Source: Halobacterium rubrum (lineage in GTDB: Archaea > Halobacteriota > Halobacteria > Halobacteriales > Halobacteriaceae). Taken from it: a stretch of DNA of 64,000 nt. A model generated the notes under the pieces. The model was not told where the DNA came from. It did not search any database and worked only from the letters and a program-made list of their open reading frames with translations. The DNA lies in contig NZ_JAJQQZ010000003.1 of NCBI RefSeq assembly GCF_021729015.1, positions 1-64,000 on the forward strand. The letters are read 5' to 3'. This document shows positions 1 through 64,000 of this stretch, piece by piece (positions within the stretch are counted from its first letter, which is position 1; every line of letters starts with the position of its first letter). Position numbers and translations under genes: made by a program.

Positions 1-109
1 TTCGGGCATAGACACTCAGAAAACGCTCCGCCTCGCCTTTCAATCCTTATCTGAACACCACCGTCACACCCGCCCACGCTTTTATGCGACCGTGCGCCGA
101 ATCCCGAGT

Positions 110-856
110 ATGGCCAGTGTGAACCTCCGCACGGACCTCGACCTCGACGACCCCACACTCGTCGAAGGCCTCCCCGGCGTCGGCCTCGTCGGCAAGATCG
201 CCACCGACCACATCGTCGAGACCTACGACATGGACCTCGTCGCCAGCATCGACTGCGACGGCATCCCGAGCGTCGCCGTCTACGACGACGACTCCCGCGA
301 CGTCGTCCCGCCCGTCCGCATCCACGCCGACGAATCACGGGACCTCCTCGCGCTCCAGAGCGACGTCCCCGTCGCCCGCAGCGGCTCCAGCGACTTCGCC
401 GACTGCGTCACCACCTGGCTGGACTCCCACGACGTCACCCCACTGTACCTCTCCGGGCTCCCCGACGAGAACCACGAACCCGGGGACCTCCCCGCAGTCT
501 TCGGCATCGGCTCCGGAGACGGCACCGACCGCCTCGCCGACCACGACATCGACACCCCACCGGAACGCGGCGTCGTCGGCGGCCCCACCGGCGCCCTCGT
601 CAACAGCGCCGCCGAAGCCGACCTCGACGCCATCGCCCTCGTCGTCGAATCCGACCCCCAGTTCCCCGACCCAGCCGCCGCCCGCCGCCTCATCGACTCC
701 GCCATCGCCCCGGTCACCGGCATCGACGTCCCGACAGACGATCTCGTCGAACGCGCCGAGGAGATCCGCGACCAGAAAGAGAAACTCGCCCAGCGCATGC
801 AGGAAGCCAGCGAAGAGGAATCGACGCAAGCGAAACCGATGCGGATGTTCCAATAG
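110..856 (+). CDS. PAC2-family proteasome-assembly-chaperone-like protein (paralog 1)
   Basis: The 248-residue protein carries the PAC2 signature near its N-terminus, with LVEGLPGVGLVGKIATDHIV about 15 residues from the start. Eukaryotic relatives assemble the 20S proteasome; the archaeal members are soluble and their role is not settled. The C-terminus is a charged helical tail (ERAEEIRDQKEKLAQRM). I chose the ATG at 110 rather than the upstream GTG at 92 because a TTTATG element at 81-86 lies about 26 bases before it, the leaderless spacing. A second PAC2 paralog occurs in this window at 45478-46230, and a proteasomal ATPase at 11657-12877. Confidence 0.85.
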   Translation: MASVNLRTDLDLDDPTLVEGLPGVGLVGKIATDHIVETYDMDLVASIDCDGIPSVAVYDDDSRDVVPPVRIHADESRDLLALQSDVPVARSGSSDFADCVTTWLDSHDVTPLYLSGLPDENHEPGDLPAVFGIGSGDGTDRLADHDIDTPPERGVVGGPTGALVNSAAEADLDAIALVVESDPQFPDPAAARRLIDSAIAPVTGIDVPTDDLVERAEEIRDQKEKLAQRMQEASEEESTQAKPMRMFQ

Positions 857-860
857 TACC

Positions 861-927
861 TTTTTGCTGCGGGGGATTGCCTTGCTCGCGCCTGCGGCGC
901 TCGCTGTGGGAATCCCCCTTGCAAAAA
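861..927. repeat. Long inverted repeat, likely terminator of the PAC2 gene
   Basis: TTTTTGC at 861-867 and GGGGGATT at 871-878 pair with AATCCCCC at 911-918 and GCAAAAA at 921-927, leaving a small internal loop. An inner hairpin GCGCC-TGC-GGCGC sits at 888-900. It begins five bases after the stop codon and contains T and A runs, so it could terminate transcription on either strand. Its low-complexity interior resembles short intergenic palindromes scattered through haloarchaeal genomes. Confidence 0.6.
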
Positions 928-971
928 GCTACGCTAAAAACTCCCCGCGCTCACTTCGTTCGCGCGGTGAA

Positions 972-996
972 CCGCGAGCGCCGACGGCGCTCGCGG
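972..996. repeat. Perfect 11-bp palindrome in an intergenic region
   Basis: CCGCGAGCGCC at 972-982 and GGCGCTCGCGG at 986-996 form a perfect hairpin with a three-base loop. A second, looser pairing (CCGCGC ... GCGCGG) lies just upstream around 944-966. The 256-base gap 857-1112 otherwise contains no gene that I can support. Confidence 0.6.
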
Positions 997-1112
997 ATGC
1001 TTGACGTGGCTGCCGGCAGTCTGGTCGGTCACAGTGACCGTGGGACCCGGATTGTGTGACACAAATCAGTTGTCCGGACAACAGTTAAGCGAGATCGCCG
1101 CGACGCGCCGGT

Positions 1113-1457
1113 ATGGTCGACGTCGTCCTCTCGAAACAGGAGATAGCCGACGGGAAGACAGAGCGACTCCGGGAGTGGGCCGAGGAGGTACAGCGTCGCA
1201 GCGACGAGGCGGTAGAGACGCTGCGGGACGAGGGGATGCACTCGGAGACGGCGTTCGTCGAACACACCGACGACGGCGACTACCTCGTCTACTACATGAA
1301 AGCCGACGACATCGAGGCCGTGTACGAAGCGTTCGAGGCCTCCACGCACGACATCGACGAGGACCACAAGCGAGTGCTGGCGGACGTGCTCGCCGACGGC
1401 GAGGAAGTCGGCGACTACGAGTTCCTCTACCATCTGGAGAACCCCGAGCGCCAGTGA
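1113..1457 (+). CDS. Conserved haloarchaeal protein, DUF6176-like
   Basis: This is a 114-residue soluble protein with no membrane segment. It is rich in Glu and Asp and contains the stretch YLVYYMKADDIEAVYEAFE, a pattern I associate with the DUF6176 family of small alpha/beta proteins of unknown function. The ATG follows an AT-containing stretch (ACAGTTAAGCG) at about 1080-1090. It is followed by an aminotransferase gene with its own promoter, so it is probably monocistronic. The family label is from memory of the pattern and should be treated as tentative; no function is claimed. Confidence 0.7.
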   Translation: MVDVVLSKQEIADGKTERLREWAEEVQRRSDEAVETLRDEGMHSETAFVEHTDDGDYLVYYMKADDIEAVYEAFEASTHDIDEDHKRVLADVLADGEEVGDYEFLYHLENPERQ

Positions 1458-1527
1458 GCAGGCTGGTGCCACCGGACGGCTGCCCGGTTCGCCAAGAGTT
1501 ATCAGGTGTCCCGTCCCCGTCTGTGGT

Positions 1528-2649
1528 ATGACGGAGTTCTCCGAGCGCGTGGAGCAGGTCTCCATCAGCGGCATCCGCGAGGTGTTCGAGGCGGCGGGCG
1601 AGGACGCAATCAACCTCGGACTCGGGCAGCCCGACTTCCCGACGCCCGAGCACGCCCGGCAGGCCGCTGTCGACGCCATCGAAGCCGGGAAGGCCGACGG
1701 CTACACGTCGAACCGCGGGACGCCCGACCTCGTCGACGCCATCGTCGAGAAACACGCCCGCGACCAGGGCGTCGAGGTCGCGCCCGAGGGCGTCATCGCG
1801 ACGGCGGGCGGCAGCGAGGCGCTGCACATCGCACTGGAGGCCCACGTCGACCCCGGCGAGGAAGTGCTGTTCCCCGACCCCGGGTTCGTCTCCTACGACG
1901 CGCTCACTCGCGTCGCGGGCGGCGACCCGGTCGGGCTCCCGCTGCGCGACGACCTGACGCTCGACCCCGAAACTGTCGAGGACCGCATCACCGAGGACAC
2001 GGCCGCGTTCGTCGTGAACTCGCCGGCGAACCCCACCGGCGCCGTGCAGTCCCCCGACGACATGCGGGAGTTCGCGCGCATCGCCGACGAACACGACGTG
2101 CTCTGCATCAGCGACGAGGTCTACGAGCACATCGTCTTCGAGGGCGAGCACCGCTCCCCGATGGAGTTCGCGGAGACAGACAACGTCGTCGTCGTGAACG
2201 CGTGCTCGAAGACGTACTCGATGACCGGCTGGCGGCTCGGCTGGGTCGCCGCCAGCGAACGCCGCGCCGAGCGCATGCTGCGCGTCCACCAGTACGTCCA
2301 GGCCTGCGCCAGCGCCCCGGCACAGTACGCCGCCGAGGCTGCGCTGTCCGGCCCGCAGGACGTCGTCGACGAGATGGTCGCGTCCTTCCGGGAGCGCCGG
2401 GACGTCCTCCTCGACGGGCTCGAAGACATGGGGCTGGACGTGGCGACGCCCGAGGGCGCGTTCTACGCGATGCCCGAGGTCCCCGACGGCTGGGTGGACG
2501 AGGTCGTCGACCGCGGCGTCGTCGTCGTGCCCGGGGAAGCGTTCGGCGAGCACGGTGAGGGCTACGCCCGCATCTCGTACGCCACGGACATGGAGTCGCT
2601 GCGGGAGGCCGTCGACGTGATGCGCGCGGCGACCGACGCCGTCCAGTAG
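1528..2649 (+). CDS. Pyridoxal-phosphate aminotransferase, class I/II
   Basis: The 373-residue protein has the fold-type I aminotransferase landmarks in order: NSPANPTG at 164-171, SDEVYE at 195-200 (Asp and Tyr that contact PLP), the Schiff-base lysine K228 in SKTYSMTGWRLGW, and a late Arg in GYARISYA that would bind the substrate carboxylate. Length and motifs match archaeal aspartate/aromatic/alanine-type aminotransferases; the exact amino donor cannot be read from sequence. A GAGTTATC element near 1496-1503 lies about 28 bases before the ATG, supporting this start and a leaderless message. Confidence 0.9.
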   Translation: MTEFSERVEQVSISGIREVFEAAGEDAINLGLGQPDFPTPEHARQAAVDAIEAGKADGYTSNRGTPDLVDAIVEKHARDQGVEVAPEGVIATAGGSEALHIALEAHVDPGEEVLFPDPGFVSYDALTRVAGGDPVGLPLRDDLTLDPETVEDRITEDTAAFVVNSPANPTGAVQSPDDMREFARIADEHDVLCISDEVYEHIVFEGEHRSPMEFAETDNVVVVNACSKTYSMTGWRLGWVAASERRAERMLRVHQYVQACASAPAQYAAEAALSGPQDVVDEMVASFRERRDVLLDGLEDMGLDVATPEGAFYAMPEVPDGWVDEVVDRGVVVVPGEAFGEHGEGYARISYATDMESLREAVDVMRAATDAVQ

Positions 2650-2723
2650 GACCCGACCGGGGCCCGGTGCGGGTTCTGCATCGTGCCCTGACAGTTATGC
2701 CGGCTCCGTTCATTGGTACCACC

Positions 2724-3575
2724 ATGCACGTTTCGCGGCACGGCCGAGGCGCGCGAGCGTCCGTGGCCGCGCTGGCTTCCCAGGTCCACCCGGTGTTCAT
2801 GCTGCCGCCGCTGGCGGCGTCGGCGTTCGGCGCCGTGCTCGCCGGCTCGTTCTCCCTCGGCGTCGCCGCCGTCCACCTCGCGGCGATGTTCTTCGCCGTC
2901 TACACCGCCCACGTCAAGGACGGCTTCGTCGACTTCCACGTGCGTGGCGAGGACGACGACCACCCGCTCACGAGGGCGGGCTGTCGGGCCGCACTCGCCG
3001 GTTCCTCGCTCGGATTCTTCGCGTGCGCCGGCGGCCTCTGGGGGCTCGTCGGTCCGGGTGCCGCCGCACTCGCGCTGCCGGCGTGGCTCATCGGCTACCA
3101 CCACGCCCCCCAGCTGGACACGAACCCCGTCACGACGACGACGGGCTACCCCGCCGGCATCGCTGTCTCGCTGCTCGGCGGCTACTACGCGCAGGCCGGC
3201 GCCCTCGGCGTGCGGTCGCTGGCGTTCGCGGCCGTCCTGCTGGTTCTCCTGACCGGCGTGAAGGTCGTCGACGACTCGAAGGACTACGACTACGACCAGA
3301 CCATCGACAAGCGAACGGTCGCCGTGGTGCTCGGCAAGCCCGCCGCACGACGCTTCGCGTACGGCCTGATGGGGGCTGCGATGGTCGGCGTCGCGGCGTT
3401 CGCGGCGCTGTCGGTGTTCCCGCCGAGCACCGTGCTCGCCGTCGCCGCCTTCGGCGTCGTCGCGGCGTTCGCCGCTCGCAGCACCCCACGCGTCGCCACG
3501 ATGCTGCTCGTGCGGGGCTGCTACGTCTTCCTCGCCGTGCTCGTCGCCGCCGTCTGGTTCCAGCCGCTGGCCTGA
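2724..3575 (+). CDS. UbiA-family membrane prenyltransferase
   Basis: This 283-residue integral membrane protein transfers a prenyl chain to an acceptor at the membrane. Both Asp-rich metal-binding regions of the family are visible: KDGFVDFHVRGEDDDHP at about residues 65-81 and VDDSKDYDYDQTIDKRT at about 182-198. Hydrophobic helices fill most of the rest. The longest ORF begins at 2667, but AGTTAT at 2692-2697 lies about 28 bases before the ATG at 2724, so I start there; the extra 19 residues are not membrane-like. The acceptor could be a quinone, heme or lipid precursor, which sequence alone does not settle. Confidence 0.88.
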   Translation: MHVSRHGRGARASVAALASQVHPVFMLPPLAASAFGAVLAGSFSLGVAAVHLAAMFFAVYTAHVKDGFVDFHVRGEDDDHPLTRAGCRAALAGSSLGFFACAGGLWGLVGPGAAALALPAWLIGYHHAPQLDTNPVTTTTGYPAGIAVSLLGGYYAQAGALGVRSLAFAAVLLVLLTGVKVVDDSKDYDYDQTIDKRTVAVVLGKPAARRFAYGLMGAAMVGVAAFAALSVFPPSTVLAVAAFGVVAAFAARSTPRVATMLLVRGCYVFLAVLVAAVWFQPLA

Positions 3576-3623
3576 CGCCCCGTAGCCGGTGGCCTGAAGG
3601 CGTCCGACCACGACGCTCCGGAC

Positions 3624-4406
3624 ATGAGCGACTGGCAGGACGACGACGTGGTCGCCGACCAGTACGAGGACGCCGAGAACCTCGGCGCCCGCCAGGTGCT
3701 GCACACCCGCTTCTCCACCAGCGAGCGGTCCCTCCACGAGTGGCTGTTCGACCAGCTCGACCTCCCCGCGGACGCGTCGGTACTCAGCCTCGGTGCCGGC
3801 CCCGCGACGTTCTGGGCGACGAACGCCGACCGGGTGCCCGACGGCTGGGACGTCACCGTCACCGACGCCTTCCAGGGGATGGTGATGGACGCGATGGAGG
3901 CCCTCGAGGAGTTCCCCCGTGAGTTCAACTTCGACGTGGTCGACGCCCGCGACATCCCCTATCCGGACGACACCTTCGACGCCGTCACGGCGAACCACCT
4001 GCTCTACCACCTCGACGACGCCGACCGCGAGCAGGCGCTCGCCGAGATTCGGCGCGTCCTGAAGCCCGGCGGCGAACTCCACGCCGCGACGAACGGCGAC
4101 GACAACCTCGCCGAACTCTGGGCGGTCGCCGCCGACTACGGCGACGCGCCCAACGAGCTCGGGTTCTCGCTGCAGAACGGCGGCGACCAGCTGCGGGAGT
4201 ACTTCGACAGCGTCGAGTGCCGCCGCTTCGACACCGAACTGGTCGTCGACTCGCCGGAGCCGCTGGTGGCGTACGTGCTCTCACTGCCCGGCTTCGACCC
4301 CGAAATCGGCCCGGACGTGGAGCGCGACTTCCGGGAGCGCTTCGAGGACGGCGAACTCCGCGTCGAGAAGGACGTCGGCGTCTTCGTCGCGAGACTCGTC
4401 GACTGA
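3624..4406 (+). CDS. Class I SAM-dependent methyltransferase
   Basis: The 260-residue protein has motif I VLSLGAGPATFW at about residues 53-64 for S-adenosylmethionine binding, an acidic Asp after the second strand (VTVTDAF, about 78-83), and the later FDAVTANHLLYHLDD segment typical of the UbiE/COQ5-like methyltransferase-11 fold. It is soluble and lies 48 bases after the UbiA-type gene in the same direction, which is compatible with a shared quinone or lipid pathway, though that link is only inferred. The substrate is unknown. Confidence 0.85.
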   Translation: MSDWQDDDVVADQYEDAENLGARQVLHTRFSTSERSLHEWLFDQLDLPADASVLSLGAGPATFWATNADRVPDGWDVTVTDAFQGMVMDAMEALEEFPREFNFDVVDARDIPYPDDTFDAVTANHLLYHLDDADREQALAEIRRVLKPGGELHAATNGDDNLAELWAVAADYGDAPNELGFSLQNGGDQLREYFDSVECRRFDTELVVDSPEPLVAYVLSLPGFDPEIGPDVERDFRERFEDGELRVEKDVGVFVARLVD

Positions 4407-4430
4407 AGCGAACGGAGCTGTTCCGGGCGG

Positions 4431-5612
4431 CTACTTCGCCGTGGAGACGATTTTGACCACGTCGCCCTCCTCGAGCTCGTAGTCTTCGCCGACCTCCCGC
4501 TTGGTCTTGGCGTTGACGGCGTGGAGGTAGCCGTCGCCGATGTCCGAGTGGACGGCGTACGCCAGGTCGACGGGCGTCGACCCGGACTCCAGCAGGAAGG
4601 CGTCGGGGAGGACGTTGCCCTTCGCGTCAGTCCACTTCGACTGGTCCTGGACGGGGAACGCCGTCACTATCTCCAGGAGGTCGTAGACGGCGTAGTCGAG
4701 CGCGCCCTGAACGCCCGTGCCGCCGTACGCCTGCATCGTCTCCCGGAGGTCCTCGAGGGCGTCGCGCTGGTCGCCGCTGACCTCGCCCGTAATCTCGAAG
4801 TCGTCGTCGCCGGGGTCGTAGTCGAGGAAGCCCGCGTCGTCGCCGCGCCGCAGCGCCAGCTCGCCCTGCGCCGTCGCCGGAATCACGGGCTTGTCGAGGT
4901 CCAGCAGGCGCTGGACGTTCTCCTCGGGCGCGACGTCGACCTTGTTGGCGACGACGACGATTGGCTTCGTGCGCTCGCGGACGCCTCGGGCCAGCGCCTC
5001 GCGGTCCTCGTCAGTCCACTGGATGGGGTCCTCGGGGTAGTCGATGTCCCGGAGCACAGCCGCGACCTGGTACTCGCTGGCGCCGAAGCCCGTCATCATG
5101 TCCGTGACGGCCGCCTCGATGTCGAAGCCCGGCGACCGGGACGCGCGCTCGACGCTCTCCCAGTTGTCCTCGACGATGCCCGCCAGCCAGAGGTCCATCT
5201 CCTCTTCCACGAAGTCGATGTCTTCGACCGGGTCGTGCTCGCCGATTTCGACGGGTTCGCCCTCCTCGTTCGTCCCGCCGGAGGCGTCGACGACGTTCAC
5301 GATGACGTCGGCGTTCGACAGCTCGTCGAGGAACTGGTTGCCGAGCCCGCGGCCCTCGTGAGCGCCCGGAACTAGCCCCGCCACGTCGAGCAACTCCACG
5401 GGTACGTAACGCTTCCCGTCGTGGCAGTGCTCGTGGCCGCAGCGCTCCTCGCGCTCGAGACACGGGCACTCGGTCCGCACGTGGGTCACGCCCCGGTTCG
5501 CGTCGATGGTGGTGAACGGGTAGTTCGCCACGTCCACCTCGGAGCGCGTCGCCGCCGTGTAGAACGTCGACTTCCCGGCGTTGGGCTTCCCGGCGAGCGC
5601 GATAGACAGCAT
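4431..5612 (-). CDS. YchF/DRG-related GTP-binding protein with TGS domain
   Basis: The 393-residue OBG-family P-loop protein has G1 GKPNAGKST at residues 8-16, G3 DVAGLVPGAHEG at about 76-87, and the base-specificity motif NKVD further on. The last ~75 residues form a TGS domain, common in translation-associated GTPases/ATPases. A Cys/His cluster (ECPCLEREERCGHEHCH, about 48-64) between G1 and G3 could bind a metal. The ATG at 5612 replaces a longer ORF start at 5666, because translation from 5612 begins directly with the family start MLSIALAGKPNAGKST. The gene is divergent from the CNNM gene. Confidence 0.88.
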   Translation of the reverse strand: MLSIALAGKPNAGKSTFYTAATRSEVDVANYPFTTIDANRGVTHVRTECPCLEREERCGHEHCHDGKRYVPVELLDVAGLVPGAHEGRGLGNQFLDELSNADVIVNVVDASGGTNEEGEPVEIGEHDPVEDIDFVEEEMDLWLAGIVEDNWESVERASRSPGFDIEAAVTDMMTGFGASEYQVAAVLRDIDYPEDPIQWTDEDREALARGVRERTKPIVVVANKVDVAPEENVQRLLDLDKPVIPATAQGELALRRGDDAGFLDYDPGDDDFEITGEVSGDQRDALEDLRETMQAYGGTGVQGALDYAVYDLLEIVTAFPVQDQSKWTDAKGNVLPDAFLLESGSTPVDLAYAVHSDIGDGYLHAVNAKTKREVGEDYELEEGDVVKIVSTAK

Positions 5613-5719
5613 ACCACTACCGTTGCCCGACCGCCGGAAAGCGTCTTTCGGTTGGCGGAACCCCACCGGGCGCGAACGCCCGAAAGAGTCACGGGGCTCT
5701 CTCCGAAACGGCTCCGGTG

Positions 5720-6799
5720 ATGAACGGACTCGAGGTCGCTGTCCGACTTGTCGCCGGTGTCGCGCTGATACTGGCCAACGGCTTCTTCGTCGCTATCGAG
5801 TTCGCGCTCACTCGCGCACGGCAGTTCACCGAAGACGAGTTCGTCGACGGCAACAGACGTCTGGAGCGCGCCTGGGAGATGACCGACGACCTGGAACTCT
5901 ACCTGACGACCTGCCAGGTCGGCATCACCGCCTCGTCCATCGCGGTCGGTATCGTCGCCGAACCCGCGCTCGCCGCCATCTTCGAACCACTCTTCGCGAA
6001 CACGCTCCTCGCCTCGGTCGGCGGCGGCGCCATCATCGCGTTCCTCATCATCAACCTCGTCCACCTCACGCACGGCGAGCAGACGCCGACCTACCTCGGC
6101 GTCGAGCGCTCTCGGTTCGTGTCGAAGTACGGCGCCACGCCGCTGTACTGGTTCCACTACCTCATCTCGCCGGTCATCACGCTGGGCGACGGCATCGCGA
6201 AGGGGACGCTGCGGCTGTTCGGCGTTGAGATGACGGGCGCGTGGCTGGAGACCGAGGAGGACGTCGTCGAGTCCCGGGCGGACCTCCGGCACCGCCTCGA
6301 CTCGGTGCTCGGGCGGGGCGACCTCTCCGAGGAACGCCGCGAGGAGGTCATCGGCGCACTCGACATCGACCGCATCTCCGTCGGCGACGAGGCCGTCCCG
6401 ATCGACGAGGTCGTCGCCGTCTCGACGACCGACGACCTGGAGACGAACCTCGCCCGGATGGCCGACACACCCCACGTCCGGTACCCGCTGGTCGGCGAGT
6501 CGACCGAGGACTTCCGGGGCATCGTCTACCTCCCGGAGGTCTTCCGGGACCTCGAGGACCTCCGGGACGGCACGCTCACCCTCGAGGACGTCGCCCACCC
6601 GCCACTGGAGTTCGACGCCGAAACCTCCGTCAGCGAGGCCATCGACCGCTTCCAGGCCGAACGACAGGAGCTCGCGTTCGTCACCGACCCCGACACCGGC
6701 AGCGTCGTCGGCATGGTCACGATCACGGACGCGCTGGAAGCCATCGCCGGCGAGGTCGAGGACCCCTACGACGACGAGGCCGAGACGACACAGTCCTAA
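5720..6799 (+). CDS. CNNM/DUF21 membrane protein with paired CBS domains
   Basis: The 359-residue protein has an N-terminal DUF21 (CNNM) transmembrane domain of about 190 residues, including TCQVGITASSIAVGIVAEPA and HLTHGEQTP, followed by two CBS modules at about 215-350. The family is linked to Mg2+ or Co2+ transport in bacteria and to Mg2+ homeostasis in animals; the CBS pair usually binds adenosine nucleotides. The extra C-terminal CorC/HlyC domain is absent. A GTG (5717) and an ATG (5720) are adjacent; I take the ATG. The gene overlaps the convergent small membrane gene by four bases. Confidence 0.87.
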   Translation: MNGLEVAVRLVAGVALILANGFFVAIEFALTRARQFTEDEFVDGNRRLERAWEMTDDLELYLTTCQVGITASSIAVGIVAEPALAAIFEPLFANTLLASVGGGAIIAFLIINLVHLTHGEQTPTYLGVERSRFVSKYGATPLYWFHYLISPVITLGDGIAKGTLRLFGVEMTGAWLETEEDVVESRADLRHRLDSVLGRGDLSEERREEVIGALDIDRISVGDEAVPIDEVVAVSTTDDLETNLARMADTPHVRYPLVGESTEDFRGIVYLPEVFRDLEDLRDGTLTLEDVAHPPLEFDAETSVSEAIDRFQAERQELAFVTDPDTGSVVGMVTITDALEAIAGEVEDPYDDEAETTQS

Positions 6800-7080
6800 T
6801 CCAGCCGGGTGGCAGCGCTCCCGACGGCCGCTGTGAGGAAGTAGACGCCGACGAACACGAGCGCGCTGTCCCACAGCAGACTGGGGACGCCGTATCCGAC
6901 GTGCGCGGGGTTCGACTCGCCGAGCATCCACCAGACGCCGTGAACACCGGTGAGCAGCGCGAGTACGCCGAGCCACGCGAGTACCGCCGCCGGAAGCAGA
7001 CGGAGGCCCAGCCACGGCGGACCGTGGTCGCTGTTCACCGACCGGTTCTCCGTACCGTCCCCGTCAGTGGAGGGCATCAC
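6796..7080 (-). CDS. Small hypothetical membrane protein
   Basis: This 94-residue protein has a polar N-terminus of about 22 residues followed by two hydrophobic segments (LRLLPAAVLAWLGVLALLTGVHGVWW and LLWDSALVFVGVYFLTAAVG), so two membrane helices are likely. It converges on the CNNM gene with a four-base overlap. The second codon is also ATG, leaving the exact start uncertain by one residue. I recognise no family. Confidence 0.65.
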   Translation of the reverse strand: MMPSTDGDGTENRSVNSDHGPPWLGLRLLPAAVLAWLGVLALLTGVHGVWWMLGESNPAHVGYGVPSLLWDSALVFVGVYFLTAAVGSAATRLD

Positions 7081-7127
7081 CGCTGGCTGGTCGTGGAGCC
7101 GTCAAGAAACCCGGCGGTCCGACCGCG

Positions 7128-7973
7128 TCACTCGGCGTCCCGGTCGGCCGAACTCCCGAGGCGCATCTCGCCGCGAGCGCGGATGACGCCGTCGACGTCG
7201 GCGTCCTCGTCGATTGTGACGTCCTCGCCGGAGACGTCCCCGAGGACGACGGCGTCGCCCTGCACGTGGACGTCGCCGTCGCGGGTCGTCACGTCGCCGT
7301 GAATCTTCGTGCCGGCGCCCACCGCGACGTCCTGCTGGGCGCGCAGGCTCCCGAAGACGTTGTTCCCGGAGCCGACGTCGATCTCGGTCGCGCGGATGTT
7401 GCCGTGCAGCCGGCAGTCGTCGCCGATGGTCGCCGGCGTCGACACCCGCCAGGCGTCGTCGGAGACGCTCGCGGACCGCGGAATCGTCAGCGGGTCGCGG
7501 TCACCGTCCGCCGCCAGCTCCTGGACGAGCTCTTCGGCTTCCTCCTCCTCGCCGAGCTGCAGGAGGTGCGTGAGGTACATCACGAAGAACGTCAGCGTCG
7601 GCATCGGGTTCCGGATGACGATCCAGCCGGAAGCCTCGAAGCCCTCTTCGATGTCGACGTCGTCGCCGATGTCGAGGTCCCCGCCGACGACGAGCCGGCC
7701 CGTGATGTGGGCGCGCTCGCCGAGGTAGGCGTCCTGCTCTGCGAGCACGTTCCCGTCGACCTCACACCACATGTCCAGCCGGCAGTCGCCCTCGGCTTCG
7801 ATGTCGCCGTCGAAGGAGACGCGTTCACCCGCGACGACGCTGCGGCCGCGAACCCCGAGTTCGACCGTCGACTGGCCGCCGACGAGGACGTCGCCGTCCG
7901 TGACGAGGTCGTGTTCCTCGACGGTGGTCTCGTCCGGAATCAGGAGCCGGTCGATCGGGTTCGGGCCGAGCAC
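7128..7973 (-). CDS. Bactofilin-like polymer-forming protein
   Basis: The ~281-residue protein is dominated by short repeats of a right-handed beta-helix (for example VDGNVLAEQDAYLGERAHITGRLVVGG and later IHGDVTTRDGDVHVQGDAVVLGDVSGEDVTIDE), the hallmark of bactofilins. A helical linker at about 140-175 (MPTLTFFVMYLTHLLQLGEEEEAEELVQ) separates two beta-helical halves. Haloarchaeal bactofilin relatives (halofilins) help set cell shape; assignment here is by fold only. A TTTATAG box (reverse strand, 7997-8003) lies about 26 bases before a GTG at 7973, so I prefer that start to the GTG at 7994. Confidence 0.72.
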   Translation of the reverse strand: MLGPNPIDRLLIPDETTVEEHDLVTDGDVLVGGQSTVELGVRGRSVVAGERVSFDGDIEAEGDCRLDMWCEVDGNVLAEQDAYLGERAHITGRLVVGGDLDIGDDVDIEEGFEASGWIVIRNPMPTLTFFVMYLTHLLQLGEEEEAEELVQELAADGDRDPLTIPRSASVSDDAWRVSTPATIGDDCRLHGNIRATEIDVGSGNNVFGSLRAQQDVAVGAGTKIHGDVTTRDGDVHVQGDAVVLGDVSGEDVTIDEDADVDGVIRARGEMRLGSSADRDAE

Positions 7974-8068
7974 ACCCGGTCCCAGAGCGCGCACCGCTAT
8001 AAACCCCGCGAGAGCGTCAGACGACCGTCAGACGACGGTGTTTAGTCTGTGCGCGCGTACCTCCGGAC

Positions 8069-8266
8069 ATGACGACGCTCTCCTTCGAAGACGACGGCGT
8101 TGACGTGGTGTACGAGGGCACCGAGTTCTGGATGGAGAAAGACCTCATCGAGCAGGCGACCCAGAAAGACTACCAGAACGTCACCGACCACGAGGTCCTC
8201 CAGCTCGTGGAGCCCAACCCCGCGCTCTCCGGGGAGCCCCGCCGCATCGGCGACATCGTCGACTGA
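8069..8266 (+). CDS. Small conserved haloarchaeal protein, DUF5800-like
   Basis: This is a 65-residue acidic soluble protein ending in the distinctive ALSGEPRRIGDIVD. The pattern matches what I recall of DUF5800, a haloarchaea-specific family with no known role. A TTTAGTC element at 8040-8046 lies about 26 bases before the ATG, consistent with a leaderless start. It is divergent from the bactofilin-like gene and followed by a tiny membrane-peptide gene. Confidence 0.72.
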   Translation: MTTLSFEDDGVDVVYEGTEFWMEKDLIEQATQKDYQNVTDHEVLQLVEPNPALSGEPRRIGDIVD

Positions 8267-8350
8267 CGCGAACGGCCGGTCGTCGCCGCCGCCGCCGACG
8301 TCGGCCGTTCTGATGGCAACGCTTACGGCGCGCCGCCCGGACACACGGGT

Positions 8351-8485
8351 ATGGACGCGCTCGACCAGTTCGACCACGACTCGTGGTGGACGGCGCTGGG
8401 AACGTTCGTCAGCTACGGGCTCGTACTCGCCGCGATGACCGCGCTGCTGTTTCTCGTTCCGTACTTCCTGTTCACCGCGCTCTGA
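8351..8485 (+). CDS. 44-residue single-pass membrane peptide
   Basis: An ATG at 8351 opens a 44-codon frame ending in TGA at 8483-8485. The product begins MDALDQFDHDSWWTALGTFV and continues with a strongly hydrophobic segment ending LFLVPYFLFTAL, giving one clear membrane helix and an acidic N-terminus. A GCTTACGG element at 8321-8328 is about 27 bases upstream, in leaderless position. The amino-acid bias, promoter and hydrophobic pattern argue for a real gene of unknown function. Confidence 0.6.
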   Translation: MDALDQFDHDSWWTALGTFVSYGLVLAAMTALLFLVPYFLFTAL

Positions 8486-8541
8486 GGCGGACTCCGGCCA
8501 CTACCCGGCACTCACTCGGTGACCACCGTGGAAGTTGTCGA

Positions 8542-8577
8542 TTTCCCGTCTAGTGAGAGAGATTAACTAACGGGAAA
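8542..8577. promoter_or_regulatory. Inverted repeat framing the promoter of the FAD/Fe-S dehydrogenase gene
   Basis: TTTCCCGT at 8542-8549 and ACGGGAAA at 8570-8577 are perfect reverse complements. Just inside them TAGT and ACTA also pair. The enclosed TTAACT at 8563-8568 is the likely TATA box, about 25 bases before the GTG start at 8591. A repeat wrapped around the TATA box is well placed for a repressor that blocks TBP/TFB. Confidence 0.6.
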
Positions 8578-8590
8578 CCGTCTGTCCGGT

Positions 8591-11500
8591 GTGGCGATAG
8601 ACGACTCCGCCGACCGCAGCGGGCCCGAGGAAACCGGGCGCGCTCGCGGTCACGACTCTCCGGACTCGGCGGCAGCCGCCGCCGACCTCGCGGCGGACCT
8701 GCGGGACGCCGTCGACGGCGACGTACAGTTCGACGAGTACGCACAGGTGCTGTACGCGACCGACGGCAGCGTCTACGGCGCCCGGCCGGCCGGTGTCGTC
8801 CTCCCCGAGGGCGTCGACGACGTGCGGGCGGCGGTCCGCGTCGCAACCGACCACGACGTGCCGGTGCTCCCGCGGGGCGCAGGGTCCTCGCTCGCGGGGC
8901 AGACCGTCGGTCCAGGGTGCGTGGTGCTCGACCTGAGCAAGCACATGGACGACGTGCTGGCCGTCGACCCGGAGGGGCGGCGCGCGACCGTCCAACCGGG
9001 CGTCGTGCAGGACGACCTCGACGCCGTCCTCGCCGAGCACGGCCTGCAGTTCGCGCCCGACCCCGCCTCGGCGAACCGGGCGACCATCGGGGGCGGCATC
9101 GGGAACAACTCCACGGGCGCCCACTCCGTCCGGTACGGCATCACGGACGCCTACGTCGAGGAACTGCAAGTCGTGCTCGCGGACGGGTCGCTGCTGCACG
9201 CCCGCGAGGTCGTCCTCGACTCCCCCGAGTGGGACGAAATCGTCGCTGGCGACGACCGCGAGGCCGACATCTACCGGACGGTCCGCCGGCTCGTCGAGGA
9301 CAACGCCGACGAGATAGACGCCCGCTACCCGGACCTCAAACGCTGCGTCTCCGGCTACAACCTCCAGAAGGCCGTCTACGAGAACGACGACGGCGAGCGC
9401 GTCCTGAATCTCGCGAAACTCCTCGTCGGCGCCGAGGGAACGCTGGGCACCGTCGTCGAGGCGACGCTTGACCTGGTGACTGTCCCCGAGGAGACGGCGC
9501 TCGCGCTGTACTGCTTCGAGGACCTCGTGGACGCCGTGGCGGCGGTGCCGACGGCGCTCGACTACGACCCCAGCGCCGTCGAACTGATGGACGACGAGGT
9601 GTTCCGGCTCGCCGCCGACTCCCAGGAGTACGCGGAGTACGCCGCGCCCATCCCGGCGGGCTGCGAGACTGCGCTGATGCTGGAGTTCGACGCCGAGTGC
9701 CACGACGACCTCGCGGCCGCCATCGACGCGACGACCGCCGAGTTCGTCGCCGGCGGTGCCGCCTTCGACGTGCTCGAGGCCCACGAGCAGGCTGAGCAGG
9801 ACGCGCTCTGGAAACTCCGGAAGGCAGCGATTCCCCTGTTGATGAGCCTGGAGGGCGACGCGAAGCCCTACCCGTTCATCGAGGACGCGTCCGTGCCGCC
9901 CGAGGAACTCGCCGAGTACGTCCAGGCCTTCGAGGCGGTCCTCGACGACCACGGCACGTCGGCGGCGTACTTCGCCCACGCCGGCGCCGGCACACTCCAC
10001 GTCCGCCCCATCCTGAACCTCAAAGACGAGCGGGGCGTCGAGACGATGCACGCCATCACCGAGGACGTGACGAGTCTCGTGCTGGACCACCACGGCGCGT
10101 TCTCGGGCGAGCACGGGGACGGCCTCGCTCGCACCGAGTTCAACCCCAAGATGTACGGGCCGGAGCTCTGGGCGGCGTTCAAGGAGCTGAAGTCGGCGTT
10201 CGACCCCGACTGGCGGATGAACCCCGGCAAGGTCGTCTACCGGGACGAGGGCGACGTCGCGGAGCCGAGCGACCTGCGGCCGGGCGAGCCAGCGGACGCC
10301 CGTGAGTGGCTCCGCTACGGCGCCGACTACCAGTCAGTCGAGCCGACGACGACCCTGGACTTCGCCGACGAGGGCGGCTTCTCGGACCTCGTGGAGCTCT
10401 GCAACGGCTGCGGGACGTGCCGGCAGACCGGCTCCGACGTGATGTGTCCGACCTACCGCGCGTCCCGGAACGAGGTCGAGTCCACGCGCGGCCGAGCGAA
10501 CATGCTGCGAGCCGCCATCTCCGGGGACCTCCCGGAGGACGAACTGTACTCCGAGCGCTTCCAGGCGGAGGTCCTCGACGTCTGCGTCGGCTGCAAGGCC
10601 TGCGCGAGCGACTGCCCGACGGGCGTCGATCTCGCGAAACTCAAGGCCGAAGCGAAACACCGGTACCACGAGCGTGAGGGCGCTGGCGTCCGCGAGCGAC
10701 TGTTCGCCGACGTGCACCGCCTGCTCGCGCTCGGTAGCGCGCTCGCCCCCGTCTCGAACTGGGCGACCGCCCTCCCGGGGTCCGACTGGGTCGCCGCACG
10801 AGCACTCGGCGTCGCCCCAGAGCGCGACCTCCCGACGTTCCAGCGGGAGACGCTCACCGACTGGTTCGAGGCTCGCGACTCCAGTCCGCCGGCCGACCCC
10901 ACGGACCGGGTTCTGCTGGTCCCCGACGCCTTCACCGAGTACACGAACGCCGCCCCCGGGAAGGCTGCCGTCGAGGTCCTCGAAGCCGCCGGCGTGGATG
11001 TCGCGCTCGCCAACCCACGACCGTCTGGCCGGCCGGCGTACTCGCTGGGGTTCCTGGACCGGGCGCAGCGCCGCGCGGCCGACGTGGTGGACGCGCTCGC
11101 ACCGAGAATCGAGGACGGCTGGACCCCGGTGTTCGTCGAACCGGCGGACGCCGTGGTCGTGCAGGACGACTACCGGGACCTGCTGGACGGCGCAGCGGTC
11201 GACCGGGTAGCGGGAGCCACGCAGGGAATCATGGAGTACCTCGACAGGGAACGCCTGGACGAACAGATCGGCTTCGCGGCCGGGGACGAGCACCTCGCGT
11301 ACCACGGTCACTGCAACCAGAAGGCCGTCGGCACCGACCACCACGCCGTCGGCGTGTTACGGCGCGCCGGCTACCGGGTCGACCCGCTGGACTCGACGTG
11401 CTGCGGGATGGCCGGGAGCTTCGGCTACGAGGCCGAACACTACGACCTCTCGCAGTCCATCGCCGACATCCTCGTCGATAAGGTCGCTGCCACAGACTGC

Positions 11501-11626
11501 GACGAGGTGGTCGCGCCCGGGACGTCCTGCCGCACGCAACTCGAGGGCAGGGACGACGTGGCGGCCGACGGTGACCCCCTGCATCCAATCGAGAAGGTGG
11601 CGCAGTCGCTGGCCGGTTGCGAGTGA
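8591..11626 (+). CDS. FAD-linked oxidase fused to Fe-S/CCG module (D-lactate/glycolate dehydrogenase type)
   Basis: The 1011-residue protein joins a PCMH FAD-binding domain (RGAGSSLAGQTVGPG at about 95-109), an FAD-oxidase C-terminal domain to about residue 540, a ferredoxin-like domain with two 4Fe-4S clusters (C604-N-G-C-G-T-C and C665-V-G-C-K-A-C), and a GlpC/CCG-type C-terminal module with STCCGMAGS at about 935-943. This matches archaeal and bacterial membrane-associated D-2-hydroxyacid dehydrogenases passing electrons to quinones. D-lactate is the most likely substrate, glycolate another. The GTG start is supported by a TATA box at 8563-8568. An inverted repeat surrounds that box. Confidence 0.85.
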   Translation: MAIDDSADRSGPEETGRARGHDSPDSAAAAADLAADLRDAVDGDVQFDEYAQVLYATDGSVYGARPAGVVLPEGVDDVRAAVRVATDHDVPVLPRGAGSSLAGQTVGPGCVVLDLSKHMDDVLAVDPEGRRATVQPGVVQDDLDAVLAEHGLQFAPDPASANRATIGGGIGNNSTGAHSVRYGITDAYVEELQVVLADGSLLHAREVVLDSPEWDEIVAGDDREADIYRTVRRLVEDNADEIDARYPDLKRCVSGYNLQKAVYENDDGERVLNLAKLLVGAEGTLGTVVEATLDLVTVPEETALALYCFEDLVDAVAAVPTALDYDPSAVELMDDEVFRLAADSQEYAEYAAPIPAGCETALMLEFDAECHDDLAAAIDATTAEFVAGGAAFDVLEAHEQAEQDALWKLRKAAIPLLMSLEGDAKPYPFIEDASVPPEELAEYVQAFEAVLDDHGTSAAYFAHAGAGTLHVRPILNLKDERGVETMHAITEDVTSLVLDHHGAFSGEHGDGLARTEFNPKMYGPELWAAFKELKSAFDPDWRMNPGKVVYRDEGDVAEPSDLRPGEPADAREWLRYGADYQSVEPTTTLDFADEGGFSDLVELCNGCGTCRQTGSDVMCPTYRASRNEVESTRGRANMLRAAISGDLPEDELYSERFQAEVLDVCVGCKACASDCPTGVDLAKLKAEAKHRYHEREGAGVRERLFADVHRLLALGSALAPVSNWATALPGSDWVAARALGVAPERDLPTFQRETLTDWFEARDSSPPADPTDRVLLVPDAFTEYTNAAPGKAAVEVLEAAGVDVALANPRPSGRPAYSLGFLDRAQRRAADVVDALAPRIEDGWTPVFVEPADAVVVQDDYRDLLDGAAVDRVAGATQGIMEYLDRERLDEQIGFAAGDEHLAYHGHCNQKAVGTDHHAVGVLRRAGYRVDPLDSTCCGMAGSFGYEAEHYDLSQSIADILVDKVAATDCDEVVAPGTSCRTQLEGRDDVAADGDPLHPIEKVAQSLAGCE

Positions 11627-11656
11627 GACGGCGAAAACCGCGAGAGCGGGAGAGAC

Positions 11657-12877
11657 TTACGCGAACGTCCGGGACGGCTCGGCGGTCGCTTCTGCCTCGG
11701 TGTCCTGCTCGAGCTTCTCGCGGGCGGACTGGAAGTCCTGCATCGTCACTTCCTGGCGGTCGTCGCGGATGGCGAACATCCCCGCCTCCGTGCAGATTGC
11801 CTTCACGTCGGCGCCGGAGAGGTCGTCCGTCTCGGCGGCCAGCGCCGCGAAGTCCACGTCGTCGGCGACGTTCATCTCGCGGGTGTGGATGCGGAAGATC
11901 TTCTCGCGGCCCTCGACGTCCGGGACCGGCACCTCGATGAGGCGGTCGAACCGGCCGGGCCGGAGGATGGCGCGGTCGAGCATGTCGAAGCGGTTGGTGG
12001 CGGCGATGATGCGGATGTCGCCGCGCTCGTCGAAGCCGTCCATCTCGCTCAGGAGCTGCATCATCGTCCGCTGGACCTCGGCGTCGCCCGAGGTCTTCGA
12101 GTCCGTTCGTTTCGAGGCGATGGCGTCGATCTCGTCGATGAAGACGACGGCGGGCTCGTGGTCGCGGGCGACCTGGAAGAGGTCGCGGACGAGCTTCGCG
12201 CCCTCGCCGATGAACTTGTGGACGAGTTCGCTGCCGGCCATCTTGATGAAGGTGGCGTCGGTCTGCTTCGCGACGGCCTTCGCCATCAGGGTCTTCCCGG
12301 TGCCGGGTGGGCCGTGCAGCAGCACGCCGCTGGGCGGGTCGATACCCACGGTCTCGAACAGCCCGGGGTCCTTCATCGGGAGTTCGACAGTCTCGCGGAC
12401 CTCGCGGAGCTGCTCGTCGAGGCCACCGATGTCCTCGTAGCCGACGTCGGGGGACTGGTCGACCTCCATGACGCGGGCGCGGACGTCCGCCTCGTCGTCC
12501 AGCCGGCGGACGACGGACAGCGAGTTGTTGACGGCCACGCGGGCGCCGGGTTCGAGGTCTTCGCGGAGTTCGTCCGTGACCTCGGTGAGGGCTTCCTGGT
12601 TGTTGCCGTGCTGTTTGATGACGGCGCCCTCGTCGTTGAGTTCCTGGACGGTCGCGATGAACAGCGGGGACTGCTTGAGTTTCTTGTTCTCGTGGGAGAG
12701 CCGCTCGAGTTTCTGCTGGTACTTGTTGTTCTCGGCGTTGGCGTCGAGCAACCGGTCGCGCATCTCCTCGTTCTCCTCTTCGAGGGTAGAGAGTTGCTCC
12801 TCTAGCGCCTCGAGCTTCTCCTGCTGAGAGGCGCTGTCGTCGTAGGGGAGCTCCACGTCCTCGACGGTGTCGGTCAT
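11657..12877 (-). CDS. pan: Proteasome-activating nucleotidase (PAN, AAA+ ATPase)
   Basis: The 406-residue subunit forms the hexameric ring that unfolds substrates for the 20S proteasome. An N-terminal coiled coil (about 17-70) is followed by an OB domain, Walker A GPPGTGKT at 189-196, the pore loop KFIGEG at about 221-226, Walker B VVFIDEID at 244-251 and the second region of homology ending in RPGRFDR. The start at 12877 removes an 18-residue non-conserved extension. The C-terminus reads EPSRTFA, so the usual HbYX motif (hydrophobic-Tyr-X) is not intact; Phe stands where Tyr is expected. The gene is divergent from a small HTH gene. Confidence 0.93.
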   Translation of the reverse strand: MTDTVEDVELPYDDSASQQEKLEALEEQLSTLEEENEEMRDRLLDANAENNKYQQKLERLSHENKKLKQSPLFIATVQELNDEGAVIKQHGNNQEALTEVTDELREDLEPGARVAVNNSLSVVRRLDDEADVRARVMEVDQSPDVGYEDIGGLDEQLREVRETVELPMKDPGLFETVGIDPPSGVLLHGPPGTGKTLMAKAVAKQTDATFIKMAGSELVHKFIGEGAKLVRDLFQVARDHEPAVVFIDEIDAIASKRTDSKTSGDAEVQRTMMQLLSEMDGFDERGDIRIIAATNRFDMLDRAILRPGRFDRLIEVPVPDVEGREKIFRIHTREMNVADDVDFAALAAETDDLSGADVKAICTEAGMFAIRDDRQEVTMQDFQSAREKLEQDTEAEATAEPSRTFA

Positions 12878-13000
12878 CACACCGAGGTAGGGGGGTGCCG
12901 CACAAGAGGCTTCGGGTGGTCGTACCCCCACCCGACGAGATTACCACAGTGTATATTCAATTCCGAAACCATTATGCGGGTGCATTCGGTATCGGTAGGT

Positions 13001-13243
13001 ATGAGCGCGACAGCCATCGACGCCGACACCGTGGAAGCCCTCGAAGACCTGCCGCCGAGCGCGAAGCTCGTCGCGAAGGTACTGGAGTACAACGATACCC
13101 TCTCGCAGAGCGAACTCGCCGAGGAAACGCTGCTGCCCGACCGCACAGTCCGGTACGCGCTGACGCGACTCGAGGAACACGACGTCGTCGAGTCGCGCTT
13201 CTCGTTCTCGGACGCCCGCAAGCGCCTCTACACGCTGAACTGA
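13001..13243 (+). CDS. Small winged-helix DNA-binding protein (MarR/TrmB-like)
   Basis: The 80-residue protein is almost entirely a winged helix-turn-helix: LPPSAKLVAKVLEYNDTLSQ, then SELAEETLLPDRTVRYALTRLEEHDVVE as recognition helix and wing. The ATG at 13001 is preceded by CATTATG at about 12970-12976, 27 bases upstream, so the longer ORF from 12974 is rejected. It is divergent from pan across about 120 bases and could regulate it or itself, which is only inferred from position. No effector domain is present. Confidence 0.8.
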   Translation: MSATAIDADTVEALEDLPPSAKLVAKVLEYNDTLSQSELAEETLLPDRTVRYALTRLEEHDVVESRFSFSDARKRLYTLN

Positions 13244-13373
13244 CCCGGCCGCCGCCCTCCACGACGGCCCAGCCACCACTCCTGCATTCGAGGCCGCCCG
13301 CGCTCCCCGCGCTCACCGAACTACTGTCGAGCGCCGAAGCTTTATCCGCCGTACCGCTACACTCTGCCAGTAC

Positions 13374-14663
13374 ATGGCTCGCGTCATCCACACGGGGGAC
13401 ACCCACCTCGGGTACCGACAGTACCACGCCCCCGAGCGACGACAGGACTTCCTCGACGCCTTCCGGGCCGTCGTCGAGGACGCCGTCGACGAGTCCGTCG
13501 ACGCCGTCGTGCACGCCGGCGACCTCTACCACGACCGCCAGCCCGGCCTCCGGGACATCCTCGACACCATCGCCGTGCTGCGGCCGCTCGCGGACGCCGG
13601 CATCCCGTTTCTCGCCGTCGTCGGCAACCACGAGGGCACGCGGGACGCGCAGTGGCTCGACCTCTTCGAGACGCTCGGGCTCGCCGAACGCCTCGACGAC
13701 TCGCCCCGCGTGGTCGACGACACCGCCTTCTACGGGCTGGACTACGTCCCCGAGTCGAAGCGCGACGACCTCGACTACGCGTTCGACGGCCACGACGCGG
13801 ACCGCGCCGCGCTCGTCTCCCACGGCCTGTTCACGCCGTTCCCGCACGCCGACTGGGACCTCGACGTCGTCCTGAGCGAGTCGACGGTGGACTTCGACGC
13901 CGTCCTCCTCGGCGACAACCACGCCGCCGACACCGCGCAGGTCGGCGACACCTGGGTGACGTACTGCGGGTCGACCGAGCGCGCGAGCGCGAGCGAACGC
14001 GACCCCCGTGGCTACAACGTCGTCGAGTTCGACGGTGAGGCCGACGGCGCCGGGAGGGACGGCGTCGCCATCTCCCGGAAGGGCATCGACACCCGCGAGT
14101 TCGTGTTCGTGGACGTCGACCTCGGCCCGGAGGACGGCACGGCGTTCGTCCAGGAGCGCCTGCGCGAGCACGACCTCACGGACGCCGTCGTCGTCGTGAC
14201 CGTCGAGGGCGACGGCGAGAACGTCACGCCGGCCGAGGTCGAGCGCTTCGGCGACGACCACGGCGCCCTCCTCACTCGAGTGAACGACCGCCGCGAGGTC
14301 GACGACGAGACCGACGTCGACGTCTCCTTCGCCGACCCGGACGACGCCGTCAGGGAGCGCGTCCGCGAGATGGGGCTGAGCGAGCCGGCCCTCGACGTCG
14401 ACGAGACCGTGCGGGACGCCACGGTCGCCGACGCGAACGTCCGGCAGCGAGTGAAGCAGCGCGCCGAAGCCGTCCTCGACGGCGACGACGCCGGACTCGA
14501 CGCCGAGCGCGAGGAGGACGCCGACGCCGAGACGGAGGCGAGCAGTACGGAAGAGCCGGCTGTCGCCGCCGACGACGCCGACGTCGCCGACGACGACACC
14601 GCCGGCACCGACGACGGAGCCGAGCCAGACGCCCAGACTGCTACCATGGAGGACTTCCAATGA
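13374..14663 (+). CDS. mre11: DNA double-strand break repair nuclease Mre11
   Basis: The 429-residue protein has the calcineurin-like phosphoesterase motifs in order: GDTHLGY at about 8-14, HAGDLYHD at about 49-56, GNHEG at about 84-88, then SHGLF and GDNHA, which together bind two Mn2+ ions. The C-terminal third is long, acidic and low-complexity, ending MEDFQ. It acts with Rad50 in DNA end processing. A CTTTATCC element lies about 30 bases before the ATG. The stop codon overlaps the rad50 start by four bases (ATGA), implying translational coupling. Confidence 0.95.
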
Positions 14664-17323
14664 GGTTCACGCGACTGTCGCTGACGAACTTCAAGTGCTA
14701 CGAGGACGCCGACGTGGCGCTGGACCGCGGGGTGACGGTCATCCACGGGCTGAACGGCAGCGGGAAGTCCAGCCTGCTGGAGGCGTGTTTCTTCGCGCTG
14801 TACGGCACCAGTGCGCTCGACAAGACGCTCGACGAGGTCGTCACCATCGGCGAGGAGGAGGCCGAAATCGACCTCTGGTTCGAGCACGCCGGCGGCGACT
14901 ACCACGTCCACCGACGCGTGCGGTACACGGGCGACCGCGCCCAGACCGCCGACTGCGTACTGGAGACGCCATCGGGCCAGATCGAGGGCGTGCAGGACGT
15001 CGAGGGCCACGTCGCAGACCTGCTGCGGATGGACGCCGAGGCGTTCGTGAACTGCGCGTACGTCCGGCAGGGCGAGGTGAACAAGCTCATCAACGCCTCC
15101 CCGAGCACCCGCCAGGACATGATCGACGACCTGCTCCAGCTCGGGAAGCTCGAAGACTACCGGCAGCGCGCCGGCGACGCCCGCCTCGGCGTCGAGGACG
15201 TCAAGAGCAACGTCGAGGGGAAAATCGACCAGCTCGACGACCAGATTTCGGAGAAGGAGGCCGCAGACCCCCACGACCGCCTCGCGACCCTCAAATCCGA
15301 GCTCGCTGACGTGAACGAGGACATCGAGAACTTCGACGAGCAGCGCGAGCAGGCCCAGGAGACGCTGGACGAGGCGGAGGATGTCCTCGAACGCTACGAG
15401 GAGAAGCGCGAGGAGCTGGCGGGCGTCGAGGACACGATAGCGGAGGTCCGGGAGGCCGTCGTGGAGGCGGAGAGCGAGCGCGAGGACCTCGCCGACCGCG
15501 TCAGCGAGCACCGCGAGCGAGCCGGGGAACTCGACGACGAGGCCGCAGCCCTCGCAGACGAGGCCGGGCTCGACGACCCGGACGCCGAGTCGGCCGCGGC
15601 TGAACGCGACGCCGTCGCCGAACAGCGGGAGGCGGTGACCGAGCAGGTGAGCGACCTCGCGCCCGAGGTGTCGCGGCTCACCGAGCAGGCCGACAGCGCC
15701 GCCGAGCGAGCCGACGACCTCGAAGAGCGCGCGGAGGCGCTGCGCGAGGAGGCGGCCGACCTCGACGCCGAAGCGGACGACGCGGCTGCGAAGCGCGACG
15801 AGGCAGCCGACCGCATCGAGGCGCTGGACGCCGACATCGAGGACGCGAAGACGGCATTCGACGACGCACCGGTCGAGTTCGGTGACGCCGAGGCGTTCCT
15901 CGCCGACGCCGAGACCGAGCGCGAAGAACTGCGTGAGCAGCGGGAGGAGGTCCGTGCCGACCTCCAGTCGGCCGAGGACCGGGTCGCGGAGGCCGAGGAG
16001 CTCCTCGACGAGGGGAAGTGCCCCGAGTGCGGGCAGCCGGTCGAGGGCTCCCCGCACGTCGAGAGCGTCGACGAGTACCGCGAACGCGTCGCCGACCTCG
16101 AGGCCGACCTCGAAGCCGTCGAGCGCGACCTCGACGAGGTGGCCGAGCGCGTCGACCGCGCCGAGTCGCTGGTGGACGCAGAGCGCGAGGTCGCGGACCT
16201 CCAGCGGGACCGCGAACTCGCCGTCGAACGCCGCGACGAGCGGGACGAAGCCGCCGAAGCGAAGCGCGAGCAGGCGGCGGAGAAGCGCGAGCGCGCCGAC
16301 GACCTCGACGACGAAGCCGAGGACGCACGCGAAGAAGCTGAGCAAAAAGAACAGAAAACTGATGAGAAACAGCAGAAGTTGGGTGAACTTCAGTCCGAGA
16401 AGCTGGAGCTCGAGCAACGAATCGAACAGTTGGACGACCTCGTCGACGTCCTCGAAGCAGCTGTCGAGGCACGGGAGACGGCCGAGCGCCTCACCGAGAA
16501 GCGCGAGTCGCTGGCCGACCAGAACGAGGAGCGCCGCGACCGGCTGTCGGACCTGCGGGAGCGCAAGCGCGCCCTCGAGAGCGAGTTCGACGACGACCGC
16601 GTCGAGGCCGCCCGCGAGGACAGAGAGCGCGCCGAGGACTACCTCGAACAGGTCGAGCCGAAACTCGAAGCCCTCCGAGAACGGAAAGACGACCTCACCG
16701 AGAACATCGGGGACCTCAAAGGAGAAATTAGACGATTAGAGGAGCTGCGCGAGGAGCGCGAGCGCGTGCAGTCCCGGTACGAGGACCTCCAGGCGCTGCA
16801 CGACGAGGTCTCGGAACTGGAGTCGACGTACGGCGAGTTGCGGGCGGAGCTCCGCCAGCAGAACGTCTCGAAGCTCGAACGCCTCCTGAACGAGACGTTC
16901 GAGCTGGTGTACCAGAACGACTCGTACGCCCGCATCGAGCTCTCCGGCGAGTACGAGCTCACCGTCTACCAGAAGGACGGCGAGCCGCTGGAACCCGAGC
17001 AGCTCTCCGGCGGGGAGCGCGCGCTGTTCAACCTCAGTCTGCGGACCGCTATCTACCGGCTGCTCGCGGAGGGCATCGACGGCGAGGCGCCGCTGCCGCC
17101 GCTCATCCTCGACGAGCCGACGGTGTTCCTGGACTCCGGGCACGTCTCCCAGCTCGTGGAGCTCGTGGAGTCGATGCGCCGGCTGGGCGTCGAACAGATC
17201 GTCGTCGTGAGCCACGACGAGGAGCTGGTGGACGCCGCCGACGACGTGGTGCGCGTCGAGAAAGACGCCACCTCGAACCGGTCGAAAGTGGTCCGCGACG
17301 AGACTGTCCCGCTGGCTGACTAG
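14660..17323 (+). CDS. rad50: DNA double-strand break repair ATPase Rad50
   Basis: The 887-residue SMC-like protein has Walker [10 protein letters not shown] at 30-38, a long antiparallel coiled coil with the zinc hook KCPECGQPV at about residues 453-461 (C454 and C457), the ABC signature [12 protein letters not shown] near 781, and Walker [12 protein letters not shown] near 815. It forms the Mre11-Rad50 complex that tethers and processes DNA ends. It starts within the mre11 stop codon. The coiled coil is rich in Glu, Arg and Ala; a patch at about 16335-16400 uses AT-rich codons (AAA, ACT, GAT, TTG) unlike the rest of the gene. Confidence 0.96.
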
Positions 17324-17362
17324 TCCCGGAAGACTCCTTACCGTGGAGGGCAAGTGGCCACT

Positions 17363-17623
17363 ATGCCGACGAGTCAGGGCACGTCCTCGGGCACCAGGAC
17401 GACAACGACGACGGCGGGGGAAGCAGAGAACAGGGGCGGGAGCGCGGCGATGCGGCAGCTACTGTGGCTGGGCGGGGGACTCGCACTGCTCGGCGCCGCC
17501 CTCAGCGTCGGCGGTATCGCGGCGTCGACGCCGCTTTTGTGGGCGTTCGGGCTCGGAGCGGTGGCGGTGTCGCTGTCGGTGCTTGCGGTCACCGGCTATC
17601 ACGGCCGCGCTCAGTCGGCCTGA
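17363..17623 (+). CDS. Small hypothetical two-helix membrane protein
   Basis: The 86-residue protein has a Ser/Thr/Gly-rich polar N-terminus of about 30 residues and two adjacent hydrophobic helices (LLWLGGGLALLGAALSVGG and LLWAFGLGAVAVSLSVLAVTG). The start at 17363 is chosen over the GTG at 17354 because CCTTACC sits about 26 bases upstream. It converges on the following reverse-strand gene with a 13-base overlap. I recognise no family. Confidence 0.6.
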   Translation: MPTSQGTSSGTRTTTTTAGEAENRGGSAAMRQLLWLGGGLALLGAALSVGGIAASTPLLWAFGLGAVAVSLSVLAVTGYHGRAQSA

Positions 17624-18039
17624 CGGAGTGCGTCGACGCCGTCGCGGCCGTCCGCTGTGAGTTCGTACGCGCGTTCGCCACCGACAGTCGTCTCCGCGAG
17701 GAGGCCGGCCGCGCGGAGTTCGGTGGTGGCGCCGAGGAAGTCGCTCTCGCAGGCCGCGGCGTCGGAAAGCAGTTCTCTGACCGGCTGCGGACCGTCGTCG
17801 GCGAGGGCGACGAGCAACCCGAACTGCCAGTCCTCGTGGCAGGAGCGGGCGACGCGGCGAGCGGGCCCGGGGACGCTGCTGGCGAGCGCCTCGAAGGGGG
17901 ACTCGCCGCCCGCGGGCTCGAGCTCGTCGTTCGGTAGGAAGGCCTCCTCGCCGGTCTCGGGGTCTCTGACTCTGCTGCTCTCGGAGCTCTCTTTGAGGAG
18001 GAGCCAGCGGCGGCCGTCTGCGTCCCGTACCGTCTGCAC
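17611..18039 (-). CDS. Conserved haloarchaeal protein with a C-terminal winged-helix-like region
   Basis: This is a 142-residue acidic protein. The N-terminal half begins with a short beta-rich region (MQTVRDADGRRWLLLKESSE). The C-terminal half, from about residue 70, reads like a winged helix: FGLLVALADDGPQPVRELLS, then GATTELRAAGLLAETTVGGERAYELTADG with a typical wing and closing strand. A transcription-related role is possible but not shown. It precedes two small reverse-strand genes close to polB. Confidence 0.68.
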   Translation of the reverse strand: MQTVRDADGRRWLLLKESSESSRVRDPETGEEAFLPNDELEPAGGESPFEALASSVPGPARRVARSCHEDWQFGLLVALADDGPQPVRELLSDAAACESDFLGATTELRAAGLLAETTVGGERAYELTADGRDGVDALRQAD

Positions 18040-18064
18040 GCCCGGCAGAACGAGGTCGGCGGCG

Positions 18065-18346
18065 TTAGTCCTTGCGGGTGTACGTGCGGTACCTGAAGCC
18101 GCCGTAGACCGAGAGGACGATGCCGGCCGCGAGCAGGCTGCCGCCGGCGTCCCAGTCCCCCTGGAAGCCGACGAGCATCGCGCCGATGCTCAGCGAGAGG
18201 ATGGCGGCGTTGAAGACGAGGACGAGCGTCCAGAACTTGCGCTGGAGTTCGGTGCTGGCGGCCGACGCGTCCGGGATGTCGACCGAGGGTGCCAGCTCCT
18301 GCTCGGTCTCGGATTCTTCGTCGGCGAACGGGAGGTCGTCGAGCAC
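18065..18346 (-). CDS. Small conserved membrane protein
   Basis: The 93-residue product begins with an acidic stretch (LDDLPFADEESETEQELAPS) followed by two membrane helices (FWTLVLVFNAAILSLSIGAML and AGGSLLAAGIVLSVYGGFRY) and a basic tail. The longest ORF starts at 18511, but its first 55 residues look non-coding. A GTG at 18346 follows a GCTTTCC element by about 25 bases and gives a plausible acidic haloarchaeal N-terminus. No function is assigned. Confidence 0.68.
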   Translation of the reverse strand: MLDDLPFADEESETEQELAPSVDIPDASAASTELQRKFWTLVLVFNAAILSLSIGAMLVGFQGDWDAGGSLLAAGIVLSVYGGFRYRTYTRKD

Positions 18347-18386
18347 GACGGAAACTGGGGTGTGTGGGAGGAAAGCGTTACTGGTT

Positions 18387-18581
18387 CTAGAGGGCGTCGC
18401 CCAGTGGCACGGCGTTCGTGCCTTTGAGCCACGCGAGCGGATTCTCCGCGTCGTAGAGTACGACCCCGTCGTCTGTGTCGTAGGCTTCGACGCTGTCTCG
18501 TGCGTCGTCACCCTCTGGCAGCTGTGGGACGTCGTTGTGGCGATGCCGGTCGCCCGCTGCGTGGTCTGTCACGTCTGTCAC
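18387..18581 (-). CDS. Small conserved haloarchaeal protein, DUF7331-like
   Basis: The ~64-residue product ends in AYDTDDGVVLYDAENPLAWL plus a short tail, a strongly conserved pattern I associate with a family of small haloarchaeal proteins of unknown function (DUF7331, tentative). The likely start is the GTG at 18581, about 30 bases after a CTTATACC box (reverse strand, 18609-18616). An in-frame GTG at 18572 is an alternative. It is divergent from polB, sharing an intergenic region of about 100 bases. Confidence 0.62.
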   Translation of the reverse strand: MTDVTDHAAGDRHRHNDVPQLPEGDDARDSVEAYDTDDGVVLYDAENPLAWLKGTNAVPLGDAL

Positions 18582-18685
18582 CTCGAAGTGTGGTATGGAA
18601 TCACATGGTATAAGCCTTCTCCCCGTGTCCGTTTCTGCCGCGCCGAAGGGCGAGTTTTTAGGGGAGACGGACGAATCCGGGGACA

Positions 18686-21394
18686 ATGGGAAACACCGAG
18701 CTCTCCGAGTTCATGCACGAGAGCGACGGGGGCGGCGGCAACGGCCCCGGCGAAGAGACGGTCCGCGAGGAGGCCGCGGTCGTCGCCGGTGACGCCGACC
18801 CCGTCGTGAACGAGGTGCTGACCGCGGAGAAGGACGCGCTGCCCGACGCCGAGGGCGAGGTCGAACTGATGGTGACGCAGGTCGACTACACCGTCGAGGG
18901 GTCGGGAGACCGCGAGCGACCCGTTCTCCACGTCTTCGGCCGCACGGCGGACAACGAGGCCGAGCACGTCCGCGTGCACGGATTCCGGCCGTACTTCTAC
19001 GCGCCGACCGAGACGCTCTCAGAGGACGACCTCACCGACGAAGTCATCACCGGCACCGAGGACGGCTACGAGTCCATCCGGGGCGAGGAACTGACGAAGA
19101 TCTTCGGTCGGACCCCGCGGGACGTCGGGAACATCCGCGACGAGTTCGAGCACTACGAGGCCGACATCCTGTTCCCGAACCGCCTGCTCATCGACAAGGA
19201 CGTCACCGAGGGAATCCGGGTCCCCGAGCGCCGCGCCGACGACGGCGCCGTCTACGTCCACCACGACGAGGTCGAGGCCTGCGAGGTCACCGCCGACCTG
19301 CGCGTCAACACCTTCGACATCGAGGTCGACGACCGCAACGGCTTCCCGGAGGACGGCGAGGAGCCGGTCGTCTGCCTGACGAGCCACGACTCCTACCGCG
19401 ACGAGTACGTCGCGTGGCTGTACACGGCCCCGGACGCGACCGTCGAGAGCCCCGAGGACGTTCCGGGCTACGACCCGCTGTCCGACGACTTCGACGTCGA
19501 CGTCCGGGTCTTCGACAGCGAGGAGGCGATGCACGAGGCGTTCCTCGCGTACATCGAGGAGACGGACCCGGACGTCCTGACGGGCTGGAACTTCGACGAC
19601 TTCGACGCGCCGTACCTCATCGACCGGCTGGACGAACTCGACTCTGGAACGAGTCACGACCTCGACTCCGACCGGCTGTCGCGCGTGAGCGAGGTCTGGA
19701 CGTCCGGGTGGGGCGGCCCGAACGTGAAAGGCCGGGTCGTCTTCGACCTGCTGTACGCCTACCAGCGCACGAAGTACTCCGAACTCGACTCCTACCGGCT
19801 GGACGCCGTCGGCGAGCAGGAACTCGGCGTCGGGAAGGAGCGCTACCCCGGCGACATCGGCGACCTCTGGGAGGACGACCCCGAGCGCCTGCTGGAGTAC
19901 AACCTCCGGGACGTCGAGCTCTGCGTGGAGATCGACCGCAAGCAGTCCATCGTGGCGTTCTGGGACGAGGCCCGCAAACTGGTGGGCTGCAAGCTCGAGG
20001 ACGCGACGACGCCCGGCGACGCCGTGGACATGTACGTCCTGCACAAGGCGTACGGGAACTTCGTGTTGCCGTCGAAGGGGCAACAGGAGGCCGAGGAGTT
20101 CGAGGGCGGCGCGGTCTTCGACCCCATCACGGGCGTCCGGGAGAACGTCTCCGTGCTCGACCTGAAGAGCCTCTACCCGATGTCGATGGTGACCATCAAC
20201 GCCAGCCCGGAGACCAAAGTCGACCCCGACGAGTTCGACGGGGAGACCTACCAGACGCCGACGGGCGTCCACTTCCGGAAGGAGCCGGACGGCATCATCC
20301 GAGAGATGGTCGACGAGCTCCTCACCGAACGCGAGGACAAGAAGGCACTCCGGGACGACCACGACCCGGACAGCGAGGACTACGAGCGCTACGACCGCCA
20401 GCAGGCCGCCGTGAAGGTCATCATGAACAGCCTCTACGGCGTGTTCGGCTGGGACCGCTTCCGGCTGTACGACCGCGCGATGAGCGCGGGCGTCACCTCC
20501 ACGAACCGCGAGGTCATCTCGTTCACCGAAGAAGCCGCCGAGGACTTCGGCTACGAGGTCGCATACGGCGACACCGACAGCGTCATGCTCGAACTCGGCG
20601 GCGGGATGACCAAAGAGGAGGCCATCGAGGAGTCCTTCGACATCGAGGACCACATCAACGCCGCCTACGACGAGTTCGCCAGCGAGCAGCTGAACGCCGA
20701 CGACCACCGCTTCCAGATCGAGTTCGAGAAGCTCTACCGTCGGTTCTTCCAGGCGGGCAAGAAGAAGCGCTACGCCGGCCACATCGTCTGGAAGGAGGGC
20801 AAGGACGTCGACGACGTCGACATCACGGGCTTCGAGTACCAGCGCTCGGACATCGCACCCATCACGAAGCGCGTCCAGAAGGAGGTCATCGACCTCGTGG
20901 TGCGGGAGGGCGACGTGGACGGCGTCGAGGACTACGTCCACGGCGTCATCGAGGAGTTCCAGGACGGCGACGTGGACCTCGACGACATCGGTATCCCGGG
21001 CGGCATCGGCAAACGCCTGGACAACTACGACACGGACACGGCGCAAGTGCGTGGCGCGAAGTATGCGAACCTCCTGCTCGGAACGAACTTCGACCGCGGC
21101 TCGAAGCCCAAGCGGCTCTACCTCGCGAAGGTCCACCCCGAGTTCTTCCGCGAGTTCGAGGCCGACCAGCCGGGCGCCGACGACGACCCGCTGTACATCG
21201 AGTTCAAGCGCGACCCGGACGTCATCTGTTACGAGTACGCCGACCAGATCCCCGACGAGTTCGAGGTCGACTACGACAAGATGCTGGACAAGACCCTCAA
21301 GGGACCCATCGAGCGCATCCTCGAGGCGCTGGACATCTCCTGGGACGAAGTGAAGTCCGGGCAGACACAGACCGGCCTCGGGAGTTTCACGTAG
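18686..21394 (+). CDS. polB: DNA polymerase family B
   Basis: The 902-residue replicative-type polymerase has a 3'-5' exonuclease with Exo I FDIEVD (D211, E213), Exo II NFDDFDAPYL and Exo III YNLRDVELC. The polymerase motifs are A DLKSLYPMSM near 492, B KVIMNSLYGVFG near 577, and C YGDTDSVML with catalytic D629 and D631. All catalytic acids are present, and no intein interrupts motif A, B or C, sites where many haloarchaeal polB genes carry inteins. A TTTTTA box at about 18656-18661 lies 27 bases before the ATG, so the message is probably leaderless. Confidence 0.96.
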   Translation: MGNTELSEFMHESDGGGGNGPGEETVREEAAVVAGDADPVVNEVLTAEKDALPDAEGEVELMVTQVDYTVEGSGDRERPVLHVFGRTADNEAEHVRVHGFRPYFYAPTETLSEDDLTDEVITGTEDGYESIRGEELTKIFGRTPRDVGNIRDEFEHYEADILFPNRLLIDKDVTEGIRVPERRADDGAVYVHHDEVEACEVTADLRVNTFDIEVDDRNGFPEDGEEPVVCLTSHDSYRDEYVAWLYTAPDATVESPEDVPGYDPLSDDFDVDVRVFDSEEAMHEAFLAYIEETDPDVLTGWNFDDFDAPYLIDRLDELDSGTSHDLDSDRLSRVSEVWTSGWGGPNVKGRVVFDLLYAYQRTKYSELDSYRLDAVGEQELGVGKERYPGDIGDLWEDDPERLLEYNLRDVELCVEIDRKQSIVAFWDEARKLVGCKLEDATTPGDAVDMYVLHKAYGNFVLPSKGQQEAEEFEGGAVFDPITGVRENVSVLDLKSLYPMSMVTINASPETKVDPDEFDGETYQTPTGVHFRKEPDGIIREMVDELLTEREDKKALRDDHDPDSEDYERYDRQQAAVKVIMNSLYGVFGWDRFRLYDRAMSAGVTSTNREVISFTEEAAEDFGYEVAYGDTDSVMLELGGGMTKEEAIEESFDIEDHINAAYDEFASEQLNADDHRFQIEFEKLYRRFFQAGKKKRYAGHIVWKEGKDVDDVDITGFEYQRSDIAPITKRVQKEVIDLVVREGDVDGVEDYVHGVIEEFQDGDVDLDDIGIPGGIGKRLDNYDTDTAQVRGAKYANLLLGTNFDRGSKPKRLYLAKVHPEFFREFEADQPGADDDPLYIEFKRDPDVICYEYADQIPDEFEVDYDKMLDKTLKGPIERILEALDISWDEVKSGQTQTGLGSFT

Positions 21395-21424
21395 CGCTCC
21401 GGGCGCGGCCCGTCCCGCACTCGG

Positions 21425-22168
21425 TCAGAAGTGCGAGAACTTGTCCTGCCGGTAGACGTCGATTTCGCTGGTCGTCGCGGGCGGGTCCTGTGTGGCCGCG
21501 AACGCGATGGCGCCGGCGACGTCCTCTGGTTCGCAGACCTCGCCCTCGTCGAAGGCGTCCTCGAAGGCGGTGCCGTCGGTCTCGTTGAACCGGGTACGGA
21601 CCTCGCTGGGGTTGACGACGGTGACGGCGACGCCGTCGTCGCCGTAGCGGGCTTCGACGCTGTGCGCGAACCCGCGGGTCCACCACTTCGTCGCGGCGTA
21701 GACGGGGTTGAACGGCCGGGGGTACTGGCCGGCGAAGCTCCCGACGAAGACGAGGTTCCCCTCGGACTCCTGGAGGTGGGGGAGCGCGGCGCGGGTGGCG
21801 TAGAACATGCCGTCGCAGTTCACGCGCATCATCTGGTGGTACTGGTCGTCGGTCATCTCCGTGACGCCCTCGCCGCGAGCGAGGCCCGCGTTGTTCACGA
21901 GAATGTCGAGGCTGCCGTACTCCTCGACGGTCGCGTCGACGAGCGCGTCGACGGCGTCCCGGTCCGCGACGTCGGTCGGGACGACGTGTGCGTCGGTGCC
22001 GTGCTGGGCGGTGACCGCGTCGGCCACGTCGCGGAGGCGGTCCTCGCTGCGGGCCGCGAGCACGACGTTCGCGCCCTCGCTGGCGAGGGCGTGTGCGGTC
22101 GCTTCGCCGATACCGCTGCTGGCGCCGGTGACGACGGCGATGTCGCCGTCCAGTTCGGTCGAGGCCAT
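21425..22168 (-). CDS. SDR-family NAD(P)-dependent oxidoreductase
   Basis: The 247-residue classical short-chain dehydrogenase has the Rossmann motif TGASSGIG at 14-21, NNAG at 92-95, catalytic S144 in VFVGSFAG, and the YxxxK pair Y157/K161 in VYAATKWW. Loss of the acidic residue after strand 2 (VVLAARSED) suggests NADP preference. The substrate cannot be read from sequence. It converges on polB, with a 30-base gap, and is divergent from the PfpI-like gene. Confidence 0.88.
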   Translation of the reverse strand: MASTELDGDIAVVTGASSGIGEATAHALASEGANVVLAARSEDRLRDVADAVTAQHGTDAHVVPTDVADRDAVDALVDATVEEYGSLDILVNNAGLARGEGVTEMTDDQYHQMMRVNCDGMFYATRAALPHLQESEGNLVFVGSFAGQYPRPFNPVYAATKWWTRGFAHSVEARYGDDGVAVTVVNPSEVRTRFNETDGTAFEDAFDEGEVCEPEDVAGAIAFAATQDPPATTSEIDVYRQDKFSHF

Positions 22169-22251
22169 GTCTGGAGCGTCGTGCGGGAGGGTCTTGGTGG
22201 TTCGCCCGGCGAACAGTTATGGAGACCGCCAGCGTACGTTATTCTGTACCA

Positions 22252-22845
22252 ATGTCAGGCAAGCAACTGCTGATGGTGACCGGCGACTTCACAGAGGACT
22301 ACGAGACGATGGTGCCGTTCCAGGCGCTGCAGGCCGTCGGCCACGAGGTCCACGCCGTCTGCCCGGAGAAGGAAGCCGGCGAGACGGTGAAGACGGCGAT
22401 CCACGACTTCCGGGGCGACCAGACGTACCTCGAGACGCGGGGCCACGACTTCGAGCTGACCGCGACACTCGACGAGGTCGACCCCGCCGACTACGACGGC
22501 CTCGTCGTACCGGGCGGCCGGGCGCCGGAGTACCTCCGGACGTACGACGAGGTCATCGAAACCGTCCAGCACTTCTTCGACGCCGAGAAGCCGGTGGCGA
22601 CGCTCTGCCACGGCCCACAGTTGCTCGCCGCGGCGGGCGTGCTGGACGGCTACGAGCTGACCTCCTACCCCGCCGTCCGCCCCGAGTGCGAGGCGGCCGG
22701 CTGCACGTGGGTCGACGAGGTGACGACGGACGGGAACCTCGTGACGGCGCAGGCGTGGCCGGACCACGCCGAGTGGATTTCGCAGTTTCTGGACGTGCTC
22801 GGGACGACCGTCGAGCACGGGGACCCGGTGGCCGCCGACGACTGA
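22252..22845 (+). CDS. DJ-1/PfpI family protein
   Basis: The 197-residue protein has the DJ-1/PfpI fold with the nucleophile elbow VATLCHGPQLLAA (C119, H120) and the early acidic partner in GDFTEDYE (about 11-18). Relatives are glyoxalases, deglycases or peptidases in stress responses; the reaction here is unknown. The longest ORF starts at 22219, but ATG at 22252 gives the family's start (KQLLMVTGDFTEDYE). AGTTATG at 22215-22221 is the best promoter element and would leave a short leader. Confidence 0.85.
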   Translation: MSGKQLLMVTGDFTEDYETMVPFQALQAVGHEVHAVCPEKEAGETVKTAIHDFRGDQTYLETRGHDFELTATLDEVDPADYDGLVVPGGRAPEYLRTYDEVIETVQHFFDAEKPVATLCHGPQLLAAAGVLDGYELTSYPAVRPECEAAGCTWVDEVTTDGNLVTAQAWPDHAEWISQFLDVLGTTVEHGDPVAADD

Positions 22846-22934
22846 CGCGATTTTCCGAAACGGAAATTCATTTTTGCGGTCGAGAAAGCACTTACAGTGA
22901 AATCCGCAACGGTTATGGTGCTCTCTGACGTTGT

Positions 22935-22948
22935 TTAGGATGACCTAA
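22935..22948. promoter_or_regulatory. DtxR-type palindrome at the sufCBD promoter
   Basis: TTAGGATGACCTAA is a palindrome with arms TTAGG and CCTAA separated by four bases. It ends three bases before the sufC ATG. The likely TATA box is GGTTATGG at 22911-22918, placing the transcription start at about 22940, inside the palindrome. TTAGG-N4-CCTAA is the core of DtxR/IdeR metal-dependent operators, so metal-regulated repression of suf is a reasonable inference. Confidence 0.6.
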
Positions 22949-22951
22949 TCG

Positions 22952-23875
22952 ATGGCTACGCTCGAACTCAAAGACGTACACGCGAAAGTGGCTGAGGACG
23001 GCGGCGAGACGATTCTCGAAGGCGTGGACCTCGAGATTCCCTCCGGAGAGATCCACGCCCTGATGGGGCCCAACGGCTCCGGGAAGTCCACGACGGCGAA
23101 GATCGTCGCCGGCCACCCCGCGTACGACGTCACCGACGGCGAAGTCCTGCTCACGCTCGAAGACGGTGACTTCGACGGCGTCGAGGCGGTTCCCGAGGAC
23201 GAACGCACCTTCGACCTGCTGGAGCTGGAGCCGAACGAGCGCGCCGCGCTCGGCATCTACCTCGGCTTCCAGTACCCCGCAGAGATCGAGGGCGTCACCC
23301 TCGTGAACTTCCTCCGCACGGCGCTCAACGCCAAGCTCGAGGAACGCGAGGAGCTGCTCTTCGAGGACGAGGAAGAGGAGGCGGCTGACGACGACGACGA
23401 GGAGGACGCGGGCTACGAGACCTCCCCGATGGAGGGTCCCGCCGACGAGGGCGAGATCGGCGTCGCCGAGTTCCAGGAGATCCTCTCCGAGAAGATGGAC
23501 GTCCTCGACATGGACGAGAAGTTCGCGAACCGCTACCTGAACGCGGGCTTCTCCGGCGGCGAGAAGAAGCAAAACGAGGTCCTCCAGGCCGCCATCCTCG
23601 AGCCCTCGATCGCGGTGCTCGACGAGATCGACTCCGGGCTCGACATCGACCGCCTGCAGGACGTCTCGAAGGGCATCAACGCCCTCCGCGACGAACAGGG
23701 CACCGGCATCCTCCAGATCACCCACTACCAGCGCATCCTCGACTACGTCGAGCCCGACCGCGTCCACATCATGCTGGACGGCGAAGTCGTCATGGAAGGC
23801 GACGCGGAGCTCGCACAGAAGCTCGAGGACGAGGGCTACGACTGGGTCCGCGACCAGGTCTACGAGACCGCGTAA
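22952..23875 (+). CDS. sufC: Fe-S cluster assembly ATPase SufC
   Basis: This 307-residue ABC ATPase powers the SufBCD scaffold that builds Fe-S clusters. It has Walker A GPNGSGKST at 39-47, the signature FSGGEKKQNE at 200-209 and Walker B AVLDEIDSGLD at 221-231, all diagnostic of SufC. It is longer than the usual ~250 residues because of an acidic insertion at about 136-168 and a smaller one at about 70-97. sufB follows after 37 bases. A DtxR-type palindrome overlaps its likely transcription start. Confidence 0.96.
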   Translation: MATLELKDVHAKVAEDGGETILEGVDLEIPSGEIHALMGPNGSGKSTTAKIVAGHPAYDVTDGEVLLTLEDGDFDGVEAVPEDERTFDLLELEPNERAALGIYLGFQYPAEIEGVTLVNFLRTALNAKLEEREELLFEDEEEEAADDDDEEDAGYETSPMEGPADEGEIGVAEFQEILSEKMDVLDMDEKFANRYLNAGFSGGEKKQNEVLQAAILEPSIAVLDEIDSGLDIDRLQDVSKGINALRDEQGTGILQITHYQRILDYVEPDRVHIMLDGEVVMEGDAELAQKLEDEGYDWVRDQVYETA

Positions 23876-23912
23876 CGGCTCCCGGACACGCGACCCCCCA
23901 CAAACACAACAC

Positions 23913-25337
23913 ATGAGTTCCGAAGACATTCAAGAGACCGACACCGAGGCGCGCTTCGAGTTCAAGAAGGAGGAGCACTCCGCCTTCGAATCCGAGAAGG
24001 GCCTGACCGAGGAGACCATCCGCGTCATCTCCGAGGACAAGGACGAGCCCGACTGGATGCTCGAGCGCCGCCTCCGCGCGCTCGAACAGTACAAGAAGAT
24101 GCCGATGCCGACGGACTGGCCGGGCCAGCCGGACCTCTCCGAGCTCGACGTCGAGGAGATCATCCCGTACATCCGCCCCGACGTCGACAAGCGCTCGGGC
24201 GCGGACGAGTGGGAGGACCTCCCGGACGAGATCCAGGACACGTTCGAACAGCTGGGTATCCCCGAGGCCGAGCGCAACGCGCTCTCCGGCGTCGGCGCCC
24301 AGTACGAGTCCGAGGTCGTCTACCAGAACATGCAGGAGCGCTGGGAGGAGAAGGGCGTCGTCTTCTGCAACATGGACGAGGCCGTTCGCGAGTACCCGGA
24401 GCTCGTCAGAGAGCACTTCATGACGAGCTGCGTGCCGCCGAGCGACAACAAGTTCGCGGCGCTCCACGGCGCCGTCTGGTCCGGCGGGAGCTTCGTGTAC
24501 GTCCCCGAGGACGTCACGGTGAACATGCCCGTGCAGGCCTACTTCCGGATGAACTCCGAGGGGATGGGCCAGTTCGAGCACACGCTCATCATCGCCGAGG
24601 AGGGCTCGGAAGTCCACTACATCGAGGGCTGTTCGGCGCCGAAGTATGCGAGCCACAACCTCCACTCCGGCGGCGTCGAGGTGTTCGTCGGGGAGGACGC
24701 TCACGTCCAGTACTCGACCGTGCAGAACTGGTCGCGAAACACGTTCAACCTCAACACGAAGCGCGCGGTCGTCGAGGAGAACGGCACGATGGAGTGGGTC
24801 TCCGGCAGCATGGGCTCGAAGGCCACGATGCTGTACCCCTCCACGATTCTGAAGGGGCGCGGCGCGACTGACAACCACATCACTATCGCGTTCGCGGGCG
24901 AGGGCCAGGACATCGACACCGGCGCGAAGGTCTACCACAACGCGCCGGACACGAAGTCCACCATCGAGTCGAAGTCCGTCGCGAAAGACGGCGGCCGCAC
25001 GAACTACCGCGGCCTCGTCCACATCGCGGACGGCGCCGAGAACTCGAAGACGAACGTCGAGTGCGACGCGCTGATGTTCGACAACGAGTCCACCAGCGAC
25101 ACCATGCCGTACATGGAGATCAACGAGTCGAAGGTGGACGTCGCCCACGAGGCGACCGTCGGGAAGATCGGCGACGAGGACGTGTTCTACCTCCAGAGCC
25201 GCGGTCTCGACGACGACGACGCCAAGCAGATGATCGTCTCCGGGTTCATCGAACCCATCACGGAGGAACTGCCCATCGAGTACGCGGTCGAGCTGAACCG
25301 CCTCATCGAACTCGAGATGGAGGGGAGCCTCGGTTAA
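23913..25337 (+). CDS. sufB: Fe-S cluster assembly scaffold protein SufB
   Basis: The 474-residue protein is the larger SufBD-type scaffold subunit, at the usual length. It has the N-terminal region WMLERRLRALEQYKKMPMP, the Tyr-rich NMQERWEEKGV, and the C-terminal beta-helical SufBD core from about residue 235 on, ending in the conserved SGFIEPITEELPIEYAVELN. It lies between sufC and sufD in one operon; the sufD ATG begins one base after its stop codon. Confidence 0.95.
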   Translation: MSSEDIQETDTEARFEFKKEEHSAFESEKGLTEETIRVISEDKDEPDWMLERRLRALEQYKKMPMPTDWPGQPDLSELDVEEIIPYIRPDVDKRSGADEWEDLPDEIQDTFEQLGIPEAERNALSGVGAQYESEVVYQNMQERWEEKGVVFCNMDEAVREYPELVREHFMTSCVPPSDNKFAALHGAVWSGGSFVYVPEDVTVNMPVQAYFRMNSEGMGQFEHTLIIAEEGSEVHYIEGCSAPKYASHNLHSGGVEVFVGEDAHVQYSTVQNWSRNTFNLNTKRAVVEENGTMEWVSGSMGSKATMLYPSTILKGRGATDNHITIAFAGEGQDIDTGAKVYHNAPDTKSTIESKSVAKDGGRTNYRGLVHIADGAENSKTNVECDALMFDNESTSDTMPYMEINESKVDVAHEATVGKIGDEDVFYLQSRGLDDDDAKQMIVSGFIEPITEELPIEYAVELNRLIELEMEGSLG

Positions 25338-25338
25338 T

Positions 25339-26556
25339 ATGAGTACGCAGCTACACAAGGACATCTCCGAAGACACGGTGCGGCAGCTGGCCGAGGAACG
25401 CGACGAGCCCGAGTGGCTCCTCGAGGCGCGACTCGACGCCCTCGAGGCCATGGACGGCCTCGACTACCCGAGCGTCATCCAGACGCCGGGCCGCAAGTGG
25501 ACGAACCTCGAGGACCTGGACTTCGATGCGCTCGTCGGCGACCCGCTCGCGCAGACCGAGGACAAAGACCAGGTCGGCGCCGAGAACGCACGCGTGGAGT
25601 CCTTCCACGACGCGCTCCAGGACGACGACCTCGCCGAACACGTCGAGGACGCGTTCGGGAGCGTCGTCGACCCCCAGCAGAACCGCCTGACGGCGCTGTC
25701 GACTGCGCTGTTCACGACCGGGACCGTCGTCTACGTCCCCGAGGGCGTCGACGCCGAGGACGTCACCATCCGGACGTCGATGAACTCGCGGTCGCTGTTC
25801 AACTACACGCTCGTCGTCACCGAGACCAGCGCCTCCGCCACCATTCTGGAGCGCCAGAACACCGGCGACGACGTCGAGGGCGAACGGTACTACTCGGGTA
25901 TCGTCGAGGTCGACGCCGGGGAGAACTCCTACGTCCAGTACGGGAGCCTCCAGGACTTCGACGAGCAGACGTACAACTACACGGTCAAGCGCGGCGACGC
26001 CGACACCTACAGCACCGTCAACTGGATCGAGGGCAACCTCGGTAGCCGGCTGACGAAGACCAGCGTCTCGACGGAGCTCAACGGTGACGGCAGCGAGACG
26101 AAGATCGTCGGCGCGTTCTTCGGCCACGACGACCAGCACTTCGACCTCGACGCGAAGGTCTGGCACCGCGCCGAGCACACGACCGCCGACCTCGTGACCC
26201 GGGGCGTCATCGACGACGAGGCCCGCAGCGTCTACGAGGGCGTCCAGGACGTCGGCAGCGGCGCCTGGGACACGTCGAGCTATCAGCGCGAGAACACGCT
26301 GATGTTGAGCGACGAGAGCGAGGCCGACGCCTCCCCGAAGCTCATCATCAACAACCACGACACCGAAGCCAGCCACTCGGCGACGGTCGGGCAGGTCGAC
26401 CAGGAGACCCTCTTCTACATGCAGGGTCGTGGCCTCACCGAGCAGCAGGCCACGGACATGCTCGTGGAGGGCTTCTTCGTGCCCGTCCTCGAGGAGGTCG
26501 AGGTCGAGGAGCTGCGCGAGGACCTCCAGACCCGCATCGCCGAGCGGCTCGCGTGA
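25339..26556 (+). CDS. sufD: Fe-S cluster assembly protein SufD
   Basis: The 405-residue SufD partner of SufB shares the core fold and the ending QATDMLVEGFFVPVLEEVEVEE that parallels SufB. The N-terminus (EEPEWLLEARLDALEAMDGL-like, here DEPEWLLEARLDALEAM) mirrors SufB too, indicating old duplication. It follows sufB after one base and completes sufCBD. No sufS, sufU or sufE homolog is visible nearby, so cysteine desulfuration must be encoded elsewhere. Confidence 0.94.
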   Translation: MSTQLHKDISEDTVRQLAEERDEPEWLLEARLDALEAMDGLDYPSVIQTPGRKWTNLEDLDFDALVGDPLAQTEDKDQVGAENARVESFHDALQDDDLAEHVEDAFGSVVDPQQNRLTALSTALFTTGTVVYVPEGVDAEDVTIRTSMNSRSLFNYTLVVTETSASATILERQNTGDDVEGERYYSGIVEVDAGENSYVQYGSLQDFDEQTYNYTVKRGDADTYSTVNWIEGNLGSRLTKTSVSTELNGDGSETKIVGAFFGHDDQHFDLDAKVWHRAEHTTADLVTRGVIDDEARSVYEGVQDVGSGAWDTSSYQRENTLMLSDESEADASPKLIINNHDTEASHSATVGQVDQETLFYMQGRGLTEQQATDMLVEGFFVPVLEEVEVEELREDLQTRIAERLA

Positions 26557-26609
26557 GCCGTCCCCGAGAGGGAACGGCTTAAGTCCGCTTCGGACGACTA
26601 CTGACTCAC

Positions 26610-26648
26610 ATGGAGACTGTATCGCCCGCGAGGTGGCTGTTGCCGTGA
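26610..26648 (+). CDS. Putative leaderless 12-residue upstream ORF before the ferritin-like gene
   Basis: ATG at 26610 opens METVSPARWLLP and stops at TGA 26646-26648. That TGA overlaps the GTG start (26645) of the ferritin-like gene as GTGA, the coupling arrangement used elsewhere here. A GCTTAAG element at about 26577-26583 is 27-30 bases before the ATG, so ribosomes loading on a leaderless message would translate it first. It could be a coupling leader peptide; this is inferred from position alone. Confidence 0.4.
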   Translation: METVSPARWLLP

Positions 26649-27193
26649 GTTCGCTCGCTGCGCGCGTCGACTCCGACGCCCAGCTCGCGCGCCTGCTGCA
26701 GATCGGCGTCGTCCTCGAGGAAGTCGTGGAAGTGCGCGCTCACCGGCACTACCAGTCGCTGCCCGAGGCCGAGCGCGACGCGGACATCGAGGCGCTGCTG
26801 TCGGACGCCAGCGAGGAGTCCGCCGAGCACCGCGAGCGCCTCGAGGCCGTCATCGACGACCTCGACGCGGACAGCATCCCCTTCGACGAGGTCGAGGCGC
26901 TCGTCGCGGAGAGCTACGGGCAGACCGGGCCCGAGGACTTCGACGGCGTGCTCTACGACCAGCTGCACGGCGAGGAGACCGCGTACAAGTTCTACGACGA
27001 CCTCGTCGACGCCATCGAGGCCAGCGAGGACGCCGAGTTCAGCGTCGACCGCGGCGAGCTGCTGGCGACGCTGACCGACATCCGGGAGGCCGAAGCGGCC
27101 GGCGTCGAGGCCGTCGCGGACCTGATGCAGGCCGAGGAGCCCAGCGACGACGACGGAGCCACCGAGGACTCGGAGGAGGCAGACAGCACATGA
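26645..27193 (+). CDS. Ferritin-like/rubrerythrin-like protein
   Basis: The ~182-residue helical protein has acidic and histidine residues spaced as in ferritin-like di-iron proteins: EEVVEVRAHRHYQ at about 21-33, then EESAEHRERLE and HGEETAYKFYDDL. It may bind or oxidise iron, but no direct evidence exists. The longest ORF begins inside sufD in a non-coding-looking frame; the GTG at 26645 is preferred because it overlaps the short upstream ORF. Its stop overlaps the ATG of a DtxR-family regulator by four bases, so the two are co-translated. Confidence 0.7.
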   Translation: MSSLAARVDSDAQLARLLQIGVVLEEVVEVRAHRHYQSLPEAERDADIEALLSDASEESAEHRERLEAVIDDLDADSIPFDEVEALVAESYGQTGPEDFDGVLYDQLHGEETAYKFYDDLVDAIEASEDAEFSVDRGELLATLTDIREAEAAGVEAVADLMQAEEPSDDDGATEDSEEADST

Positions 27194-27627
27194 ACACCGC
27201 CGACCAGTACCTGAAAACGATCTTCCTCGTGGAGGAACTGAACGACGGCCCGGCGGCGACCGGCGAGCTCGCCGACCGACTCGGCGTCAGCCCGGCGAGC
27301 GTCAACGAGATGATCGGGAAACTCGAGGAGCGCGGGCTCGTCACCCACGAGAAGTACAAGGGCGCCACCGTCACCGACGACGGCGAGGCGCGCGCACGGG
27401 ACGCCCTCCAGACGTACTGCATCCTCGAGCGCTTCCTCGCGAACGTGCTCGACGTCGACGACTACCGCGCCGAGGCCCGACAGCTCGAACCGGTCATCGA
27501 CGAGACGGTCGCCGACCGGCTGGACATGATCATCGACCGCGAACCCCAGTGTCCGGACTGCTTCGACGCCGATGCCGACGCCTGCGGCTACCTCGTCGAG
27601 GAGGAAGCCGTCGAAGCCAACGACTGA
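27190..27627 (+). CDS. DtxR/SirR-family metal-dependent transcriptional regulator
   Basis: The 145-residue protein has the DtxR winged helix (AATGELADRLGVSPASVNEMIGKLEERGLVTHEKYKGATVTDDG) at about 20-65 and a metal-sensing dimer domain with Glu/His-type ligands. It lacks an SH3/FeoA domain and ends with CPDCFDADADAC (about 118-129), an extra Cys cluster. Relatives repress genes when Fe2+ or Mn2+ is plentiful; in Halobacterium the Idr and SirR paralogs do this. It overlaps the ferritin-like gene and lies 0.6 kb after sufD, so it could act on the palindrome before sufC. Confidence 0.88.
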   Translation: MNTADQYLKTIFLVEELNDGPAATGELADRLGVSPASVNEMIGKLEERGLVTHEKYKGATVTDDGEARARDALQTYCILERFLANVLDVDDYRAEARQLEPVIDETVADRLDMIIDREPQCPDCFDADADACGYLVEEEAVEAND

Positions 27628-27676
27628 CGGTCGGGCGACTGCGGAGGCTTTTCAGCCATCGCGACTCACTCGCAGT

Positions 27677-28390
27677 ATGGACTGTCCGACGTGCGGGAAG
27701 TCTCTCTCGTCGGAACGGGGGATGCGCCAGCACCACACGAAAGTCCACGGCGACCCGCTCCCGAACCGGAACTGTGCGGACTGTGGGACTCGCTTCTACG
27801 ACCCGAAAGCGAGGCGGACGTACTGTGACGACTGCTACTCGGAAGCCGGCGAGAAGAACGGCAACTACTCTGACGCGGGGGAGTCGGCGGAGTGCAAGCG
27901 CTGTGGCGACACCTTCGAGTACTACCCGTCGAACAAGGACGGCGTCTACTGTCCGTCGTGTGTGGCAGATAGCGACGACTTCCTCGGGACACCTTACGCG
28001 GACCTCCTCGATGTAGACCGGATTGCCCGAACGTGTGAGTACTGCGAGCAGGAGATGCACGTACTGCCGTCGACAGTCCGTCAGGGACACGGACGATTCT
28101 GTAGCAACGAGTGTCTCTACGCGTGGCTGTCAGAGGACGAAACGGCTGTCTACGACGGCCGGTGGCGGGAGATGCGACGGCAGGTTCTGGAGAGAGACAA
28201 TCACAGATGCCAGAAGTGTGGTGAGACGGCGGAGGAAATCGGCCGGGAGCCGGATGTCCACCACATCAGGCCAGTTCGAACGTTCGACGCCCCACAGAAC
28301 GCCCACGTACTGGACAACCTCGTCGCCCTGTGTCCGAGCTGTCACGCGACTGCGGAACACGGCAACATGGAGATACTGCCACCGAAGTAG
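27677..28390 (+). CDS. Zinc-finger HNH endonuclease-domain protein
   Basis: The 237-residue protein opens with a C2H2-like finger (CPTCGKSLSSERGMRQHHTK) and continues through more Cys pairs (CADCG/CDDC, CKRCG/CPSC, CEYC/CSNEC). It ends with an HNH domain: ERDNHRCQKCGETAEE, DVHHIRP, then LVALCPSCHATAEHG. HNH domains cut DNA in homing, restriction and phage proteins; target and role are unknown here. It uses codons such as TGT and AAG more freely than its neighbours and sits 50 bases upstream of tRNA-Gln, which hints at transfer. GGCTTTTC lies about 27 bases before the ATG. Confidence 0.8.
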   Translation: MDCPTCGKSLSSERGMRQHHTKVHGDPLPNRNCADCGTRFYDPKARRTYCDDCYSEAGEKNGNYSDAGESAECKRCGDTFEYYPSNKDGVYCPSCVADSDDFLGTPYADLLDVDRIARTCEYCEQEMHVLPSTVRQGHGRFCSNECLYAWLSEDETAVYDGRWREMRRQVLERDNHRCQKCGETAEEIGREPDVHHIRPVRTFDAPQNAHVLDNLVALCPSCHATAEHGNMEILPPK

Positions 28391-28440
28391 TCACCGTCTC
28401 GCAATGCATATTAGACCAGACCAAGAACGGGCCAACGTGG

Positions 28441-28513
28441 AGCCCTGTGGTGTAGTGGCCAATCATATGGGCCTTTGGAGCCCATGACGGCAGTTCGAAT
28501 CTGCCCAGGGCTA
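28441..28513 (+). tRNA. tRNA-Gln (anticodon TTG)
   Basis: The cloverleaf folds fully. AGCCCTG at 28441-28447 pairs with CAGGGCT at 28506-28512, followed by the discriminator A. The anticodon stem TGGGC/GCCCA encloses the loop CTTTGGA, with anticodon TTG at 28475-28477. The T arm carries GTTCGAATC. The 3' CCA is not encoded. A short T run (TTTT, 28515-28518) follows, consistent with termination. No intron is present. Confidence 0.95.
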
Positions 28514-28653
28514 TTTTGCCGTTTCAGGGGCTGAATGTAGTTTCCGGCCGCTGATGAATCACTGCGGTCATGACAGCTCACAATCAACTCCTTCGCGAGC
28601 ATTCGTGATCGTAATCAACACCGTTAGGTGCGTGGGTTCGGTACGCGGTCCCA

Positions 28654-30567
28654 ATGACCGAACGGGTCCGCGTGCTCCACGTCGACGACGAGCCCGGATT
28701 CGCGGAGCTCGCGGCGGAGTTCCTCGAACGCGAGGACGACCGAATCGAGGTGGTGACGGCGACGAGCGCGGCGGACGGGCTGGACGTGCTCGCCGACGAG
28801 CCGGTCGATTGCGTGGTCTCGGACTACGACATGCCGGGGCGCAACGGCATCGAGTTCCTGGAGGCGGTCCGGGGGGACCACCCGGAGTTGCCGTTCGTGC
28901 TGTTCACCGGGAAGGGCAGCGAGGAGGTCGCCAGCGACGCGTTCTCGGCGGGTGCGACGGACTACCTCCAGAAGGAGGGCGGCACCGACCAGTACACGCT
29001 GCTGGCGAATCGCGTCCTGAACTACGTGGAGACGGCCGCGGCGGAGGCCCAGCGCAAGCGCCAGCTGAACGCCATCGAGGCGGCACAGGAGGGGATCTCC
29101 ATCCTCGACGAGGACGGCGAGTTCATCTACGTCAACGAGGCGTACACGGACCTCTACGGGTACGACCGCGAGGAGATGCTCGGCGAGCACTGGGAGCTCG
29201 TCTACCCGGACGACGAGGTGTCGTTCGGGTCGGACGTGGTGCTGTCGGCCGTCGACGAGCACGGGAGCTGGGGCGGCGAGTCCGTGGGTGAGCGCGCCGA
29301 CGGCACGACGTTCGTGGAGAACCACACCGTGGCGGCGACCGACGCGGGCGAACTCGTCTGTACCGTCCGGGACATCAGCGACCGGAAACAACGGGAGCGC
29401 GCGCTGGCGGCGCTGCACGACGCGGCGACGGACCTGGAGGCGGCCGACTCGGAGGCCGCGGTGTACGAAGTGTTGCTGGAGGCCGCCGAGGACATCCTCG
29501 AGTTCGACCTGGTGGCCGTCGACGTGGAGGTCGACGGGGCGCTCGTGCAGAAGGCGTGGACGCTGGACCTGGACACGGAGGGGTACTGGGAGGAGACGCC
29601 GCTGGAGGAGGACACGTTCGCGACGCGGGCGTACAACCGCCAGGAGACCATCGTCGCGGACGACCTGCGGGCGTACGACATCACGCCGGCGGACCCGGAG
29701 TACCGGTCGGCGCTCACGGTACCGATCGGGGACCACGGGACGTTCCAGGCGGTCTCCCGGGAGACGACGGCGTTCGACGACGCCGACCGGGAGCTGACGG
29801 AGTTGCTCGTCGGGCACGCCCGGGAGGCCCTGGAGGGGCTGGCGCGGGAGCGCGAACTCCGGTCGCGGACGGAGGCGCTGGAGCGCCAGAACGCCCGCCT
29901 CGAGGAGTTCGCGACAATCGTGAGCCACGACCTGCGGGCGCCGTTGAACGTGGCCGACGGCCGGCTGGAGCTGGCCGCAGAGGACTGTGACAGCGAACAC
30001 ATCCAGGTGGTACAGCGGTCGCTGGACCGGATGGACGCGCTCATCACGGACACGCTGGCGCTGGCGCGGCAGGGCCAACTGGTGACAGACACGGAGTCCG
30101 TGTCGGTCGGGTCGGTCGCCGAGGAGTGCTGGGGGCGGCTGACGACCGGGGACGCGGAGCTGGAGGTAGTCGAGGGTGGAACTGTAGCGGCGGACCCGCA
30201 GCGGCTCCAGCAGGTCGTCGAGAACCTGGCGCGCAACGCCATCGAGCACGGCGGATCGGGCGTGAACGTGCGGGTCGGCGTGACCGACGACGGGTTCTAC
30301 GTGGCCGACGACGGCCCGGGAATTCCGGCGGCGGACCGCGTGGAGGTGTTCGAGCGGGGGTTCACGACGAGCGACGACGGGACGGGGTACGGGCTCGCTA
30401 TCGTGGCCGAAATCGCCGACGCGCACGGGTGGTCCGTGTCGGTGGGAGACAGCGACTCTGGCGGCGCCCGCATCGACGTGGTCACCGCCGACAGCGACGA
30501 AACCGGGGGCGAAGGTGACGGCGACGAGACTGCGGAGTCGGACGCCAGCGGGAGCGTCGACGCGTAG
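28654..30567 (+). CDS. Hybrid sensor histidine kinase (REC-PAS-GAF-HisKA-HATPase)
   Basis: The 637-residue soluble kinase begins with a receiver domain (D11/D12, phosphoacceptor D57 in VVSDYDMPG, T85, K107), then a PAS domain at about 125-250 and a GAF-like domain at about 255-400. HisKA contains IVSHDLRAPLN with H425, and the HATPase domain has the N box NLARNAIEHG and G boxes DDGPGIP and GTGYGLAIV. No membrane segment is seen, so it senses an internal or diffusible signal. The Asp/Glu/Ser-rich tail is low-complexity. No response regulator gene adjoins it. The N-terminal receiver makes it a target as well as a kinase. Confidence 0.9.
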   Translation: MTERVRVLHVDDEPGFAELAAEFLEREDDRIEVVTATSAADGLDVLADEPVDCVVSDYDMPGRNGIEFLEAVRGDHPELPFVLFTGKGSEEVASDAFSAGATDYLQKEGGTDQYTLLANRVLNYVETAAAEAQRKRQLNAIEAAQEGISILDEDGEFIYVNEAYTDLYGYDREEMLGEHWELVYPDDEVSFGSDVVLSAVDEHGSWGGESVGERADGTTFVENHTVAATDAGELVCTVRDISDRKQRERALAALHDAATDLEAADSEAAVYEVLLEAAEDILEFDLVAVDVEVDGALVQKAWTLDLDTEGYWEETPLEEDTFATRAYNRQETIVADDLRAYDITPADPEYRSALTVPIGDHGTFQAVSRETTAFDDADRELTELLVGHAREALEGLARERELRSRTEALERQNARLEEFATIVSHDLRAPLNVADGRLELAAEDCDSEHIQVVQRSLDRMDALITDTLALARQGQLVTDTESVSVGSVAEECWGRLTTGDAELEVVEGGTVAADPQRLQQVVENLARNAIEHGGSGVNVRVGVTDDGFYVADDGPGIPAADRVEVFERGFTTSDDGTGYGLAIVAEIADAHGWSVSVGDSDSGGARIDVVTADSDETGGEGDGDETAESDASGSVDA

Positions 30568-30620
30568 CCCGGCGCAGCGTTCAAGTGACCGGCTGGTAAC
30601 GGTTCACGTGGGTCTGAACC

Positions 30621-30815
30621 ATGGCAACCGGCACGGTTGACTTCTTCAACGACCAGAAGGGCTACGGCTTCATCGAGACCGAGGACGCCGACGACGACGT
30701 GTTCTTCCACATGGAGGACGTCGGCGGCGCCGATCTCGAGGAGGGCCAGGAGGTAGAGTTCGACATCGAGGAGTCGGAGAAAGGGCCGCGTGCGACGAAC
30801 CTCACGCGGCTGTAG
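30621..30815 (+). CDS. cspA: Cold-shock domain protein
   Basis: The 64-residue single cold-shock domain has the RNA-binding motifs RNP1 (KGYGFIE, 14-20) and RNP2 (VFFHM, 29-33). It binds single-stranded nucleic acid and serves as an RNA chaperone. It is an ordinary-length archaeal Csp with acidic surface residues. The ATG follows GGTAACGGTT at about 30595-30604. It lies 53 bases after the histidine kinase but most likely has its own promoter. Confidence 0.93.
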   Translation: MATGTVDFFNDQKGYGFIETEDADDDVFFHMEDVGGADLEEGQEVEFDIEESEKGPRATNLTRL

Positions 30816-30838
30816 GCGGGTGACTGTTCGGCGCGGCG

Positions 30839-30994
30839 TTACGACCGTGTGGCGCGGGCCTCGCGGACGTCGGCGCCGTCCCGGACCATGTCGGGGCACT
30901 CGGGGCAGACGCGCGGGCGCTCGACGCCGGGCGGCGTGAAGACGCGAGCGTAGTCCGTGGTCACGAAGGACCCACAGTTCTTGCACTCCGGCAT
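30839..30994 (-). CDS. Small zinc-finger protein (51 residues, DUF7563-like)
   Basis: A reverse-strand ATG at 30994 encodes 51 residues beginning MPECKNCGSFVTTDYARVF and containing a second pair CPEC, so CxxC-x22-CxxC forms a treble-clef or zinc-ribbon site. A CATATATACC box (reverse strand, about 31017-31026) lies about 28 bases upstream, an unusually strong TATA element. The pattern matches a family of tiny haloarchaeal zinc proteins I know as DUF7563 (tentative). It ends 23 bases from the cspA stop, on the opposite strand. Confidence 0.75.
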   Translation of the reverse strand: MPECKNCGSFVTTDYARVFTPPGVERPRVCPECPDMVRDGADVREARATRS

Positions 30995-31107
30995 CTCGTT
31001 GAGAGCATGGAAGTTTCGGTATATATGCTTTGTGTGTATTTTCGGGGCGTGAATAAAACACTGGCCGGGAGCGACAGGCCTACCCGTAGCCGCCGCCTGC
31101 CGCCGGT

Positions 31108-31413
31108 ATGAGCGATTCGCTGGGCTCGCTGCCCGACCGGCCGCTGCGACAGCGGGAGGTGACCGCGCTGAACCACGCCGACGCCTTCTCGCTGGTAGTG
31201 CCTGTCGACCGCGAGGACGCCGTCGAGGCCGACACCCGCGAGCCGGTGGTGGTGACCGAGCAGCTGATTCTGGGGACCGACGACTGGGTGAAGGGGCTCG
31301 TGTACGACGGCGGCTGGGTGACCGTCGAAACCGTCGCTATCGACGACCCCGACGAGGAGCGCTTCGACGCGATGCGGGAGTGCGAAGTTGCTGTCTCTGC
31401 ACACGAGCGGTAG
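31108..31413 (+). CDS. Conserved hypothetical protein
   Basis: This is a 101-residue acidic soluble protein, MSDSLGSLPDRPLRQREVTA..., with alternating hydrophobic strands (AFSLVVPVDRED, PVVVTEQLILG, WVTVETVAID). I recognise no family. The start is the first ATG after the promoter region of the preceding divergent zinc-finger gene. It ends 58 bases before the AIM24-like gene, which may belong to the same transcript. Confidence 0.6.
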   Translation: MSDSLGSLPDRPLRQREVTALNHADAFSLVVPVDREDAVEADTREPVVVTEQLILGTDDWVKGLVYDGGWVTVETVAIDDPDEERFDAMRECEVAVSAHER

Positions 31414-31471
31414 CTTGATTCCGGGGCGCGTCGATGCGTCGAGTGGAGTCCCCCGCTCCACGTTGCCCACT

Positions 31472-32143
31472 ATGGACGCAACCGAAGTCACCGCCGAATT
31501 CGAGGCGACCGACAGCGACGCACCGTTCCAGCTCGAGAACAGCTACACCCTCTCCGTCGACGTCGACGGCTCCGTGCTGGCGAAAGCCGGCGCGATGGTC
31601 GCCTACGAGGGCGACCTCTCGTTCACCGGGAAGCGGTCGGCCGAGGGCGGGCTCACCGGGATGCTGAAGGAGGCGGCGACCGGCGAGGGCACCCCCGTCA
31701 TGACCGTCGAGGGCGACGGCGAGGTCTTCCTCGCGGACGACCGGAAGAAAGTCCAGGTGCTGCACCTCGACGCCGACGACCGCATCACGGTCAACGGCGA
31801 GGACGTGCTCGCGTTCGAGGACGGCCTCGACTACGAGGTCACGACGATGGACAGCCTCGCCGGGTCGTTCGCCGGCGGGTTCACGAACGTCGAACTTGCC
31901 GGCCCCGGGTACGTCGCGCTGACGACGCACGGCGACCCGCTCGTGCTGGAGCCGCCCGTGACGACCGACCCGGCGGCGACGGTGGCGTGGAGCGCCACGT
32001 CCCCGACCGTGGACGTGAACGCCAGCCTCTCGGACATGGTCGGCCAGGAGTCCGGCGAGCGCTTCCAGATGGCCTTCGACGGCGACAGTGCCGGCGAGGG
32101 CGTCGTGGTCGTGCAGCCGTACGAGGAACACGGCGCTCAGTAA
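31472..32143 (+). CDS. AIM24/TRAP-like family protein
   Basis: The 223-residue protein has the repeated beta-strand pattern of the AIM24 family: LDVDGSVLAKAGAMVAYEGDLSF-like first repeat, the GGGL loop (here EGGLTGMLKEAATGEGTPVM), then VFLADDRKKVQVLHLD and later VELAGPGYVALTTHGDPLVL. AIM24 proteins in mitochondria support cristae; prokaryotic members have no settled role. I start at ATG 31472, because the upstream extension of the ORF overlaps the previous gene and lacks family character. Confidence 0.82.
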   Translation: MDATEVTAEFEATDSDAPFQLENSYTLSVDVDGSVLAKAGAMVAYEGDLSFTGKRSAEGGLTGMLKEAATGEGTPVMTVEGDGEVFLADDRKKVQVLHLDADDRITVNGEDVLAFEDGLDYEVTTMDSLAGSFAGGFTNVELAGPGYVALTTHGDPLVLEPPVTTDPAATVAWSATSPTVDVNASLSDMVGQESGERFQMAFDGDSAGEGVVVVQPYEEHGAQ

Positions 32144-32170
32144 TCGACCCCTCCCCAGACCCGCCGCCGG

Positions 32171-32956
32171 TCAGTCCCGGAGTTCGAACCGGACGCGCTC
32201 CTCGCCACTGCCCGCCGTCTCGCGGCCGGTCACGACGAACTCCCCGACGTCCGCCGTGTTCCCGACGTGCGTCCCGGCGCAGGCCGTCCGGTCGACGTCC
32301 CCGCCGCCGATGTCGACGATTCTGACCTCGGTCACCGAGTCCGGCAGGAGGTCCAGACGGGTGCGTTCGGGGTCCAGTTCTGTCTCGGCGGTCTCGCGGT
32401 CGAGCGTGTACCACTCGACGTCGTGGCCGGCATCGAGCACGTCGTTGACGGCGACCTCGAGGTCCGCGAGGTCGGTGTCGTCGAACCGCTGGTCTCGCGC
32501 GCAGTCCAGCCGGGCGCGGTCGGCGTACAGCTGGTTGCCCGTCGTCTCGGCGCCGTACTCGTCGAGCAGCACCGCCGACAGCACGTGCTGGGCGGTGTGG
32601 TACCGGCTGTGTGCGCGCCGCCGGTCGGCGTCGAGCTCGCCGACCACCCGGGTGCCGGGTGCCGGCGGCTCGCCGCCCTCGATCGCGTGGTGAACTGTCT
32701 GCCTGCCCGACACGTCGGTGACGCGCCACGCTCGGTTCGGCGCTTCGTCACCGGCGTCGCCACTGTCGTCGACCTTCCGCAGCTCGCCGGTGTCGTGTGG
32801 CTGCCCGCCCCCGGTCGGGTAGAAGTGCGTCCCGTCGAGTACGACGCTGCTGCCGTCGTCGGCGACCGCCTCGACGGTCGCCTCGAACTCGGTGACGGTG
32901 CTGTTCGTCAGGTATCGCTTCTCGGTCACGTCGGCGTGGACGTGGCGGCGCCACAT
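32171..32956 (-). CDS. alaX: Alanyl-tRNA editing protein AlaX
   Basis: The 261-residue stand-alone editing protein deacylates Ser-tRNA(Ala) and Gly-tRNA(Ala). It has the zinc-binding motifs of the AlaRS editing domain, HxxxH in HTAQHVLSAVL and CxxxH in CAGTHVGNT, and the substrate loop HFYPTGGGQPHDTG in its N-terminal part. The length fits the AlaX-M/L type with a short N-terminal beta barrel, lacking a synthetase domain. The start is ATG 32956; a TTAGG/CTTTTGC-type AT-rich stretch lies 20-27 bases upstream. Confidence 0.9.
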   Translation of the reverse strand: MWRRHVHADVTEKRYLTNSTVTEFEATVEAVADDGSSVVLDGTHFYPTGGGQPHDTGELRKVDDSGDAGDEAPNRAWRVTDVSGRQTVHHAIEGGEPPAPGTRVVGELDADRRRAHSRYHTAQHVLSAVLLDEYGAETTGNQLYADRARLDCARDQRFDDTDLADLEVAVNDVLDAGHDVEWYTLDRETAETELDPERTRLDLLPDSVTEVRIVDIGGGDVDRTACAGTHVGNTADVGEFVVTGRETAGSGEERVRFELRD

Positions 32957-33034
32957 AACCACGTGGGCTGCAAAAGGCCTAAGACCGAAACAGACCTCTG
33001 TTGATATAATGATACAGATAGTTCGCCGCGCAAC

Positions 33035-33042
33035 GGAGGTGA
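33035..33042 (+). promoter_or_regulatory. Strong Shine-Dalgarno for the HD-domain gene
   Basis: GGAGGTGA, an exact match to the complement of the 16S rRNA 3' end, lies four bases before the GTG at 33047. TATA-like GATATAATGAT at about 33003-33013 would give a short leader of about 10-15 bases. Leadered genes with a full Shine-Dalgarno are a minority among haloarchaeal transcripts. Confidence 0.7.
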
Positions 33043-33046
33043 GACG

Positions 33047-33727
33047 GTGGGCGTCGAGATAAAGGAGTCCCCGGTCGGGGACGCGGAGTTCGACGAGATG
33101 GCCGCGTTCGTCCGGGACTACCTCGAAGCCAGCGTCGAGAACGAGGACGACGGCGGTCGGATGCGGTGGTACCCGTGGCACTCCGCGGAGTACCGGTTCA
33201 CGCACATCCTGAACGTCGTGGACATCGGGGAGCGCATCGCCGAGCGGACGGGCGCCGACGTCGACGTGGTGCGGGTCGCGGCGCTGTTCCACGACATCGC
33301 GAAGCTGGAAGCCGACCAGGAGACCCACGCCGAGGAGGGCGCGCGCATCGCCCGGAAGTACCTCGAGACGCACGGCGACTTCCCGCCGTCGTTCGTCGAC
33401 CAGGTCACGGAGGCGGTCGCCCGCCACTCCTACCAGGACGACCTCGAGGACCTGCCACTCGAGATACGGTGTCTCGTGGAGGCAGACCTGCTGGACAAGG
33501 CGGGCGCGAACGGCGCCGCGCTGATGTTGCTGCGGATGGGCTACGAGGCGCGGACGCACGTCGACGCCGCCGAGATGGTCGACCGGGTGCTGGAGCGCGG
33601 CGAGGACGCCGCGGCCCGCGTTGAGTCGGACGCCGCCGAGTCCATCGCGCACCGGCGCCTGAAACGCGTGCGGTGGCTCAAGGAGTGGCTGGAGGAGGAA
33701 GTGCCCGGGATGGACGCCCGCAGCTAG
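33047..33727 (+). CDS. HD-domain metal-dependent phosphohydrolase
   Basis: The 226-residue protein has the HD signature: H in EYRFTHILNVVD, the HD pair in ALFHDIAKLEAD, a following His (AVARHSYQDD), and the late Asp in EADLLDKAG. Such proteins cleave nucleotides or phosphomonoesters using two metal ions. Substrate is unknown. The GTG start is fixed by the exact Shine-Dalgarno at 33035-33042. It is divergent from alaX, and the next gene (LysE-type) converges with it, the coding ends nearly touching. Confidence 0.88.
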   Translation: MGVEIKESPVGDAEFDEMAAFVRDYLEASVENEDDGGRMRWYPWHSAEYRFTHILNVVDIGERIAERTGADVDVVRVAALFHDIAKLEADQETHAEEGARIARKYLETHGDFPPSFVDQVTEAVARHSYQDDLEDLPLEIRCLVEADLLDKAGANGAALMLLRMGYEARTHVDAAEMVDRVLERGEDAAARVESDAAESIAHRRLKRVRWLKEWLEEEVPGMDARS

Positions 33728-34360
33728 CTACACGCCGGCCGCCGTCCCGAGGAACGCGACGCCGAACAGCGCCAGTACGAGCGCGCTGGCGTACGCGACG
33801 GCCGTGCCGAACGCGTCGACGCGGTCGCCGGCCGCCCGCAGCGACGCCGGGAACACTGTTATCCAGGCGAGGATACCGCCGAAGAATCCCGCGACCGTGA
33901 GCACGCCGTTCGCCGCCGGCAGCGAGTAGCCGAACGCTTCGATGCTGCCGGGGTCGAGCAGGCCGACGCCGGCGGTCAGCCACCACGTCACCTGGTAGGG
34001 GTTCGCGAGCGCGAGCGCGAACGCCTTCCGGAAGCCGCGGCCGTCCGCGGCCTCGGACTCGGAGAACGACCCGGCGTCCTCGACGGCGCCGTAGGCGTAG
34101 TACAGCATGAGGAGGCCGCCGACCGCGAACAGCGCCGCTTCCAGTGTCGGGTACTGCTGGACGACGGCGACGACGCCGACGAGCGCGAGCACGAAGAAGA
34201 CGGCGTCGGCGGTCATCGCGCCGAGGCCGGCGGCGAACCCCGACGTCCAGCCGCGGGTGACGCTCTCCTCGGCGATGACGGCGTTCATCGGCCCGGGTGG
34301 TGCCGCCAGCGACAGGCCGAGGGTGACGCCGGCGACCAGCGAGACGGCGGCTTCGAACAC
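33728..34360 (-). CDS. LysE-family amino-acid exporter
   Basis: The 210-residue protein has six predicted membrane helices and the LysE/RhtB motif AAPPGPMNAVIAEESVTRGW near residues 18-38. It probably exports an amino acid or other small metabolite. The longest ORF starts at 34495, but a GTG at 34360 lies 26 bases after a CTTTAG box (reverse strand, about 34383-34388), so I use it. It is 37 bases downstream of the Gdt1-like gene but has its own promoter. Confidence 0.85.
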   Translation of the reverse strand: MFEAAVSLVAGVTLGLSLAAPPGPMNAVIAEESVTRGWTSGFAAGLGAMTADAVFFVLALVGVVAVVQQYPTLEAALFAVGGLLMLYYAYGAVEDAGSFSESEAADGRGFRKAFALALANPYQVTWWLTAGVGLLDPGSIEAFGYSLPAANGVLTVAGFFGGILAWITVFPASLRAAGDRVDAFGTAVAYASALVLALFGVAFLGTAAGV

Positions 34361-34397
34361 ACGCTGAGGTCGGTGTGCCTCGACTAAAGCCCGCCGG

Positions 34398-35123
34398 TCA
34401 CGGCAGAACCACCAGCAGCGGGAGGACGGCGTCGAGGACGCCGGCGGCGACGGCCACCAGTTCCTCCCAGACGGAGAACCCGACGGTGACGGCAAGCACC
34501 GTGTCCAGTGCGAAGAAGAAGAACAGGGCGGCCGAGCCGAGGTGGGCCTTGCGGGCGTCGAACTTCCCGGAGAACCGGTCGAAGAAGTAGGCGTTCGCCA
34601 TGCTGACGGGGATGATGGCGAGCATCTCGCCGACCCAGATGGCCGGCGTGGCGCCGTAGTCGGCGGCGAGCCCGATGGTGATGAGCTGGGTCTTGTCGCC
34701 GAACTCGCCGGCGAACATCATCGCGAAGATGGGGATGAAGCCGCCGGCGGCGGTCGTGAGGCTGTGCCCGAACAGGCTGGCGTTGCCGAGCCGGCCGCCG
34801 ACGTCGACGACGCCGCCGTCGCTGGTCATCGGGCCGCTGGCGCCCTCGGCCGGCATCGACCGGAGGAGTAGCAGACCGAAGACGACGAAGAGGGCAGCCG
34901 TGGCGACGTCGAGGGCGACGCCGGGGACGACCCGCTGGAGGGCCTCGCCGACGAGAATCTCGATGGCGGTCCAGATGGCGAACGCCGAGCCGGCGGCGGC
35001 GACGACGACCTTCGGGTCGTACTCGGTGCTGAGGCCGGCGATGATGAACTGCACTTTCTCGCCGGGGAGGACGGCCAGCTGGGCGGCGAACGCGATGCCG
35101 GCGATCTCGAGGAAGGTGCTCAC
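34398..35123 (-). CDS. Gdt1/UPF0016-family cation transporter
   Basis: The 241-residue membrane protein has two homologous halves of three helices. The C-terminal half has the canonical GDT1 motif AGEFGDKTQL. In the N-terminal half the equivalent is degenerate: AVLPGEKVQF, with the leading Glu lost and Thr changed to Val. Known members (yeast Gdt1, TMEM165, bacterial MneA) move Mn2+ or Ca2+ in exchange for protons. The GTG start overlaps the stop of the upstream DtxR gene (GTGA), so the pair is translationally coupled. A Mn2+ export role is inferred from this pairing. Confidence 0.83.
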   Translation of the reverse strand: MSTFLEIAGIAFAAQLAVLPGEKVQFIIAGLSTEYDPKVVVAAAGSAFAIWTAIEILVGEALQRVVPGVALDVATAALFVVFGLLLLRSMPAEGASGPMTSDGGVVDVGGRLGNASLFGHSLTTAAGGFIPIFAMMFAGEFGDKTQLITIGLAADYGATPAIWVGEMLAIIPVSMANAYFFDRFSGKFDARKAHLGSAALFFFFALDTVLAVTVGFSVWEELVAVAAGVLDAVLPLLVVLP

Positions 35124-35815
35124 GCGTCGGCCACCTCCTGGTCGACGTCGGCGCCGGTGTCGGCCGGCCGGACCTCCAGCGTCTCGGCGACGCGCTCCGG
35201 GAGGTGGACGTCCTCGCCGTCGATGTGCACGACGAACATCCCGATGGGTGCGTGTTCGACGAGCTCGAGTTCGGTACCGGGCTGGACGCCGACGTCTGCG
35301 AGGTACCGGAGTTCGTCGTCGTTGCGGTCGCTGACGCGGGCGACGACGAGGCGGTCGCCCTCGTCGTGGTCGGCCAGCACCTCGGTGTCGGGGTCCTCGG
35401 GCGGTTCGAGGTCGGCACCCGGAATCGGGTCCCCGTGAGGGTCGACGGTGGGGTCGCCGAGCTTCCGGGCCAGCCGGCGTTCGAACTCCTCGCTGATGTG
35501 GTGTTCGAGCGCGTCGGCCTCGTCGTGGACCTCGTCCCACTCGTAGTCGAGGTGGTCGGCGAGGAACGCCTCCAGCAGGCGGTGGTGGCGCAGGACTTCC
35601 ACGGCGACCGTCTCGCCGTCGGCGGTGAGTTCGACGCCCTTGTACTTCTCGCGTTCGACGAGGCCGCGGTCTTCGAGCTTCTCGACCATGCTGGTGACCG
35701 TCGGCGACGTCACGTCGAGGTGGTCGGCAATGGTGGAGGTCTTCACCGGCGGGCCGTGCTCGCGCTCGAGCGCGTAGATGGCCTTCAGGTAGTCCTCCAT
35801 CACGTCAGAGAGCAT
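35120..35815 (-). CDS. DtxR-family regulator with FeoA/SH3 domain (MntR/IdeR type)
   Basis: The 231-residue protein has the DtxR winged helix (KTSTIADHLDVTSPTVTSMVEKLEDRGLV, about 22-50), metal ligand helices with EHHISEEFERR, and a C-terminal FeoA/SH3 domain (LRYLADVGVQPGTELELVEHAPIGMFVVHIDG, about 167-198). It should repress target genes when metal is bound. It is translationally coupled to a Gdt1-like transporter. Upstream is the palindrome at 35830-35843, over the likely TATA box, so autoregulation is likely. Which metal it senses (Mn2+ or Fe2+) cannot be read with certainty. Confidence 0.9.
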   Translation of the reverse strand: MLSDVMEDYLKAIYALEREHGPPVKTSTIADHLDVTSPTVTSMVEKLEDRGLVEREKYKGVELTADGETVAVEVLRHHRLLEAFLADHLDYEWDEVHDEADALEHHISEEFERRLARKLGDPTVDPHGDPIPGADLEPPEDPDTEVLADHDEGDRLVVARVSDRNDDELRYLADVGVQPGTELELVEHAPIGMFVVHIDGEDVHLPERVAETLEVRPADTGADVDQEVADA

Positions 35816-35829
35816 CTGGGTACTACGGA

Positions 35830-35843
35830 TTAGATACGTCTAA
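35830..35843. promoter_or_regulatory. DtxR-type palindrome at the dtxR-gdt1 promoter
   Basis: TTAGATACGTCTAA has arms TTAGA and TCTAA around a four-base center, the same 5-4-5 layout as the sufC site (TTAGG-N4-CCTAA). It lies 15-28 bases before the ATG at 35815 and overlaps the reverse-strand TATA-like CTTTAGAC. It is the natural operator for the adjacent DtxR regulator. Confidence 0.55.
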
Positions 35844-35939
35844 AGTAAATATTTGACGATGGGTGTACCCGGGTTTCGGGGTGTGCGTCTCTGTCGGTGA
35901 GACGTAGTTACGACCGCAAAACGAGGCCGGAGCGGGGGA

Positions 35940-38627
35940 TTACGCGGACTCCGCCGGCTCCGTGGCGGGTGCCGTGCTGCGGCTCGCCCGGCGGTTCCGC
36001 GCGAGCAACGCAGCGAACACGACCAGCCCGACGCCGCGCAACAGGAGGTCGAGCGCGATGCTCGTCTCGCCGGCCGGCACCCCTAGCAGGCCGAGCACAT
36101 CGTAGACCGCTGACACGGCGATGGAGGGCGCCATCAGGAGCAGTGCACTGAGTGCGTAGACCGCGCGCTCGGTCCGACCGACGTCCGTGTACACGAAGCC
36201 GATGACGGTCGCGGCGAGCGCAATCACGCCGAGGAACACGCCGACCACCGGGAGCAGAATCTCGGGCACCGAGTACCACACGTCCAGCAGGTCGGGGATG
36301 CCGACGACGCTGTACTGGTCGCCGACCGGCAGGTCGCCCTCGTTGCGCCGCAGCAACACGATGCCGGGGGTCACGACGAACGCGAACGGCACGATGGCCT
36401 TGTTCAGGGACAGCGAGAACGCCTCCACGCCCGTCTGGAAGGCGTCGGACTTCGCGATGCCGGAGGCGGCGTAGGCCGCGACGGCGACCGGCGGCGTGAT
36501 GTCGGCGATGACACCGAAGTAGAGGATGTAGAGGTGTGCCGCCAGTTCGGGGATACCGAACGGTGTCAACACCGGCGCGAGCAGCACGGAGAGGATGATG
36601 TACGTGACCGTCGTCGGCATCCCCATCCCGAGGATGATCGAGGACACGGCGGTGATGGCGAGCACGACCACTATCGAGCCGCCGGCGACCGACCGGATGA
36701 GCGCCACCAGGTTCGGGCCCAGTCCGGAGATGCTGATGACGCCGGGGATGATGCCGGCGGCTGCGACGGCGACGACGACCGGTACGGCCGTCCGGGCGCC
36801 GTCCTCCATGGACTTCAGCGTGAACACGCCGTAGTTGAACAGCCCGTTCTCGGTGAGCGACGGGCGGCCCAGCTCCGCTGCGGTGATGTCGGCGGCGTCG
36901 TCGACCGCTTCGTCGAAGTTCAGGCGGCTGGCGTCGGCCTGCGGGTGGATGGCCATCGTGAGCACGCCGGCGGCGATGGCGAGCCAGCCGACGTCACCGA
37001 GCATCGCCGCCAGCGCGGCGTCCGGAGACATCGCACCGGTGCCGCCACCCGTGGCCGCCGCGACGAGGCTGCCGCCGACGAGCCACTCCGAGAGGAACGT
37101 CCCGCCGAGGAGCAGCGCCAGCAGCGCGGCGAGCAGCCACCGGGTCTCGTCGCCGTAGGCGGCGATGAGCGCCATCAGCGCGCCGATGGCGACGAGCGTG
37201 AACCACGCCGACCGCGCGACGGACAGCCGCTCGATGATGAGGAAGTACAACAGCAGGCCGATGGGCACCAGGTAGAACCAGCCAGCGACGAGGTGCGAGC
37301 GGATGTCCACGAGTTCCGAGGCGTCGAGGCCCCCGATGCCCTCCTTGCTGGCCTCGAAGTGCACCATCACCCAGACGCCGAAGAAGAACACGATGGCGGG
37401 GATGGTCGCGGCGACGATGACGTCGGCGAACGGCGTCTGCGTGTACTGGACGATGAGGAACGCCGCCGCCCCCATCACAGGGGGGAGAATCTGGCCGCCC
37501 GAGGACGCCGACGCCTCGACGGCGCCCGCGAACTCGGGGCGGTAGCCGGAGCGCTTCATCAGCGGAATCGTGAACGCGCCGGTCGTGACGGTGTTCGCGA
37601 TCGAAGACCCCGAGATGGTGCCCATGAAGCCGGAGGCCAGGATGGAGGCCTTCGCCGGGCCGCCCTTCCGGGTGCCGGTAGCGGCGTACGCGAGGTCGAT
37701 GAACCACTGGCCGGCGCCCGACATCTCCAGGAACGCCCCGAACAGGATGAAGATGTAGATGAACTGCACCGACACCGTCACCGGGATGCCGAACACGCCG
37801 TTCTCCGTGTTGTACCAGAGGTTCTGGACGATGCTCGCCCAGTCGAAGGGCGGAATCGAGAGCACGCCGACGTACTGAGCGTTCAGCGGGATGAGGTAGC
37901 CGAAGCGCGCGTACACGACGAACATCCCGACGATGACCATCAGCCAGAGACTGATGGCGCGACGGGTCGCCTCCAGGACGAGCAACACGCCGACGACACC
38001 GAGCACGAACGCGTAGGACGTGTCGGCGAGCGGCCCGAACAGCACCGAAACCGGCTCGAGGAACGTGAAAACCTCCTGTACCGGCCGGCCCGCCTCGAGA
38101 CCGAACCGCCGCATGGTCCGGATCTCGGAGAAGTCGGTGACGAAGTACGCCGCCGCGAGCGCCGATAGCCCGGCGAACACGACGTCGATGGGCGAGATGT
38201 GGTTGAGGTCCTCGTCGACGACCGCCCACGCGAGGAACCCCCCTATCGACCGGACGGCCCGCGTGACCGGGTGGTCGGCGCCGAGACGGTCCTCGAGGCC
38301 GGCGGCGAGCGCGACGCAGCGCCGCGCGAACGGGCCGTCGCCGGTGCTGGCAGGGTACAGCAGGAAGGCCAGCACGAGCGCGAAGGCGACGTGTATCGCG
38401 TTGATCTGGAGCAACTGGAGTCTCGCGAGGACGAACTCCCCGACGACGGGGAGTGTCACGGAGAGCACGGACCCGCGGGCGGCCAGCCACATCTGGAAGA
38501 TCGAGAACGCGATGCCCACGGCGGCCACCGCGACGACGGCCGCGCCCTCGAGGTCGCGTTTCCGTTCGATTTCTTGCAGTACCGAGTCCGCGTCGGGCGT
38601 GTCGTCTGTCGGTTGTTCGTTAGCCAT
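35940..38627 (-). CDS. TRAP transporter fused permease (DctQM-type)
   Basis: The 895-residue protein joins a small DctQ-like four-helix region (about residues 25-250) to a DctM-type 12-helix channel, about twice the usual number of membrane segments. Conserved TRAP segments include GFMGTISGSSIANTVTTGAF, ASASSGGQILPPVMGA and ILGMGMPTTVTYII. Together with a TAXI binding protein it would import an organic acid using an ion gradient. It overlaps the DUF1850 gene by eight bases. The substrate is unknown; TAXI relatives take up C4-dicarboxylates, glutamate or similar acids. Confidence 0.9.
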   Translation of the reverse strand: MANEQPTDDTPDADSVLQEIERKRDLEGAAVVAVAAVGIAFSIFQMWLAARGSVLSVTLPVVGEFVLARLQLLQINAIHVAFALVLAFLLYPASTGDGPFARRCVALAAGLEDRLGADHPVTRAVRSIGGFLAWAVVDEDLNHISPIDVVFAGLSALAAAYFVTDFSEIRTMRRFGLEAGRPVQEVFTFLEPVSVLFGPLADTSYAFVLGVVGVLLVLEATRRAISLWLMVIVGMFVVYARFGYLIPLNAQYVGVLSIPPFDWASIVQNLWYNTENGVFGIPVTVSVQFIYIFILFGAFLEMSGAGQWFIDLAYAATGTRKGGPAKASILASGFMGTISGSSIANTVTTGAFTIPLMKRSGYRPEFAGAVEASASSGGQILPPVMGAAAFLIVQYTQTPFADVIVAATIPAIVFFFGVWVMVHFEASKEGIGGLDASELVDIRSHLVAGWFYLVPIGLLLYFLIIERLSVARSAWFTLVAIGALMALIAAYGDETRWLLAALLALLLGGTFLSEWLVGGSLVAAATGGGTGAMSPDAALAAMLGDVGWLAIAAGVLTMAIHPQADASRLNFDEAVDDAADITAAELGRPSLTENGLFNYGVFTLKSMEDGARTAVPVVVAVAAAGIIPGVISISGLGPNLVALIRSVAGGSIVVVLAITAVSSIILGMGMPTTVTYIILSVLLAPVLTPFGIPELAAHLYILYFGVIADITPPVAVAAYAASGIAKSDAFQTGVEAFSLSLNKAIVPFAFVVTPGIVLLRRNEGDLPVGDQYSVVGIPDLLDVWYSVPEILLPVVGVFLGVIALAATVIGFVYTDVGRTERAVYALSALLLMAPSIAVSAVYDVLGLLGVPAGETSIALDLLLRGVGLVVFAALLARNRRASRSTAPATEPAESA

Positions 38628-39114
38628 AGATGCTGTGGAGAGTCTCTGTCAGTAGCGTCCGGTGGACGAGGTGGACGTCGACGGACTCCGCGTCGCTCAC
38701 GGCCACGAGGTCGTAGGTCGCGCCGTCCACGTGGAGCTCGTGGCCGGCGACCCGACCCGGGGCGACGGTGAGTCTGGTCGTGTTCCCCGGCGGGTCGTAG
38801 ACGAACGTGCCGTTCTCCTCGGTGACGTTCGCGCCGGCCGGCAGCCCCCAGCCATAGGACTCGAACTCCATGCGCGTCATCTCGAGGCGGTCCCCGCGGA
38901 CGGTGTACCCGTCGTAGACTCTGGACTGCTCGACGCTGTGTGTGTACTCCAGTGCGACGGTCGACCCGTCCTCGACGGGCACGGTGAGGTACTGTTGCCC
39001 CGTCTCGGCGTCCTCGACGACGAGGACGCGCTCGCCGGGGACGGCCGCCGCAGCCGTCGCTGTCGCGACGGCGAGCGCGACCAGGACGAGGACGACCTGT
39101 CCGGAGCGTTGCAT
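38620..39114 (-). CDS. DUF1850 protein of TAXI-TRAP operons
   Basis: The 164-residue protein has an N-terminal signal anchor (VVLVLVALAVATATAAAA) and the DUF1850 body with EYTHSVEQSRVYDGY and MEFESYGWGLPAG. DUF1850 proteins recur between TAXI binding protein and fused TRAP permease genes, so it probably assists the transporter; its biochemistry is unknown. The start at 39114 places the signal peptide first. It overlaps the permease start by eight bases. Confidence 0.85.
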   Translation of the reverse strand: MQRSGQVVLVLVALAVATATAAAAVPGERVLVVEDAETGQQYLTVPVEDGSTVALEYTHSVEQSRVYDGYTVRGDRLEMTRMEFESYGWGLPAGANVTEENGTFVYDPPGNTTRLTVAPGRVAGHELHVDGATYDLVAVSDAESVDVHLVHRTLLTETLHSIYG

Positions 39115-39245
39115 TCGAATGTGCGTGGGCGCCGGCTCGCTGACCGTTCTCGATGGCGTCGACGCCGCCCGGGCGACGGGTGTGAGCGCCCGGCAGCGAG
39201 CGGGCGCGCGAGACGAGCCGTACCGGGGCGGTCGTCGCGGTGGCG

Positions 39246-40196
39246 TCAGCCGAAGTAGGCTTCGGCGCCGGGGTGGAGTTCGATGGACATCCCGTCCTGG
39301 GCGGAGTCGGCGCTGATGAAGTCGGTCTTGATGGTGAGGTCGTCGACGTTGTCGAAGATCGCGGCCGTGACATCCTCGACGGTGCCGTTCTCGAGGCCGT
39401 CGTGGGTCGCAATCATCGCCTGCACGGAGACGGTTTCGACGTCCTCGCTGACGCCGGAGTACGTGCCGCCCGGGATGGTGTCGTCGGCGAACCACGACGC
39501 CGCGTCCTTGACGGCTTCCCGGTTCTCGCCCTCGATGGGGATGATGTGGATGTCGTTCGTGTTCGCGAGCTCCTCGATGGCGCCGACCGGCCAGCCGCCG
39601 ACGACGAACGCCGCGTCGATGTCGCCGTTCCGGAGCTGGTCGGCAGCCTGCGAGAACGACGCGTTCTGTTCCTCGAAGTCCTCGACGCCGACGGCCTCCA
39701 GAATCTGGAGCGCGTTCACCTGCGTGCCGGACCCGAGGTCGCCCGTGTTGATGGTGGCGCCCTCGAGGTCACCGACCGTCTCGATGTCCGTGGTCTGGAG
39801 CGTCAGCAGCGTGATAGTCTCCGGGTAGAGCGTGGCGACGCCCATGATGTTCTCGACGGGGTCGTCCTGGAAGGCGTCGATGCCGGTGCCGTTCTTCGCG
39901 AAGAACGCGATGTCGTTCTGGATGAGCGCGAAGTCGGCGTCCTCGTCGGCGAGGCTGCCGACGTTCTCGACGCTGGCGCCGGTCGACTGTACGTTCAGGG
40001 TGAAGTCCGTGTTGTCCTCGACGACCGTCTTGACCTCGTTCGAGAGCGGGAAGTACGTCCCGCCCTGACCGCCAGCGTGCCAGGACAGTCGCGTGCCACC
40101 GCCGCCGCCGTCGCCGCCGAGGCAGCCAGCGAGGGCTGCGACGCCCGTGAATCCTGCCGCCTGCAGGAACCGCCGACGTGTACGGTTATCTGACAT
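39246..40196 (-). CDS. TAXI-family TRAP transporter solute-binding lipoprotein
   Basis: The 316-residue protein begins with a twin-arginine signal with lipobox, RRRFLQAAGFTGVAALAGCL, so it is exported folded and anchored by a lipid on the Cys. The mature body carries TAXI features, such as LSWHAGGQGGTYFPLSNEVK and LALIQNDIAFFAKNG-like binding segments, and ends VSADSAQDGMSIELHPGAEAYFG-like. It feeds the fused permease downstream via the DUF1850 gene. A TTATTTAG box (reverse strand, about 40226-40233) lies about 30 bases before the ATG. Confidence 0.9.
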   Translation of the reverse strand: MSDNRTRRRFLQAAGFTGVAALAGCLGGDGGGGGTRLSWHAGGQGGTYFPLSNEVKTVVEDNTDFTLNVQSTGASVENVGSLADEDADFALIQNDIAFFAKNGTGIDAFQDDPVENIMGVATLYPETITLLTLQTTDIETVGDLEGATINTGDLGSGTQVNALQILEAVGVEDFEEQNASFSQAADQLRNGDIDAAFVVGGWPVGAIEELANTNDIHIIPIEGENREAVKDAASWFADDTIPGGTYSGVSEDVETVSVQAMIATHDGLENGTVEDVTAAIFDNVDDLTIKTDFISADSAQDGMSIELHPGAEAYFG

Positions 40197-40326
40197 ACGG
40201 TCCGTAGGTCGGGTCTCGTCCGTATGGTTATTTAGCGTGTACCCGGAGTAAGGCGGTCTTACGGCCGGTAGGGAGGAAATCCGGGTTTCGCTTCCCGAAA
40301 CGGGCCCGACCAGTACCGTCGGTGCT

Positions 40327-41523
40327 TCAGATGCCCTTGCTCATCAGGTGCGACCGCAGCACGTCCGCGTCCTTGTTCGCGGTGCCCGTGTTCAGGAGCA
40401 CGACGGTGTCGTCCTCGCCGAACGCGCCCCGGTCGGCGAGCTCCCACGCGCCGGACGCCGCCGCCGCGCAGGTCGCCCCCATCTCCACGCCCGCGCGGCT
40501 GGCGACGGCGGTGCCCGCCTCCAGAATCTCGTCGTCGCTGGTCGCGACCGCGCCGCCGTCGCTTTCCCGGAGCGCGTCCAGAATCAGCGGGCTGGCGCCG
40601 GGGTCGGGAATCTCGATGCCGCCACAGATGGTGTCCGGCGCGTCCCACGGCTCGTGGACGTCCCGCCCCTCCTGTAACGCCCGAACGACGGGCGCACAGC
40701 CCTCGGCCTGCGCGGCGTACATCGCGGGCAGGTCCTCGGTGATGCCGAGCTCTCGAAGCTCCGTCGCGGCCTTGTGCATCCCGACGAGCCCGACGCCGCC
40801 CCCGGTCGGGTAGACGACGTGGTCGGGGGTCTCCCAGTCCAGTTGCTCGACGGTCTCGTACAGCATCGTCTTCTTGCCCTCGTGGCGGTACGGCGTCACG
40901 AACGTCTTCACCGAGTACCAGTCGTCGCCGTGCTCGTCCATCGCGTCCTCGTAGGCCGCCCCGGCGTCGCCGATGCGGCCCTGCACGACGTTCATCTCGC
41001 CGCCGTGGACGTTCACCATCGCCTTGTTCGTGAAGCCCGCTCGCGACGGCAGGAACACGTGTGCGTCGAGGCCGGCGCGCCCGGCGTACGCTGCCGCCGA
41101 CTGCCCGGCGTTCCCCGCCGAAGCCAGCGCCACGTCACTGGCGCCGTGCTGGACCGCCGCCGTCACCGCCACGGTCTGCCCGCGGTCCTTGAACGTCCCC
41201 GTCGGGTTCCGGCCCTCGTCTTTGATGTAGAGCTCCCCGACGCCCAGTTCGTCGGCCAGCCCCGGGCACTCGACGAGCGCCGTCCCGCCTTCGCCCATCG
41301 ACACGGCAGACTCCCGCGAGAACGGCAACAGCTCCTCGTAGCGCCACATCGAGTCGAACCGCCGCGACTCGAACGTCTCGGCGTCCACGTCGATTGCGTC
41401 GAAGTCGTACGTCGGGTCGAGGATACCGCCGCACTCCGGACACCGGTGAGTGGCCGCCTCGGCCTCGAACGATTCCCCGCAGTCCACGCACTCCAGCCCC
41501 TCGAACGCCGGCGTCGTCTCCAT
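40327..41523 (-). CDS. thrC: Threonine synthase
   Basis: The 398-residue PLP enzyme converts O-phosphohomoserine to threonine. It begins with a zinc-ribbon (CVDCGESFE...CPECGG, about 12-36) found in archaeal threonine synthases, then the PLP-lysine motif NPTGTFKDRGQTVAVTAA and the phosphate loop SAGNAGQSAAAYAG. GGGVGLVGMHKA binds the cofactor ring phosphate. The longest ORF starts at 41763; the ATG at 41523 gives the natural family N-terminus. It is divergent from the FAD oxidoreductase gene. Confidence 0.92.
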   Translation of the reverse strand: METTPAFEGLECVDCGESFEAEAATHRCPECGGILDPTYDFDAIDVDAETFESRRFDSMWRYEELLPFSRESAVSMGEGGTALVECPGLADELGVGELYIKDEGRNPTGTFKDRGQTVAVTAAVQHGASDVALASAGNAGQSAAAYAGRAGLDAHVFLPSRAGFTNKAMVNVHGGEMNVVQGRIGDAGAAYEDAMDEHGDDWYSVKTFVTPYRHEGKKTMLYETVEQLDWETPDHVVYPTGGGVGLVGMHKAATELRELGITEDLPAMYAAQAEGCAPVVRALQEGRDVHEPWDAPDTICGGIEIPDPGASPLILDALRESDGGAVATSDDEILEAGTAVASRAGVEMGATCAAAASGAWELADRGAFGEDDTVVLLNTGTANKDADVLRSHLMSKGI

Positions 41524-41622
41524 ACTCCGGGGTTCGGACGCCCGGACAAAGGCCCTGTCCCTTCCGGCACGCCCGCGCCGGAAGCACCCACGTTGATGAC
41601 GACACCGGACAAACGACCAGCC

Positions 41623-42897
41623 ATGACCGACGACGAGGACGTAGTCGTGGCGGGCGGAGGGCTGGCGGGGCTGGTGGCGGCGCGACACCTCGCCGAGGAC
41701 GGGTTCGACGTGACGCTGTTCGAGCGCGAACCCGAGGTCGGTGGCCGGGTGCGGTCGACGCACGCCGACGGCTTCACGTTCGACCGGGGGTTCCAGGTGC
41801 TGTTCACGTCGTACCCGGCGGCGCGCCGGGAACTCGACTACGAGGCGCTGGACCTGCGGTCGTTCTCGCCGGGCGCAGTCATCTGCCGGGGGGACCAGCG
41901 GGCGGTGCTCGGCGACCCGCTGCGCGACCCGGGCGCGCTCGTCCCCTCCATCCTGAACCGGGAGGTGTCCACAGCGGACAAACTCCGGACGCTGCTGTTG
42001 AAGCGCGAACTCGCCGGAAAGTCACTCGACGACATCTGGAGCGACGAGGACGCGACCATCGAGCAGTACCTCGCCGCCCGGGGGTTCTCCGAGCGGTACG
42101 TCGACCGGTTCGTGCGGCCGTTCTACGGCGGCATCACGCTGGACCGGTCGCTGTCCACCTCCAAGCGCGTCTTCGAGTTCACGTTCAAGCTGCTCGCCGA
42201 GGGACAGACGGTCGTGCCCGCCGACGGGATGGGCGCCGTCACCGACCAGCTCGCCGACCGCGTGCGAGACGCGGGCGTGACCGTGGAGACGGAGACGCCC
42301 GTGGAGGTGGTGGACGGCGAGAGCGGCGACGCCACCGTCGAAGTGCCGGGAGAGACTGTGGACGCCGATGCCGTCGTCGTCGCCGCGGACCCCGACTCGG
42401 CCCGCGACCTCACGGGCGTCGACGCCGTCCCGACCGAGTGGAAGGGCTGTGTCACCCAGCACGTCGCGCTGCCCGCCGGCCACCCGCTGGCGGACAGCGA
42501 CCGCATCCACCTCAACGCCGAGAGCGCGGTGCCCAACACCGTCGCGCCGATGTCCGGCGTCGCGCCCGAGTACGCGCCCGAGGGCCGGGAGCTCGTCGCC
42601 GTGACGACGCTCGGGACGCCCGACCGGCCGTCGACGGACCTCGCGGCGGCCGCCCGCGAGACGGTCGCCGGCTGGTACCCGCAGGCCTCCCTCGGCGAGT
42701 TCGAGGTGCTGCACACGCACCGGGTGCCGTTCTCGCAGTTCGCGCAGCCGCCCGGCATCCACGAGACGCTGCCGGACGCCCGCGACCCCGACGGTCCGGT
42801 GTACCTCGCCGGCGACTACACCCACAACTCCTCGATAAACGGCGCGATGGACAGCGGGCTGGCGGCGGCCGATGCCGTCCGCGCGGACCTACAGTAG
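41623..42897 (+). CDS. FAD-dependent amine-oxidase/phytoene-desaturase-like oxidoreductase
   Basis: The 424-residue protein opens with an FAD dinucleotide motif, VVVAGGGLAGLVAARHLAEDGFDVTLFERE followed by GGRV, and ends with a second FAD motif, YLAGDYTHNSSINGAMDSGLAAADAV. The layout fits flavin monoamine oxidases and phytoene desaturases. The substrate is unknown. I start at 41623 because ACGTTGATG at about 41590-41598 fits a promoter about 29 bases upstream; an ATG at 41596 would add 9 residues. It converges on the metallophosphoesterase gene with a nine-base overlap. Confidence 0.82.
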   Translation: MTDDEDVVVAGGGLAGLVAARHLAEDGFDVTLFEREPEVGGRVRSTHADGFTFDRGFQVLFTSYPAARRELDYEALDLRSFSPGAVICRGDQRAVLGDPLRDPGALVPSILNREVSTADKLRTLLLKRELAGKSLDDIWSDEDATIEQYLAARGFSERYVDRFVRPFYGGITLDRSLSTSKRVFEFTFKLLAEGQTVVPADGMGAVTDQLADRVRDAGVTVETETPVEVVDGESGDATVEVPGETVDADAVVVAADPDSARDLTGVDAVPTEWKGCVTQHVALPAGHPLADSDRIHLNAESAVPNTVAPMSGVAPEYAPEGRELVAVTTLGTPDRPSTDLAAAARETVAGWYPQASLGEFEVLHTHRVPFSQFAQPPGIHETLPDARDPDGPVYLAGDYTHNSSINGAMDSGLAAADAVRADLQ

Positions 42898-43584
42898 CCC
42901 GCGCAGGTCGCCGAGGGCGGGGAACCCGAGCGCCTCGCCCTCGCTGACGACGATGGGGCGGTACGCCGCCGGGTCGGCCAGCAGCGGCGACACCGCCGTG
43001 CCGTCGGAGAGCGTCTCGACGGGCGTGCCCGCCGCCAGTCGCGTGAACGCCGGGAGGACGAGCACGTCGCCGTCCTCGTACTGGCCGGGGCCGTAGAGGA
43101 AACAGGGGTGGCGCCGACCCTCGATTTCGACGGCGGGGTGCTGGTGGCCGACGACGTAGCGGTCGGCGCCGGTCGGCGGCTCCTCGTGGCCGTGGCAGAC
43201 CACCGTGCCGTCCTCGAGCTCGACGCTGTCGGTGGCGTCAACGGCGACGGCGTCCAGCATCGTGTCGTGGTTCCCGGCCAGCACGTCCAGCGCGGCGTCA
43301 GCGTCGTCGACGGCCGCGACCAGCTCGTCCACGGTGTCGCGGACGCCGTCGGGCACCGAGCCGTGGACGTGCAGGAGGTCGCCCGCCAGTACCACCCGAG
43401 CGGGCTCGAAGCGGTCGAGGTGGTCGGCGAGCCGGTCGAGGAGGTCCTCGCGCTCGCCCAGCGGGAGCGCCACGTCCGAGGCCGCGTCCCTGCCGGCGTG
43501 CACGTCGGCGAACACGAGCGCGTCGGCCGCCGGGAGGTAGGCGACGCGACGTCCGAACACCACCCAGTCCGGCGTCTGTGTCAC
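42889..43584 (-). CDS. Metallophosphoesterase
   Basis: The 231-residue protein has the calcineurin-like motifs FADVHAG, GDLLH, GNHD, VCHGHE and VGHQHP in order, the full set for two-metal phosphoesterases, and resembles the archaeal Mre11-unrelated YfcE/ICC-type class. Substrate is unknown. GTG 43584 is preferred over 43650: a CTAACTC element (reverse strand, about 43609-43615) lies 28 bases upstream. Confidence 0.85.
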   Translation of the reverse strand: MTQTPDWVVFGRRVAYLPAADALVFADVHAGRDAASDVALPLGEREDLLDRLADHLDRFEPARVVLAGDLLHVHGSVPDGVRDTVDELVAAVDDADAALDVLAGNHDTMLDAVAVDATDSVELEDGTVVCHGHEEPPTGADRYVVGHQHPAVEIEGRRHPCFLYGPGQYEDGDVLVLPAFTRLAAGTPVETLSDGTAVSPLLADPAAYRPIVVSEGEALGFPALGDLRGLL

Positions 43585-43681
43585 GTCCGCCACTCGGGCG
43601 TCCGGCGAGTTAGGCGCGGCGGTCCACGAGCGACCGACGCACGCACCCACCCGACGCCGGAGCGCTCCGTCGCGGCCACAC

Positions 43682-44290
43682 TCAGGACGCCTGCGTGGCC
43701 GTGGCGTACGCCTCCCGGACGCGCTCGAAGGTCTCCCGGTCGCCGCCGTGGTCCGGGTGGGACTCCTTGACCTGCTCCCGGTACGCCGCCTTCAGTTCGG
43801 CGTCGCTGGCACCCGCCGGAACGCCGAGCAACTCGAAGGCGTCCTCGACCGACTGCTGCTCGCCCTGCTCGCCGCCGCCGGCCGCGTCGTCGAACAGGTC
43901 CCCGGCGCTCGGCGTCTCGAACGGCAGCCGGCCGCCCAGCGCCCACCCCGGTAGCTCGTGTTCGGCGAGGACCGCGTGCGTCTCGGAGTTCCGGATGCGG
44001 AAGTAGGCTGGCGCGTCGAACGTCACCGCGACGTCCCGCCGTGGCAGGTAGAAGGCGACGTGCCGGCCCGCGACGAAGTGGTCCTCCGCGAACGGCTCGC
44101 CGATGGCGCGCAGGTACTCGCGGATCTCGGCGCGGCGCTTCCACTCGCCGGACCGCGCGGACGACGCCGTCGCCACGGGCTCCGTCGGGAACAGCCGCTC
44201 GCCGGCGACGAACACCGCAGCCACGAACACGGTGACGCAGCCGGTGATTGCCAGCCCCCAGGCGAGCCAGCCGGGTAACACACCACCCAC
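43682..44290 (-). CDS. Membrane-anchored J-domain protein
   Basis: The 202-residue protein has one N-terminal membrane helix ([26 protein letters not shown]) and a C-terminal DnaJ domain ([39 protein letters not shown]) with an intact HPD tripeptide at about 178-180. J-domains stimulate Hsp70 (DnaK) ATPase, so it may recruit DnaK to the membrane. The middle region (about 60-120) is not recognised. Two GTG starts (44290 and 44281) are equally possible. Confidence 0.82.
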
Positions 44291-44375
44291 TGGGGGCTGC
44301 TTGGAGAAGAATCGTTCGCCGGTGGCGGGGACCGACCGGCTGGACCGTCGGACAGCGGGGACCGGGACGTAGCGG

Positions 44376-45203
44376 CTACTGCTCGTCTAGCGTCAGGTCC
44401 GCCCAGGCGACGGTCTCTTGCTCGACGACGTTCGCGGGGTCCAGCTCCGGGGCGCCGAGGACCCGTGTCACGTTCGCCGGGAGGTTCTCCGGGGCCGACA
44501 TCGCAAACGCCTCCGAGGAGAGGTCCGTCGTCTCCGGGTCGGCGACGACGACCCGCATCACCATCCCGAAGCTCAGGTGCGGGAGGCAGAGCACGTCGTA
44601 GACGCCGGCCGCCTCGAACTGGTAGAGCCACGACTCCCCGTCGACGATGGGCGGCGACGTGAACCCCTCGACGCCGTCCGGAATCCGGTTCGGCACGGGC
44701 CGCTGTGGAATGCCGTACTTCTCGTGGAACGCCGTGACCGTGTGCTCGCCGGCCGCCGACAGGAAGTGAACGACACCGCCGGGCGGGACGTGTATCCCGG
44801 CCGGGTCGAAGTAGAACTCGAGCGGAAACGGCTCGCCGCTCTCCGGGTTGAGCGGGAAGTTCTCGTGGACCCCTTCGCCCTCTTCGGTCACGAGTTCGAC
44901 GACGGTGTCGATGTCGACGCTGTCCGTCTCGTCCGCCGCCAGCGGGTAGCCCCACGTCGGGTCGACGAGGTCCTCGACGAAGCTGCTGTCGTCACCGTCT
45001 TCGCCGTCCTCCTCCTCCTCCTCCCCGCTCTCGTCCCCGTCGTCCCCGTCGCCGTCGTCTTCCTGTGCTGTGCCGACGACGCTCGCACCGCCGAGCCCGG
45101 CGAGTGCGACACTCGCGCCCGTGGCCTTCAGCAGGGTTCGCCGCGACCAGTCCGCGAGCGTGCTGTTCGCCTCCTCGGTCGGGTCGCTGGTATCTCGGGA
45201 CAT
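44376..45203 (-). CDS. Tat-exported cupredoxin-like blue copper protein
   Basis: The 275-residue protein starts with a twin-arginine signal ([19 protein letters not shown], 21-39), then an acidic spacer of Asp/Glu. The C-terminal cupredoxin fold shows type-1 copper ligands: H154 (or H160), C206, H209 and M214 in [12 protein letters not shown]. It is probably a periplasmic electron carrier or copper protein. Nothing in the neighbourhood shows its partner. A TAATAAC element lies about 32 bases before the ATG. Confidence 0.87.
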
Positions 45204-45230
45204 CCACTGTCAATCTCGCCCGCCAGAATG

Positions 45231-45251
45231 AATGTTATTAGTAGTAATATT
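45231..45251. promoter_or_regulatory. AT-rich imperfect palindrome at the cupredoxin promoter
   Basis: AATGTTATTA and TAGTAATATT (45231-45251) are near-reverse complements, with about two mismatches, around the likely TATA box of the cupredoxin gene. It is the most AT-rich stretch nearby and could be an operator. The remainder of the 45204-45477 gap has two short hairpins, TTCTCC-C-GGAGAA at 45376-45388 and CGTTT-ATG-AAACG at 45404-45416, but no gene I can support. Confidence 0.4.
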
Positions 45252-45477
45252 CTGCCGGGCGCTCGCCGACAGAAACGGGTCCGCCAGTAGTCACAGCAAC
45301 GACACACGTCTGCGGCGGTCGAGGCGACGGCGAACCGTCCCCGGCGCTTCCTCTCTCGCCACCCTAAGCCACGATTTCTCCCGGAGAAGCCGCTGAAAGA
45401 CGGCGTTTATGAAACGAACGTGTCAGCTCTTCGCTGCGGACGGCGGGCGACACTGTCCCCGCCCAGCTGTCCGGCCT

Positions 45478-46230
45478 TCAGCCGATGTACCGGAGGTCCT
45501 CGTCGCCGGGGCTCGGCCCGTCCTCCATATCCTGCAGGCGGGAGACGACCTCCTCCATCTCGTCGGCGCGGTCGTCCAGCGCCTCCTCGTCCACGTCGAA
45601 CCCGAGGAGCTCCTCGAGCACCGCGAGGACAACCTTCGCGGCCTTCGGGTCGACGAGGTAGCCGGAGGTCTCGCCCATCAGACAGACCGCGTCGAACCCG
45701 CGCTTGCCGCCCAGCCCCACGAGCAGGCCGCTGGAGCCGACGATGCCGCCCGCGGGCTCCTCGCTGCGGAACTCCACGCCTGCCTCGGCCAGCTCCTCCT
45801 TGAGGTCGGCGTCCGACACCGACCCGACGACGTCGTGCTCCTCGACCAGTTCGCCCGTCGGGACCCCGCCGAGCGCGAACACGTCGGTCGTGTCGAACGT
45901 CTCGGCGACGTCGAGGAACGCGTCGGTCACGCGGTAGTGGCCGACGTTGTCCTGCGCCTGGTGGTTGCCCGTCAGAACGAGGAGGTCCCGGCCTTCGGTC
46001 TCGACGGCGTGAATCTCGGCGGCCGCCAGCTCCGCGACGCTGTCGTCGTCGACGGTGACCTGTGGCGGGAAGTGCTCGCTGTGCACGCGACACACGAGCT
46101 GGCTGTCGGCCTCCTCGACGACGTGCTCGGCGACGAGTTTGCCGACGTGACCGACACCCGGCAGCCCCTCCACGAACGCGGGGTCGTCGAGCTCCGGCTC
46201 CGCGACCCACTCCGTGCTGATTTCGTCCAT
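45478..46230 (-). CDS. PAC2-family protein (paralog 2) in the eif2a/nop10 operon
   Basis: The 250-residue protein has the PAC2 signature FVEGLPGVGHVGKLVAEHVV near the N-terminus and the later GGIVGSSGLLVGLGGKRGFD. Its C-terminus is a charged helical tail (EEALDDRADEMEEVVSRLQDMEDG). It starts four bases after the nop10 stop, completing the order rpl44e-rps27e-eif2a-nop10-pac2 found in archaea. Its conserved position in a ribosome/translation operon suggests a role linked to translation or proteasome assembly, which is unproven. Confidence 0.9.
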   Translation of the reverse strand: MDEISTEWVAEPELDDPAFVEGLPGVGHVGKLVAEHVVEEADSQLVCRVHSEHFPPQVTVDDDSVAELAAAEIHAVETEGRDLLVLTGNHQAQDNVGHYRVTDAFLDVAETFDTTDVFALGGVPTGELVEEHDVVGSVSDADLKEELAEAGVEFRSEEPAGGIVGSSGLLVGLGGKRGFDAVCLMGETSGYLVDPKAAKVVLAVLEELLGFDVDEEALDDRADEMEEVVSRLQDMEDGPSPGDEDLRYIG

Positions 46231-46234
46231 ACGC

Positions 46235-46417
46235 CTAGGCCCGGCGGCGCTCCTTAAGAGCGCGTCGGTACCTGCCGTGTGGGTCCTCGGGGTCGAACGG
46301 CGCCGGCGCGCTGTTCGCCACGTCGCCGCCGCACTCCGGACACGTCGCAGAAAGCGTGTACACCGGGCGGTCGTGGCGGTCGCGCCACGACGCACACACC
46401 CGGATGTCTGACTTCAT
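46235..46417 (-). CDS. nop10: RNA-protein complex protein Nop10
   Basis: The 60-residue H/ACA snoRNP component (begins [20 protein letters not shown], then CPECGG) stabilises Cbf5 for pseudouridylation of rRNA. It shows Cys at 8, 26 and 29, fewer than the four of many archaeal Nop10 proteins. Its ATG shares one base with the eif2a stop (TAATG). Confidence 0.9.
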   Translation of the reverse strand: MKSDIRVCASWRDRHDRPVYTLSATCPECGGDVANSAPAPFDPEDPHGRYRRALKERRRA

Positions 46418-47217
46418 TACTCGTCGTCGAGCTGGCGCTCCCGGTGGAACTCCCCACTCCCACCGACCTCGCCGATCTCCGCGACCGCGCGGTCGCCGGC
46501 TTCCTCGAGTTGCGTCTCCGCGGTCTTGTAGTTCGGCGCCTGCACGCGCAGCCGGTACTCGGGCGCGCCGACGTACGTCACGTCGAGGTCGACCTCGTCG
46601 GGGACCTCGCCGTTGCCCTCGGCCGCCTGCAGCGCCGCCTTCACGTCGTCGACGCCGTCGGCGTCCGGCGACGTCAGCGTGACGTACCCCGTGACCGTGA
46701 CGTACGGCACGGAGACGTTCTCGCGGGCGGTCTCGACGACAGCGTCGACCTCGTCGTCGTCGAGCTCGGTGTCCTCGAGGGCCTCGTGGCCGTGGATGGC
46801 CGCCTGCTCGAAGCCGTCGTAGAGGCTCCCGAAGTCCGCCAGCAGGCCGTTCGCGATGCGGCGGAACTGGTCGTCGGCCATGTCCTCGCCGAACGCCAGC
46901 GTCAGCCACTTGTCGGCCTTCTGCTCGTTCTTCCAGTCCTGGATCTTGTCGGAGCGCTGGTGGTCGTTGACGTCTTTCAGCGACAGGTCGATCTGCTGGG
47001 ACTCCGTGTCGACGTCGAGGACCTTCGCGACGACGGTCTGGTCTTCGTTGACGTGGTCGCGGACGTTCTTGATCCACCCGCTGGCCACCTCACTGACGTG
47101 GACCAGTCCGCGCTTGTCCTGGTACTCCTCGAGGTCGACGAAAACCCCGAAGTCCTCGATGTCGTCGACCTTCCCGACGACCAGTTCGCCCTCGTCGGGC
47201 CAGCCCTCGTACTTCAT
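46417..47217 (-). CDS. eif2a: Translation initiation factor aIF2 subunit alpha
   Basis: The 266-residue alpha subunit of aIF2 helps deliver initiator Met-tRNA to the ribosome. It has an N-terminal S1 domain ([37 protein letters not shown], about 10-85), a central helical domain and a C-terminal alpha/beta domain ([19 protein letters not shown]). Its start overlaps the rps27e stop by four bases and it precedes nop10. Confidence 0.94.
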
Positions 47218-47387
47218 CTGGCCTCGACGGTTTCGACGACCTCACCGAGGAGGTCGGCCTCGCCGCCGGTCGGACGCGCGAGCGTCGTCCCGCAGACGGC
47301 ACAGGCGACCTCCGTGGAGGCCTTCCCGAAGACGGTCTGTTCGTTCTCGCAATCCGGACACTCGACTTTGTAGAATCCTCCGGACAT
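47214..47387 (-). CDS. rps27e: 30S ribosomal protein S27e
   Basis: The 57-residue zinc protein has CPDC ... CAVC (C2-C2), the S27e zinc finger, and the usual [13 protein letters not shown] start. It overlaps eif2a by four bases and lies two bases after rpl44e. Confidence 0.94.
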
Positions 47388-47389
47388 AG

Positions 47390-47671
47390 TTACTCCTGGA
47401 GCTTCAGTCGACCGGCGCGCCATCCTTCGCGGAGGTGGGCGTTGCCGCACTCGCTGCAGCGGTACTTCAGGTCGGTCCGGTTGGTCGGCTTGTTGCCGAC
47501 CGGGACCTTCGAGAACCGGCCGTGGTTCCCGATGGACGCGTTCGCGCGCTTCGTGCGGCGAGCGTCCCACTTCATGCCAGACGAGCGGCCGGAGCGGACC
47601 TTCTCGACCTCGAGCTGGTGGTGTTCGTCACAGTTCGGGCAGTAGCTGTTGAATCGGCGTGGCATCTCCAT
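47390..47671 (-). CDS. rpl44e: 50S ribosomal protein L44e
   Basis: The 93-residue protein begins [20 protein letters not shown] and has a second pair CSEC near the C-terminus, giving a zinc ribbon. The [21 protein letters not shown] segment is the typical rRNA-binding basic region. It is the first gene of the operon with rps27e, eif2a, nop10 and pac2. A CATAGC element lies about 30 bases before the ATG. An internal ATG at 47665 (M3) is a less likely start. Confidence 0.94.
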
Positions 47672-47819
47672 AGGCGGAATCAGCTCTGTTGTCCCTCGCT
47701 ATGACTCGGCTGTTTAAAATCCGTTTGGTTCGGGGGCGGCGGGACGCCCGAGACTTCCGGGGGAACTCCACCCGCCACGGAGAGTCAGCCTTTTCACAGG
47801 TCGCCGCGACCCAGCGAAC

Positions 47820-49163
47820 GTGTCACCGCCCTCCCCACGCTGGTTTTCACCTACAGCGAGCGTCAGCCTCGCCGCGACAGTCTCCCTCCTCGCCGCCGTC
47901 ACCGTCGCCGTGGCAGTCCTCACCGCCGGCGCTGCCGTGCCGGCCGCGGCGGCGCCGCCGCCGACGGACGCCTGTGGCGCCTGCGGAACGAGCTTCGAGG
48001 ACGCCGCAGCAGCCGCCGGCGGCGACGACGTCACGGTCGACGCGTCCACGATGAACGTCCACGTCGCCGCGAACGGGAGCGCGCGCGTGACCGTCGACCT
48101 GACTGTCGGCTCCGGAGACGCCGACTGGCTCGCCGCCGACGCCGACGCAGTCATCGCCGAACTCGCGGCCGGCGACGACCCCGACGCCACCGCCGGCATC
48201 GCGCCAGTCCCGACAGCCGCCACCCTCACTGCCGACGGCGACACCGTCCGAATCCAGTACGACGCACCGGGCGTCGCGCACACCTCGCCGGGCGGCGTGG
48301 TCGTCGTCGACGCCTTCGCCGACGGCAGGACCACCGGCTGGGAGGTCGACGCCGACGCGGTCCGCCTGCACGCACCGACCGCCCACGCCGTCACGCACGG
48401 GCCCGCCGACGCGCCCGTGACCACGTGGACGAGCGGCGACCACGTCGACGACGTCCTCGTCGCGTACGCCGCCGACGACGGACTCCTCGCCACCGCTGCC
48501 ACGCAGGTCGCCCTCGCTGTCGAGACGGGGCCGGCGTTCCTCCAGTACGCCGCTATCGTGCTCGCGCCGACGCTCGCCGTGCTCGCCGGACTGCTGTGGT
48601 CGACGCGCACGCTCGCCGCGCGTGTGCCGACCGTCGGTACCGCCCGAACCGGCACCGTCGTCGCTACCGCGGGTGGGGCCACTGCCGTCGCGCTCGTCGC
48701 CACGGGTGGGGTTTCCACGTACCTCGAGCTCCCGACGACGATCGCGCTGTTCGTCGCGCTCACCGCCACTGTCGTCGGTGCGCTCGCGGCGACCGAGCGG
48801 CTCCAGACCGCTCGCGGCCTCGCGGCGGCAGCAGTCGGTTTCCCGGTCGCGCTCGGCGCGCTCGGCGCCGTCGCCGGCGCGCTCGCACACCCGGAGGTCG
48901 CATCGTGGACCGTCGGCAGAGCAGTCACCGCAGGGGCCCTCGCAGCTCAGCTCGGCGCGTTCGTCGTGCTCGGTGCGACCCGAGACCGCCCCTCGACGGG
49001 CCGCTGGCGCCGGCTCGCCACCGTCCTCGCACCGGCTGTCGTCGTCGTCGCCACGCTCGGACCGACGGCGCTGCTCGTCGCCTGGCTCCCCGTGCTCGTC
49101 GTCCTCGCCCACCCCGCGTACTGGTTCGGGGGCACCGTCGCAGGGGGGCTTCGAAGCGTTTAA
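47820..49163 (+). CDS. Conserved membrane protein with exported N-terminal domain
   Basis: The 447-residue protein has a signal or anchor helix (LAATVSLLAAVTVAVAVLTAG), then an Ala/Asp-rich exterior domain of about 200 residues, and roughly six membrane helices in the second half (FLQYAAIVLAPTLAVLAGLLW onward). GTG 47820 is supported by CCTTTTCAC at about 47789-47797, roughly 27 bases upstream. I recognise no family. A CxxC (CGACG) follows the signal. The next gene's TATA box overlaps its 3' end. Confidence 0.68.
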   Translation: MSPPSPRWFSPTASVSLAATVSLLAAVTVAVAVLTAGAAVPAAAAPPPTDACGACGTSFEDAAAAAGGDDVTVDASTMNVHVAANGSARVTVDLTVGSGDADWLAADADAVIAELAAGDDPDATAGIAPVPTAATLTADGDTVRIQYDAPGVAHTSPGGVVVVDAFADGRTTGWEVDADAVRLHAPTAHAVTHGPADAPVTTWTSGDHVDDVLVAYAADDGLLATAATQVALAVETGPAFLQYAAIVLAPTLAVLAGLLWSTRTLAARVPTVGTARTGTVVATAGGATAVALVATGGVSTYLELPTTIALFVALTATVVGALAATERLQTARGLAAAAVGFPVALGALGAVAGALAHPEVASWTVGRAVTAGALAAQLGAFVVLGATRDRPSTGRWRRLATVLAPAVVVVATLGPTALLVAWLPVLVVLAHPAYWFGGTVAGGLRSV

Positions 49164-49188
49164 TCCGCGTTACGCCGAACCCCGGCGC

Positions 49189-49455
49189 ATGGAGCGGCTC
49201 ATCATCCACGGCGACGCCGACGTCCGCCGGGAAGGCATCGTCGAGGTCGACGGCGAGGAGAAACACCTCTTCCAGGTCACCCGGAACGGCGACTGGCACG
49301 GCCCCGACGAGGTCCAGCTCTGGTGTATCGCCGGCGACGAAGACGAACTCGAGGACTACGAGAAGCGCAACTTCGTCCCTCACTGGCTCGACGTCACGGC
49401 CGTCGACGCCGAGGACGTCACCGTCAAGAAGCGCGCCGGCGACCTCGCGGTCTGA
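49189..49455 (+). CDS. HAH_0734-family small conserved protein
   Basis: The 88-residue acidic protein contains the characteristic GDWHGPDEVQLWCIAGDEDE and DYEKRNFVPHWLDV segments of the haloarchaeal HAH_0734 family (from memory). Function is unknown. GTTTAATCC at 49158-49165 lies 27 bases before the ATG and overlaps the previous gene's 3' end. Confidence 0.8.
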   Translation: MERLIIHGDADVRREGIVEVDGEEKHLFQVTRNGDWHGPDEVQLWCIAGDEDELEDYEKRNFVPHWLDVTAVDAEDVTVKKRAGDLAV

Positions 49456-49512
49456 CTTCTCGTCTCTGTCTCTCTCGGGTCTACGCTCGCCGGGCCGCCA
49501 GTCCGGACTGTG

Positions 49513-51951
49513 TCAGGTCCCCGGCTGCGCGTCCGTCAGCGCCGACTGGTTCACCTGGTAGACGACGACCGTCGGCGTCGCGTACGGCGTGCTGATGCCG
49601 GGCTCGTCGCCCATTCGCGCCACGTCGTAGCGCTCGCGCTCGACGGGACCGACCCAGACGTACTCGACGTCGTGCTTGCGGAGCAACGCGGCCCGCGACG
49701 CCGCGTCGGTCGTCTCGTAGACGATGCCGACGTCGCTGACGCGCTGGTCCCACGCCGACTGGCTGTGGTAGTTCGCCTCGTGTACCCAGCCGGCGACCGT
49801 CGGAATCCCGGTCAGACTCGACGCCGGGTTCTGCCACGAGTACGGCGTCGTCCCGGGCGCGGAGACGATGTGTGGCTGTCCGGGTTTCTCGTGCAGCCAC
49901 TCGATGGCCGCTGCCTCGCCCGGCCGCTCCTCGTGGACGTACTCGAAGGCGTCGATGGTGGCCTCGCCGTCGGCGCTCCCGAAGTGCGCGGACAGCGCCA
50001 GCCCGCCGTAGATGGACGTCGAGACGACGAGCCCGACGACCAGCAGGGTGCCGCCGACCGACCGGGCCCGGGACGCCGACGGGACGCGCGACGCCAGCGC
50101 CGCCAGCGCGACGCCGGCGGGAATCGCCCAGAGCGCCCAGACCTGCGCGTACACCTTGAATATCGTGTTGAAGCGCTCGAAGGACGCCGCGTCGGCGAGG
50201 TAGACGTACTCCACGAGCACCACGAGCCCGGCGCCCGCGACCACCAGCACGCCCTCGAAGCCGACGCCGGCGCGCCGCCGGAGCGCCCACGCGCCGGCGA
50301 GCAGCGGTCCCGCGAGTAGCACCGCAACGACGCCCAACCGGACGCCGGCGACGACGGGGTCCACAGCGTACGCGAGGCCCACCAGTCCCAGCGCCGCGAG
50401 CCCGGCAGCCAGCCAGCCGGCGGCGCTGTCGGCGACCCGCGAGACGAGGTACGCCGCGAACGCCACGAGGAACAGCCCGTGGACGAACAGGAACGCCCCC
50501 AGCAGCGACGGCTCCGGGAACGCGGCCGGGTGCTGGTTGCTCGCGCCCGAGAGCAGGACGTTCCGCACGAACGGCCACGCGACCACGAGCGCGAGCGCGG
50601 CGACGACCGCCGCTGCGACGACCGCCAGCAGCACTCGCTGGACTTCCCGGCCGACCGTCGAGCCACGGTCTGCCCACGCCCGGGCGCGAGCGGGTAGCAG
50701 CGTCCCGGGTGCGGCGTCGGCGAGCGCGACGGACAGCGCCGCCACGCCGAGGACCGCCGGGAAGCTCCACGTGTTCACCGCGAGAATCGCCGCGGCGGCC
50801 ACCGGGAAGCCGCCGAACAGCAACGCCAGCCGCCTGCCTCGTTGCTCGGGCGGCGTCCGGTAGTACGCCAGCCCGACCGCCACCGCGAGGAACAGCACGG
50901 GGACGCTCATCATGTGTGCGTGCAGGTCGCCGTTCAGGTACGCGAACAGCGGGAACTCGTTGATGCCGGTCTCCACGAACCGGCTGCCGTGCCAGGCGTC
51001 GAACTCGCTCGGTGTGATGGCGGGCTGTCGGTTCGAACTGATGCCCGCGGCCGCCACCGCGTCCCGGACGACGTCGACGCGCGCGGCGAGCAGCCGCACC
51101 GGCGTCCCGAGATTGCTCGCGAACCCGTAGACGAACGCCGCCAGCACGCCCGCTCGCACCCGCCGCGACCGCGTCACCGCGAGCGCCGCGCCCGCGGCCG
51201 GGAGCGCCAGCAACACCCAGTCGACGCCCGTCGCCAGCAGCATCGCCACGAACACGACGCCTGCGGCGCCGAGTGCGGTCGAGGCCCTGATTCGACCGGC
51301 AACCCGGTCGTCGTCCCCGGTGGCTGAACCGTCACCACCGTCGTCGCTGCCGAGTGCTGCGGCGAGCGTGCTGGCGAGGCCGTAGGCGGCCGTGACAGCC
51401 ATCGCGTAGAAGCCCGCCAGCGCCGGGCTGTACGCGAGCCGCCCCTCGGTCGCCGTGAGGTGGGCGCCGATGGCCGTCATCAGGTGCCCGCCGTAGTAGT
51501 AGACGACGCGCTCGCCCGCGAACCACATGTCCTGTGGCGGTAGTCGACTCCCCCGCAGCAGGCTCTGGACCAGCCCCATGTCGAGGAACTTCTCGCCGCC
51601 GTAGGGGTGGACGCCGTCGGCCGCCACCCGAATCGTAATCAGGAACGCGAACGCGACTGTGAACACCGCCACGACCTCCGCGAACGCCCGCCGGGGAACG
51701 CCCACGCCGCCACGCGCGAGCCACGCCGACGCTGCCAGAAACGCCACGAACACGACGGCGACGGCGACCGGCCCGAACGCGACCTGGCCGACCCAGAGCG
51801 TCACCAGCGTCACCACCACCAGCGACAGCGGCATCGCCACCGACGCTCCCCGGTCGGGCGCGTCCGGCAGCAGGCGCGCCGTCAGCGGCAGTCCCGCCAC
51901 CAGCAACACCTGGAAGAACAGCCACCACCGGACGACCACGCCGTACTCCAT
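49513..51951 (-). CDS. DUF2298 (YYY) large membrane protein
   Basis: The 812-residue integral membrane protein carries the tyrosine triplet that names the family, GERVVYYYGGHLMTAIGAHL at about residues 153-172, within roughly 14 hydrophobic helices. It resembles GT-C-type glycosyltransferases, so a role in lipid-linked sugar transfer is plausible. The start at 51951 is taken because CGTTTGG (reverse strand, about 51978) lies 27-30 bases upstream and the extra seven residues of the longer ORF are not membrane-like. It is divergent from the flippase gene. Confidence 0.8.
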   Translation of the reverse strand: MEYGVVVRWWLFFQVLLVAGLPLTARLLPDAPDRGASVAMPLSLVVVTLVTLWVGQVAFGPVAVAVVFVAFLAASAWLARGGVGVPRRAFAEVVAVFTVAFAFLITIRVAADGVHPYGGEKFLDMGLVQSLLRGSRLPPQDMWFAGERVVYYYGGHLMTAIGAHLTATEGRLAYSPALAGFYAMAVTAAYGLASTLAAALGSDDGGDGSATGDDDRVAGRIRASTALGAAGVVFVAMLLATGVDWVLLALPAAGAALAVTRSRRVRAGVLAAFVYGFASNLGTPVRLLAARVDVVRDAVAAAGISSNRQPAITPSEFDAWHGSRFVETGINEFPLFAYLNGDLHAHMMSVPVLFLAVAVGLAYYRTPPEQRGRRLALLFGGFPVAAAAILAVNTWSFPAVLGVAALSVALADAAPGTLLPARARAWADRGSTVGREVQRVLLAVVAAAVVAALALVVAWPFVRNVLLSGASNQHPAAFPEPSLLGAFLFVHGLFLVAFAAYLVSRVADSAAGWLAAGLAALGLVGLAYAVDPVVAGVRLGVVAVLLAGPLLAGAWALRRRAGVGFEGVLVVAGAGLVVLVEYVYLADAASFERFNTIFKVYAQVWALWAIPAGVALAALASRVPSASRARSVGGTLLVVGLVVSTSIYGGLALSAHFGSADGEATIDAFEYVHEERPGEAAAIEWLHEKPGQPHIVSAPGTTPYSWQNPASSLTGIPTVAGWVHEANYHSQSAWDQRVSDVGIVYETTDAASRAALLRKHDVEYVWVGPVERERYDVARMGDEPGISTPYATPTVVVYQVNQSALTDAQPGT

Positions 51952-52093
51952 TGCCGGAGTCGTGGGCAGCACTCGCCAAACGCTTTCGGGTTCCGTCCGA
52001 GCGTCCCGCCCGCTCAGCTACCCCTCGTCGGTTGCCGGGATTCTGCGGACCGAATGGCTTAATCGGCGAAGCGGACTCCCGGAAGACAGACCG

Positions 52094-53653
52094 ATGCCGG
52101 ACAGCGCCGACGGCCACGAGGCGACGGGAGCAAGGGAAGCGGTACCCGACGAAGAGCGCGACGCGCTGTTGACTATCGCCCACGGCGCTGTCGTGACGTC
52201 TGGCGGCGTCTCCGCCCAGCGCGCGCTCGTCGCGGCGGTGGAGTTCGTGCTCGCGCGCGGCCTCGGCCCCGTCGCGTACGGCGTCTACGCGCTCGCGTGG
52301 CGGGTCGCACAGCTGCTGTCCCGGCTCGTTACCTTCGGTAGCGTCCCCACCCTCCAGCGGTACCTGTCCGCCGACGACGACGCCGAACGCCGCTCCCGCG
52401 TGACCGGGCTCGCCTACCTCACCACCGCCGGCGTCGGGCTCCTCATCACGTTCGGCGTCTGGCTGGCCGCGCCGTGGCTCGACGCCACCACCGTCGACCA
52501 CCCGATGTTCCCGGCAGCGATGCGGTTGCTCGGCGCGTTCGTCCTGCTCGTCGGCCTCGTGATGGTGTACGCCGCCACCTTCCGCGCCGACGGCTCCGCT
52601 CGCGGCGAAGTGCTGTTCAACAAGCTCCTCCGGCCCGCCGTCCGGCTCGTCGGCGCGCTCGCGGCGCTCGCGCTCGGGTACTCTGTGGTCGGCGTCGCCG
52701 GCGCGTACGTCGCCAGCATGCTCGTCCTCGTCGTCCTCGGCTTCCCCATCACGGCTCGCATCACCGGTGTCACGCCCACGCTGCGAGGCTTGCGTCAGGA
52801 CGCCCGCCAGTTCTACGACCACGCGGCCCCGGTCGCGATGAGCAGCTTCGGGAAGATCTTCCAGAACCGCGCGGACATCCTCCTCGTCGGCGCGCTCCTC
52901 ACGGCCGTCGCGGCCGGGGTCTACAACGTCGTGCTCGTGCTCATCTCCGTCGCGTGGATTCCGCTGATGTCGTTCAATCAGCTCCTCCCGCCCGTCGCCT
53001 CGCGGCTCCACGCCAGCGGCGACGTCGAGACCCTGAACGCCGTCTACTCGTCGGTGACGCGACTCATCGTCACCACCGTCGTCCCGATTCTCGCCGTCCA
53101 GCTCGTCTTCGGCCGCGAACTTCTCGCGCTGTTCGGCCCGACCTACACGCGGGGGTACGTCCCGCTCGTCCTCTACCTCGCGGGCGTGTTCGTCGGCAGC
53201 GCCGTCGGCGCGACCGGCTGGCTGCTCATGATGACCGACCACCAGTACGCCCGCATGGCGCTGGACTGGCTGCTCGCCGTGCTGAACGTCGCACTCACGT
53301 ACGTCTTCGTCCTCGAGTTCGGGCTCGCGGGCGCGGCGCTCGGCACCTCGCTGGCCATCGCCATCCAGAACGGACTCCAGGTGCTCCTCCTCCGGCGCTT
53401 CGAGGGCCTCTGGCCGTTCGACGCCACCTTCCTCCGCCCGCTCGCCGCCGGCGCCGCCATGACCGCCGCGATGTTCGGCGTCCGATCGCTGCTCGCCGAC
53501 GGCCCACTGGCAATCGCTGCCGGCGCCGCTGTCGGCCTCCCCACCTACCTCGTGGCGCTCCACGTACTCGGCGTCGACCCCCGCGACCGCATCGTCGTCC
53601 GCGAACTCTCCGCGCGCTACCGCGACGACGTCGCCGACGCCGTCCCGCTCTGA
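52094..53653 (+). CDS. Polysaccharide/lipid flippase (MOP superfamily)
   Basis: The 519-residue protein has about 12-14 membrane helices with the Wzx/MurJ-like sequence LARGLGPVAYGVYALAWRVAQLLSRLVTFGSVPTLQRYLS near the N-terminus. It probably flips lipid-linked sugars or polysaccharide units for S-layer glycosylation or exopolysaccharide. It is divergent from the DUF2298 membrane protein, hinting at a glycan pathway. GGCTTAATC at about 52057-52064 gives a short leader before the ATG. An Asp/Ala-rich cytoplasmic head precedes the first helix. Confidence 0.84.
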   Translation: MPDSADGHEATGAREAVPDEERDALLTIAHGAVVTSGGVSAQRALVAAVEFVLARGLGPVAYGVYALAWRVAQLLSRLVTFGSVPTLQRYLSADDDAERRSRVTGLAYLTTAGVGLLITFGVWLAAPWLDATTVDHPMFPAAMRLLGAFVLLVGLVMVYAATFRADGSARGEVLFNKLLRPAVRLVGALAALALGYSVVGVAGAYVASMLVLVVLGFPITARITGVTPTLRGLRQDARQFYDHAAPVAMSSFGKIFQNRADILLVGALLTAVAAGVYNVVLVLISVAWIPLMSFNQLLPPVASRLHASGDVETLNAVYSSVTRLIVTTVVPILAVQLVFGRELLALFGPTYTRGYVPLVLYLAGVFVGSAVGATGWLLMMTDHQYARMALDWLLAVLNVALTYVFVLEFGLAGAALGTSLAIAIQNGLQVLLLRRFEGLWPFDATFLRPLAAGAAMTAAMFGVRSLLADGPLAIAAGAAVGLPTYLVALHVLGVDPRDRIVVRELSARYRDDVADAVPL

Positions 53654-53719
53654 GCGCGCGGACTACCCGGACGGCGAAACCCACACAGCCGAGACTGCGT
53701 GGTCGAACGTCCGAAGGAG

Positions 53720-53797
53720 AGTAGCGGGAGGGAGATTTGAACCGGGGCCAGACGGTTGCTCACTTCGTTCGTGCTGCGACTGGCTGGGTTCAAATCT
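53720..53797. repeat. Partial duplicate of tRNA-Met 3' end with hairpin (copy A)
   Basis: Bases 53720-53742 match the tRNA-Met 3' end (54011-54033) at 22 of 23 positions. AGATTTGAACC at 53733-53743 pairs with GGTTCAAATCT at 53787-53797, and inner GCCAG pairs with CTGGC (53747-53751 with 53780-53784). So the T-arm-derived motif forms the ends of a hairpin element of about 65 bases. Confidence 0.7.
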
Positions 53798-53818
53798 ACG
53801 CCCGGACTACACGGATGG

Positions 53819-53852
53819 AACCAACTGCGCAGACGAGACTGCGCAGTTGGTT
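53819..53852. repeat. Perfect 14-bp inverted repeat between tRNA copies
   Basis: AACCAACTGCGCAG at 53819-53832 and CTGCGCAGTTGGTT at 53839-53852 are exact reverse complements with a six-base loop. It lies between the two tRNA 3'-end copies. It could terminate the flippase transcript, or be a remnant of an inserted element. Confidence 0.7.
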
Positions 53853-53862
53853 TCGCAGGAGA

Positions 53863-53941
53863 AGTAGCGGGAGGTAGATTTGAACCGCCCGTCAGACGAA
53901 CCTCGCTGCGCTCGGTTGCGACTGACGTGGTTCAAATCTAC
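53863..53941. repeat. Partial duplicate of tRNA-Met 3' end with hairpin (copy B)
   Basis: Bases 53863-53885 are identical over 23 bases to the tRNA-Met 3' end at 54011-54033. GTAGATTTGAACC at 53874-53886 pairs with GGTTCAAATCTAC at 53929-53941, with GTCAG/CTGAC inside. It repeats copy A's layout 143 bases on and is followed 148 bases later by the tRNA itself. Another hairpin follows (GCCTCGC-ACGGAG-GCGAGGC at 53970-53989, framed by GGAACTC/GAGTTCC at 53956-54005). No gene is visible in 53654-54012. Confidence 0.7.
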
Positions 53942-54012
53942 TCCGCCACATCGCAGGAACTCTCGGGACGCCTCGCACGGAGGCGAGGCTCAGGAGTCGA
54001 GTTCCAGAGGAG

Positions 54013-54087
54013 TAGCGGGAGGTAGATTTGAACTACCGATCTCCGGGTTATGAGCCCGGCGGAATCTCCTGGCTATCCCATCCCGCT
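54013..54087 (-). tRNA. Initiator tRNA-Met (anticodon CAT)
   Basis: The reverse-strand cloverleaf starts AGCGGGA (54087-54081) and pairs with TCCCGCT (54020-54014), with discriminator A at 54013. The anticodon loop CTCATAA (reverse of 54048-54054) holds CAT at 54052-54050. The stem CCGGG/CCCGG has the consecutive G:C pairs typical of initiators, and A1:U72 is an archaeal initiator feature. The 3' CCA is not encoded. No intron is present. Confidence 0.93.
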
Positions 54088-54150
54088 GATTCCTCGTAAC
54101 CCCGTTTTACAGTTAAGGGTTCTGATTCCGTCGCCGTATGGGAGATATCC

Positions 54151-54831
54151 CTACACGTCGAGTTCGTCCAGCAGGGTCTGCGCGGCAGCCGCAGAGGACG
54201 CCGGTCCGCGGGCCGTCAGCAGGTCGCCGTCGACGGTGACGCTGGTGTCCGCGTCGAGCTCCGCGTCCCAGTCGGCGCCCGCGGCCGTCACCTCGTCTTC
54301 GACCCAGTACGGGAGCTTCCGGCCGTCCGGCATCCGGTCGAGGTCGTCGACGATGCCCTCCTCCCAGGCGTTCGGGAAGCCCGTGACGGAGCGCCCGTCG
54401 ACGAGCAGGTCGCCGTCGTCGTCGCGCGCCCACGCCAGGATGCCGACCGCGTGACAGACGACCAGCGCCTTCTCGCTGTCGCCGCCGACCGCGTTCCGGA
54501 GGATGCGGCGCGCGTCGACGTCCTGATTGACGTCCCACGCGGTGCCGTGGCCGCCCGGGAACACGACCGCGTCGTAGTCGGCGGCCGCCTCGGTGGCCAC
54601 CGGCTCGGGGTCGTTCAGTCGTTCGTCGGTCTCGTGGACGTCGCGCACCCACTCGGCCGTCTCCTCGTCGACGTTCTCGGGGTCGACCGAGCGCTCGTCG
54701 AGGACCGCCGGGCCGCCGCTCGGTGTCGCGACCGTCACGTCGAAGCCCGCGTCGTCCAGCGTGGTCAGCGGCTCGACGCACTCTTCGCCCCAGTACCCTT
54801 CCTCGCTCACGACCAGTAGTGCCGAAGGCAT
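54151..54831 (-). CDS. DJ-1/PfpI family protein (Hsp31-like)
   Basis: The 226-residue protein has the nucleophile elbow VVCHAVGILAW (C126, H127) and GGHGTAWD in the DJ-1/PfpI class-1 glutamine-amidotransferase fold. Length and early GYWGEECVEPL resemble Hsp31/YajL-type chaperone-glyoxalases. Function here is unproven. No strong TATA element is seen at optimal distance. It is the second PfpI-like gene in the window and lies beside tRNA-Met. Confidence 0.82.
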   Translation of the reverse strand: MPSALLVVSEEGYWGEECVEPLTTLDDAGFDVTVATPSGGPAVLDERSVDPENVDEETAEWVRDVHETDERLNDPEPVATEAAADYDAVVFPGGHGTAWDVNQDVDARRILRNAVGGDSEKALVVCHAVGILAWARDDDGDLLVDGRSVTGFPNAWEEGIVDDLDRMPDGRKLPYWVEDEVTAAGADWDAELDADTSVTVDGDLLTARGPASSAAAAQTLLDELDV

Positions 54832-54979
54832 AGCTGTCCCACCGTAGGTCGGGACGGAGGAAAAGCCGCCTGCCGCCCGCGAGTCCCGCCGGGTCCGTCA
54901 GTACCGGCCCAGTCCACCGAGTCCACAGGTCCCGGTCGGCTGTGCCGGGTCTGCCAGTGTCGCTCAGCTGGCTGGCGTG

Positions 54980-55546
54980 TCAGTCGTCGCCTTCCGCGTC
55001 GACGATGACGACGTCGCCGTCCTCGACGTCGACGTTGATGAGCGTCTTCACGTCGGTGTCCGTGTCGTCGAGTTCGTTCGGACCGGCCTTCTTGATGACG
55101 GCGACCACGTCAGCGACGTCCGCGCCGATGTGTTCGAGGGCGTCCGTGATGGCGCGCAGCGTGCCGCCCGTCGACAGCACGTCGTCCAGCACGAGCACGC
55201 GGTCGCCCTCGTGGACGTCGTTGATGTACATCTCGTTCTCCGAGTAGCCCGTCTGCTGGCTGAGCGCGACCTCACCGGGCAGGCCGTACTCGCGTTTCCG
55301 GATGACGACGATGGGGATGTCGGTCATCAGGGAGACGGCCGTGGAGATGTGGATGCCCATCGCGGCGGGCGTGACGATCTTGTCGACCTCGTCGAGTTCG
55401 GCCTTCCGGATGATTCGGATGACGATCTCCCGCAGCAGTTCCGGCTCCAGCATCGGGACGCCGTCACTGATGGGGTGGACGAAGTAGTGGTAGCCGTCCT
55501 TCTCGATGATGGGCGCGTCGAGCAGGGACTGCTTGAGCCTATCCAT
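54980..55546 (-). CDS. hpt: Hypoxanthine/guanine phosphoribosyltransferase
   Basis: The 188-residue protein joins purine bases to PRPP. The PRPP-binding motif [13 protein letters not shown] lies at 117-129, and the hood region with [12 protein letters not shown] and ending [19 protein letters not shown] matches the archaeal hpt type, resembling adenine/xanthine transferases. CCTTTTCC (reverse strand, about 55570-55577) is 27 bases before the ATG, so it has its own promoter although it follows the antiporter operon. Confidence 0.9.
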
Positions 55547-55605
55547 GCAGGGAGTACTCGCGGGGTGAGGAAAAGGTGACGGAACGAACCCCGCCGTGTG
55601 AGTGT

Positions 55606-57390
55606 CTACAGGGAGACGCTCGCGGCGACGAGCACGGCGAGCACGACGGCGACCAGCAGGATGCTCGTGCTGTAGTCCGCGCGCAGCGACACCGGGTCGT
55701 CGCTGCCGGTGACACGCCCGGCGACGGCGCCGGGTGCACGCACGGCGGCGGTCGTCGCGCTCGCGGTGGCGACGACGACGCGGTCGACGGCGGCGTACAG
55801 CTCAGTCACACCGACGACGAGGGCACGGGTCGCGTAGAACGTCACAGAGTTGTGGACGTTGTCGACGTCCGGCACGCGCCCGAGGCCCGACAGCGGCTTC
55901 TTGACGAGCGCGAACCCGACGAGGCCGAGGGCTGCCAGCGCCACGCCCTCGAGGATGTGACTGGTCGTGTACGTGTGGTAGACGTGGGCGACGACGGCCG
56001 CCGAGGTCACGTCGAACGGCAGCAGCGCGAACAGGGCGCCCGGGAACAGCCCGTAGACCACGCAGAGCGCGGCGACGGTGACCATCGCGACGGACTGCCC
56101 GCGGTTGGCGTCTCTCACGGAGCCGTCGTAGGTGCCGTGGAAGAACGCGTAGTAGCCGAACTTGATGAAGGACATGAACGTCCCGACGCCCCCGACGAGC
56201 AACAGCAGTTCGAGCGTGTAGAACTCACCGAGGACGACCGGCCCCTTCTCGAAGGCGTAGTGGCTCGCGGAGATGACGATACCTTTCGACACGAAGCCGT
56301 TGAACCCGGGGAAGCCGGCGATGGACAGCGCGGCGACCGAGAACGCGCCCGCGGTGATGGGCATCTCCGACGCGAGCCCGCCGAGCTTCTTCAGGCTCTC
56401 CTCGCCCGTGCGGTAGACGACGACGCCCGCCGTCATGAACAGCAGTCCCTTGTAGAGGATGTGGTTGAAGACGTGCGCGAACGCGCCGGCCTGCGCGAGC
56501 GCGCCGCCGATGCCGACGCCCGCGACCATGTACCCGACCTGCGACTGGATGTGGTAGGAGAGCAGGCGCCGCATGTCGTTCTGGAACAGCGCCATCGTCG
56601 CGCCGAAGACGGCCATCGCGCCGCCCATGTAGGCGACGGCGACGTTGCCGTCCTGCGGGAACACGCGGTACATGCCGTAGACGCCGGTCTTCGTGGTGAA
56701 CACGCAGAGGAAGACGCTGGCGGCGACGTGGGGCCGGGGGTAGGTGTCGGGCAGCCACGCGTGCAGTCCGATAAAGCCGACGTTCACGCCGATGCCGAGG
56801 GCGGCGAGAACCGGCGCGACGCCGCCGGCCATCCCGGCGGTCTCCGGGCCGCCGGGCACCGAGCCGAACAGGAACGTCCCGGTCTCGGCGAAGTGCCAGA
56901 TGACGGCGCCGAGCAGGAGCGTACCGCCGATGCCGTGCGCGAGCGCGTACCGGAAGCCCGCGCGGACGGCCTTCCCGCCGTAATGCCAGACGAGCAGCGT
57001 GCTGGTGACGGCCATCAGCTCCCAGAAGAAGATGAGGCTGAGCCAGTCGCCGCCGAAGACGGCGCCCAGACTGGTGCCGACGTAGCCCAGTGCGAACGCC
57101 GTCTGGAGGTTCTCGGCGTCGCTGGCGTACGAGTACAGCACGCCGATGGCGCCGATGAACCCGAAGATGACGCCCATCAGCGTCGAGAACGGGTCGACGT
57201 TGAACAGCACGGCGTCGAACCCGAACAGCTGCACCGGCAGGTGGGCGCCCTCGGTGACGAGCCAGACGTAGGGCACGACCGCCGCCGAGGCGAGCGCGCC
57301 GAGCGCGTGGCCCGTCCGGCGGCCGAGGAACGGCAGCAGGACGGCGGCCAGCAACACCGGGACGAACGGCGGGACGAGCGGGTCGACCAT
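55606..57390 (-). CDS. Mrp-type antiporter MnhD/NuoL-like subunit (third copy)
   Basis: The 594-residue protein with about 14-16 helices has the proton-conducting features of NuoL/M/N and Mnh[19 protein letters not shown], the conserved lysine segments ([16 protein letters not shown]) and a broken-helix region. It is the longest of the three copies and ends with an extra C-terminal extension (about residues 500-594). It shares one base with the preceding gene (TGATG) and is last in the antiporter operon. Confidence 0.9.
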
Positions 57391-59021
57391 CAGACGACCA
57401 CCCCCATCGCCGTCGCACCGGCGACGATCTCACGCACGACCTGCAGGAACACCGCTGCGTCCGGCACGACGCCGAGCACGACGGAGCCGGCTGCGGCGAA
57501 CAGAATCGGTGCGACGACGAACCACGAGCCCTCGGCGCCGTTCGGCGCGCGCCGCTCGAACGGTCCGTGGTCGTCGCTCTCGCCGTGGTGGCCGCCGTCG
57601 GCGCGCGCCGCGCGACCGAACCGGCCGCCGAGCACGCCCGAGAGCAGCGGCTTCTCGTCGCTGTCGCCCTGCGACTCGAAGAACGCCGTGTAGACGACCG
57701 GCCAGAAGTACGCGATGTTGAGGACGCCAGACACCAGCAGGGCCGCCGTGAACACGAGGTCGCCGGCGGTGACGGTGCCCAGCAGCAGGAAGTACTTGCT
57801 CACGAACCCGGCGACGATGGGGATGCCGGCCATCCCGGCGGCGGCGACGGCGAACGCCCCCATCGTCAGCGGCATGCGTTTGCCGATGCCGGCCATGTTC
57901 GAGATGTCGTCGGTGTGAGTCTCGACGTGGAGCGCGCCGGCACAGAAGAACAGCGTGAGCTTCATGAACGCGTGTGCAGGGATGTGCAGCAGTCCGCCGA
58001 CGAGCGCCCACTTCGTCGCCTCGCCGGGCGCAGCCGCGGCGCCTACCGAGAGCCCGAGCACGATGTAGGAGAGCTGGCTCACCGTCGAGAACGCGAGCCG
58101 GCGCTTGAGGTTGTCCTGGCGGAGCGCGATGACCGACGCGACCACGAGCGTGAACGCCGCGACGGCGGCCAGAACCGTGCCGACGCCCAGCGCGGCCACG
58201 AGATCGACGCCGAAGACGTCCAGCAGGACGCGCGCGATGCCGAACACGCCGCTCTTGACGACCGCGACGGCGTGCAGCAGCCCGGAGACGGGCGTCGGCG
58301 CGACCATCGCGTCCGGCAGCCACGAGTGCAGCGGCATCAGCGCCGCCTTCACGCCGAAGCCGGTGATGAGCAGCGCGAACGCCGCTCGCGCGAGCGTCGG
58401 GTCGGCGCCGGCGAGGCCGCTCATTCCGCCAGCGACGAACGTCGTCGTGCCGGCGAGGTGGACGACGAGCAGGATGCCGGCGAGCGCAGCGACCCCGCCG
58501 CCGAACGTGTACGCGAGGTACTTGCGGCCGGCCGCCCGGGCTTCGTCGGTCTCGTCGTGGGCGACCAGCGGGTACGTCGCGACGGTCAGCAGTTCGTAGA
58601 ACAGGTACAGCACCACGAGGTTCGCGGCGAACGCCACGCCCACCGCAGACGCGACGCTGCCGGCGAACGCGGCGAAGTACCGGGTCTGGCTGTGTTCGCC
58701 GAGCCCCCGCATGTAGCCGACGCTGTAGAAGCTCGTCGCCAGCCAGAGTGTGCTCGCCAGCAGCCCGAACAGGATGCCGAGCGCGTCGGCGTGCAACGCG
58801 AGGTCGACGTACGGGACGAGCGACCCGAGTTCGGTGACGTAGACGTCGCCCGCGAGGACGCCGGGCACCATGCTCGCGACGAGTCCGAGCGTGAGCACGG
58901 ACGCGAGCACGGTCCAGGCCTCCCTGAGGTTCGGGCGGGCGCCGGACGCCAGAATCGGCGCCACGGCGACCGCCGGGGCGAGTACCGCAGCGAGTGGCCG
59001 GAGTGAGGGGATTTCATTCAT
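57390..59021 (-). CDS. Mrp-type antiporter MnhD/NuoL-like subunit (second copy)
   Basis: The 543-residue protein with about 14 helices has LHSWLPDAMVAPTPVSGLLHAV, the Lys-bearing NLKRRLAFSTVSQLSYIVLG and HAFMKLTLFFCAGAL, hallmarks of MnhD/NuoN-type channels. A His/Asp-rich loop (GGHHGESDDHG, about 475-485) may bind metal or be surface-exposed. It overlaps the next gene by one base and the upstream one by four. Confidence 0.9.
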   Translation of the reverse strand: MNEIPSLRPLAAVLAPAVAVAPILASGARPNLREAWTVLASVLTLGLVASMVPGVLAGDVYVTELGSLVPYVDLALHADALGILFGLLASTLWLATSFYSVGYMRGLGEHSQTRYFAAFAGSVASAVGVAFAANLVVLYLFYELLTVATYPLVAHDETDEARAAGRKYLAYTFGGGVAALAGILLVVHLAGTTTFVAGGMSGLAGADPTLARAAFALLITGFGVKAALMPLHSWLPDAMVAPTPVSGLLHAVAVVKSGVFGIARVLLDVFGVDLVAALGVGTVLAAVAAFTLVVASVIALRQDNLKRRLAFSTVSQLSYIVLGLSVGAAAAPGEATKWALVGGLLHIPAHAFMKLTLFFCAGALHVETHTDDISNMAGIGKRMPLTMGAFAVAAAGMAGIPIVAGFVSKYFLLLGTVTAGDLVFTAALLVSGVLNIAYFWPVVYTAFFESQGDSDEKPLLSGVLGGRFGRAARADGGHHGESDDHGPFERRAPNGAEGSWFVVAPILFAAAGSVVLGVVPDAAVFLQVVREIVAGATAMGVVV

Positions 59022-60550
59022 GGCGAGAGCAGGAGGCGTTCGATGGTCGGTTCGAGGAGTTCGCCGTAGCCGAACGCGGCGAAGCCGAGCGCTACCGCGA
59101 GCACGGCGGCGCCGACGACGGTCGCGTACATCCCGAGCGAGGCGCCGCGGGGGTCACCGCCGCCACCGTCGGCGACGGCGTCGGCCGGCTCCGCGGACGT
59201 CGTCGCGCCGGCCCGCTCGACGGCTGGCTGCGGCGCGGGCTCCCGGAAGAACATGCGTTCGACGAGCCGCGCGAAGTACGCGAGCGTGAGCAGCGTGCTC
59301 GCGACGATGACGGCGAGCAGCGCCCACGCGCCCGACTCGGCGGCGCCGACGGCGACGTACCACTTGCCTGCGAAGCCGACGGTCGGCGGGACGCCCACCA
59401 TCGACACGGCGAGCACGCCGAACGCGCCGGCGCCGACCGGGCTGCGATCGACGAGGCCGTTGAACTCCTCGACGGTGCGAGCGCCCGTCTCGGTCGCGAC
59501 GAGCCCGGCGGTCAGGAACAGCCCGCCCTTCATCACGGCGTGACCGACGAGGTGGATGGCCGCACCGACGAGCGCGGTGGTGTTCCCGATGGCGACGGCA
59601 GCGACGATCAGCCCGAACTGGGAGACCGAGGAGTACGCGAGCATGCGCTTGACCTCGGACTGGGACACCGCCAGCAGGCTGCCGACGACGATGCTGACGA
59701 CGGCGCCGCCGACCAGCATCGCCTCCGCCACCGGGTTCGATTCGAGGAAGCCGGTGCCGAACACCGTGTAGACGACGCGCAGCAGCGCGTACGCCGCGAC
59801 CGTCGACACGAGCGCGGAGATGAGGCCGCTGACCGTGTCCGGCGCGCCGGCGTAAGCGTCCGGCTGCCACGTGTGCAGTGGGAACACGGCGACCTTGATG
59901 AACAGTCCGACGACGATGAGCGCGAACGCCGCCTGCGCGAGCGTCGGGTCGACGGCGGCGCTCTCCGCGAGCTTCACCGCGAGGTCCGCCATGTTCAGCG
60001 TGCCGGTGCCGATGTACGCGTACCCGATACCGAGCAGGAACAGCGACGCGCCGAACGTCCCGACGATGAGGTACTTCAGCGCCGCGACGGGCGACCGACC
60101 GTCCTCGCCGGAGGCGACCAGCGCGTACGCCGCCAGCCCCGTGATCTCGAGGAAGACGTACATGTTGAACAGGTCGCCGGTGACCGTCATCCCCGAGAGC
60201 CCGGCGACCAGCAGCAGGTAGGTCGCGTAGAACGGGTTCGACCGCGGGCCCGCGCGGCGAGCGTACGCGAGCACGCCCAGCGCGACGCCGGCGACCAGCA
60301 GCAGCACCGTCGCCGACAGGCCGTCGACGACGAGCTCGATGCCGAACGGCACGTCGAAGCCGCCGACGACGTAACTGATGCGCTCGTCGCCGAACGCCGA
60401 CGCCGCCAGCGTGCCCGCGACGGCGAGCTGGAGGACGGACGCGCCGACCGCGACCGCCCACCCGCTCTTCGACCGGAAGACGCCGGCGGCCAGCGCGACG
60501 ATGGACCCGAAGATGGGGACCGCCACCGCGAACGGGACGAGGTCACTCAC
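59018..60550 (-). CDS. mnhD: Mrp-type antiporter MnhD/NuoL-like subunit (first copy)
   Basis: The 510-residue protein with about 14 helices has LHTWQPDAYAGAPDTVSGLISAL, the broken-helix Lys region VKRMLAYSSVSQFGLIV and HAVMKGGLFLTAGL, the best match of the three to canonical MnhD. The C-terminal loop is Asp/Gly-rich. It overlaps the C subunit by eight bases and the next D-like gene by four, so all are translationally coupled. Confidence 0.91.
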   Translation of the reverse strand: MSDLVPFAVAVPIFGSIVALAAGVFRSKSGWAVAVGASVLQLAVAGTLAASAFGDERISYVVGGFDVPFGIELVVDGLSATVLLLVAGVALGVLAYARRAGPRSNPFYATYLLLVAGLSGMTVTGDLFNMYVFLEITGLAAYALVASGEDGRSPVAALKYLIVGTFGASLFLLGIGYAYIGTGTLNMADLAVKLAESAAVDPTLAQAAFALIVVGLFIKVAVFPLHTWQPDAYAGAPDTVSGLISALVSTVAAYALLRVVYTVFGTGFLESNPVAEAMLVGGAVVSIVVGSLLAVSQSEVKRMLAYSSVSQFGLIVAAVAIGNTTALVGAAIHLVGHAVMKGGLFLTAGLVATETGARTVEEFNGLVDRSPVGAGAFGVLAVSMVGVPPTVGFAGKWYVAVGAAESGAWALLAVIVASTLLTLAYFARLVERMFFREPAPQPAVERAGATTSAEPADAVADGGGGDPRGASLGMYATVVGAAVLAVALGFAAFGYGELLEPTIERLLLSP

Positions 60551-60899
60551 TGTGACGCACCTCCTGGAGGGTGTCCTCCTCGAGGGTCCCGTACTCGGCG
60601 TAGATGCGGACGATCATCCCGAGCGCCACCGCCGTCAGCGCCACGCCGACGACGATAGCGGTCAGGATGAGGACGTGGGGAAGCGGACTGACGTATGGTC
60701 CCTCCGTCGTCAGTATCGGCGGGTTCCCGCCCTCGACGTACGCCGACGCGATGAAGAACAGGAAGATGCCGGTCTGGAAGATGTTCATGCCGATGACCTT
60801 CTTCACCAGGTTGCCGGCAGCGATCATGACGTACGTCCCGATGCCGAGCAACAGGAACGTCGCGATGTAGTAGTCTTTCGCGGCGATTGCCTCTATCAT
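60543..60899 (-). CDS. mnhC: Mrp antiporter subunit C (NuoK-like)
   Basis: The 118-residue protein has three membrane helices in the NuoK/MnhC pattern: FLLLGIGTYVMIAAGNLVKKVIGMNIFQTGIFLFF and LPHVLILTAIVVGVALTAVALGM. The conserved Glu seen in NuoK is replaced by surrounding Asn/Gln in helix 2. It overlaps subunit B by four bases and the first D by eight. Confidence 0.9.
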   Translation of the reverse strand: MIEAIAAKDYYIATFLLLGIGTYVMIAAGNLVKKVIGMNIFQTGIFLFFIASAYVEGGNPPILTTEGPYVSPLPHVLILTAIVVGVALTAVALGMIVRIYAEYGTLEEDTLQEVRHSE

Positions 60900-61375
60900 T
60901 GGTCGTCGTCACCTCCGCTATTCTCGTCTTTCCCGGCGTCGATGGCGACGAACAGGCCGGTGATGGTGCCCGCGACGATGACGCCGATGAACAGCTCTAC
61001 CGCTTCGATGCCGTACTTGCTGGCGTGGTGGATGCCGAGCGCGGGGTAGTCGAGGAACGCCCCGCCGAGCGCGACCGTGCCGACGGCCATGGCGAGGAAC
61101 GCCGCGACGCCGCCAGTGACGATGCCGACGAGGACGGACTCGCCGACCCACTCCCGCAGCGGGTCGATGCCGAACGCGATGCCCAGCATCAACATCACGG
61201 TGGCGACGATGACGCCGCCCTGGAAGCCGCCACCGGCGGAGTCCGCGCCGTGGAACATCACGAACAGGCCGTACGTGAACACGAACGGCGACACCACGCG
61301 GACCGTCGCCATGATGATGGAACTCTCGACGTACGACCGACCCGCAGCCGTGGTGTCCGGTTCGGACTCGCTCAC
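60896..61375 (-). CDS. mnhB: Mrp antiporter subunit B
   Basis: The 159-residue protein has four membrane helices with the MnhB signature FVMFHGADSAGGGFQGGVIVATVMLM. The GTG at 61375 overlaps the upstream stop (GTGA). The short acidic tail (EDENSGGDDDQ) is typical of haloarchaea. Overlaps mnhC by four bases. Confidence 0.9.
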   Translation of the reverse strand: MSESEPDTTAAGRSYVESSIIMATVRVVSPFVFTYGLFVMFHGADSAGGGFQGGVIVATVMLMLGIAFGIDPLREWVGESVLVGIVTGGVAAFLAMAVGTVALGGAFLDYPALGIHHASKYGIEAVELFIGVIVAGTITGLFVAIDAGKDENSGGDDDQ

Positions 61376-61902
61376 GCGAACACCTCCTTGCCGAGCACGA
61401 CCAGCAGTCCGACGCCGGCCGAGTAGACGACGACGGCCTCGCCGAGGGTGTCGAACCCACGGTAGGCCGCGAGCACCGCCGTCACGGCGTTCTTCACGCC
61501 GGCCTCCTTGTAGGCGTTCTCGAGGTAGTACGTCGTCACCTCGGACGTGAGAACGGCGGTGTCCGGGCTGCCGACCTCTGGCAGTGCGCCGAGCGTCGTC
61601 AGCAGGACGCCGACCAGCAGCACGGACACGCCCAGCGCCGGGACGTCCAGCCGCTCGAAGACGCGTTCGCCGGTCGGCCGCACCGTCTTCGCGATGGTGA
61701 GCAGGAACAGGACCGTCGTCACGCCGGCGCCGACGGCAGCCTCCGTCAGGCCGACGTCCGGCGCCTGCAGCACCACCCAGACGACGGAGATGCCGAGGCT
61801 GTACGTCGCGAACGCGATGATGGCGCCCAGCACGTCCCTGAGGACGGCCGTCGCCAGCGCCGACGCGAGCACGAACGCCAGCAGTGGCAGTTCGATGTTC
61901 AC
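61372..61902 (-). CDS. DUF4040/MbhD-like antiporter subunit (MnhA C-terminal part)
   Basis: The 176-residue membrane protein has five helices. In bacterial Mrp its equivalent is the C-terminal DUF4040/MbhD domain of the large subunit A; here it is free-standing. Key parts are ATYSLGISVVWVVLQAPDVGLTEAAVGAGVTTVLF and the later EAVVVYSAGVGLLVVLGKEVF. GTG 61902 overlaps mnhG's stop by four bases. Confidence 0.85.
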   Translation of the reverse strand: MNIELPLLAFVLASALATAVLRDVLGAIIAFATYSLGISVVWVVLQAPDVGLTEAAVGAGVTTVLFLLTIAKTVRPTGERVFERLDVPALGVSVLLVGVLLTTLGALPEVGSPDTAVLTSEVTTYYLENAYKEAGVKNAVTAVLAAYRGFDTLGEAVVVYSAGVGLLVVLGKEVFA

Positions 61903-62228
61903 TCGTTCCCACCTCCGCTCTCGTCGTCGTCGACGGTCCACGGCTCGATGCCCTGGTCCGCGGCGGCCCGAGCGATCGCGTGCGCGGCCGTCGGGTTCGT
62001 GACGAACATGAACAACACCAGCAGCGCCGCCTTGACTGTCGGCAGGTCTGCGCCGAACGTCACCGCCACGGCGGCCAGCGCCAGCCCAGCCCCGAGCGTG
62101 TCGCTTTTCGACGCGCTGTGGGTGCGCGTGTAGACGTCCGGCAGCCGCAGCAGGCCGACCCCGGCGACGAACGTGAAGAACACGCCGCCGGCGATTAGCA
62201 CAGCGACCGCGATTTCGGTCGGCGTCAC
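61899..62228 (-). CDS. mnhG: Mrp antiporter subunit G
   Basis: The 109-residue protein has three helices and the MnhG landmark LLRLPDVYTRTHSASKSDTLG. GTG 62228 overlaps the mnhF stop (GTGA) and its own stop overlaps the DUF4040 gene by four bases. Confidence 0.9.
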   Translation of the reverse strand: MTPTEIAVAVLIAGGVFFTFVAGVGLLRLPDVYTRTHSASKSDTLGAGLALAAVAVTFGADLPTVKAALLVLFMFVTNPTAAHAIARAAADQGIEPWTVDDDESGGGNE

Positions 62229-62500
62229 AGCACACCACCCCGCTCGACCGTGAACTTCGAGATGGCGATGCTCATCAGGAAGTTCAACAGCGCGTACACG
62301 ATGGCGATGTCCAGCGCCGCCGGCGTGTCCGTCGCCGCCCCGACCAGTGCGAGGATGACCACGATGTTCGTCCCGATGGCGTTCACCGCGATGACGCGAT
62401 CCTGCATCGTCGGCCCGTCGAGCACCCGGTAGAGCACGACCAGCGAGATCAGGATGAACGCGCTCGCGCCAGCCAGCAGGATGTCCGGGACGAGGCTCAC
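62225..62500 (-). CDS. mnhF: Mrp antiporter subunit F
   Basis: The 91-residue protein has three helices with the MnhF landmark YRVLDGPTMQDRVIAVNAIGTNIVV. Its GTG overlaps the mnhE stop by four bases and its stop overlaps mnhG by four. Confidence 0.9.
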   Translation of the reverse strand: MSLVPDILLAGASAFILISLVVLYRVLDGPTMQDRVIAVNAIGTNIVVILALVGAATDTPAALDIAIVYALLNFLMSIAISKFTVERGGVL

Positions 62501-63615
62501 TCGTCACCACCCCCGGAGTCGGCGTCGACCTCGACGCGCTCGACGGCCGACCGGACTTCCTCCGGCTCGTCGGTGCCAGCGCCGTCCACGCTGCCATCCG
62601 GTGTCTCACCGCGCTCCGCGGGCGTCGGCAGCCGCATCGCCGTCCGCCCGTAGAACACGAACCGGACCGCCCGCTCCAGACTGCCCGCGAGCAGGTCACT
62701 GCGAGCCCCCTTCGTCAGGCTGTGTACGGTGAAGTGGCGCTGGGTCACGTCGACGGTCAGCGTCCCCGGCGTCAGCGTGATGCTGTTCGCGAGCGTCGTC
62801 GCCGGCAGCTCCGACCAGACCGCCGCGTCGAACTCAACGACGGCCGGGTCGATAGGGAGCCGCGGATGCAACACGACCTTCGCGATGTCGACGTTCGCCT
62901 TCACGATCTCCCAGAGCAAGTACGGGACGTACACGACCATCCGGGCGACTCGCCCGGCGAGCTGGCCGAGCTCGACCGACCCCTGCGTGGAGATGCGGCG
63001 CAGCACCGCCGCCACGATAGTGGCTGTGACGGCACCGGTCGCGAGGTTGAACGGCGTCAGAGTGCCGGCGATGAGCAAGTAGAAACCGAACGTCGACCCG
63101 AACAGCAGCGCGAACTGGTCGAGGCCCGCCGGCCGGGTCAGCGGCCCGCGGCGGGTCGCACGGTCGACGGGCGCCAGCTCCACTGCCAGCCCCGCGCCCT
63201 CGAGCTCTCGCTCCAGCGGCGGGAGCAGTGGCGCCATCCCGAGCGGATTGAACTCGGGGTCGAGCACGACGGTGTCGACGTCGTTCCGGCGCGCGTACGC
63301 CACCAGCACGTCGGCGTAGTCGCCCGGGTTGAACAGGTAGACGTCTGCGCCGACGACGGCCGTCTCGACCGTCACCCGGGTGGGTTCCTCGCCGAGGTCC
63401 TCGTCTGCCCAGACCGCGACCCGGTCAAGGAGCTCCTCGGCTTCGCCCGCGACCGCACTGTCCTCGCCGCCCAGTGGCCGCTCCGAGACGGGACAGACGA
63501 AGTGCAGCGTCACCGCGCCGTCCGCGTCCCGCGCCCGACCGACGGCGTGCGCGACCGTCTGCCTGAGCGTCACGGAGTCCTCGACCGGGACGAGCAGACT
63601 ACTACCCCCCGACAT
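62497..63615 (-). CDS. mnhE: UspA-like domain fused to Mrp antiporter subunit E
   Basis: The 372-residue protein has an N-terminal UspA-like region (VPVEDSVTLRQTVAHAVGRARDADG, then DVDTVVLDPEFNPLG, about 1-155), then the MnhE membrane domain (LLFGSTFGFYLLIAGTLTPFNL at about 168-190 and MVVYVPYLLWEIVKANVDIAKVVLHP further on) and an acidic tail. The fusion places a possible nucleotide-binding sensor on the antiporter. It is the first gene of the operon. A full Shine-Dalgarno lies just upstream, so it is leadered. mnhF follows with a four-base overlap. Confidence 0.88.
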   Translation of the reverse strand: MSGGSSLLVPVEDSVTLRQTVAHAVGRARDADGAVTLHFVCPVSERPLGGEDSAVAGEAEELLDRVAVWADEDLGEEPTRVTVETAVVGADVYLFNPGDYADVLVAYARRNDVDTVVLDPEFNPLGMAPLLPPLERELEGAGLAVELAPVDRATRRGPLTRPAGLDQFALLFGSTFGFYLLIAGTLTPFNLATGAVTATIVAAVLRRISTQGSVELGQLAGRVARMVVYVPYLLWEIVKANVDIAKVVLHPRLPIDPAVVEFDAAVWSELPATTLANSITLTPGTLTVDVTQRHFTVHSLTKGARSDLLAGSLERAVRFVFYGRTAMRLPTPAERGETPDGSVDGAGTDEPEEVRSAVERVEVDADSGGGDE

Positions 63616-63673
63616 CTCTCACCTCCGGTGGTTCGGGCCGCAGACCGCACGGCGGCCGCGTGGCTGTCGTCAT
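63602..63673 (-). CDS. Putative leaderless 23-residue upstream ORF before mnhE
   Basis: A reverse-strand ATG at 63673 opens 23 codons beginning MTTATRPPCGLRPEPPEV and ends TAG at 63604-63602. It runs through the mnhE Shine-Dalgarno and over the mnhE ATG in another frame. TATCAAC (reverse strand, about 63700-63706) is about 30 bases before it, so the mRNA could begin at this ATG. Translating it would cover or expose the mnhE ribosome site. Inferred from position only. Confidence 0.35.
   Translation of the reverse strand: MTTATRPPCGLRPEPPEVRDVGG
63619..63626 (-). promoter_or_regulatory. Shine-Dalgarno of the antiporter operon
   Basis: GGAGGTGA on the reverse strand (63626-63619) is an exact complement to the 16S rRNA 3' end and is three bases from the mnhE ATG at 63615, six to seven from the GGAGG core. 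With HD (33035-33042), it is one of two exact matches I noticed in the window. Confidence 0.7.
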
Positions 63674-63845
63674 TGTCGTGTTCGGCAGGTGGGGGTGCCC
63701 GATGTTGATACCTTCGGTTTCCCGGATGGAGGCGGTACCGACGGCGGTCTCACTGCTGGACAGCTGGTCAGGCACCCGAAGCTCTCACTGCGGTACCTCG
63801 GTCACGCATCGGACGCCGGTGGGTCGAGGGCTCCGTAGTCGGGGC

Positions 63846-64000
63846 TTAGAGCCGGTCGGCGAGCTCGTCGGCGACCCGGCCGCCGAGTTCGCGCTTGTCG
63901 CCGACGTACTCCGTGGCGTCGTCGCCGGTGACGAACAGGGCGCGCGTCTGCTCGTCGCCCATCACACCGGCGTCGTTCGCCACGACGAACGAGAGCCCGC
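63846..64000 (-). CDS. coaBC: C-terminal end of CoaBC (partial)
   Basis: The reverse frame runs off the window edge and gives about 50 residues ending at TAA 63848-63846: LSFVVANDAGVMGDEQTRAL then VTGDDATEYVGDKRELGGRV and ADELADRL. The VANDAGVMG...YVGDK pattern is that of the C-terminus of bifunctional phosphopantothenoylcysteine synthetase/decarboxylase, which makes 4'-phosphopantetheine for coenzyme A. The start and most of the enzyme lie outside the window. Confidence 0.7.
   Translation of the reverse strand, partial: GLSFVVANDAGVMGDEQTRALFVTGDDATEYVGDKRELGGRVADELADRL

Follow-up and report, generated by a model that had tools for sequence, protein, structure and literature searches.

The initiator tRNA-Met locus

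The sequence analysed here, called the window below, is a stretch of 64,000 nt from Halobacterium rubrum. It contains, on the minus strand, an initiator tRNA-Met gene whose 3' end, designated X, recurs twice downstream. The acceptor of this tRNA begins AGCGGGA with an A1-U72 pair, as is typical of archaeal initiators. Each recurrence of X belongs to a module that also contains an inverted copy of the tRNA end, designated X', and the modules are separated by short trailers. In tRNA orientation the features are as follows.

54012..54087, minus strand: initiator tRNA-Met(CAT) gene, 3' end = segment X (ARAGORN; RF00005, 60.5 bits, Rfam span 54013-54087)
53942..54011, minus strand: trailer A, a hairpin GGAACTCGACTC..GAGAGTTCC directly 3' of the tRNA, then an inverted acceptor-end remnant (GTGGCGGAG) (sequence and fold)
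53874..53941, minus strand: T-arm hairpin of module 1, consisting of X' (GTAGATTTGAACC), core AGTCGCAACCGAGCGCAGCGAGGTTCGTCT and the start of X (model R1, 72.0 bits, E 1e-19)
53863..53885, minus strand: direct copy 1 of the tRNA-Met 3' end, 23/23, its T-loop half forming the 3' arm of the module 1 hairpin (repeat search)
53800..53862, minus strand: trailer B, with a perfect 14-bp hairpin (53819-53832 / 53839-53852) (inverted-repeat search)
53731..53799, minus strand: T-arm hairpin of module 2, with the commonest core, AGTCGCAGC-ACGAACGAAGTGAGCA-ACCGTCT (model R1, 84.7 bits, E 1e-23)
53720..53742, minus strand: direct copy 2 of the tRNA-Met 3' end, 22/23 (repeat search)
53655..53719, minus strand: terminal trailer C, related to trailer B but diverged (73% over 45 nt) (direct-repeat search, ORF list)

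Two further occurrences of the 23-mer AGTAGCGGGAGGTAGATTTGAAC (plus strand, 54011-54033) are at 53863-53885 (23/23) and 53720-53742 (22/23), with start-to-start spacings of 148 and 143. These two copies, one identical and one with a single mismatch, had been noticed in a sequence-only reading of the same DNA, and this observation was confirmed. An inverted T-arm lies 42-43 nt before each 23-base copy in tRNA orientation and produces hairpins of 68 and 69 nt, within the 65-70 bases that the same reading had given for hairpins built from inverted T-arm repeats. Beyond the reach of that reading were three further features: the spacers are themselves hairpins, the core is conserved, and modules stand behind about half of the tRNA genes, each with the sequence of its own tRNA. 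Trailer C terminates at the stop codon of a convergent gene (51659-53653). Folding of the 438-base region gives a z-score of -7.4 against shuffles, and a scan of 53600-54150 with Rfam 15 returned no match at gathering score except the tRNA itself.

The second tRNA in the window, tRNA-Gln(TTG) at 28441-28513 (plus strand), has no module or end copy within 600 bases downstream. Weak matches to model R1 (18 and 14 bits), near chance level, are found at 856-964 (minus strand) around an intergenic GA hairpin that has no tRNA.

Distribution and linkage to tRNA genes

A first pattern, AGATTTGAACN{28,58}GTTCAAATCT, was searched exactly across 40 related genomes together with a reversed control; it has matches in 8 of the 40 genomes and none in the control. 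All of these matches lie 3' of a same-strand tRNA (Met, Ser or Arg) and have the core AG[AT]CGCAGC..ACCGTCT in common. A covariance model of the hairpin, R1, was built from nine copies. The search for hairpins in the genome and its relatives, which the sequence-only reading had proposed, brought out a large family with this model: 103 of 116 Halobacteriales genomes contain the hairpin, in 1-33 copies each. Of 120 genomes of the phylum Halobacteriota, 19 are Halobacteriales, of which 18 are R1-positive; the 101 genomes from outside that order have no match. A 24-base core pattern was also run against 84,980 prokaryotic species, each represented by a single genome; it occurs at 65 loci, all of them haloarchaeal, and has no match in a viral contig collection.

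The modules keep a fixed orientation to a tRNA gene. Sixty of the 65 core-pattern loci are within about 350 bases 3' of a same-strand tRNA, the five exceptions having a contig end, an inserted element in between, or no tRNA in the stretch retrieved (L061, L100), and 27 of the 30 best R1 loci are likewise behind a same-strand tRNA. Within the H. rubrum genome itself (G000, 3.07 Mb) at least one module follows 22 of the 43 tRNA genes, and no upstream end copies exist among the 30 tRNAs of this genome that were examined. The sequence-only reading had counted the occurrence of the units away from tRNA-Met as evidence against its own account. Such units do exist, at nearly every tRNA type, but they are still bound to tRNA 3' ends and carry the sequence of that tRNA.

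Genomes have between 0 and 33 copies, which makes the modules dispensable. The near-complete genomes G078 (same order) and G006 (same genus) have 0 or 1-2 modules where their relatives have 10-30, a contrast useful for a search for partner genes. No description of tRNA-linked hairpins in haloarchaea, or of the GA-hairpin sequence, was found in the open-access literature, subscription literature being outside the search. Within the literature searched, the haloarchaeal tRNA-end hairpin modules are an undescribed, class-wide family.

Module anatomy and the tRNA-specific arms

The order within a module is X, loop, X', core, X. X begins at T54 in the T-loop and runs through the discriminator base into a few trailer bases. 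In X' the T-loop and T-stem are nearly complete and the acceptor end is recognisable, and the loop between X and X' is mostly a further hairpin.

The arms match the tRNA that they follow and not tRNAs in general. The arm-match score is 9.61, compared with 8.09 +/- 0.11 when tRNAs are permuted among modules, and 2.46 of the four T-stem bases match the module's own tRNA, compared with 1.56 +/- 0.09 after permutation. In such permutations the arms follow each tRNA's own sequence with z = 10-14, and the acceptor end with z = 4.9. Unusual T-loops are mirrored in the arms of the adjacent modules, as for Val-CAC, where GGTTCAACTCCGC is found with GCGGAGTTGAACC. Beyond this tracking of the tRNA, joint change of both arms is rare (15 cases, 5 expected). 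At position 52 the copy has G also in the 18 modules whose parent tRNA has A there, and the copied segment therefore starts at T54.

A second type of module, with the core GACC[CT]TCGCGAAC..GTTCGCTCAGTCCC, is inserted at the border of T-stem and acceptor and is flanked by inverted and direct tRNA-end copies. It was found at L203 (H. rubrum's own tRNA-Arg-CCT), inside the L161 and L164 copies, and in L046 near its tRNA-Arg. Variants of the T-loop copy, GGTTCACAATC (L051, L071, L079, L086, L088, L102) and GGTGAGNATC-like (L048, L085, L091, L181), recur at different tRNAs in different genera, and may reflect shared sublineages or convergence.

Constraint on one folded strand

Covariation was assessed on an alignment of 110 hairpin copies. 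Of all cells, 92.1% pair, and two-sided changes are present in 18 of the 25 pairs. The covariation score is 0.331, against 0.109 for shuffled alignments and at most 0.051 for slid structures; the core has evolved by compensatory change. Mismatches are conserved as well: a T.T pair in 82% of the 110 copies, a GCAG/ACC internal loop in 76-100%, and the tandem G-A pairs of the terminal hairpin in 98-100%, with the adjoining pairs varying freely.

The trailers played no part in module detection. Of 153 trailers, 61 have the tandem-GA hairpin on the tRNA strand and 2 have it on the opposite one. The tRNA sense strand has the better fold in 113 trailers versus 39 (p = 3e-8), a strand bias that stems partly from common descent. 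G.U pairs outnumber A.C pairs by 35 to 18, a modest excess only and compatible with RNA or single-stranded DNA. Strand bias and conserved mismatches together establish that the constraint acts on one folded strand, whether RNA or single-stranded DNA.

Covariation in a palindrome can also come from template-switch correction without selection, which counts against reading the modules as trailer RNA. Such correction is central to an explanation that we consider unlikely, in which the modules are remnants of small non-autonomous mobile elements, similar to MITEs or to the SMRs of Haloquadratum. Such elements would at one time have integrated 3' of tRNAs, duplicating the tRNA end, and would now evolve mostly neutrally, their palindromes being kept perfect by template switching. 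The presence of the same core at many tRNAs, and of multiple core subtypes common to different tRNAs, speaks for this explanation, and the SMR-A elements, which are about 110 bp long, contain inverted repeats and target palindromes, provide a precedent (PMC3119063). However, conserved mismatches would be erased by template-switch correction, the core and the trailers are conserved across the genus although the flanking intergenic DNA cannot be aligned, and the fixed orientation to the tRNA and the lack of core-pattern copies in the viral contig collection count against it too. No transposon with the core was met incidentally. The SMR and PATE elements of Haloquadratum walsbyi do resemble the modules in being short (about 110 bp), non-coding, hairpin-forming haloarchaeal repeats that undergo repeat-mediated deletion between short direct repeats; they differ in having no link to tRNAs, in targeting other mobile elements, in lacking arms copied from the target, and in that copies of one type are commonly >95% identical (PMC3119063).

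Inheritance and turnover

Across 13 species of the genus the initiator tRNA-Met locus has 0, 1 or 2 modules. Modules are gained or lost as whole units, with trailers A and B swapped to match: trailer A is kept behind the tRNA in G006, with related trailers in G002, G003, G008, G009 and G012, and trailer B sits directly 3' of the tRNA in G001 and G010. Orthologous modules at the same tRNA show compensatory changes across the genus at Gly-TCC, Glu-TTC, Ala-GGC, Leu-TAG and Ser-CGA, an example being GCGAG/CTCGC to GTGAG/CTCAC in the Gly-TCC module. In some species another core subtype has been substituted at the same tRNA. Directly behind the initiator tRNA-Met in L112 (G007), the trailer is broken by an ORF that resembles, by eye, a TnpB of the IS200/IS605 type.

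Core identity between modules of the same genome at different tRNAs is 0.520, compared with 0.538 +/- 0.009 for permuted labels, and this permutation gave no sign of recent dispersal to new tRNAs within a genome. As same-genome cores are not more alike, and as 21% of same-tRNA module pairs exceed 0.8 identity, the modules are passed on with their tRNA, undergo tandem duplication (identical units in L037 and others) and loss, and no hopping between tRNAs is visible now. The 'small mobile palindromic element' of the sequence-only reading may describe the origin of the modules, but within a genome the modules of different tRNAs resemble each other no more closely than they do those of other genomes, a result that also weighs against mobile remnants as set out above. 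Behind tRNA-Thr(GGT) in L291 (4283-4621; G105) the modules carry a tRNA-Asp-like end and the end of a further tRNA rather than that of Thr, so rare relocation or loss of the parent tRNA does occur.

Turnover of this kind can be accommodated by single-stranded recombination cassettes, a reading that we also regard as improbable. Here the folded tRNA-sense strand would be a recombination site, the T-arm of the tRNA its docking site, and the modules gene-less cassettes moved by a tyrosine recombinase. The integron attC site is an imperfect palindrome with paired outer arms, an unpaired spacer, a mismatched inner stem and a variable terminal loop, and its fold is strand-specific. The cassette reading maps the module hairpin onto these parts, with the arms as the core site, and the modules share both this anatomy, including loops of 10-130 nt, and a tandem arrangement behind a fixed docking site with integron cassettes. 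The gain and loss of entire modules at the initiator locus of the 13 related species, with the breakpoints falling in X, tandem identical modules (L037, L001, L008, L079, L182), the G at copy position 52 (18 units), which would mark a junction at G53/T54, and the other tRNAs' 3' ends behind tRNA-Thr in L291 are all in keeping with it. Homologous or repeat-mediated recombination between copies of X accounts for the same turnover, though, and exchange at the T-arm between tRNA types would swap the acceptor end. Unlike integron cassettes the modules have no linked integrase or other recombinase, carry no gene cassettes and have arms copied from a tRNA, and the lack of recent movement between tRNAs is a further point against this reading.

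Integrase elements and attachment sites

Integrative elements that target tRNA genes with SNJ2-type integrases have ends marked by direct copies of the tRNA 3' end (PMC8371274). They resemble the modules in these direct copies and in the tRNAs used, and differ in being of kilobase size with an integrase and without the T-arm hairpin core. Two elements of the tyrosine-integrase class (PF00589) lie between a tRNA end and an older module.

L088, 2010-4122: tyrosine-integrase element between tRNA end and older module
L090, 867-2226: tyrosine-integrase element between tRNA end and older module

The L088 integrase (Halobacterium sp. CBA1126) is 39-41% identical to those of SNJ2 and HRPV-9 and 99% identical to one in G012, of the same genus.

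The sequence-only reading had offered remnant att sites as one of its options, the copies being attR and the hairpin part of the attP region of integrative elements. The modules do contain the classical att signature, a direct copy of a tRNA 3' end, and the integrases of L088 and L090 are only 100-140 bp from the hairpin. In both loci, however, the integrase element's own tRNA-end copy stands between integrase and hairpin, and this separate copy shows that a module was in place before the element integrated into the tRNA, upstream of it. No hairpin turned up beside the SNJ2, HRPV-9 or Humcor1 integrases, and among 30 loci with an SNJ2-type integrase only about 4 have one within 1.5 kb. Furthermore, the modules far outnumber integrative elements and vary little in length. 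The separate tRNA-end copy and the absence near the integrases of the named viruses led us to reject the hairpin as attP or attR of SNJ2-type integrases, and the att-site interpretation as a whole is highly improbable. An origin of the modules by tRNA-primed reverse transcription was also dropped, the haloarchaeal copies looked at being without CCA.

The tyrT/rttR repeats of E. coli

In the repeat cluster of E. coli tyrT the 3' end of tRNA-Tyr is present in tandem copies. The tyrT/tyrV repeats, with the rttR (RtT) RNA (RF00391), are the closest known counterpart of the modules, having the same architecture in an unrelated sequence. At tyrT/tyrV a 19-nt copy of the tRNA's 3' end closes each tandem repeat, with a spacing of 178. 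In E. coli K-12 the tyrV/rttR locus (L303; NC_000913.3, 1287066-1287236) has three 178-bp repeats, each with an inverted tRNA-Tyr-end copy, GGGGAAGGAT, and a tandem-GA hairpin, GAGCGCCAGCGAG, that resembles the haloarchaeal ones. The inverted copy lies 62 bases behind the tRNA end. On its own the repeat unit is predicted to form a fold closed by an X'/X stem, and with the tRNA in front X' is predicted to pair with the tRNA instead. RttR is annotated as a small RNA.

Tandem repeats that carry the adjacent tRNA 3' end and an inverted copy of it are thus common to both systems. They differ in extent: rttR is one locus at one tRNA, whereas haloarchaea have up to 33 modules at nearly all tRNA types, class-wide. 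No sequence-family match between haloarchaeal modules and E. coli rttR was obtained in either direction, and the RF00391 model found nothing in 40 haloarchaeal genomes at E <= 0.01, the E. coli control being positive. Among other tRNA 3' trailers of E. coli, 3'ETS-leuZ functions as a small sponge RNA; to our knowledge it has no tRNA-end copies and its sequence is unrelated to the modules.

A proposed structured trailer RNA

Because of the E. coli parallel, and because RttR is annotated as an RNA, we favour a trailer RNA over a single-stranded DNA recombination site or decaying mobile elements, and of the three options in the sequence-only reading the 'structured RNA' fits best. The initiator tRNA-Met region would then be an array of two modules from a haloarchaeal family of structured tRNA trailers that act as folded RNA, an interpretation that we give a little less than an even chance. 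Points against it are that we know of no protein partner for the modules, that they are dispensable, that joint change of the two arms is rare once tracking of the tRNA is set aside, and that the excess of G.U over A.C pairs is modest.

Under the trailer-RNA interpretation the modules would be made as 3' trailers of tRNA precursors, as rttR is behind tyrTV, and the folded RNA would be the acting form. X' could pair with the tRNA's own X, spoiling the T-arm and acceptor, or alternatively with the downstream copy of X, which would clamp X' into the hairpin. Because these two pairings are mutually exclusive, we infer a switch: the module may serve as a folding switch or a protected trailer, with effects on how stable the precursor is and how its 3' end matures, or may release a small RNA. 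The length of an array would grow and shrink by recombination between copies of X.

Significance

tRNA 3' ends are hot spots of integration, and the T-arm is a handle for the enzymes of 3' maturation. As the modules resemble att duplications but are not, they complicate the annotation of att sites in haloarchaea. The breadth of the haloarchaeal family and its tRNA-specific inverted arms exceed the E. coli precedent by far, and the E. coli tyrT/rttR repeats, old and poorly understood, gain a wider context from the recurrence of the X-X'-X layout in another domain. The family also supplies hundreds of natural variants for functional tests. It is conceivable, although we lean against it, that archaea possess class-wide, tRNA-specific modules in which a conserved core, between inverted and direct copies of the tRNA's own 3' end, is read as a folded single strand, and of which E. 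coli tyrT/rttR would be the lone bacterial case; these would be either a folding switch of precursor tRNAs, present at roughly every second tRNA gene, or integron-like cassettes that carry no genes and dock at T-arms.
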